Translations under genes and position numbers: made by a program
The notes under the pieces: model-generated
Told to the model about the DNA's origin: nothing
The model's input: the letters and a program-made list of their open reading frames with translations, nothing else
Database searches by the model: none
Source of the DNA: Gammaproteobacteria bacterium
GTDB taxonomy: Bacteria > Pseudomonadota > Gammaproteobacteria > CAIRSR01
Length of the DNA: 34,235 bases
Reading direction: 5' to 3'
NCBI GenBank assembly: GCA_963575655.1
Contig: CAUYTY010000193.1
Location: 1 to 34,235, forward strand
In this document: one piece after another, positions 1-34,235 of the stretch
How positions within the stretch are numbered: the first letter of the stretch is position 1
Layout: every line of letters begins with the position of its first letter

Positions 1-53
1 ATCGTACAGGGTATGGTGTAATGTCAGTCTCCTGCTAAATCATGAACCCCTAG

Positions 54-188
54 ACTCTCGCCCGCGATGCTGTGGAATTGGCGCAGCAACATGGTTACCG
101 CTTCGAGGTCGCCGTGATGATGGATATGTTGCCCCACACTGTTCATATGGAATCGATGGCAGTATTTACGTATCCTGCCGTCGGATAA
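54..188 (+). pseudogene. Unrecognised coding remnant, 44 codons
   Basis: An open stretch directly after a TAG stop reads [20 protein letters not shown]..., ending VFTYPAVG and a TAA. It looks like real protein composition (amphipathic helix, then a Met/His-rich segment [14 protein letters not shown]) but has no start codon of its own and no ribosome binding site. I do not recognise the family. It precedes other gene fragments, so it is most likely another piece of the same decayed mosaic. Confidence 0.3.
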
Positions 189-249
189 CCGGGCAGAAAC
201 CTACCGGCCCAACCACCTTCTTCCACGTAACCACTTGCTAACCAAGCCC

Positions 250-357
250 ATGAAAAGTCTTTGGTCTGATCACGCCGCCGATTCCTTTGTCGCCCGCTAT
301 GCCGCTGAGGGGATTGGCCCCAACCTGGCGCTACGTGTCTATAGCGCGCATTTATGA
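250..357 (+). pseudogene. N-terminal fragment of RhaD-like bifunctional aldolase/short-chain dehydrogenase
   Basis: ATG at 250 opens 35 codons, MKSLWSDHAADSFVARYA..., continuing to NLALRVYSAHL and then TGA. From memory this is the characteristic start of the fused class II aldolase/short-chain dehydrogenase that cleaves rhamnulose-1-phosphate and oxidises lactaldehyde (usually about 700 residues). Everything after residue 35 is missing. The reading breaks at gcgcgca (344-350), exactly where an IS91-like transposase tail becomes readable in another frame, so the gene was cut by an illegitimate junction. It cannot make a functional enzyme. The family assignment rests on a short match. Confidence 0.5.
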
Positions 358-460
358 GGTATTTCCGCTTCTGTGCCCCCTGTGTGGCGGAACCATCCGC
401 ATCATTGCCTTTTCCTGTAAGTACGTAGCGTCTGCCCTTACTGTAATACCAGACGCATGA
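344..460 (+). pseudogene. C-terminal remnant of an IS91/IS801-like transposase
   Basis: The frame reads ARIYEVFPLLCPLCGGTIR followed by IIAF, then drifts to a TGA at 458. The combination RIYEVFPLxCPxCGGxMRIIAF is familiar from the C-terminal tail of IS91/IS801/IS1294-type (Y2, HUH) transposases in Gammaproteobacteria; the CPLC pair is half of its zinc-binding motif. The N-terminal catalytic part is absent and the reading after IIAF no longer looks conserved. It overlaps the end of the RhaD-like fragment by the short shared string gcgcgca. Confidence 0.5.
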
Positions 461-1034
461 CCGAGACCGCCGCACAGGGGGCACAGGAGAGGGGGTAGGT
501 GTGGTTGTGCTGAAGTGATGTCTCAGAATTGATGAGCAGCTTTCATGCTCCTGGACAGTCTGCTTTGGAGGGTGGTGCTGAGGACCGGAGGCGATGGTTA
601 ACCGTAATCGTGGGAATGGCAGAAGTTGGACCTCACTGCCGCCTCTTCACCCTTTTCTCCGATCAGCCTTGACGGCTGTATCCAGCGGTTCGGGAGAAAT
701 TGAGTCACCATTCTCGCGCTCCGAGTTGATCGCGTATGCCATGATGGCGTCATTCTCCTGGGCCTTTCTCGACATTGCGTCCCATGAAAAGCCGATAAGC
801 TTGGAGTCGATCGTGATCGACCTGAGCCCGTTCCCCCGATCTGCCACATGAGTCTGACTCAATTTTTACCGAACTCATGGAACAAAAAATGTTTCTCCCC
901 CTCTCCTGGCAAGGAGAGGGGGTCGGGGGGTGAGGTTTCGGATAATGTCTAATCATTCACCCCTTCCTGTTGGAGAGGTGAACAGTTATTCTCCCCTCAC
1001 AATGTTTAGACTCTTACCTGATAAGGGCCACTAA
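461..1034. other. Gene-poor stretch with a doubtful ORF and a partial MITE
   Basis: No convincing gene. On the minus strand a reading from about 862 to 647 (TTG start, SITIDSKLIGFSWDAMSRKA in its first half, 71 residues) has protein-like composition but no ribosome binding site and no family I recognise; the overlapping plus-strand reading from 594 to 851 is equally unsupported. The stretch ends with a partial family A MITE and the leader of the YhcH-type gene. Confidence 0.35.
886..951. repeat. Partial family A MITE (one arm)
   Basis: The segment contains a GC-rich hairpin (cccctctcctggcaaggagaggggg), then ggtttcggataatgtcta, which is the right terminal repeat found at 11382 and 21984. The matching left terminus (tagacattatcggaaacc) is not found upstream, so only one arm remains. 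It ends with TA, as do the complete copies. Confidence 0.7.
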
Positions 1035-1499
1035 ATGATTATTGCCACTTCTGCTCAATTCGGTCGTTATAGTGCGCTGCATCCGCTGTTTATGCGGGTA
1101 TTTGAATTTACGCGCGACACCAATCTCTTAACGCTTGCGCCCGGGCGTTATCCAATTATTGACGAACGACTGTTGGTTATCATTGAGCATACCGTTGGGC
1201 GCAGTCGTGAGGATGCGCAACTGGAATGCCATCGCAGGTACATAGATATTCAGTGGGTGCTAGCAGGTGTCGATGAAATGGGTTGGAGGGCAACTGCCGA
1301 TTGCAGCGAACCCGTAGATGATTACAATTCTGAGAGAGATATCCAGTTTTTTCGCGATCACCCAGTAAGTTGGATCGCAACACCGCGCGGTGCATTTTGC
1401 ATCTTCTTTCCAGAAGACGCACACGCACCACTGGTGAGTAATGAGAAGATATGCAAGGCGATATTCAAGGTTGCAGCGGAGCACAATAACTTCCGGTGA
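1035..1499 (+). CDS. YhcH/YjgK/YiaL family protein (DUF386)
   Basis: The 154-residue product matches the YhcH/YjgK/YiaL family (EbgC-like cupin fold), which is usually 150-155 residues long. Seen in the sequence: LECHRRYIDIQ at 63-73 and FFPEDAHAP at 124-132, the two signature blocks that carry the metal-binding Glu/His/Asp/His residues (E64, H66, D71, H130 here). Family members are linked to handling of free sugars such as sialic acid derivatives or to beta-galactosidase accessory function, but no sugar gene is adjacent, so the substrate is unknown. ATG is preceded by ataagg about 10 bases upstream. It stands alone and converges on the AsmA-like gene, with a 72-base gap that contains a solo family B repeat arm. 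Confidence 0.88.
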   Translation: MIIATSAQFGRYSALHPLFMRVFEFTRDTNLLTLAPGRYPIIDERLLVIIEHTVGRSREDAQLECHRRYIDIQWVLAGVDEMGWRATADCSEPVDDYNSERDIQFFRDHPVSWIATPRGAFCIFFPEDAHAPLVSNEKICKAIFKVAAEHNNFR

Positions 1500-1526
1500 A
1501 GTTTGTTACTTGCCATGAAGATATTT

Positions 1527-1541
1527 TGGCAACTTGGGTTA
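1527..1541. repeat. Solo arm of family B MITE
   Basis: ggcaacttgggtta matches the right terminal repeat of the family B elements at 3523-3745, 10594-10743, 11088-11179 and 34018-34110. No left arm is visible nearby. It sits in the short gap between two convergent genes, where together with upstream ttgcca it could also form a weak hairpin. Confidence 0.5.
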
Positions 1542-1571
1542 TTTTGTAACCGTTCAATTTCTTAGCAAGGC

Positions 1572-3452
1572 CTATTGCTTTATCTCTTTGGGTAAAGTGG
1601 TGGTGCTATGAACCAAGTTTTGGCAATCGTTATCTTCCCCTATGCCAGGTTCGATGAAAGGCATTACGGCGCCTACCGGACCGATCAGCGCTCCCAATGC
1701 GGCGGCAGCGGCCATACGTCCCCCCAAGGGACCTGCCTTGGGACGTACCTCGGGGGATTGGAAGCTTCCTGTGACACGGAGCGGTGAATGAGCGCTGAAT
1801 AGGCTCAGATCTTTGGGGTGAGGTTCGAGGGTGAGATCCAGTTGCTCTTGGCGTAGGTCCATGGTCCCGGATCCGGTCACCTTAGTACTCGTGGTATCGA
1901 TTACCAGTGGCTGGATGGTGAATACCCCGTTGTGGGCGAGTACCTGCGCGACGGCGCAACGTAGCTCTACACGATTATCAAGAAATAGCAGGGAGGTTAG
2001 TGTCTTAGCGAGGTCTAACCGCACCAGGGCCAGAAACAGGCTATCCAGGTGACCTCGAGTAACGACGAAGAAGGCACTGCCCTCGGCAGTAGCTAGGAGA
2101 TTGCCGACCGAGCCACCACCGCTGCTGAAGCGAAGTCGTCCCGTTAAGACTCCGCTATTTTGCTGGCTCCCTCCCAGAGAGGTCAGGAAACGTTGTAGGT
2201 CGATCTGCTGGAAGTGAGTTTCCAGGGTGATTGGCATAGGATTATAGTGAGTATCCATGCCGACTACGGATTGAACCTGTCCACCAGCTAATCCAAAATT
2301 AAGAGGGGTCATATGGAGTTGTCCATCCTCTAGGCGTAAATGGGTTTTGACCTCCTCCAAAACGATGGGTGTCACAATCCGTCGCCCCTGGACCTCAAGG
2401 TCTACATCCATACCAATAGCTGATGCTGGTTCTACCGTGTCTACTGCGCCGTCCGGGGGGGTCTCACGTGTCACCGACCGGCCGATTCCGATGTCCATCA
2501 GCGCGAGGTGATTGGATATCAAATGGCCAGTTAAACGTGGGCGTTTTCCCATACCTTCCCAAGTAATGTTGCCAGCGAAGTCACTACCGCCCACAACGCC
2601 TTGGAGATGTTGTGCTACCCACTTCGTTTCTTGTTGAGAGAGATGCCCCTGGATGTGATAGGGCGGGAGGTTGGGTAACGGGATACCAAAGATGGGCGAA
2701 AGGGCAGCAAGGCTCTCACCGGCCATTTCCACTTCCAGATCAGCTCCTTGAAACATCCATGGGGCGGTTAGGGTCCCACTCCAGCGGCCATGGGTATTGC
2801 CCCAGGTAAAACAGCCTTCTATTCCAAAGGCTCGTTCTGGTTGTAAGAGGGCGAGCAGAGGGTCGGTATGGAGCTTAATCTCGGCATGTCTGCCCCGTAT
2901 CTGGCCATTGCCGCGCAGTACCAAGGATTGGCTGTCGAGATCTAGGGCATGGGCAATAAAGTCCACATCCAGAATGGGATCAATGAAGGTGAGTCGTCCC
3001 TCCCGCAGGAGCAGCCGACCAATGGTAAAGTGGGAGGGTCCCCCCCCCTCACTACCTCCTTCTTTTTTCGCGAAGGTCCAGTTAGCTATCCCCTGGGGGG
3101 AACGCTCCAAATGAAACACCGGGCGGGTCAAGGCAACCTCTGGTAACACCCAACGACCTTGTAGCAGTGCTGATAGGTCGATCTGCACCATCAGTTCTTC
3201 CACCTCGACTAGCAGAGCCCTCTGACTCCAAGGAGGGTTGGCCAGGCGTAGCCCCTGAATTCGGATCCGGGGTAGCCATGACAGCTCCAGTTCTATATTT
3301 TCTTGGATGGTCAACTCCCGTCCTAGTTGGGTGCTGATCCAGTGGCTTAGCGGAGGGCGTAGCCAGTTCCATCGGAAGGTGGCGGGGACCAGGGCAAGGC
3401 TGACCAGAAAAATCACAAGCACCAACAACAGCCCCTTGAGCACGGCACGCAC
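1572..3452 (-). CDS. AsmA family protein, inner-membrane anchored
   Basis: 626 residues. One N-terminal transmembrane helix (about residues 5-25, LLLVLVIFLVSLALVPATF) is followed by a long periplasmic part rich in short beta strands. This is the layout of AsmA-like proteins, relatives of the bridge-type lipid-transfer proteins TamB/YhdP that act between inner and outer membrane. The AsmA block LGRELTIQENIELELSW (about 43-59) and the C-terminal AsmA_2-type segment with STKVTGSGTMDLRQEQLDL and LRVTGSFQSPEVRP support this. The gene begins with GTG, preceded by a run of G bases; a GTG three codons later is possible. Length fits the family (about 600-700). No partner gene is adjacent, and the role in phospholipid transport is inferred from the family only. 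Confidence 0.85.
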   Translation of the reverse strand: MRAVLKGLLLVLVIFLVSLALVPATFRWNWLRPPLSHWISTQLGRELTIQENIELELSWLPRIRIQGLRLANPPWSQRALLVEVEELMVQIDLSALLQGRWVLPEVALTRPVFHLERSPQGIANWTFAKKEGGSEGGGPSHFTIGRLLLREGRLTFIDPILDVDFIAHALDLDSQSLVLRGNGQIRGRHAEIKLHTDPLLALLQPERAFGIEGCFTWGNTHGRWSGTLTAPWMFQGADLEVEMAGESLAALSPIFGIPLPNLPPYHIQGHLSQQETKWVAQHLQGVVGGSDFAGNITWEGMGKRPRLTGHLISNHLALMDIGIGRSVTRETPPDGAVDTVEPASAIGMDVDLEVQGRRIVTPIVLEEVKTHLRLEDGQLHMTPLNFGLAGGQVQSVVGMDTHYNPMPITLETHFQQIDLQRFLTSLGGSQQNSGVLTGRLRFSSGGGSVGNLLATAEGSAFFVVTRGHLDSLFLALVRLDLAKTLTSLLFLDNRVELRCAVAQVLAHNGVFTIQPLVIDTTSTKVTGSGTMDLRQEQLDLTLEPHPKDLSLFSAHSPLRVTGSFQSPEVRPKAGPLGGRMAAAAALGALIGPVGAVMPFIEPGIGEDNDCQNLVHSTTTLPKEIKQ

Positions 3453-3522
3453 GACGCTATACCCCCCCGATGAACCGAATATTATCTTGCGATAATCATC
3501 ATGAATTAGTTTTTATCTACGA

Positions 3523-3745
3523 TAACCCAAGTTGCTACCTACATTGAGTAATTCTTTAGGTCGCTCTCCCCCCAACCCCCTCCCGTTGGGAGGGGGAGAA
3601 AACAACGCCAGCCATTGATATTGGCCACTAAAGCTGAATACCTTCACTCCCCCTCCCAACGGGAGGGGGTTGGGGGGAGAGCGACCCAAAAATTACCTGT
3701 CTGGAAAGAATTATGGCTTGAGACCGTAGGTGGCAACTTGGGTTA
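3523..3745. repeat. Family B MITE, long form (223 bp)
   Basis: It starts taacccaagttgctacct and ends aggtggcaacttgggtta, imperfect 18-base terminal inverted repeats bounded by TA. Inside lies a second, nearly perfect inverted repeat: 3558-3598 contains cgctctccccccaaccccct and 3645-3686 its complement, so the element can fold into a long cruciform or RNA hairpin. There is no ORF. It lies in the intergenic region upstream of the AsmA-like gene start. Confidence 0.88.
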
Positions 3746-4184
3746 CGATAATACTGAAAGTTTACGTATCATAAACTAATTCGTTAATATTATCGTACGG
3801 AAACTTCAGAAAATTAATAATTGTAGAAATTCTGTGTTGCCAAACTATTGATGTTTGCTTGATTTACATGTATTTTCTGCGTTTTGTTGGTGAGGCTAAT
3901 TGTTCTGACAAAAGTCTTTGGTAGATTAAAACTTCACAAAACGATAAGGAGAACTCACATTGCTATCTATTCGTCATTGACGAAAGCCGGCCTCTCATTT
4001 TGATAGAGGAATAACCTGTCAAACAGATTACGGCCCGGCGATCGCTTTGGTTTGCTGTCGTTGTCAAGAAAGATGTCGCATCTTTGGGCATCGTTACAAG
4101 TCGCTTTCACTTCTTTATTTTGCAATTCGTCGAGTGCACCCTCGGTGGCTGCAAAACACAAAATCGGGGTTTCCAGCCAAACAC
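3746..4184. other. Intergenic stretch, doubtful short ORF only
   Basis: AT-rich, without a convincing gene. A minus-strand reading from 4236 to 3967 (89 residues) is open, but its first 30 codons lie inside two MITEs. The rest (ATEGALDELQNKEVKATCND at its core) has protein-like composition and no recognised family. On the plus strand a good Shine-Dalgarno sequence (aaggag, 3946-3951) leads only to a TTG with six codons, possibly the start of a lost gene. Confidence 0.4.
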
Positions 4185-4186
4185 TA
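4151..4186. repeat. Solo right arm of family D MITE
   Basis: gcaaaacacaaaatcggggt and the following ttccagccaaacacta match the right arm of the complete element at 10800-11085 (gcaaaacataaaatcagagt, ttccggtcaggcacta). Its terminal TA is also the first TA of the adjoining family C element, suggesting that family C inserted at the end of this copy. Confidence 0.65.
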
Positions 4187-4306
4187 GAGCATTTCCCGAT
4201 TAGGTTGGCGCATCCTGCCCACATCCGGAACCGCAAGTAGGCAGAATGCTCACGCCCCGGGGAACTGTTCTCTGGATATACGCCAACCTAATCGGGAAAT
4301 GCTCTA
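4185..4306. repeat. Family C MITE (122 bp)
   Basis: The terminal inverted repeats are about 26 bases and look perfect: tagagcatttcccgattagg followed by ttggcg at the left, and the complement at 4281-4306. The element is bounded by TA and has no coding capacity. Only one copy is in this window, so its repeat nature is inferred from the terminal inverted repeats and the TA boundaries shared with the other families. Confidence 0.8.
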
Positions 4307-4410
4307 AATTAATGGACAAGCCAAAACACTGAACATTTAATAACCTCCAGGATTCCAGGAGTTTTTTGCCGTTACGTATGGTTAGATCAGTGTTGAGGTA
4401 TCACAGGATT

Positions 4411-5811
4411 TCAGGTCCCGGCAGCTAATCGTTGTTGGATCTGTGCTGAGGGGATTAGTTGCCATAACCGGGCCAATTCAGGGCCGGCTAGGGTGCCAGT
4501 GAGAGCGGCACGCAAGGGGTGAAAAAGGGTAGGACCGCGGGCACCGGTGGTCCTCTTTAGAGTTTCAGTAAACGATTTGAAATCGCCATGACGAGCAGAG
4601 AGGGCCTCCAACGCGGCACCATAGAACGCAGAACCCGCCGCAGTGATCGCGGCACGCGCCTCTGCCGTAGGTTCGAGGCCCTCGCTGTAGATCACGCGAG
4701 CCCAATACACACCATCAGCGGGTAGCAGCAGATTAGGACGCACCGCACTGACAAAGGCCTCTCGGTTTGCCGCAGGCACCAAGGTATGAACCTCCGTTGG
4801 TAACCAATCCCACAAGTGTGTCCAACCGGCCACAGTCAATGCCTCCCGCTGCCAGTGTCGGAGTGCCCCATCATCATGGTGGGCAGGCGCACACCCCAAA
4901 TGGTTGAGCGTAAAGGCCGCAGCCAGTTGATCCAGGCTCAATAGGCCCATCTCACCGTAAGGATGACCGAGACGTGCCAGATGATTGAGTACGGCCTCGG
5001 GCAAGTAACCGGTTTCCCTCAGTTCTTTCAAACTACGGGCACCGTGTCGCTTGGACAGAGGAGCACCATCAGCCCCCAGGATCAGCGAGAGGTGGCCATA
5101 TTGTGGGATGGGCAGCCCCAGGGCAGTGAGGATCAGTAGTTGGCGTGGAGTATTGGAGAGGTGATCCGCGCCACGCAGGATATGAGTAACTCCCATCAGG
5201 GCATCGTCCACGGCGTTGGCAAATAGAAATGCCGGGCTACCATCGGAGCGACGAATAACGAAATCCCCCAGGTCGTCACTGCGAAAGGTCTGCGGACCAC
5301 GCACGAGGTCGTTGAATTCTAGGGTTAGCCCAGGCGGCACCCGGAGACGCAACGAGCTCAGCGCTTGCGCCACCCGTCGTGCCTCAACCTGAGCAGACGA
5401 CAGATGGGCACAAGTTCCTGAATAACGAGGGGGCTTCCCGGTTGCTCGTTGAATAGCACGCTGGTGTTCGAGTTCTTCCTCGGAACAGAAGCAGGGATAG
5501 GCCCGTCCCTCGGCCTCCAGGCGATCATAAAACTCTGCGTAGTATTGACCCCGTTCGGATTGACGATAGGGGCCGTGGGGGCCACCGCGATCGGGTCCTT
5601 CGGTCCAGCTCAGACCCAACCAATCCAAGTCGGTCAGCATTGACGCCTCGTGGATGGTTCGACTCCGCACCACATCGGTATCTTCGATACGGAGTAGGAA
5701 GACACCACCCGCAGCCTGGGCAAGAAGGGCGGCATAAAGGGCGGTGCGGGCATTACCAAGGTGCAAGTCTCCGGTCGGACTCGGGGCAAAGCGGGTGCGT
5801 ACCATGCTCAT
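4411..5811 (-). CDS. gltX: Glutamyl-tRNA synthetase
   Basis: The 466-residue class I aminoacyl-tRNA synthetase attaches glutamate to tRNA in the cytoplasm. Seen: RFAPSPTGDLHLGNARTAL (residues 7-25), holding the HIGH-equivalent HLGN; the KMSKS-equivalent LSKRHG (252-257); the GluRS signature RIEDTD (41-46); and a zinc-type site with C107, C109, Y130 and C134. Length is normal for bacterial GluRS (about 460-490). Start is the ATG at 5811; a second ATG lies two codons in, and neither has a strong ribosome binding site. It is divergent from miaB. Some Gammaproteobacteria carry two GluRS enzymes, one specialised for tRNA-Gln; which type this is cannot be decided here. Confidence 0.95.
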   Translation of the reverse strand: MSMVRTRFAPSPTGDLHLGNARTALYAALLAQAAGGVFLLRIEDTDVVRSRTIHEASMLTDLDWLGLSWTEGPDRGGPHGPYRQSERGQYYAEFYDRLEAEGRAYPCFCSEEELEHQRAIQRATGKPPRYSGTCAHLSSAQVEARRVAQALSSLRLRVPPGLTLEFNDLVRGPQTFRSDDLGDFVIRRSDGSPAFLFANAVDDALMGVTHILRGADHLSNTPRQLLILTALGLPIPQYGHLSLILGADGAPLSKRHGARSLKELRETGYLPEAVLNHLARLGHPYGEMGLLSLDQLAAAFTLNHLGCAPAHHDDGALRHWQREALTVAGWTHLWDWLPTEVHTLVPAANREAFVSAVRPNLLLPADGVYWARVIYSEGLEPTAEARAAITAAGSAFYGAALEALSARHGDFKSFTETLKRTTGARGPTLFHPLRAALTGTLAGPELARLWQLIPSAQIQQRLAAGT

Positions 5812-6154
5812 CGGTGTAATAGTGACCTAATGACCTGAAATCGATAAGGGTTTGAGAACCGCCATCCTATCTAGAATGGCTGTCTACCGCCGTTTTAATG
5901 AATGGTCGGGATTTTAGCAGCACACGTCCCGTGTGTATTCAGCATTCACCATCAGAATCTCCATGATTAACCCAAGTCGCCACCGAGTAAAGCGATCCGT
6001 CAGCCCGATAGAGAATGCCGAAATCCAGGCGCCCTGGATGGTAGACCTGCGTCCCATTCCACACCCCTGTACTCTAATCGTGGCCGATAGGTCCAGCGTT
6101 GGGTAATAATGCGTGGGGGATCGTTGAGTTAACGTACATTTAACCAGGAATCCG
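5812..6154. other. Divergent intergenic region between gltX and miaB
   Basis: 343 bases, no gene visible. It should hold the promoters of both divergent genes, but I see no hexamer pair I would defend. A solo family B arm (taacccaagtcgccacc, 5968-5984) lies in the middle. Confidence 0.5.
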
Positions 6155-7501
6155 ATGCAAGCGCGTAGGCTCTATATCAAGACTTTTGGTTGCCAGATGA
6201 ACGAGTACGACTCAGCCCGCATGGCAGAGCTACTCAAGGCCACCGACAACCTGGAACTAACCACTGACCCGACCCAAGCCGACGTGTTGCTACTCAACAC
6301 CTGCTCGGTACGGGAAAAACCCCAAGAGAAGGTATTTTCTCAACTCGGGATGTGGCGTCCGCTCAAGGAGGCCCGACCGGGGGTTGTGATCGGGGTGGGA
6401 GGGTGTGTGGCCAGTCAGGAGGGAGAGGGTATTCGGAGCCGCGCACCCTACGTGGATGTGGTCTTTGGTCCCCAAACGCTGCACCGCCTACCGGAGATGT
6501 TGGCGGCGGTACGTCTTCGTCGGCAGGCAATCGTCGATGTCTCCTTCCCGGAGATCGAAAAATTCGACCGCCTCCCCGAACCTCATGCCGAGGGACCCAC
6601 CGCCTTCGTTGCCGTGATGGAGGGGTGCAGCAAATACTGCACCTTCTGCGTGGTGCCCTACACCCGTGGTGAGGAGGTCAGCCGACCATTCGACGATGTC
6701 ATCACCGAGGTGGCAGGCCTGGCGGCACAGGGGGTTCGGGAGGTGACCCTACTCGGTCAAAACGTCAACGCCTACCGTGGGGTATTGCATGAAGGTGGTA
6801 GCGCCGACCTTGCCTCACTTATCGAATATGTGGCGGCAATTTCCGGTATCGGGCGGATACGTTTCACCACCTCCCACCCCATCGAAATGACTCAGTCACT
6901 CATTGATGTCTATGCCCGCGTTCCAGCTTTGGTGGGACACCTGCACCTACCAGTACAGAGCGGCTCAGACTCGATCCTGGCGCGCATGAAGCGTCGCCAC
7001 ACCGTGCTGGAATATAGAGACTTGATCCGCCGATTACGTGCGGCGCGTCCGACGCTGAGTCTGTCCTCGGATTTCATCGTGGGTTTTCCCGGAGAGACCG
7101 AAGAGAATTTCCAGGCCACCCTGGCCCTGGTGGAATCACTTGGTTTTGACCATTCCTTCAGTTTCATCTACAGCCCGCGCCCCGGTACCGCTGCCGCAGA
7201 GATGGCGGACGTCGTTCCTACCGAGGTGAAGCAACAACGCCTTGCCCGCTTGCAGACGCTGCTCACTGCCCAAGCGGCGCGGATTTCCGCTGCGATGGTG
7301 GGTGACATTCAACGCATCCTGGTGGAAGGACCATCGCGTAAGGATCCCGCTTGGCTGGCAGGACGCACAGAGAACAATCGTGTAGTAAATTTCCCTGCCG
7401 ATCCAGGGTTGGTAGGTTCCTTCGTAAAGGTGAAGATTACCGAAGCGTTACCCAATTCTCTGCGGGGTGAGTGGGTAGCAAATGAGGACGACGTGGGATG
7501 A
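6155..7501 (+). CDS. miaB: tRNA-2-methylthio-N6-dimethylallyladenosine synthase MiaB
   Basis: This 448-residue radical-SAM methylthiotransferase adds a methylthio group to i6A37 of tRNAs reading UNN codons. All expected cysteines are present: C13, C50 and C84 for the auxiliary [4Fe-4S] cluster in the N-terminal UPF0004 domain, and C158, C162 and C165 in [10 protein letters not shown] for the SAM cluster. The motif GCQMNEYDS, the [12 protein letters not shown] block (about 308-319) and a C-terminal TRAM domain complete the order. Start ATG is preceded by agga six bases upstream. It is the first gene of a plus-strand operon and overlaps ybeY by ATGA. In Escherichia coli the phoH-like ybeZ lies between miaB and ybeY; it is absent here. 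Confidence 0.97.
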
Positions 7502-8031
7502 GCAACGTTACCGTGAAGGTGCAATACGCTGTGTTAAGGGAGGGCGTCCCGGCGCACGATCTCATCACCCGTTGGGTGAGGATGGCGGTACAACAGGGTA
7601 AACCTCCTCGCACCGGACCATTACGCCGTGCTACGCAAGGGCCAAAATTGGCAGCAGAGGTAACCGTACGGGTAGTGGGAGAACAGGAGATGGCCGACCT
7701 CAACCGCCGCTATCGCCACAAAGACGGCACCACCAATGTGCTGTCCTTTGGCTACGATGTCCCGCCAGGGATGGATATCCCACTCCTTGGCGACCTGGTG
7801 ATCTGCGCACCGGTTGCCGCCCAGGAGGCGGTCGCCCAGGGCAAGGAAGCAGAGGCCCACTGGGCACACTTGGTGATCCACGGTACCCTGCACCTGTTGG
7901 GCCTCGACCACGAAGAGTCCAGCGCTGCAACGGCCATGGAGGCGCTAGAAATCCAAATTATGGCAAAATTGGGTTATCCTGACCCCTACAACGAAACCAT
8001 CCTGGTTTCCACAACCTCTCATATCTCCTAA
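7498..8031 (+). CDS. ybeY: Endoribonuclease / rRNA maturation factor YbeY
   Basis: This 177-residue zinc metalloprotein acts in 16S rRNA 3' end maturation and ribosome quality control. The signature [11 protein letters not shown] places zinc ligands at H128, H132 and H138, and [19 protein letters not shown] (about 69-87) is the other family block. It is slightly longer than the usual 150-155 residues because of an insertion around residues 33-50 ([17 protein letters not shown]). Its ATG overlaps the miaB stop (ATGA), indicating translational coupling. Confidence 0.96.
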
Positions 8032-8048
8032 AGATCTTTGAAGATCTC

Positions 8049-8921
8049 ATGAAGGAAGACCGAACTCCTAATGGTTCCACCTCTCGGTCGTGGCTCGAGC
8101 GTATCGGGCAGGCCCTGGCGGGGGAACCCCACGACCGTAATGAACTCCGCGAGTGGTTACGCGATGCTGGCGAGCGTGGCGTCCTAGATGCCGACTCTCT
8201 CCAAATGATCGAGGGCGTGCTCCAAGTTTCCGAGGCCCGCGTCCGCGATATCATGGTCCCGCGTTCCCACATGATGGTGGTCGAGTGTGATGCCTCGCTG
8301 GAAGAGATTCTGCCACTGGTCGTGGAATCAGCCCATTCTCGGTTCCCGGTGATTGGTGACAATCGCGACGAGGTGCTGGGTATTTTGCTGGCCAAAGACC
8401 TGCTCGGTTACTTTACGTCCAACCACAGCATCCCGTTTAGTGTGCGTAATGTATTGCGTCAGGTGGCGTTTATTCCTGAGAGCAAGCGGTTGAGTATGCT
8501 CCTCAAGGAATTTCGTGCCAGCCATAATCATATGGCGATCGTAGTAGACGAATACGGTGGGGTGGCGGGATTAGTCACCATTGAAGATGTACTGGAACAA
8601 ATTGTCGGTGAGATCGGTGACGAGCACGATAGTGAGGAAGATGCCTATATTATCCCGCAGGGAGAACACGAATGTATCGTCAATGCGCTAACTCGAATCA
8701 ACGATTTCAACGAACACTTCGGGACAAATTTCCATAACGAGGAATTCGAGACCGTTGGGGGATTGGTACTCAATGCCTTCGGGCGAATGCCACGGCGCGG
8801 CGAGGGTATCACTATGGAAGGGCTGAGTTTCAAAGTTCTAGGGGCCGATATCCGTCGCCTCCATTTGCTCCAGGTAATTCGGGAGATTCCTACAACTACG
8901 AAAGGTAGCAACGAATCGTAA
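8049..8921 (+). CDS. ybeX: CBS-domain transporter-associated protein CorC/YbeX
   Basis: The 290-residue cytoplasmic protein has two CBS domains (about 66-190) and a C-terminal CorC/HlyC domain (about 205-285). Visible marks are VRDIMVPRSHMMVVECD, the usual start of CBS1; HMAIVVDEYGGVAGLVTIED (158-177), the strongest YbeX/CorC block; and FETVGGLVLNAFGRMPRRGE near the C-terminus. The family is linked to magnesium/cobalt efflux and, for YbeX, to ribosome-related fitness together with YbeY. It lies 17 bases after ybeY in the same operon; the gap holds a small palindrome (agatctttgaagatct). Confidence 0.95.
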   Translation: MKEDRTPNGSTSRSWLERIGQALAGEPHDRNELREWLRDAGERGVLDADSLQMIEGVLQVSEARVRDIMVPRSHMMVVECDASLEEILPLVVESAHSRFPVIGDNRDEVLGILLAKDLLGYFTSNHSIPFSVRNVLRQVAFIPESKRLSMLLKEFRASHNHMAIVVDEYGGVAGLVTIEDVLEQIVGEIGDEHDSEEDAYIIPQGEHECIVNALTRINDFNEHFGTNFHNEEFETVGGLVLNAFGRMPRRGEGITMEGLSFKVLGADIRRLHLLQVIREIPTTTKGSNES

Positions 8922-8986
8922 TCCAACCGCAATCTTCTGATTCTTTCTCTGATCATAAAAGAAAAATTCTGGTTGTCTGACTATTC

Positions 8987-10564
8987 TTGCTTGCAATGTT
9001 TGCCTCAACCTTTGAAAATTTTTCTTTTATGCAAAATGTAACTACCTACCCAAAACTGGTTGCCCTCTTAGCGGGTGCAGCGCTGCCGCTCGCCTTTGCC
9101 CCGGTAGGATTATTCCCCCTAGGATTTTTAGCCCCGGTGGTCCTGCACCTACTTTGGGAAGGGGCCTCGCCACGGCAGGCATTTGGTTACGGTTACCTGT
9201 TTGGTGTAGCCTGTTTCGGGGTAGGGGTGAGTTGGATCTTTATTAGCATCCACGATATGGGTCACCTGCCCCTGGAACTGGCAGGATTCATCACAGCGTT
9301 ATTCATTGCCTTTCTAGCATTATTTCCGGCCCTTCAGGGCTATTTAACGGCACGATTTCTCTCCGGTTACAGCCCAATTCACGCCGTATTTGCCTTTCCG
9401 GCTTTGTGGGTTGCCTTCGAGATTTTGCGGGGCTGGGTCATGACGGGTTTTCCCTGGCTGTATCTAGGCTATAGCCAAATGGATACCCCGCTCCGAGGGC
9501 TTGCCCCAGTGCTGGGGGTATTGGGAATCTCTTTTGCTACGGCGGCGACCGGTGGATTGCTGTTGGTTTTGGTTCGATCCAAGAGTTGGCCGGCGCGGTT
9601 GGGTTGGGCCTTGCCGCTACTTATCCTCTGGGGAGGAGCAGCAGCCTTAGCGACCATTGAATGGACAGTACCCAATGGCGAATCATTGCAGGTGAGCCTA
9701 TTGCAGGTGGCAATCCCCCAACAGGTACGTTGGCAACCCGAGCAACGAGCGGCCAATATCCGCCGCTACCTGGAGCTTACCCGACAACACTGGGGGGCAC
9801 GGCTCATCATTTGGCCCGAGAATGCTCTAACCATTTTCTACCACGATGCCGTTGAATTCCTTGAAGGCATTGCCAATGAGGCGCAAGAACACGGTGCCGA
9901 TCTGTTGATTGGTCTGCCGGTCATGGATCCAAACATTCATTACAATGGTGAAAGCGCCCCGCGACGCTATTACAATGCCTTGGTGGGTCTACCAACGGGT
10001 CAATTTTACCTTAAACATCATCTTGTTCCATTCACGGAATTCCTGCCACTCAAGAGCCTATTGGGTCCGGTGGTGAGTTTCTTTCAGGTGCCGATGTCCG
10101 ATTTTAGTCATGGCCCCGAGGCTCAGAAACCTTTACTACTAGCAGGACATCGCCTAGGTATTTCCATCTGTTACGAGTCCGCGTTTTCCCGAGAGATTGC
10201 TGCTGCGCTACCGAGTGCAGAAATTTTGGTCAATGTCAGCAATGATGGTTGGTTTGGTAATTCACTCGCCCCTTATCAAAACCTTCAGATGGCGCAGATG
10301 CGGGCATTAGAAATGGGACGTTGGTTACTGCGGGATACTAATACCGGTATCTCCGCCATTATTGGCCCGAACGGTCGACTTGCGGCATCTTCTCCTCTAT
10401 TCCAAGATGCAGTATTGACGGCCGATGTCCAACCAACAGTGGGGGCCACCCCGTATGTACACTTAGGGGACTCTCCGGTATGGGCGCTAATTGCCTTGGG
10501 CCTATTCGCAGGTCGAACGATGACGCGCGTGTATTGGACCACCTCTCAAGAGTTGCCCACTTAA
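8987..10564 (+). CDS. lnt: Apolipoprotein N-acyltransferase
   Basis: This inner-membrane enzyme of 525 residues adds the third acyl chain to the N-terminal cysteine of lipoproteins, the last step before Lol sorting. It has about six hydrophobic segments within residues 22-222, then a periplasmic nitrilase-like domain with the catalytic triad E278 (IIWPENA), K343 (YLKHHL) and C395 (SICYESAF). A last hydrophobic stretch sits near residues 495-515. The listed start is a TTG; ATG at 8996 or 9029 is equally plausible, and none has a clear ribosome binding site. The last gene of the miaB-ybeY-ybeX-lnt operon; a cluster of MITEs begins 30 bases downstream. Confidence 0.96.
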   Translation: MLAMFASTFENFSFMQNVTTYPKLVALLAGAALPLAFAPVGLFPLGFLAPVVLHLLWEGASPRQAFGYGYLFGVACFGVGVSWIFISIHDMGHLPLELAGFITALFIAFLALFPALQGYLTARFLSGYSPIHAVFAFPALWVAFEILRGWVMTGFPWLYLGYSQMDTPLRGLAPVLGVLGISFATAATGGLLLVLVRSKSWPARLGWALPLLILWGGAAALATIEWTVPNGESLQVSLLQVAIPQQVRWQPEQRAANIRRYLELTRQHWGARLIIWPENALTIFYHDAVEFLEGIANEAQEHGADLLIGLPVMDPNIHYNGESAPRRYYNALVGLPTGQFYLKHHLVPFTEFLPLKSLLGPVVSFFQVPMSDFSHGPEAQKPLLLAGHRLGISICYESAFSREIAAALPSAEILVNVSNDGWFGNSLAPYQNLQMAQMRALEMGRWLLRDTNTGISAIIGPNGRLAASSPLFQDAVLTADVQPTVGATPYVHLGDSPVWALIALGLFAGRTMTRVYWTTSQELPT

Positions 10565-10593
10565 CCCACGACACCTGTTCCTACACTCCTACG

Positions 10594-10743
10594 TAACCCA
10601 AGTTGCCACTTACTTGCCCCCTCCCCGGCCCCCCCCGTAAACGGGGAGGGAGTAGGCCGCAGACCTCCCCCCGTTTACGGGGGGGATTGAGGGGGGACGA
10701 TTGGATGCGATCCCGAATTTTGAATAGGTGGCAACTTGGGTTA
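10594..10743. repeat. Family B MITE (150 bp)
   Basis: It starts taacccaagttgccactt and ends aggtggcaacttgggtta, flanked by acg/cgta. The interior is an imperfect palindrome of C- and G-runs (ccccctccccggcccccccc and its counterpart around 10664-10697). The apparent ORF inside is a by-product of the palindrome. Confidence 0.88.
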
Positions 10744-10799
10744 CGTAGGAAACGAAAAGCCCCCCTCTTCCGAGAGAGGAGAGAAAAGCGTACTAAATA

Positions 10800-11085
10800 T
10801 AGTGTCTAGCCGGAAACCCCGATTTTGCGTTGCGCAGCCCAGAGGACTACCAGCCATTAGCCGATGGTTGAGCGAAACGATACCCCGGTTCCTGTGAGAA
10901 GAATTCACGACCTCGGGGAGGTCGCAGAACTCTAGTAACCGTTCAGATTCCCTTGGGAGCGCGACTATCTGAGCCGCACGAGAGCGGACGAGACGCCCGC
11001 GTTCCCAGGTAGGAATGAATACCTACGGATTCTACGACCCCTCTGGGTTGCAAAACATAAAATCAGAGTTTCCGGTCAGGCACTA
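10800..11085. repeat. Family D MITE (286 bp)
   Basis: The left arm 10800-10845 (tagtgtctagccggaaac, then cccgattttgcgttgcgcag, then cccagagg) pairs with the right arm 11039-11085 (cctctgggttgcaaaacata ... ttccggtcaggcacta). The ends are TA. The interior carries a further palindrome (gacctcggggaggtc, 10909-10923) and a shared string also found at 32671 (gtaaccgttcagat ... gggagc). No coding capacity. A solo right arm of the same family is at 4151-4186. Confidence 0.75.
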
Positions 11086-11087
11086 AC

Positions 11088-11179
11088 TAACCCAAGTTGC
11101 TACCTAGCGCGCTTTTCTCCCCTCTCCCGGGGGGGAGGGTATTTTTCGTTTCTCACCGCATAGGTAGCAACTTGGGTTA
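11088..11179. repeat. Family B MITE, short form (92 bp)
   Basis: Ends are taacccaagttgctacct and aggtagcaacttgggtta. Its interior (agcgcgcttttctcccctct ... tctcaccgca) is closely similar to the copy at 34018-34110, so these two are recent relatives. It starts two bases after the family D element ends. Confidence 0.9.
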
Positions 11180-11213
11180 ACTAGTTTTTTGCTGCCTAGT
11201 TTCCAGAGTCCAT

Positions 11214-11382
11214 TAGACATTATCGGAAACCTCACCCCCCAGCCCCCTCTCCTTAACAGGAGAGGGGGAGAATTATTCCGTTGTTATGCTTAACTCCTCG
11301 ACGGAACAGGCAAAAAATCTCCCTCTCTCCTGTTAAGGAGAGAGGGTCGGGGGGTGGGGTTTTGGGTTTCCGATAAGGTCTA
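11214..11382. repeat. Family A MITE (169 bp)
   Basis: Terminal inverted repeats are tagacattatcggaaacc and ggtttccgataaggtcta, bounded by TA. Each arm carries its own hairpin (cccctctccttaacaggaga). The element is nearly identical to the reverse complement of the 169-bp copy at 21816-21984. Its right end runs into the sulfotransferase gene and supplies that gene's last codons and stop. Confidence 0.92.
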
Positions 11383-12355
11383 TTGTAGAGGCCGCAGAAC
11401 CATAAAATTCATACACTGCGGCCTGCACCTTGGCGAGATCCGCGTCCGTTCCTCGTTGACGTGGAGAAAAACAATCGGGTGGTGTTGACAAGTGTTCCAC
11501 ATCGCCCCCATTGGCTCGCAATAGTGCGGTTATGTCATCCAAAACCTGGCGTGGTGTGTCACAAAGCCTTTGGTAATCTAGTTCCAGCACATTCCGACCA
11601 CCGATCGCTGCAATCTGGCGGCTCGTCTCCTGTTCAAGGAAATAGACCTGCCCTGCGACTTGCTTCCAGTAGGGTTCGTTCTTAAGCCAATGATAAGCGT
11701 TTGGTTTCGCCGATCCCCAATGTTCCTGATCACCAAAGAAGGTGCGCCGGTATTGCAGGATCGAGAGTGCGTTCTGTACCGGGTCACGACGGATGCGAAT
11801 AAAGCAAGCGTGCGGTAATACTCGCGCAATCGCCTCAATACGCCACGAGAGTTGAACGGTTTTGTAAACCACTGGCAACCCAAAGGCATGAGACATATTA
11901 AGCAACACACGCCGCACCCGTTCCCAATCAATAATATCTTGCGCCGGATCAATGGGCTGTTCCATGGCGTATTCACCCAATAGATCACGCCAAAAGTAAC
12001 CGAACTCATGCGGCTCATTAATTCCCACTGTACGGCCGAAATTCGATTGATAAGAAGAAGCCATACCCAACGGTAACAATTTCTTCGAGAGGCGGATACC
12101 AATCTCTGGCGCTTTCCAGAAGGCTGCAATCAAATTATTTATATAACCCACCCTCAAGTGGGAGGTAATAAGTTGCATCAGCAGCGTAGTTCCCGAACGC
12201 GGCGCACCAATCACAAACAATGTCGGATAGGTTTCCGGTAAATCCCGATAACACATTTCCTGATGCTGTACCAACCAATCATTCAAACGCGCCAAAAAGG
12301 CCTCGTCTTCCGGATCTTTACGATAGGGTGCAGCTATTTTGGTATCAGTTGTCAT
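11333..12355 (-). CDS. Sulfotransferase family protein (PAPS-dependent type)
   Basis: The 340-residue product matches bacterial sulfotransferases (Sulfotransfer family), which move sulfate from PAPS to a carbohydrate or other acceptor. Seen: the 5'-phosphosulfate loop LFVIGAPRSGTTLLM (residues 46-60), and RIRRDPVQNALSI (187-199), the 3'-phosphate binding block with Arg and Ser. No signal peptide, so cytoplasmic. The final 17 residues, TIDLIGNPKPHPPTLSP, are encoded inside the family A MITE, so the native C-terminus has been replaced; the fold core seems complete. It lies 109 bases downstream of the FemAB-like gene on the same strand and may share its transcript, suggesting work on a cell-surface glycan. 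The acceptor is unknown. Confidence 0.85.
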   Translation of the reverse strand: MTTDTKIAAPYRKDPEDEAFLARLNDWLVQHQEMCYRDLPETYPTLFVIGAPRSGTTLLMQLITSHLRVGYINNLIAAFWKAPEIGIRLSKKLLPLGMASSYQSNFGRTVGINEPHEFGYFWRDLLGEYAMEQPIDPAQDIIDWERVRRVLLNMSHAFGLPVVYKTVQLSWRIEAIARVLPHACFIRIRRDPVQNALSILQYRRTFFGDQEHWGSAKPNAYHWLKNEPYWKQVAGQVYFLEQETSRQIAAIGGRNVLELDYQRLCDTPRQVLDDITALLRANGGDVEHLSTPPDCFSPRQRGTDADLAKVQAAVYEFYGSAASTIDLIGNPKPHPPTLSP

Positions 12356-12464
12356 GGTGTGTCAAATGGATAGTACAATTACCAAGAGTACCAACAGGTA
12401 TCAAAGATACCTCGTCTCAGAGGTGTTGAGTCGTAACAATATTTTGTTATTCACTGCCAATCGA

Positions 12465-13523
12465 CTAGGACCCCATCATTGGTTTACGGTAGGACGGAAA
12501 AAATCCCGTCGTTGCACCAACATCACAACACGCACGACGTGACCACTCTTTCACACAAGTATCATAATAATCACTATCGCCGATTAAGCGCCAGGTATAA
12601 AAAGGACGCGTCAGCTCCGAAAAACCTCGTTTAAATTGGCTCAAGTTGTCATTCTCGCTACCGATCCCGCCGCCAAGATTAAGAATTTTTGCACCTACTG
12701 ATTTTGCCCAATCACGCACAAAGACCATCATTGCCTTGGTAGCATGGGGTTGACCGGAATCCACATTTTTACCAGAAAGGTGGTACTGAACAATGCTGCC
12801 AGTACGCATAAACAATCCCATTGCAGCAATAATTCCTTCATGTTTGACTACCACCAATTTCATATTCGCACCTAAGATCTCACGCAACCGTTCGAAATAG
12901 TCTGTATCGAAATAATACATTTCGTCGGCACCAACATCATTCATGGTGGCGTAGTAGAGTTTGATAAAGGTTTGGTACAGATCATAATTCTCGTCAAAAT
13001 CGACTGTTACCCCCTCGCTTTTCATTTTCTTCAGATAGGAGCGGTACCTCGACCGAGTTTGACGGTGCAATTCTTCCGGTGCCAACGTCAAATCGATCCA
13101 GATGACCTCACCATGAGCGACAAAGTTGCCCAGGCCGGTAAGTAGCGCAGGATCATTGAGCAATGGATTCAACCGAACGAAAAGACTAAGGATGTGCCGC
13201 TCGCGCATAAAACGAGGAAGCGCAGTCTTCAAAGTCTCCATAAAACCATTACGAGCATCGATTAATGGACCAGGGTAACCATAGGGACTACTAGCATCGG
13301 TTGCATCTGCAGGAAGTCCGGGCACATTAAATGGAAGCTCGCGTAGCACTACCGGTTGCAGAAATCGGCTACCGTCCTCTTCAATATAGATGGCACCAGC
13401 AACTCCCCCCATACGGATTGCTTCAAGCTCAATGTAGCCAGGGAGATGATAAAAATCGTGAGGAATACTCGCGAGTACTTCATTCCAGCGGGGGTCTACA
13501 GTATTTAGTAGTTCAGTAATCAT
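12465..13523 (-). CDS. FemAB/GNAT-like acyltransferase (Acetyltransf_6 type)
   Basis: 352 residues from the ATG at 13523 (a GTG six codons upstream at 13541 is an alternative; neither has a clear ribosome binding site). The product resembles FemAB-like proteins with a double GNAT fold. The marks are RSRYRSYLKKMKSEGVTVDF, typical of the RxxxRxxxxKAxKxGV motif at the start of the second GNAT domain; the LVVVKHEGIIAAMGLFM strand pair; and HATKAMMVFVRDWAKSVGAK plus LNLGGGIG, the usual C-terminal block. Relatives attach amino acids to peptidoglycan or act in exopolysaccharide and PEP-CTERM/exosortase loci. The neighbouring sulfotransferase favours a surface-polymer role. The substrate is not deducible. 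Confidence 0.8.
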   Translation of the reverse strand: MITELLNTVDPRWNEVLASIPHDFYHLPGYIELEAIRMGGVAGAIYIEEDGSRFLQPVVLRELPFNVPGLPADATDASSPYGYPGPLIDARNGFMETLKTALPRFMRERHILSLFVRLNPLLNDPALLTGLGNFVAHGEVIWIDLTLAPEELHRQTRSRYRSYLKKMKSEGVTVDFDENYDLYQTFIKLYYATMNDVGADEMYYFDTDYFERLREILGANMKLVVVKHEGIIAAMGLFMRTGSIVQYHLSGKNVDSGQPHATKAMMVFVRDWAKSVGAKILNLGGGIGSENDNLSQFKRGFSELTRPFYTWRLIGDSDYYDTCVKEWSRRACCDVGATTGFFPSYRKPMMGS

Positions 13524-13541
13524 CAGCTTTTGTATCAACAC

Positions 13542-13920
13542 TAGGGGATGTCTAAAGCCTGCGTAGGATGCGGTGAGGAACGAACTGCATCATTCGCGTC
13601 ATTCTCCACCCTCAGTAACTATCTCAAGGCCACACGCCCAATCTAGGCAACGCACACCGTGTCGAACATAGGCGTGGAAGTTGGGCGACGCAAATGATGC
13701 ACTCACCGTTCGCTCATTGCAAAGCCAGGCTACCAAAGATTGCCGTAAGTAGAATGACATATCAGTAAGTTACGGAAGAGTAACCACAGCCTTTATCCTA
13801 ACACAAATGTGATAATTACATATTCTTCTCCATCTCAACGAGGGGAGCATCATGGTAACTGACTGATTCTAAAGAGGCCCGAAATCTTGTTTTCTGCCAG
13901 AGAAATAAGTGAACGGTCAG
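13542..13920. other. Gene-free region with an imperfect inverted repeat
   Basis: No gene seen. It contains an imperfect inverted repeat: 13563-13600 (cgtaggatgcggtgaggaac then gaactgcatcattcgcgtc) and 13687-13720 (gacgcaaatgatgcactcac then cgttcgctcattgca). Together with the 80 bases between, this could fold back. The left arm itself is semi-palindromic (gatgcggtgaggaacgaactgcatc). It looks like another dispersed repeat type; no second copy is in the window. Confidence 0.45.
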
Positions 13921-14160
13921 TGTTGACGCCACTCCAGGAGACTCGTGCTTATCAGGATAATCTTCGCCGAGGGCACGACCGAAGGAGAGGCTAGGGGCTT
14001 AAAACACCTCCATCGATCCGACGCGTTACCCAGTCAGGCATAGAGCCAAAGCGGGGGGTGAGGAGGCGTTTTAAGCTTTTGGCTTCCCCACTGGTCACGC
14101 CCTCGGCAAAGATTTCCTGGTCAGCGCGAGTCTCTCGGAGTGGAATTAATATGGTCAACT
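13920..14160. pseudogene. Two opposed fragments of a DUF2887/DUF4351 (Rpn-like) gene
   Basis: Plus-strand 13926-14000 reads LTPLQETRAYQDNLRRGHD, a corrupted copy of LTPLQETRAYQEIFAEGEA in the neighbouring gene at 15108-15942. Minus-strand 14160-14005 reads PLRETRADQEIFAEG, then EAKSLKRLLTPRFGSMPDW, matching the same C-terminal region of that gene. The two fragments thus face each other, forming a gene-derived inverted arrangement. Both lack the N-terminal nuclease part. The minus-strand fragment is cut at its 5' side by the IS1 element. Confidence 0.75.
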
Positions 14161-14164
14161 GTTG
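14157..14164. repeat. Left 8-bp target-site duplication of the IS1 element
   Basis: aactgttg, repeated at 15091-15098 just outside the opposite terminal inverted repeat. Confidence 0.85.
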
Positions 14165-15090
14165 GGTGGTGTTTCAGACCTGGATATTGCGGTAGCCATT
14201 CTTCAAACATGGGTATCGGGTGACTTTCTGCCATAATTTTGAAGTATTATCGTGCGCAACGAGAACTTTACTTGGAAAGAACCTCCAATGGCTAACAGAG
14301 CTGTTTTGTGTCCATGCTGTAAATGTGATCATGTCGTTAAACGCGGCAAGACGGAACTTGGAAAACAACGCTATCTCTGCCTGAAGCCGGAATGTGGTAG
14401 GAAGACATTCATTTTAGATTATACCTACCAGGGGTATTTGCCAGAAGTCAAGGAGCAGATCATCGACATGGCAATGAACGGCAGCGGGATCCGTGATACT
14501 GCGCGGGTATTGGGAATTAGTCCAGGGACGGTTATTAGCAAAATAAAAGAAACAAGAACCCTATATGGAACCAGTCAATCGGTCACTACTGGAAAGACTG
14601 AATTCAGATGACATTCTTTCTGATATTCAGAAAGTTGAAGGTGCTGAAGTGGATGATAATGTGGAGCTATGTCGGCAACAAGGAAAATCAACGCTGGCTT
14701 TGGCATGCTATTGACCATGCTACGGGAAATGTTCTTGCGTATGTGTTTGGCAAAAGGAAAGATTCGGTATTTTTGTCCTTAAAAGAACTCCTCAAGCCGT
14801 TTGGGATTTCTCGATTTTATACTGACGATTGGGGGGCTTATGAACGGAATTTACCAGTCGAACAACAAATCATTAGCAAGAAGAATACTCAAAAAATCGA
14901 GAGGAAACATTTAATGTTACGGACACGTATCAAACGGCTTGCCCGGAAAACCATTTGCTTCTCCAAACTTGAGAAAATGCATGATATTGTGATTGGTCTC
15001 TTCATAAATCGCTATGAATTTGGCGTCTTAGTCTGAAAAATATCTAAATTATGGAACATTACTGGCCATATCCAGGTCTGGAACACCACC
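14165..15090 (+). mobile_element. IS1-family insertion sequence (926 bp) with 8-bp target duplication
   Basis: Terminal inverted repeats ggtggtgtttcagacctgga (14165) and the complement of tccaggtctggaacaccacc (ending 15090) bound the element. The octamer aactgttg occurs immediately outside both ends (14157-14164 and 15091-15098), a target duplication in the IS1 size range. The element carries InsA- and InsB-like coding regions. It is longer than classic 768-bp IS1, as many environmental IS1 relatives are. The insertion lies within decayed DUF2887 gene DNA. Intact ends and duplication suggest a fairly recent arrival, although the transposase frame is broken. Confidence 0.92.
14288..15036 (+). 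pseudogene. IS1-family transposase (InsA + InsB), frame-disrupted
   Basis: InsA part: ATG at 14288 (ANRAVLCPCCKCDHVVKRGK), with an N-terminal zinc finger (CPCC...CLKPEC) and a helix-turn-helix (GIRDTARVLGISPGTVISK). InsB part from about 14659: MWSYVGNKENQRWLWHAIDH with the DDE residues (Asp just before MWSYV, YTDDWGAY, KIERKHLMLRTRIKRLARKT). Between them lies a stretch readable in a third frame (KKQEPYMEPVNRSLLERLNS, then DDILSDIQKVEGAEVD). The switch near 14545 sits in an A-rich run, where IS1 elements use programmed -1 slippage, but the step here is in the wrong direction for that alone. The switch near 14656 looks like one extra T in gatgataatg. The element is therefore probably unable to make a full transposase. 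Confidence 0.8.
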
Positions 15091-15098
15091 AACTGTTG
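15091..15098. repeat. Right 8-bp target-site duplication of the IS1 element
   Basis: aactgttg, identical to 14157-14164 on the other side of the element. Confidence 0.85.
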
Positions 15099-15107
15099 TA
15101 CCAATCC

Positions 15108-15942
15108 TCAATGCGGTCCACTACCAAGCAAGTCAGTAATGCTCTTGGCATCAAGCACACCGTCCAACCAGGCATCCAGTTGATCAATGGTGGTTCCCTC
15201 AATCCGGCTTGTCGCCCAGTCAGGCACAAGGCCAAAACGGCGAGTGAGGAGGTGTTTTAGGCTTTTGGCTTTCCCTCTGGCTTCCCCTCTGGCCTCTCCT
15301 TCGGCGAAGATTTCCTGATAGGCGCGAGTCTCCTGAAGTGGAGTCAATATGTGCAACATTGCCCAGATCTGCTTCTTGGTGAATGATTTGAAATGCTCGA
15401 AGAACCAAAATACCAAAAGCTCCGATAGGCTTCCACGGATTTCTGGAGCCACGGAGGCTTGCTGAATGGTCTGCCACAACTTTGGGGCTTCCTGGCAGAG
15501 ACGCTCGCTTTCCGGCACCAATGGGGCGAGCACCGCCAAGTAGGGATTGTCCGGTTCCCGTACCAACCACTCGGGCAGAAAATGATCCAGATACACCGCC
15601 TGAAGTAATCCGCCCGCGCTCCCCTTCTCCCCACCCTTGGAATGGTATGGATCCAGGCTCGAATGCAGGAAGATCAGGATTCCCTTTACCTCGCTATCGG
15701 GATGCGTCTCGCTGTAGAGCGCTACCTTCGCCATCAGGTTGTACCAGACAGTTTTGAGGTATTGTCCCTGAAACTCTATCATGGCCGTCTGGCTCGAGGG
15801 CACCATCAATGCGCCGCTCAAGCGCCTTGAGGGTGGGTGAAACGAAGCGATATGACCCCGGCAGGGTGAGCCCTCTGGTCAGCACCCGGAATGCGTCTGC
15901 ACCCATGGCAAGAAATTGATAAATTGGCCGGTCGGTTTTCAT
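15108..15942 (-). pseudogene. DUF2887/DUF4351 Rpn-like PD-(D/E)XK protein, frameshifted
   Basis: The N-terminal part from the ATG at 15942 (MKTDRPIYQFLAMGADAFRV, then LERRIDGALEPDGHD) and the C-terminal part (IEFQGQYLKTVWYNLMAKVA, then LPEWLVREPDN, then LTPLQETRAYQEIFAEG and FGLVPDWATSRIEG) belong to one protein of about 275 residues. They lie in different frames, and a small deletion near 15775-15786 removes the strand expected between GHD and the EFQGQ motif. Relatives combine a Rpn/YhgA-like nuclease fold (RIDG ... EFQ) with a C-terminal DUF4351 helical tail. It is divergent from the alpha-2-macroglobulin gene, with 51 bases between starts. Other remnants lie across the IS1 element, so this gene type has been duplicated and lost here. 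Confidence 0.82.
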
Positions 15943-15993
15943 GAAAGGCAGTGTAACTTATCAATCACGGATTCAATCTTCTCGGAGACATCG

Positions 15994-18900
15994 ATGATCC
16001 AAATAGTGATGTTCCTGTGGCTCTGCCTAATGCTCGTCTTACCCGGTGGAAGCGCCCACGCCACCTTCGAATTAAGTGGATTAGCGACAGATTCAACGGC
16101 CTACGCCACATCACTGCGCGCCAAGACGCCACCACAAATCACCCCCGCGCAACGTGAGACCGCACTCAAACAGGCGCGGACCGCAAGCACTCAAAAAGAC
16201 TCTGCCAAGACCATTGCGGCCTGCGAGTCAGCGGTGACCATGGGCATCAACACCCCCGTGCTCTGGCTGATGTTGAGCGAAGCCTGGACGGTAGCGCCTA
16301 AGCTCAATCGCGACCGCGCCATGCAGACCGCCTACCTCGCCTACAACGCCGCCACCAATCCCGAAGACAAGGCAACGGCGCTGTGGCGGCTAACCACGGT
16401 ATTGGATGAATTATTTGATCGGCCCGACCAGGCATTGAAGGCAGCAACCGAGATCAGGTCACTGATCGTCGCCACCCCAACGGTCGCGAGCCACGCACCC
16501 GGCCTCGAACCACGCATCGAGGCACTGCGTCAGCGCATCGGACTCACGCTGAAGTCGGTGGAGGTACTGTCCGACGAGGCGCTACCACGGGCCTGTCTGC
16601 ATTTTTCCGACCCATTGAGCCGACGCGAGAATGTCCATTTCACCGACTTCCTCCGGCTGGAACCCACCACACAACTGACTCCCGAGGTGCGCGACGAGAC
16701 CCTGTGCCTAACGGGCCTTGAGCACGGCACAAACTATCGCATCACCGTGCGTCAGGGATTGCCCGGCGAAGGCGGTCTGACCGTAAAGAAGAATGAGACG
16801 CAACCCTTCCGCGTTACCGACCGCAGTCCCTCGGTAGCCTTTCGTGGGACGGGTTTCATCCTCCCGCGCGTGGGCAGCGAGGGCGTACCCATCACCACCA
16901 TCAACCTCGATCGGGTGGCGTTGAAGGTCTATCGCGTCAACGATCGGAGCCTCGTCGCTGGCCTTCGTGATAATCATTTCGCAGAACAATTAGGCACTTA
17001 CAGCGCCAGCGAGGTCGCCGAAAACAACGGCGAGCAGGTCTGGGAAGGCGAGATGACCGTGAAGGGAGAACGTAACCACGAGATTACTACCGCACTGTCC
17101 TTCCGCGAGGTAGTAGCCGACCCCAAACCCGGCCTGTACGTCATTACCGCCGAGCCAATCGACGTGTCGAGCAACTTTCACCCGGACGAAAGAGCGACCC
17201 AGTGGCTATTGGTGTCCGATACCGGGCTGTCCGTCTTCCGTGGCGCCGATGGCATCACTGTCTTTGTCCGGTCCTTCGCGACCGCCAAACCGCTCGCCGG
17301 GGTCGAGGTGGCGCTGGTGGCACGCAACAATTCCGAACTAGCCCGTAGCGTTACCGACCCACTCGGGCGGGTGCGCTTCCCGGTTGGCCTGACACGCGGC
17401 AACGGTGGCAACGCTCCCATCGCGGTAATGGCCTACAACGGCGCCGACTTCGCCATGCTCGACCTGACCAAGTCCGCCTTCGACCTATCCGACCGGGGCG
17501 TCGGTGGGCGAGACGCACCGGGACCAATGGACGCCTTCCTCTACACCGATCGTGGCGTCTACCGCCAGGGCGAGACCGTCAACCTATCCGTTCTGCTGCG
17601 CGACGCCAAGACCGTGGCGGTGGAAAACTTCCCGTTAACAGTGAAGGTGCTACGACCGAGTGGCACCGAGTACCACTCCGGCGTTCTACCGGCGGGTCCA
17701 AGTGGAGGCTTCTTTCTGGCGCTAACGTTGTCGAAAACCGCACCACTCGGTACCTGGCAGGCGCAGGTCTTCAGCGACCCCAAAGGTAACCCCGTAGGGC
17801 AGGTGAGCTTCCAGGTCGATGACTTTGTACCGGAGAGGCTGTCCATCGAGTTGAAACCCGCCACACCCCTGCTCGAACCGGGTAAGCCCTTCGAGTTGGC
17901 GGTCAAGGGCCGTTTCCTCTACGGCCCGCCCGCCGCTGGGCTCAACGGTACGGCAGAATTGTCGCTCCAATCCGACCCGCAACCCTATCCCCAGCATAAG
18001 GGCTACCACTTTGGGTTGGCGCAAGAGAGCTTCACCCAACGCCTGGAGCCACTTGAATTCCCGGTTACCGACGCCGAAGGCGTGGCGCACGTCGTTGCCA
18101 AACTGCCGCCCCTGCCCGATACCACCCAACCGCTACGCGGCGAGTTTCGCGTCACGCTGGCCGAGCCCGGTGGCCGACCGACCCGTCAGTCCGTGACCGT
18201 GCCGGTGCGTACTCAGTCCTACGCCATCGGCATTCACCCGCGCTTTGAAGGTGCAACTATCCCCGAAGGACAAGGGGCGGACTTCGACATCATCGCCATC
18301 GCCCCGGAAGGCATAGCGCTCGCCAAGTCCAATTTAACCTGGGAATTGGTGGAGGAACATACGACCTACCAGTGGTATCTCCAGAATGGTCACTACAACT
18401 ATCGAGGAGTCACCCGCTCGGTGCCGCGCCGTTCGGGCGCGTTGTCGATTGGCCCCGACAAACCGATGTCGCTGACGCTCGACCGTTTGGAGTTCGGGCG
18501 CTATCGTCTGGAGGTAGTGGACAAGACGACGCGCGTGGCCTCGTCGTTGCGGTTCTCCTCGGGCTGGCAAATGGGTGATGCCGGGAACGATACCCCGGAC
18601 AAATTAGAGATCACTGCGGATCAACAGACCTACGCGCCGGGCGAGACCGCGCGTGTCCGCCTGACGCCACCGTTCGCGGGCGAGGTGCTGTTGACGGTTG
18701 CCACCGATCGCCTGTTCGATGCCCGCGTGCTAACCGTACCGACCGCTGGGACAACCGCAGAGATCCCGATCGATCCCAATTGGGGTCCTGGCGCCTACGT
18801 CACCGCCACGGTTTTTCGTCCACCGGTCAAGGGCCGTGACCACCAACCAGTACGCGCCATCGGTTTGACTTGGTTAGGGATTAATCCGGCATCGCGCACC

Positions 18901-21201
18901 CTGGCGGTGACCGTGGCCGCGCCCGAGGTCGCACGCCCGCGTCAGTCGCTAACCGTGGATCTGAAAGTGACGCCTGCCAGCGAGTCGACCGAGGATGCCT
19001 GGGTCACGCTCGCGGCGGTGGATGAAGGGATCCTCCAACTCACTGACTTTGCCTCGCCTGATCCCGCCCGTCATCTGTTTGGCAAACGCAAGTTAGGTCT
19101 GGATATTCGCGACGACTACGGTCGGTTGATTGATGCCCTAGAGGGTCCCTTTGGCGGTCTCCACCAGGGAGGCGACGCCAGTGGCGCGGGGTTGCCGGTA
19201 GTGCCGTTCACGGTGGTATCGCTGTTCAAGGGACCGGTCAAGGTAAACGCCGAGGGTATCGCCAAGGTCACCCTCGATCTCCCAGATTTCAACGGCCAAC
19301 TCCGCCTAATGGCGGTGGCTTGGGGAAATTCGCGCGTTGGCTCAACCTCGACGCCGCTGATTGTGCGCGATCCGCTGATGGCCAATGCCACCCTGCCGCG
19401 TTTCCTGGCCCCTGGTGACGATAGCCACCTCACCCTATCACTGCACAACGTCGAGGCTGCGGCTGGGCACTACGAGGTGACGGTGCGCGGGAGCGACGCC
19501 GTGGCCGTAGACAGTGGCAACCTGGCGTTCGATCTCGCTGCTGGTGAACGGCGTAGTGCGGTTCTGCCACTCAAGGGGCTATCGACCGGGATTGGTCGAG
19601 TTGTGTTATCGGTTAAGGGGGTTGGGGGCGCTACCATCGAGCATTCCTATGACCTCACCATTCGTTCCTCACGCCCCGTCGAGACGCAATTCCTGACCCA
19701 GCGGATGCCAGCAGGCGAATCGCTACGACTTTCGGTTGCGCATCTTGCTAGTTACGTTCCGGGCACGGGCAAGATTTCAGCCACTTTTAGTTCCGCCCCG
19801 CCCTTTGACGTAACCGGCATTTTGCGGGCGCTGGACCGTTACCCCTACGGCTGCCTAGAGCAGACCATCAGCCGCGCTTTGCCGTTGCTGGTGGTGCGTG
19901 ACGTGGGCACGGCGCTCGGCGTCGAGCGTAATACCGATGACACCCTGGAAGGCCGGGTACAACAGGCAATTGCACGGGTCCTCGACAAGCAACGCTACGA
20001 TGGATCGTTTGCGTTGTGGGGTTCGAGTGGCGAGACGCACCCGTGGTTGACCGCCTACGCGGTGGAGTTTCTGGCGCGTGCCCGCGTCAAAGGCTATCCG
20101 GTGCCGGAACAGCCACTCCAGGACGCGATCAGTTGGTTGCGTAACCATGCCATCGATGGAAGAAACGATGCCGATGCGTTGGCCAGTCGTGCCTATGCCT
20201 TGTACGCCCTAGCACTGGCAGGGGTGAATTTGGGCGGACCGGCGCGTTACTTCCATGACACCTATCTGGACAAACTCCCGACCCCGCTATCGAAGGGGCA
20301 ACTCGGGGCGACGCTCGCGCGACTCGGCGACCATGGCCGGGCGCAGAGCGCCTTCGAGGCCGCCATGGCCAACCTCACCCGCGACTATTGGCGCGTCGAT
20401 CATGGATCCACGGTACGCGACGCTGCGGCGCTGGTCACGCTGATGACCGAGGTCAACATGGTTGGCGACAATCTGCCGAAGCTAATCGACCGCCTACCCG
20501 CCGCGACCATCACGGTCGGTGCGACCAACACCCAGGAGCAGGCCTGGCTGATGTTGGCCGCCGATACGTTGATGCATGGTACGACCCCGCTGAAACTCAC
20601 CTGGTCGGGAGGTACCCCACTCAAGGGCGACCCGGTGACGCTGGCGCCGACCTCGGCCCAGCTTGCCCCCGACGGCGTAGTGGTGACCAATGTTGGCGAG
20701 ACGGCGGTATGGCAATCGTTGTCGTTGTCGGGCATCCCTGCCGAACCACGACCAGCGGAGCACGAGGGCCTTCGTGTGAAGCGTAAATTCCTTGACCGCC
20801 AAGGTCAGCCCATCGACCTCGACCATATCCGCCAAAACGATGTTTTCGTCATCCTGTTGGAGGGCGAGGCCAATACCAAACTCAACCACCAACTAGTTAT
20901 TACGCATCCGTTACCAGCGGCTTGGGAAATCGAGAAGCGCAGCATCAGCGGCGGCGAAGACAGTGATTTCCCGTGGCTGACCGATTTGACCACACCAACC
21001 ACCGTGGAGGGGCGTGATGATCGCTACGTTGCCGCAGTTGATCTCTCACCAGAAACGCAGACCTTCAAACTGGCCTATTTGGTACGGGCGCTAACCGTTG
21101 GGACCTATGAATTGCCCGGTGCACAGATAGAGGATATGTACCGACCACGTTTCTTCGCCCGCCAAGCAACTGGGCGAATTACGGTACATGCGGTGGAGTA
21201 A
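15994..21201 (+). CDS. Alpha-2-macroglobulin family protein (YfhM/MagD-like), thioester type
   Basis: 1735 residues from ATG 15994, chosen because cggaga precedes it and it begins a good signal peptide ([19 protein letters not shown], cleavage likely after AHA). An in-frame start at 15916 would bury that signal. The product matches bacterial alpha-2-macroglobulins: several MG domains, the [13 protein letters not shown] block typical of the family, a bait-like region, then the thioester motif GCLEQ with Cys1287 followed by the helical TED domain and a C-terminal domain. These proteins trap proteases that breach the envelope. There is no lipobox cysteine, so unlike Escherichia coli YfhM it is probably soluble in the periplasm. 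The family usually pairs with pbpC, which here lies 1.7 kb downstream behind inserted DNA. Confidence 0.95.
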
Positions 21202-21221
21202 GACCCACCGATGAGGAAACA

Positions 21222-21818
21222 ATGCTAAACAAAATGGCCATCAGAAATCTGACCGTCTTTTCCGAGGCAAATCTTGATTTCGGAGGGAATCTAAATGTGT
21301 TTGTCGGTAAAAATGGGACAGGTAAGACCCATCTCCTTGAACTAGCATATTCGGTTCTCGCGGTCAGTGCGGAAGAGGGACGAAAGATAAATGCAGCAAC
21401 ACCTACCAAATCCGCTTATCAGACTCGTCTTGCAGACAAACTGGTCAATGTGTTTCGGCCAGAGACCCTCGATTGCCTAGCACGACGAAAGCGAGGACGT
21501 GAACGCTGTGACATCCAGTTAACATTCGAACATAGCGACTGGGATGTTGATTTTGGTTTTGCGACCAATAGCAAATCCGAGGTCAGTATTGAGAAACTGC
21601 CGAAATCTTGGCTAGATGTTTCTCCTGTGTATCTATCCACTCGCGAATTACTCACAATCTTTCCCAATTTTGTGGCCATCTACGCAGGACATTATCTTAA
21701 ATTTGATGAAACCTGGCGTGACACCTGCCTACTGCTTGGTACGTTGTTGAAAAAAGGTAGCAAGTGCTCGTACGGATTGCGCGTTGTTTTACATCTTGAG
21801 CAACCTACCAATCATTAG
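21222..21818 (+). pseudogene. AAA ATPase (RecF/SMC-like), truncated by a MITE
   Basis: A strong ribosome binding site (gaggaaac) precedes ATG 21222. The 198-residue reading has an intact Walker [16 protein letters not shown] (27-41), after the [19 protein letters not shown] strand typical of AAA_15/AAA_21 OLD-like ATPases. It also has the family stretch [20 protein letters not shown]. The rest, including signature motif, Walker B and any C-terminal toprim-type partner domain, is missing: after GTLLKKG the reading loses family character and the TAG stop is the first three bases of the family A MITE. Full-length relatives run to about 400 residues. It begins 21 bases after the alpha-2-macroglobulin stop. 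Probably non-functional. Confidence 0.8.
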
Positions 21819-21984
21819 ACATTATCGGAAACCCAAAACCTCACCCCCCGCCCCCCTCTCCTTAACAGGAGAGGGGGAGATTTTTTGCCTGTTCCGTTCA
21901 GGAGTTAAGCATAACAACGGAATAATTCTCCCCCTCTCCTGTTAAGGAGAGGGGGGCGGGGGGTGAGGTTTCCGATAATGTCTA
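21816..21984. repeat. Family A MITE (169 bp), inverted relative to 11214-11382
   Basis: Ends tagacattatcggaaaccc and ggtttccgataatgtcta, TA-bounded, with a hairpin in each arm. Read in reverse complement it matches the 11214-11382 copy almost base for base, including the central segment ccgttgttatgcttaactcc. It terminates the truncated ATPase frame. Confidence 0.92.
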
Positions 21985-21985
21985 T

Positions 21986-22174
21986 TCAAGGATACGACCA
22001 CGGGCCATTAATCCCGCTGATGTGAAACAGAAAATACGTCCTATTGAAGCCTGTCGATGCACACCCGCTGGTGGTGGAAATGTCTACCACGCAAAACTTG
22101 GCATGGAGTGTGAGTGGCCACTAAACGACCACCGACTGAAAGCCGGTGGTTTTAACCTTCTGTTCGGAGAATAA
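21986..22174 (+). pseudogene. Possible TnpB (IS200/IS605 OrfB) C-terminal tail
   Basis: An open frame directly after the MITE reads NPADVKQKIRPIEACRCTPA, then GGGNVYHAKLGMECE, ending FNLLFGE and TAA. It has no start codon. The style (KIRPxEAxRCTP near the C-terminus) recalls tails of TnpB/OrfB proteins, and the hairpin overlapping its end is in the place where IS200/IS605 right ends have one. The match is weak, and a different origin is possible. Confidence 0.35.
22128..22153 (+). terminator. Hairpin followed by T-run
   Basis: accaccg (22128-22134) pairs with cggtggt (22144-22150) around a loop actgaaagc, followed by ttt. It may act as a weak intrinsic terminator behind the alpha-2-macroglobulin gene and the ATPase fragment, or be the right-end hairpin of a lost IS200/IS605 element. 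Confidence 0.4.
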
Positions 22175-22194
22175 AATAGCCTTATCCTCTGCAA

Positions 22195-22255
22195 TAGACA
22201 TTATTCGAAACCGCCCCTCTCCCTCTGGGAGTGGATAGGTTTCGGATAATGTCTA
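22195..22255. repeat. Family A MITE, 61-bp deletion derivative
   Basis: Starts tagacattattcgaaacc, ends ggtttcggataatgtcta, with only one residual hairpin (cccctctccctctgggag) in between. It is TA-bounded like the full copies. Confidence 0.8.
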
Positions 22256-22286
22256 ATATAAATCTATCATTCGGAAGATCTTAACT

Positions 22287-22925
22287 ATGAAAACAGTCAC
22301 CCTCAAAGAGTGGACATTAACGACCTTGGATAAGGCGTTTTCTTTGCAGCAAATTTGGCAATGTCCACTGATGGATAATTGGGAGAAAGCCGCTTTGGCT
22401 AGCGATATAGAAGAAAGTGACAAGAACATCTTACTAAAGCTACAAAAATCATTAATTCGTGGCGGTCGGGCATGGAACGAAACAGAATTAGAAAACAAAT
22501 TCATCAGTCCTGTTATTATGACCGCAGATATCGATGATGAACAAATTGGTTATTTCTTGGAAAGAAACCTAACCCATGTTATCGGCGATTATGAATTATC
22601 TGGTATTGTCGACGGTATAATTGCCACTGGATTTCGTGAACCAGATGTTCCGCTATTTTGTCTGCATGAATATAAACGCAGCATCGAGAATCAAGGTTCA
22701 CCCGATGCACAAGTCTTAGCCGCCATGCTTATTGCTCGGGAAAAAAACAACAACGAACTTCCGATTTATGGCCTGTTTGTGGTGGGCTTAGTGTGGAACT
22801 TTGTGGTCTTGAACGATCATCAATATTGCATCAGCAAGAGTTATAAAGCCGATGATAAAGAAATAGTGGTGATTTTTAATATGATAAGAACGTTGAAACA
22901 GATCATTAAAAATGAATTGCTATGA
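22287..22925 (+). CDS. Hypothetical protein with PD-(D/E)XK-like motif
   Basis: 212 residues, family name not known to me. The N-terminal third is helical (KTVTLKEWTLTTLDKAF). An ETELENKFI helix (65-73) is followed by a strand-turn-strand with D109 (SGIVDGI) and E128-x-K130 (FCLHEYKRS), spaced as in PD-(D/E)XK nuclease folds; the following GSPDAQVLAAM helix, with Q142, fits the same fold. No transmembrane segment. Its stop TGA overlaps the pbpC start (ATGA), so the two are translated together, although a role for a nuclease-like protein with a penicillin-binding protein is not known. It might be a cargo gene that landed between the alpha-2-macroglobulin gene and pbpC. Activity is inferred from motif spacing only. 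Confidence 0.7.
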   Translation: MKTVTLKEWTLTTLDKAFSLQQIWQCPLMDNWEKAALASDIEESDKNILLKLQKSLIRGGRAWNETELENKFISPVIMTADIDDEQIGYFLERNLTHVIGDYELSGIVDGIIATGFREPDVPLFCLHEYKRSIENQGSPDAQVLAAMLIAREKNNNELPIYGLFVVGLVWNFVVLNDHQYCISKSYKADDKEIVVIFNMIRTLKQIIKNELL

Positions 22926-25009
22926 GAGAGTTCGTATTCCCGAGTTTTACCCTCAAAACTTTCTCGCGCAGATGGGCAGTAATTGCGTTCCTTCTTTGCG
23001 TCCTGATAGTTGGCGGTATGGTATTGGACACACTGCTACCGTTGCGCTTGGACCGTTTACACGACCTATCCCCCCTAATTACCGACCGCAATGGTCGAGC
23101 ATTGCGTGCCTTTCTCAATGGCGCTGACGCCTGGCGAATGGCCGTAGATCCCTCCGAGGTGTCGCCAAATTTCTTCACGCTGCTACTCGCCTATGAGGAT
23201 CGGCGGTTCTTTCAACATTTTGGTATTGATCCCGTCGCGGCCTTGCGTGCGGCAGGCCAAAATCTTGCGGCCGGACGGGTGGTGTCGGGGGCTTCAACAC
23301 TGACCATGCAGGTCGCTCGCCTATTGGAACCACGAGCGCGCACATTCCACGCCAAGCTGATTGAAACCCTTCGTGCGCTCCAATTGGAGGTACATTTCTC
23401 CAAACACGAAATTCTCGCGATGTACCTATTGTTGGCGCCCTATGGTGGCAACGTTGAGGGCATACGAGCGGCCACACTAACGCTACTTGGCAAGGGACCA
23501 GCGGAATTGACGCCAGGTGAGGCGGCGCTCCTGGTCGCTTTACCGCGTGCACCATCACACCTTCGCCCCGACCGTTGGACAGAGCGGGCACGGATGGCCC
23601 GTGATAAGGTGCTAAACCGCGCCGTAGCCATGGGCACACTCGATCCGCGCATTGCGATGGAAGCCAAGCAGGAGACTGTACCCAACCGCCGCCTACCCAT
23701 GCCACGCGAGGCAGCCCACCTGGCGGAGATCATTAAACGCCGACACCCCGATCAAACGTACCTACATACGACCGTGGACGGTGAGTTACAACGGACACTG
23801 GAGGGGCTGGCGCGACGCGAGACCGCGACCCTGCACGAACGTGCCAGTCTGGCCTTGCTGGTGGTCGACAATCGCACCCGAGAGGTGCTTGCCTACCTCG
23901 GCGGACCGAACTACCTGGACGAGCGTCGTGAGGGCTACGTTGACATGGTCCAAACCACACGTTCGCCAGGATCAGCGCTGAAGCCCTTCATCTACGGTCT
24001 GGGCCTGGATGACGGCATCATCCATCCGCTGACTCGGTTGGCCGACGTGTCGACCCGCTTCGGCGACTACGCACCACGCAACTTTGACCGCATCTTCACC
24101 GGTGAATTGACGGTGCGCGAGGCCTTGCAGCGCTCACTCAACATCCCCGCCGTATTGGTATTGGACAAGATTGGCCCGGTACGCTTCGCCCAGGCGCTCA
24201 AGCGGGTAGGTGTACGACTGGTGCTACCACGAGGGTCTCGGTTTCCGGGGCTGCCGGTGGCGTTGGGCGGCGCCTCGGTCAGCCTGTGGGACATGACCTC
24301 GCTCTATGTAGGACTATCTCGCGATGGATTGGTAGCTCCGTTACATAGCGAACCGGGGCAAGACGAAAGGCCGCCGGAACGGCTACTTGCCCCGGCCTCT
24401 GCCCGTCAGATACTGCATATTCTCGAAGGTTCGCCGCCACCACCGGGCATCGTACGCGCCACCGAGGTACGCCATCGCGCTGCTGTGGCACTCAAGACCG
24501 GCACCAGTTACGGATTTCGCGACGCCTGGGCCTTTGGCGTCAGCAGTAATTACACGGTGGGAATATGGGTGGGACGCCCAGACGGTACCCCCAGCCCAGA
24601 TCGCTACGGTCGTAACACCGCCGCGCCGTTGCTCTATCACGTCTTCGACCTACTGCCAGAGGATCTGAAAACCGCCAATCGCCACGAGTCGGAAACGCCA
24701 CTACCGGAATTGCTCCGCTGGTTATCCGTTGGCGACGCAATACCACACACTGCTGACCCACCGCGTTTGATATTTCCCAGCACTGACATGGTACTAGAGG
24801 TTATGGAACAGGACGGCACCACCATGCCACTGATCTTAACGGCGTTCGGCGGGCGACGACCGCTCTCTTGGTTGGTAGACGGGCGCCTCGTCGCTGTTTC
24901 GCACATCCATCGAGATGCCTCGTGGACCCCCGAAGGCTCCGGCTTTACCCGTGTGACTGTTATTGACGCCGACGGTCGTAGTGACGCGGTGACAGTAGAA
25001 ATCCGTTGA
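22922..25009 (+). CDS. pbpC: Penicillin-binding protein 1C
   Basis: 695 residues, bifunctional peptidoglycan synthase of the PBP1C class. N-terminal anchor about 17-38 (AVIAFLLCVLIVGGMVLDTL). Glycosyltransferase (GT51) domain with E92 in YEDRRFF and GASTLTMQVARLL (123-135). Transpeptidase domain with S351-A-L-K354, S405-L-N407 and K525-T-G. A C-terminal BiPBP_C domain (about 610-695) is seen in PBP1C only. Length is a little below Escherichia coli PBP1C (770). The family pairs with alpha-2-macroglobulin, thought to guard the wall while PBP1C repairs it; both are present here. Start ATG 22922 overlaps the preceding gene by four bases. Confidence 0.96.
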   Translation: MREFVFPSFTLKTFSRRWAVIAFLLCVLIVGGMVLDTLLPLRLDRLHDLSPLITDRNGRALRAFLNGADAWRMAVDPSEVSPNFFTLLLAYEDRRFFQHFGIDPVAALRAAGQNLAAGRVVSGASTLTMQVARLLEPRARTFHAKLIETLRALQLEVHFSKHEILAMYLLLAPYGGNVEGIRAATLTLLGKGPAELTPGEAALLVALPRAPSHLRPDRWTERARMARDKVLNRAVAMGTLDPRIAMEAKQETVPNRRLPMPREAAHLAEIIKRRHPDQTYLHTTVDGELQRTLEGLARRETATLHERASLALLVVDNRTREVLAYLGGPNYLDERREGYVDMVQTTRSPGSALKPFIYGLGLDDGIIHPLTRLADVSTRFGDYAPRNFDRIFTGELTVREALQRSLNIPAVLVLDKIGPVRFAQALKRVGVRLVLPRGSRFPGLPVALGGASVSLWDMTSLYVGLSRDGLVAPLHSEPGQDERPPERLLAPASARQILHILEGSPPPPGIVRATEVRHRAAVALKTGTSYGFRDAWAFGVSSNYTVGIWVGRPDGTPSPDRYGRNTAAPLLYHVFDLLPEDLKTANRHESETPLPELLRWLSVGDAIPHTADPPRLIFPSTDMVLEVMEQDGTTMPLILTAFGGRRPLSWLVDGRLVAVSHIHRDASWTPEGSGFTRVTVIDADGRSDAVTVEIR

Positions 25010-25060
25010 GTCTTTTACATAGCAGAATGAATAACGCCGCGTGACCAATCACACCACAGG

Positions 25061-26176
25061 TTATTCCAACTGATCGGCGGCGGCCATTAAATTTACCCGA
25101 ATACAGGTTCTTCCCACGATTGAGGTATCCAGTTCAATGGTTCCCTTCTGGATGCGTGCTATCAGCATCGCGGAGTAGGTACCAAAACCAGTCCCCTGAT
25201 TCTTTCCTGCCGTTACAAATTTCTCGAAAAAGCGTTCGCGAATCTCTGGCGGCACCTCGCCCACATTTTCAATCGACACCACAAGCGTCGGATGGCAACT
25301 AAACCTAATCGTGATCAGCCCCCCACCAGGGGATGCCTCAATAGCATTTCTGCATAAATTCGAGAACATGGAATGACACAACAATGATTCCGCCATCGTC
25401 TCCACCCGTTGCTCTTCATGCGCCTCCTGATTGCCTACCAGCAGGTCCACCCGCAGTTGCTTTTCTGAAATCATCATGGCCAATTCTTCCAACACCCCAC
25501 GAATCACCGCCAGCAGATCAACCCTCTCTGGCTTAAATTTGTAGACCCCATTCTCCATTTTGAAAATGTCAAGCGAGCGGTTAATCATATCCAACATCCG
25601 GTAACCGGACACGGTAATTTGATGGACAAATCGGCGCTGTTTGTCGGTAAAATCGCATTGTCTAAGCAGCAACTGCGGGATCCCGATAATGATATGAAGT
25701 GGCGCCTTCAAGTCGTGACGGGTAATCCCCTCGATGTCCTCACGCAAACGCGTTGCCTCGATCAATGCCTGATTCTGAATAGTGAGCTGCCGCATTGCAT
25801 CCGCTAGCGCAAGATGAGTACGGATCCGTGCCCGCAAAATCGACGGCTTGATGGGTTTAGTAATATAATCAACCGCCCCCAACCCCAACCCATAGGCCTC
25901 ATCTTCCATCTGATTCCTAATCGTAACAAAAATAACAGGAATATTGCGAGTAACCTCATGTTGCTTGAGTTGTTGACAGACCTCATAACCATCCATATTC
26001 GGCATTATGATATCGAGCAGGATCAAGTCTGGTATTTGTGACTGAGCAGCCGTTAAGGCCAAGGCACCGCTGGTAACCGCATGAACTGTGTAATCCGGGA
26101 CCAGAATAGACCTGATTACGTCAAGATTCTCTGGTAAATCGTCCACCACCAGAATTATTTTCTTGGGTTGGCACAT
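25061..26176 (-). CDS. Response regulator-histidine kinase (REC-HisKA-HATPase), cytoplasmic
   Basis: 371 residues. The N-terminal REC domain (about 5-122) has VVDD and phospho-acceptor D55 in LILLDIIMP, and K108 in YITKP. A coiled linker leads to HisKA with H154 in ITRHDLKAPL, then HATPase_c with an N box NLCRNAIEASP (273-283) and G box GTGFGTYSAM. The G1 box reads SIENVGEVP, lacking the usual Asp but having the Asn-x-Gly variant. No membrane segment, so it should take its signal through REC. It starts two bases after the hybrid kinase stop, so the pair is surely co-transcribed. It may be phosphorylated from the HPt of that kinase and then alter its own kinase activity. The REC resembles that of the REC-PP2C gene (LVLLDIMMPIMDGYEVC), suggesting an internal duplication. 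Confidence 0.93.
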   Translation of the reverse strand: MCQPKKIILVVDDLPENLDVIRSILVPDYTVHAVTSGALALTAAQSQIPDLILLDIIMPNMDGYEVCQQLKQHEVTRNIPVIFVTIRNQMEDEAYGLGLGAVDYITKPIKPSILRARIRTHLALADAMRQLTIQNQALIEATRLREDIEGITRHDLKAPLHIIIGIPQLLLRQCDFTDKQRRFVHQITVSGYRMLDMINRSLDIFKMENGVYKFKPERVDLLAVIRGVLEELAMMISEKQLRVDLLVGNQEAHEEQRVETMAESLLCHSMFSNLCRNAIEASPGGGLITIRFSCHPTLVVSIENVGEVPPEIRERFFEKFVTAGKNQGTGFGTYSAMLIARIQKGTIELDTSIVGRTCIRVNLMAAADQLE

Positions 26177-26178
26177 GA

Positions 26179-29100
26179 TTATGCTTCTCTAAGAAATGAG
26201 TGGGTAAGCTGCCCATTCAACACATCAAGACTCATCAGCGCACTATCAAAATCATATTGCGCAATCTTTTCCTCCAATATCTGCAAGGAGTGGAGTATCA
26301 CCGGATCGGATACATCCATCATCAGCATCACCAGGTGATCTTCCGCCTCAGAATCGTACTGAGTAAGCAAATTACGCAGCTCTCGCAAGCGCGGCACGAG
26401 TTCCTCAACATTCAACGAATCCACTGGACCAAAGGCTACTAGAGATGCCGATGAGAGATTGGTACGAATTGCTGAAACGACCTGGTTCAATTCATCACCT
26501 GCGGTTACAAGCAATGCACTTAGTGATTCTGTCTGCTCAGCGAGCAAGGCTACCTCAAAATTTCGAGCGGCTTGATACAACGAGTTTGCACCGATATTAC
26601 CGGCCACGCCTTTCAGAGTATGCGCCAAATGGGCAGCCTGTTTTAGATCCCCACTGGCAGTCGCGTAACGAATTCCCCGCACTGTGTCGATTTGATTATC
26701 TGCGAATTTAATAAGTAACCGGCGATAGGCCTGAACATTACCCATCATCCGATTGAGCCCATCGCGCGTATTAATTCCAGGAAGCTCTGGTAGGTCTTCG
26801 CTAGAATGATCCTCTACTTCTGAAATACCCCCCAGGTCGGGCAAGGCACGTTCACCAGGGGCGATCCACTCCACAAGCGCACGAAACAACTCCTGCGGAT
26901 CAATCGGCTTGGCAATATGACAATTCATCCCAACATCGCGAGTTATTTTACGATCCTCGATCATGGCATTCGCGGTCATAGCCAGGATCGGCAGTTTGGC
27001 AAAACGCACATCCTCACGTATCTTGCGAGTTGCCTCTAAACCATCCAACACCGGCATCTGCACATCCATCAATACACAATCGTAGCGACCAGGCACTAAC
27101 ATCTCAATTGCTTCCTGCCCATTATTGGCAATGTCCACCACAAAATTGGCCTCCCGTAGTAACTCACTAGCAATCTCCTGGTTAATTTCGTTATCTTCAA
27201 CAAGCAAGATGCGTGCCCCCTGAATTGAATGAAGTAGCGCCATGTTCGGTTCCCCATTTTTATGCGTACTCATCGGCAATGGTAATATTCCCGAGAACAA
27301 TTCGGTAATCGTATTGAATAACAACGATGGATTGATCGGTTTGTTCAAAATACCGTCCAGGAATTCTGCACCTGGGACCCGGACAAAATCCTCGCGACTG
27401 GACGCTGTGATCAGAATAATCTTCGGCGGCGTCTCTGGCAGCAGGTCCATTTTAATCAGAACAGCCGCCTCTACACCATTGATATCAGGCATCTTCCAAT
27501 CTATCAGAATTAACTTGAAGGTATTTCCAGATTCCCGCAGAATATCAAACGCCTCCCTCGCGGAAGGACATACCGTAACCTGGAAGGCATAAGACTCCAA
27601 ATAGCTACTGAGTATCTCAGCCGAAGTCACATTATCATCTACGACCATAACGCAGAGATCTCGCAACGCTCGATTCATCTCTCTTGGTTCGTGATCAGAT
27701 GGTTCCACTACACCAAAGGGAACACTAAAGATAAAACTACTACCCACATCTGGGGTGCTTTTGACATGGATATTTCCACCCATCATTTGTACTAACTGCT
27801 TAGAAATCGCCAAACCAAGACCGGTACCACCATATTTACGGGTAATCGAAGAATCCGTCTGAGAAAAAGACTTGAACAAACGCTGCTGTTGCTTGGCAGT
27901 CATGCCAATACCGGTATCACATACCGAAAATTCCAACCAAACTAGATTATCGGATCGCCCAATCATGCCTACCGATACGATTACCTCACCCGTCGAGGTA
28001 AATTTGATTGCATTATTGGTAAGATTGGTCAATACCTGTCCCAAGCGGAGCGGGTCACCTACCAACTGAAGAGGGATATGTGGGGGGCGAAAGAAGAGTA
28101 ATTCTAGTGATTTCTCATATGCCTTATTGGATATCAAGGTCGATAGATTGTCAAAGACCTGGTCCAAATCAAAAGGAATATTCTCAATATCCAGTTGTCC
28201 CGCCTCAATCTTCGAGAAGTCCAAAATATCATTGAGAATCCCCAATAACGATTCTGCCGAGGCAAAGACCTTATGGAGATAATCACGTTGCTTGGCGGAA
28301 AGTTCGGTATTTAGGCATAACCCGGTGAGTCCAATGATGGCATTCATCGGGGTACGAATCTCATGACTCATGTTGGCCAGAAATTCACTCTTCGCACGAG
28401 TCGCTGCGTTGGCAACATCGAGCGCGGCCGCCAGCTCTTCCTCCATCTTTTTACGCTCAGTAATATCTGTGCGTATAGAAATATACTTAAATGGTTTCCC
28501 CTTCTCGTCCAGGAAGGGAACAATGGTCGCACTGGTCCAATAATATCCACCATCCCTCTTCGAATTTTTTATCTCACCGTGCCACACCTCACCATGGGCA
28601 ATCCGACGCCACATCGCTCGATAGAATTCCTCGGAGTGTTCTTGAGATTTCACAATCCGATGATTTTTTCCGATTAGCTCCTCACGGGTGTAGCCACTAA
28701 TGCTACAGAAGTGATCATTGGCATATGTGATATGCCCCTGAACATCTGCCGCACTCACAATCGCATGTTCGTCGAGGGCAAAATTCAGGAATTTCAGACT
28801 GTCATTGGCCAACTGCAATTCATGGGTGCGCTCTCCGACGAGTCGCTCGAGATTGTCCCGAATCGCCCATAGCTCAGCAGTACGTCGATCAAAGGCACCA
28901 GCCAAGTCTTCTAGCTCATCATGGGTATCCAAGGAATCACAAAAGACGGTCCGATCATCCGGTCTCATGTGTGTAATCTTCTCACATAGATCAAGAATCG
29001 GACGGGCGATCCCATTACCAATCCGCACTGCGAGCAAGATCGCTGCAGAAATTGCCAACACACTCAGCAAAATGAAATTGAAGATAATTCTGCGCAGTGG

Positions 29101-29886
29101 CGCATAATAATCATCTTTCAGAATTCCGGCATCAAGTCGAATATTTAGATTGCGCAGATACGGGGTGGTCTCATTTGGGTAGGCAGAGGTAATAACATAT
29201 TTCTCATCATTGTCTGTCATTTGTGTGTAGAGGACCGACGGTTCCCTCATACGATTATTTCCCACTAGGCGCTCTAACGTTTGATCCTCTTCCTGGAAAA
29301 TTCGTTGCGCCAACAACCTTATATCATAAGAAACAATGATAGCCCCTTGCGTAGTATCATAATACTCAATAGGATCGACAATAATCATGTGCCTCATCGA
29401 AGGTGACATGAGGACCCGCCGCCGATTCATGGCCAGTGCCTGACGAAGCTCGGGGAATTCATTAAAACTTGGCAATGGTTCGTCGACAGCAAACACCGGG
29501 GTACCATCGAAATCAACTAACGAGACTCCGACGACATCTCGATTAGCCCCAAAGTTCTCGATCAGCTTGGGTAGGTAGGTCTGCCGCCCTTGGGCGTCCA
29601 CCAGACCATTGGGGACGAGGGGATTCTTAGCGAGACGGTCGACGGTTTCCACTAGATAGGCAATACGCTGCTCCACTCGCCGCAACTCATGAAAGCTGAT
29701 CTCCCCCATGGTCTCTTGCCGCATATTATCGATGTGCTGCACCATCAAACCGATCACAATCGAGGTTACCAACAACAACGATGCGGCCACGACTCCTGCA
29801 ATCTGCCAAGCCAAGTATCGCTTCAGACTTCGGCGCGGCATCGCTTCCTGATTATTCTTCAGTAGCCCGCGGAAATATCGCAACAT
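26179..29886 (-). CDS. Hybrid sensor histidine kinase with two REC domains and HPt
   Basis: 1235 residues from ATG 29886 (a TTG at 29943 would add 19 unlikely residues). Order: cytoplasmic tip; TM1 about 24-49; periplasmic dCache-like sensor 50-266; TM2 267-290; HAMP; PAS about 371-478 ending TDITERKKM; HisKA with H508 (NMSHEIRTPMN); HATPase with NLTNNAIKFT and GGTGLGLAI; REC1 with D796 (LILIDWKMPD); REC2 with D941 (CVLMDVQMP); HPt with H1089 (AHTLKGVAGN); then a helical tail of about 100 residues. The layout is BarA/EvgS/TorS-like and supports a His-Asp-His relay. Its neighbours are the periplasmic binding-protein fusion upstream and a REC-kinase immediately downstream. A binding protein docking on the sensor domain, as TorT does on TorS, is plausible but inferred. 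Confidence 0.95.
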   Translation of the reverse strand: MLRYFRGLLKNNQEAMPRRSLKRYLAWQIAGVVAASLLLVTSIVIGLMVQHIDNMRQETMGEISFHELRRVEQRIAYLVETVDRLAKNPLVPNGLVDAQGRQTYLPKLIENFGANRDVVGVSLVDFDGTPVFAVDEPLPSFNEFPELRQALAMNRRRVLMSPSMRHMIIVDPIEYYDTTQGAIIVSYDIRLLAQRIFQEEDQTLERLVGNNRMREPSVLYTQMTDNDEKYVITSAYPNETTPYLRNLNIRLDAGILKDDYYAPLRRIIFNFILLSVLAISAAILLAVRIGNGIARPILDLCEKITHMRPDDRTVFCDSLDTHDELEDLAGAFDRRTAELWAIRDNLERLVGERTHELQLANDSLKFLNFALDEHAIVSAADVQGHITYANDHFCSISGYTREELIGKNHRIVKSQEHSEEFYRAMWRRIAHGEVWHGEIKNSKRDGGYYWTSATIVPFLDEKGKPFKYISIRTDITERKKMEEELAAALDVANAATRAKSEFLANMSHEIRTPMNAIIGLTGLCLNTELSAKQRDYLHKVFASAESLLGILNDILDFSKIEAGQLDIENIPFDLDQVFDNLSTLISNKAYEKSLELLFFRPPHIPLQLVGDPLRLGQVLTNLTNNAIKFTSTGEVIVSVGMIGRSDNLVWLEFSVCDTGIGMTAKQQQRLFKSFSQTDSSITRKYGGTGLGLAISKQLVQMMGGNIHVKSTPDVGSSFIFSVPFGVVEPSDHEPREMNRALRDLCVMVVDDNVTSAEILSSYLESYAFQVTVCPSAREAFDILRESGNTFKLILIDWKMPDINGVEAAVLIKMDLLPETPPKIILITASSREDFVRVPGAEFLDGILNKPINPSLLFNTITELFSGILPLPMSTHKNGEPNMALLHSIQGARILLVEDNEINQEIASELLREANFVVDIANNGQEAIEMLVPGRYDCVLMDVQMPVLDGLEATRKIREDVRFAKLPILAMTANAMIEDRKITRDVGMNCHIAKPIDPQELFRALVEWIAPGERALPDLGGISEVEDHSSEDLPELPGINTRDGLNRMMGNVQAYRRLLIKFADNQIDTVRGIRYATASGDLKQAAHLAHTLKGVAGNIGANSLYQAARNFEVALLAEQTESLSALLVTAGDELNQVVSAIRTNLSSASLVAFGPVDSLNVEELVPRLRELRNLLTQYDSEAEDHLVMLMMDVSDPVILHSLQILEEKIAQYDFDSALMSLDVLNGQLTHSFLREA

Positions 29887-29900
29887 AACGATAGAAATCC

Positions 29901-30264
29901 TAGTGCTTATGCCTATTAAAAGTAATCGCTCGTCCCCTCCCAACGGAGGGGAGTAAACAATTACTCAACGAGTGCAGAAAGGGCGATAAGAAATAATATC
30001 CAATTATTCTTTTGATCACGCCCCTCCTCCTATTAGTAAAGTATGGTAAGCAATGATTATTGAGGTACGGTAGTTGTGGGCAGGACGGAGACAATGACGC
30101 CATTGGCATCGTAGCGACTGAAGTGATAATCATCTGTTGACAGAGCTTCGTGTTGTTTAGGAGTAAAGGGCTGATGATAGGTTTTTATCAATCCCTCATG
30201 GGTGTCGAGATGTTCTAATGCGTCGCGCACGGCCTCTCGATCGGTTGTGCCTGCGGCAGTAATG
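29901..30264. repeat. 364-bp tandem direct duplication, copy 1
   Basis: Copy 1 (29901-30264) and copy 2 (30265-30628) look identical by eye from tagtgcttatgcc to gcggcagtaatg, arranged head to tail. The unit holds the last 68 codons and stop of the binding-protein fusion gene plus about 156 bases of intergenic DNA leading to the hybrid kinase. The unit contains a small palindrome (cccctcccaacggagggg). Such a perfect repeat means either a very recent event or an assembly error. Confidence 0.92.
30057..30264 (-). pseudogene. Orphan C-terminal copy (68 codons) of the binding-protein fusion gene
   Basis: Inside duplication copy 1 the reading ITAAGTTDREAVRDALEHLD through VLPTTTVPQ repeats the end of the neighbouring gene exactly. 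The bases before it belong to the intergenic part of copy 2, so a chimeric frame from 30497 is open for 146 codons but begins inside the real gene in another frame. It has no start of its own and is not expected to be a gene. Confidence 0.85.
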
Positions 30265-30628
30265 TAGTGCTTATGCCTATTAAAAGTAATCGCTCGTCCC
30301 CTCCCAACGGAGGGGAGTAAACAATTACTCAACGAGTGCAGAAAGGGCGATAAGAAATAATATCCAATTATTCTTTTGATCACGCCCCTCCTCCTATTAG
30401 TAAAGTATGGTAAGCAATGATTATTGAGGTACGGTAGTTGTGGGCAGGACGGAGACAATGACGCCATTGGCATCGTAGCGACTGAAGTGATAATCATCTG
30501 TTGACAGAGCTTCGTGTTGTTTAGGAGTAAAGGGCTGATGATAGGTTTTTATCAATCCCTCATGGGTGTCGAGATGTTCTAATGCGTCGCGCACGGCCTC
30601 TCGATCGGTTGTGCCTGCGGCAGTAATG
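30265..30628. repeat. 364-bp tandem direct duplication, copy 2
   Basis: Second copy of the 29901-30264 unit. This is the copy continuous with the full-length binding-protein fusion gene, covering its final 68 codons, stop and original 3' flank. Confidence 0.92.
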
Positions 30629-32589
30629 GCGAGCGCCAATAGATGTACTAAATCGTAAGCGTGGGCAGTGCTATCCGGGACAAAGATATCACGCGCCGAT
30701 GACGCATCGAAAGTAGCCAGGTAACGCTGGGTTACGTCGAGGCTTTTTGGCGTCTGAGCGGTTAGAAAGGAAAATGATTGAATAAACGTCAAATCGACTT
30801 TATTCAGGGCAGAGCGCGCCTCGTCACGCATATTGCTATTCGACATCCCCCAATGGGATATCATTGGCAAAGGATGGAGTCGTTCCGCCATAGCATTGAC
30901 AATACGAATACTTTCCGCAGTAGTGGCCACCACCACCACAATATCCGCACCGGATGCTTCAATCCGCGATAGATGAACCGGGAAATCATATTCTCCACTA
31001 TCGAACCATTCTACTGCAACGGGGGCAATACCACGACGTTGTAGCGCTTCGGTTAATACTTGATAATTCTCCCGGCCCAACTCGGCATTATTCAACAGTA
31101 AGGCTGGCCGTTGGGCATGCTCAAGTGAATGATTGATGAGAAAGGTACCACTGTCACTATCGGAAACGGATAATCGAAAGATAAAATTGGGGTAATAACC
31201 ATTATCGATGATGCGTGTGGCTGCCGCTCTGGGAATAAGCATCGGGACCCTAGCTTGATGAGTGGCATCAATCTCTCTGAGAACCACATTGCTCGTAGAA
31301 CCACCAATAATTGCCACCAGATTGGGAAATGCGACGAAATCATCAATATTCCTAATTCCACGCTCGGGTAGCCCCCGATCATCCTTGGCAATCAAGGCAA
31401 GCCTACGACCCAAGACACCACCGTGCTCATTGATCTCATTAATAGCAAGCATGGCGCCGCGTTTGATTGCCAATCCAGCCCCCACGCTATCAATCGACAG
31501 ATCGGTATCTAGGCCAATTACAATATCAGATAAGTTTTCCTCACGCTGTTCACGCAAAAGCTCTTCACTCCTTGACATAATGTCAGAACCAATCACTCCT
31601 TCAAATTGATACGGTATATGTGCGGTCAGTGCGGAAAAATGCCGCCGTTGCTCTTCAGTTAGTTCATAGATAGTTATGCCGGTACGACGGATAATGTCAA
31701 GAGACTCTGCTTCATAACGAAGCGTTTCAGCGCGTTCAAAGGGGGTAAGACGCCGCGCAATATCTATCAAGAGTAAACCAATATCATTAGGGAGTGTGTC
31801 GAAGACTTTCTGGCTGATGACAAAAACATAACCAAGATAACCGTGGTTGCTAAGGGTAAGGTGCGCCTGTACTTTATGGAAATCCATCGCGGCAATTGCA
31901 ATCAGAGGATTTTCCTGGCCATCCACCACACCATCCTGCAATGCCTGGTAGGTAGAGTGAAAGTCAATTGGTAACGATTGAGCGCCAAAAGCCTTATACT
32001 GGTCCATGATAACGCGGTTTTTCATGACGCGCATCTTGAGATCTCGAAAGTCTTCTGGCTCATGGATCGGTCGATTCGCAGTAAATTGCTTAAATCCCAT
32101 CTCCCAGAAAGTAACGCCAATCAGGTCAATGGAATTTAATTTCGCAAGGATTAATCTACCGGGTTCGCCATCTAGCATTCGGTATACCTCGTTGCGATTG
32201 CGGAAGAAGAATGGTAAGTCAACATATTGCATTGCGGGCACCGCCGTACCAAGTTTGGCGGTGGGCACCAGCATGATGTCGAGGGTACCGTCGCGGACCA
32301 TCTCGATCATTTGGTCGTCACTACCAAGCTGCTGTGCGGGATACACCGTAACATGAGTTCGACCGTTACTTTCAATTCGCACCATCTTGGCGAATTTCTC
32401 CGCAGCGAGGTGCAGGGCGCTATTCACTTGGAAGTTATGACCAAAACGTAGATACAGTGTATTATCGACTGGTTGCGGCGGCGCATGTTCACGAGTGCGC
32501 AGATAGAGTTGGAACAAAAATAGAGAAACACCCAACCCTACCGCGATGAGAAGAAGGGAAAATATCCGATACCATGACCATAATTTCAT
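30421..32589 (-). CDS. DctP-type/LivJ-type solute-binding fusion protein, membrane-anchored
   Basis: 722 residues. TM helix about 9-30 without cleavage site or lipobox, so anchored with the rest in the periplasm. Domain 1 (about 45-345) is a TRAP-transporter DctP-like binding protein: QLGSDDQMIEMVRDGTLDIM (88-107), LPFFFRNRNEVYRML, substrate-type Arg187 in LKMRVM, and YQALQDGVVDGQENPL (214-229). Domain 2 (about 355-720) is a type-I periplasmic binding domain (Peripla_BP_6, LivJ-like): GAGLAIKRGAMLAINEINEH, GGVLGRRL, AIIGGSTSNVVLREID, VPMLIPRAA, and LLLNNAELGRENYQVLTEAL. I do not know this fusion as a named family. No DctQM or LivHMGF genes are present, and the gene sits between kinase and phosphatase genes, so a sensor role is inferred. 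The 3' end lies in the tandem duplication. Confidence 0.92.
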   Translation of the reverse strand: MKLWSWYRIFSLLLIAVGLGVSLFLFQLYLRTREHAPPQPVDNTLYLRFGHNFQVNSALHLAAEKFAKMVRIESNGRTHVTVYPAQQLGSDDQMIEMVRDGTLDIMLVPTAKLGTAVPAMQYVDLPFFFRNRNEVYRMLDGEPGRLILAKLNSIDLIGVTFWEMGFKQFTANRPIHEPEDFRDLKMRVMKNRVIMDQYKAFGAQSLPIDFHSTYQALQDGVVDGQENPLIAIAAMDFHKVQAHLTLSNHGYLGYVFVISQKVFDTLPNDIGLLLIDIARRLTPFERAETLRYEAESLDIIRRTGITIYELTEEQRRHFSALTAHIPYQFEGVIGSDIMSRSEELLREQREENLSDIVIGLDTDLSIDSVGAGLAIKRGAMLAINEINEHGGVLGRRLALIAKDDRGLPERGIRNIDDFVAFPNLVAIIGGSTSNVVLREIDATHQARVPMLIPRAAATRIIDNGYYPNFIFRLSVSDSDSGTFLINHSLEHAQRPALLLNNAELGRENYQVLTEALQRRGIAPVAVEWFDSGEYDFPVHLSRIEASGADIVVVVATTAESIRIVNAMAERLHPLPMISHWGMSNSNMRDEARSALNKVDLTFIQSFSFLTAQTPKSLDVTQRYLATFDASSARDIFVPDSTAHAYDLVHLLALAITAAGTTDREAVRDALEHLDTHEGLIKTYHQPFTPKQHEALSTDDYHFSRYDANGVIVSVLPTTTVPQ

Positions 32590-32789
32590 GATTTGATCCT
32601 TGCTATGTCCGAATTCTAGGGATACCAGATCCTTAGCGTTGAAAAGAGGCTCATCGGAAAGTTAAATGTGAGTAACCGTTCAGATCCTCGCTGGGAGCAC
32701 GACCAGCCGATTCCACGTGAACAAATGCTAAGATCGTTTCTTCACCCTCCACTATTGCATACTAACAAATAATCAGTCAGCTTCTCAGA
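32590..32789. other. 200-base gap in the signalling cluster
   Basis: No gene seen. It holds gtaaccgttcagatcctcgc with a following gggagcacga (32671-32700), a string shared with the interior of the family D MITE at 10936 (gtaaccgttcagattccctt ... gggagcgcga). The promoter of the binding-protein fusion should be here, but none is obvious. Confidence 0.5.
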
Positions 32790-33917
32790 TCAATAAATCT
32801 GAACCTCCACCAAGGTGATATCGTCATCATAAACCGATGATGCAACATACTCATTGAGTAGGCCCATCAAATTATCCAGGGCGGTTTTTCCTGTGGCTAC
32901 TTGCTTAAGAAACGCTGCCAATCTCTCCATTCCAAACATTTCGGCATTACTACCTTCAGATTCAATGATGCCGTCTGAGAAAATATACAGACGATCTCCT
33001 TTTTCCAGAGAGATATCCAACGCGGCACTAGCAACATCCAAACTTCTTGAAATCCCCAGGGCCAGCATCTCCGACGAAAGATAGCGCTGGATTACTCCCT
33101 TCCGAATCAATAAGGCATCTGGCAGCCCACCGTTCCAAAGCATGGCTTGGGTACGCTCCGCAGAGATCTCGAGTAAGGTAGCAGCAAGAAAAAGCCCCAC
33201 AGGAAGTCGCGCACACAGTTGGGTGTTGATCTCAATAAGAATCTGTTCCCCACTTGCCCCCCGTTTGGCCAATTCATGCAAAATATAGGTCACTAATGGA
33301 CCACCAATAGCAGCGGGGAGACCATGGCCGGTAAAATCTCCCAATAAAATCAGTTGCCGTCCGTCCGGGGTAAAGGTTGAAATAAGAATATCGCCTGCAG
33401 TCTTCTCTACGGGAGAGATGATATGGCGCAGATAACGTTCGTCAAATTCATCCGCCTTCCGCATTTTAAGGATGATAGCCTCAATCAATTCGCGCTCATG
33501 AAGAAGGCGTTGATTATGCTCGTCTAATTCCTGTTTAGTGGCTTGGAGAGTTAAGTGAGTCCTAACTCGCGCCTGAACGATAGGAATACGAAACGGCTTG
33601 GTAATATAGTCAACCGCCCCCAGCTTTAATCCCGCAATCTCATCATTTTCCTCTGATTTCGCCGTCACAAAAATAACCGGAATATTTCGAGTTGCCGCAT
33701 CCGCCTTTAACCTACGACACACCTCGTAGCCATCCATGATTGGCATCATGATATCCAACAGTACTAGATCAGGAATGGGCCAAATATTCGCGGCCTTTAA
33801 GGCCATTTGACCATTGATGGCGGCCCTCACCGTGTAATCACGTAACAAGGCTCCTTTTAACACATCAATATTTTCAGGAGTGTCATCGACAATCAGTATG
33901 GTTGGTTTGTTATTCAT
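32790..33917 (-). CDS. Response regulator with PP2C (SpoIIE/RsbU-type) phosphatase output
   Basis: 375 residues from ATG 33917, which has gagg six bases upstream; an open frame to 34079 runs into a MITE and is rejected. REC domain (about 5-122) with D55 in LVLLDIMMP and K108 in YITKPF, a helical linker (KQELDEHNQRLLHERELIEA), then a PP2C-type Ser/Thr phosphatase with metal-binding motifs KTAGDIL, LLGDFTGHG, YIFSDGIIES and YDDDITLV. Same layout as RsbU-like regulators such as HsbR, which control an anti-sigma-factor antagonist once phosphorylated, for example by an HPt module. No antagonist or anti-sigma gene lies in the window. It is the first gene of the minus-strand signalling cluster, so phosphorylation by the hybrid kinase is a reasonable inference. 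Confidence 0.93.
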   Translation of the reverse strand: MNNKPTILIVDDTPENIDVLKGALLRDYTVRAAINGQMALKAANIWPIPDLVLLDIMMPIMDGYEVCRRLKADAATRNIPVIFVTAKSEENDEIAGLKLGAVDYITKPFRIPIVQARVRTHLTLQATKQELDEHNQRLLHERELIEAIILKMRKADEFDERYLRHIISPVEKTAGDILISTFTPDGRQLILLGDFTGHGLPAAIGGPLVTYILHELAKRGASGEQILIEINTQLCARLPVGLFLAATLLEISAERTQAMLWNGGLPDALLIRKGVIQRYLSSEMLALGISRSLDVASAALDISLEKGDRLYIFSDGIIESEGSNAEMFGMERLAAFLKQVATGKTALDNLMGLLNEYVASSVYDDDITLVEVQIY

Positions 33918-34017
33918 AGATCCTCGGCGCAGCCCCCCCGATCCCGAAGAGTCGAGGGGAGGAAGCGTTGCCTTTTTCTTAAACGGCACACAGAACGGGT
34001 GAATTTTTAGGCATAGG

Positions 34018-34110
34018 TAACCCAAGTTGCCACCTAGCACGCTTTTTCCCCTCTCCTGGAGGGAGAGATGCCTTCTCATTTATCACCGCATAGGTGGGTA
34101 ACTTGGGTTA
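34018..34110. repeat. Family B MITE, short form (93 bp)
   Basis: Ends taacccaagttgccacct and aggtgggtaacttgggtta (one extra G in the right arm). The interior resembles the 11088-11179 copy: agcacgctttttcccctctc ... tatcaccgcat. It lies about 100 bases upstream of the REC-PP2C start. Confidence 0.88.
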
Positions 34111-34184
34111 GATTACTATCAATCATTATTCGGGTTGGTCATGGTATTGCTCCATTATTATTATGAGTTCTGGTTTCAGCTCAA

Positions 34185-34235
34185 TAGACCTTATCGGAAA
34201 CCCCCTACCTAGCTCTGCCGGACAACGCAACCTCA
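34185..34235. repeat. Family A MITE, left end, cut by the window edge
   Basis: tagaccttatcggaaacccc begins as the other family A left ends do, with TA boundary. The following bases (ctacctagctctgccgg) differ from the full copies, so this may be a variant or degraded member. Confidence 0.5.

Follow-up and report, generated by a model that had tools for sequence, protein, structure and literature searches.

A membrane-tethered fusion of TRAP-type and LivJ-type binding proteins as a likely two-pocket co-receptor of an adjacent hybrid kinase

Binding proteins that act as co-sensors of kinases are already known, as are signalling proteins with tandem binding domains (BvgS, EvgS and CdgH) and co-sensors for carboxylates such as BctC. 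The kinase LuxQ, for example, reads its ligand via the type-I binding protein LuxP (PMC8534201). Kinase-activating binding proteins have been characterised in only about ten sensor-kinase cases (PMC9602780), and the Pseudomonas aeruginosa kinases AgtS and AruS were tested with the binding proteins encoded by their neighbours and no binding was found (PMC11113362). In nearly all TRAP binding proteins the carboxylate of the ligand is held by a conserved arginine (PMC5812351). In open-access papers we found no described signalling fusion of a TRAP-type with a LIV-type binding protein, as the original prediction on this DNA had also stated, an absence that is in itself weak evidence. Here we analyse such a fusion, which is in our judgement likely to be a membrane-tethered two-pocket co-receptor that works in the manner of LuxP/LuxQ and signals through the adjacent dCache hybrid kinase rather than serving transport.

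The window, that is the whole stretch of DNA analysed, comprises 34,235 nucleotides of a gammaproteobacterial genome (GCA_963575655.1, contig CAUYTY010000193.1). The fusion and its parts are encoded as follows.

30421..32589, minus strand: DctP/type-I PBP fusion, candidate two-pocket co-receptor, 722 aa, ATG start (Pfam, AlphaFold2, VIA-align)
32500..32565, minus strand: N-terminal, uncleaved TM anchor, residues 9-30 (sequence, AlphaFold2 helix 2-31, hydropathy 2.34)
31624..32445, minus strand: DctP (TRAP solute-binding) domain, residues 49-322 (Pfam E 1.4e-80; Z 37-39)
32029..32031, minus strand: Arg187, aligned with the ligand-carboxylate arginine of TRAP binding proteins (alignment and PMC5812351)
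31546..31587, minus strand: connecting helix between both domains, residues 335-348 (AlphaFold2, pLDDT 86-95)
30547..31524, minus strand: type-I (Peripla_BP_6, LivJ-like) domain, residues 356-681 (Pfam E 1.1e-33; Z up to 42.8)

The claim that two unrelated folds lie in tandem in one polypeptide was borne out by Pfam, AlphaFold2 and VIA-align in agreement, and both motifs named for it, LKMRVM and QALQDGVVDGQENP, are present in the fusion. An N-terminal TM helix is followed by a complete DctP domain and then a complete type-I domain. The DctP match covers 275 of 286 profile positions and scores 271 bits with PF03480 (cut-off 23.4) and 239 with TIGR00787 (cut-off 175; Pfam/NCBIfam), and Peripla_BP_6 (PF13458) is matched over profile positions 2-318 of 343 with 118 bits against a cut-off of 31.7. 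From an alignment of 35 fusions AlphaFold2 gave a model that has a mean pLDDT of 92 and a pTM of 0.88 and consists of the N-terminal helix and two complete bilobal domains. Structural comparison with VIA-align places residues 43-348 with TRAP binding proteins (Z 37-39; 4p47, Z 39.2) and residues 354-716 with type-I binding proteins (4q6w, Z 42.8; LivJ 4gnr, Z 40.9). The single uncleaved anchor is likewise supported by a hydrophobic stretch at residues 9-27 with a mean Kyte-Doolittle value of 2.34, by the modelled helix, and by an N-terminus in which no obvious signal-peptidase site was seen by eye. Two relatives (L042 and L043) begin, again judged by eye, with lipoprotein-like signals (LSAC, LLNGC) in place of the TM helix, so that what is preserved seems to be the tether to the membrane and not the TM helix itself.

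The 3' end of the gene carries an exact duplication, in which the last 68 codons of the fusion together with intergenic DNA are repeated once.

30265..30628, minus strand: first copy of the exact 364-bp tandem duplication (fusion 3' end and intergenic DNA)
29901..30264, minus strand: second copy of the 364-bp duplication, which yields a spurious 146-aa ORF at 30057-30497

We do not count the 146-aa ORF as a gene, since it arises by read-through into the second copy. With the duplication the fusion and the kinase gene are 477 bp apart in the window, compared with 11 bp in the same-genus relative, and a gap of this size could weaken translational coupling between the two. The duplication may be either real or an assembly artefact. 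Together with the fragmentation of the genome into 261 contigs, it is the kind of feature one would cite for two separate genes joined by an assembly error, or for a recent accident devoid of function. We consider the chance of this negligible, since searches of 369 and 398 genomes recovered another 40 genes with this domain order, spread over two classes of one phylum and 23-70% identical to the window's protein (23-69% within the 35-fusion alignment). The same-class search (369 genomes) gave six other full-length fusions, 41-70% identical, and the phylum profile search (398 genomes) about 34 more, nearly all from another class, where 26 of 48 genomes hold one or two fusions; a 27th match listed there is a stand-alone type-I gene. 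The listed fusions are free of internal stop codons. Assembly error, which the original prediction had named as something that would refute it, thus does not account for the fusion.

Next to the fusion the window encodes a hybrid histidine kinase and two further signalling proteins.

26179..29943 (probable start 29886), minus strand: hybrid histidine kinase adjoining the fusion, 1254 aa (profiles)
29089..29757, minus strand: periplasmic dCache-like sensor domain of the kinase (model residues 44-266; AlphaFold2 pLDDT 84)
25061..26176, minus strand: REC-HisKA-HATPase protein, downstream, conserved at many fusion loci (profiles)
32790..34079, minus strand: REC-SpoIIE phosphatase upstream of the fusion, probable output protein (profiles)

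The kinase is ordered TM, dCache-like, TM, HAMP-like, PAS, HisKA, HATPase, REC, REC and Hpt. Its sensor domain reaches 18.5 bits with the Pfam dCache profile PF02743, below the cut-off of 45, and partners of other fusions reach up to 34 bits, which is why we speak of a dCache-like domain. When profiles were compared with the alignment of the sensors, the matches fell mainly on HAMP regions rather than on dCache entries. The sensor model itself has a double-PDC fold with matches at Z 12.7-15.3, among them KinD (15.3), DctB (14.5), PctA (13.8), LuxQ (3c30, 12.9) and chain C of the LuxP-LuxQ complex (2hj9, 12.8). DctB-like dCache domains themselves bind ligand, and the kinase may therefore have a ligand of its own. 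At the same-genus locus (L038) the REC-SpoIIE gene overlaps the start of the fusion by 4 bp. Elsewhere in the window, a 1761-aa open reading frame occupies 15916-21201 on the plus strand.

The pairing of fusion and dCache-like domain is general. We scanned the DNA around 41 fusion genes, that of the window included, with profiles; two loci (L097, L100) reach the contig end, and the downstream gene could be read at the other 39. At every one of these the next same-strand gene carries a homologous periplasmic dCache-like domain, mostly after a 4-bp overlap or a gap of less than 60 bp, and in the window this gene is the next real one past the duplicated fragment. The original prediction that the fusion reports to one kinase is in keeping with this conserved signalling partner, the contact between the two being what we infer from it. 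Most partners are hybrid histidine kinases with REC and Hpt domains. At L040 the partner is a dCache-GGDEF-EAL protein instead of a kinase, and the constant element is accordingly the dCache-like domain. Since the sensor domain is retained even where the output has changed from kinase to GGDEF-EAL, the conserved core of the pairing seems to be the contact in the periplasm. Chance adjacency of the AgtS/AruS type is unlikely, given a pairing conserved over these loci in two classes.

In seven loci of one family (L103, L105-L110) the dCache-like partner showed no kinase core; four of these partners were scanned with Pfam, which recognised PAS but no output domain, and a REC-HK gene follows most of them. 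The fusions at these loci are second copies whose DctP domain has lost Arg187 and the greater part of DGQENP. At another locus a gene for a phosphonate-type binding protein (L039:5475-6398) lies between the fusion's kinase and a different hybrid kinase, and may mark one more binding-protein/kinase pair.

Both domains of the fusion derive from transport families, and the genome of the window holds two BPD_transp_2 permease genes away from the fusion, so one may ask whether a permease encoded at a distance receives either solute, or both, from the protein. Several observations make this very improbable. The original prediction had noted that the window holds no permease, and the profile comparison indeed found no DctQ, DctM or BPD_transp_2 gene there. 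The same three families are absent from the fetched DNA at all 41 fusion loci, so that homologous fusions beside TRAP or ABC permeases, the other thing that the original prediction had named as refuting it, were not seen, and no LIV/HAAT permease or ATPase partner was found either in the window or at the other loci. In the same scan DctQ or DctM stood beside seven of eight stand-alone DctP genes and BPD_transp_2 beside all 14 transporter-type stand-alone BP6 genes. The genome of the window, which is 98% complete, is without a TRAP permease: its sole DctP domain is that of the fusion, DctQ was not found in it, and its DctM search gave a single weak match of 24 bits, which we rejected as a TRAP permease after inspection by eye had pointed to a cNMP-binding-like N-terminus joined to a 12-TM SLC13-like transporter. 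In the tree, the type-I halves stand apart from the transporter-type BP6 proteins with a support of 100/100.

Stand-alone relatives of the type-I half show a similar arrangement. Thirteen such genes have no permease; twelve are followed by a dCache-like protein and the thirteenth by a kinase. Those at L044-L047, L049, L050 and L112-L117 lie immediately upstream of genes for dCache-like kinases or GGDEF-EAL proteins, free of permeases. One scan of genome contigs gave only two named stand-alone type-I relatives, from Pseudomonas and Psychromonas. One further locus encodes a single protein with a TIR domain and WD40 repeats beside an ABC transporter operon (L048:1903-4830). The DctP halves, together with one DctP-only protein (L111), separate from 26 stand-alone DctP domains with a support of 99 in a quick tree. 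A single origin of the fusion needs one change on the type-I tree, at low support (46/25).

The original prediction further proposed a dual-ligand receptor. For the subgroup of the window the sequences favour this reading, with both domains complete and the DctP arginine kept; as a general rule it did not survive. The arginine, assigned as Arg187 by motif and alignment, occurs in 22 of the 35 fusions in the alignment, the window's among them, with DGQENP or close variants, and is lost in the other 13, which retain the domain itself. We therefore rejected the statement that all fusions are dual-ligand, and in these 13 the DctP domain may be only a spacer.

Extended to all fusions, this thought becomes an alternative in which the type-I domain alone senses and touches the kinase and DctP is a rigid spacer that sets its height above the membrane. 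The persistence of DctP after loss of the arginine and the dCache-like partners of stand-alone type-I relatives fit it well, and so do the distance correlations with the kinase sensor: taken over all fusions, sensor distances are followed more closely by the type-I half than by DctP (partial correlations 0.80 versus 0.26), with 0.73 in Arg-bearing and 0.69 in Arg-less fusions for type-I given DctP, values that are to be read in the light of a phylogeny shared by the matrices, which partial correlations lessen but do not remove. We nevertheless regard it as unlikely. In the window's subgroup DctP is more strongly conserved than type-I, with a mean identity among Arg-bearing fusions of 0.56 against 0.43 for type-I and the higher value in 97% of pairs, and it too tracks the sensor (partial correlation given type-I 0.65 with the arginine, 0.07 without it). 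In Arg-less fusions the mean identities are 0.34 for DctP and 0.40 for type-I. A mere spacer would need neither the arginine nor DGQENP. Furthermore, in genome G761 a gene with DctP alone, which belongs to the fusion clade, adjoins a kinase of the fusion type (L111:7416-8483), and a gene with type-I alone lies at a different place next to a second dCache-like kinase (L112:8260-9435). Genome G448 has a fusion in which the type-I domain is internally deleted, DctP is intact and the kinase is still adjacent (L096:7924-9612). DctP thus persists where the type-I half is missing or crippled.

This modularity, comprising stand-alone type-I proteins with related kinases, a DctP-only gene, a deleted type-I domain and lost arginines, supports the co-receptor reading. 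In it, the N-terminal helix would anchor the fusion to the inner membrane, the DctP domain would probably bind a carboxylate via Arg187 and the type-I domain a second, different small molecule. Closing of either domain would alter the contact of the fusion with the dCache-like periplasmic domain of the kinase, much as in LuxP-LuxQ, and the changed contact would shift kinase or phosphatase activity. Phosphate would then pass along REC-REC-Hpt and on to the REC-HK and REC-SpoIIE proteins encoded nearby, and REC-SpoIIE would probably act by way of a partner switch. Inspection of pocket residues by eye gave nothing firm as to ligands; in the type-I half, most relatives show the tryptophan of PWAA at a position that is arginine in the window and its congener.

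The most likely benefit of the fusion is that one signalling pathway senses two kinds of solute. A broader form of this idea, to which we give an even chance, is that of a two-input receptor whose TRAP-type and LIV-type pockets respond to different classes of solute, such as a carboxylate together with an amino-acid-like or aromatic molecule. Both inputs would be merged into a single phosphorelay or c-di-GMP output, the dCache-like domain of the kinase may take up a third ligand, and lineages would tune the receptor by losing either pocket. If true, a co-receptor made of binding proteins from two transporter superfamilies, and encoded in a genome that lacks the matching TRAP transporter, would be a natural nutrient logic gate. 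The fusions, DctP-only, type-I-only and pocket-dead variants offer a ready series to find out which pocket drives the signal.

Compared with described systems, the locus combines familiar elements in a different way. As in LuxP/LuxQ, which responds to autoinducer-2, a separately encoded type-I protein goes with a dCache or double-PDC hybrid kinase, a likeness that does not imply membership in the same sequence family; LuxP, however, is one soluble domain, whereas the type-I domain of the fusion sits behind a TRAP-type domain and is tethered to the membrane. TorT/TorS similarly pairs a type-I binding protein with a hybrid kinase, but the sensor domain of TorS is all-helical (PMC8534201) and that of the fusion's kinase is dCache-like. 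Like BvgS/EvgS and CdgH, the fusion would feed two tandem binding-protein domains into one signalling output; there both domains are PBPb and covalently part of the kinase or cyclase, whereas here two unrelated folds form a separate protein. BctC/BctE offers a parallel in which a carboxylate-binding protein of a secondary transporter family acts on a sensor kinase (PMC5812351, PMC9602780), although BctC, of the TctC family, has a single domain and also serves its transporter, which the fusion does without. The stand-alone type-I/dCache kinase pairs described above share a related type-I protein and a related partner with the fusion and differ from it by the absence of DctP.
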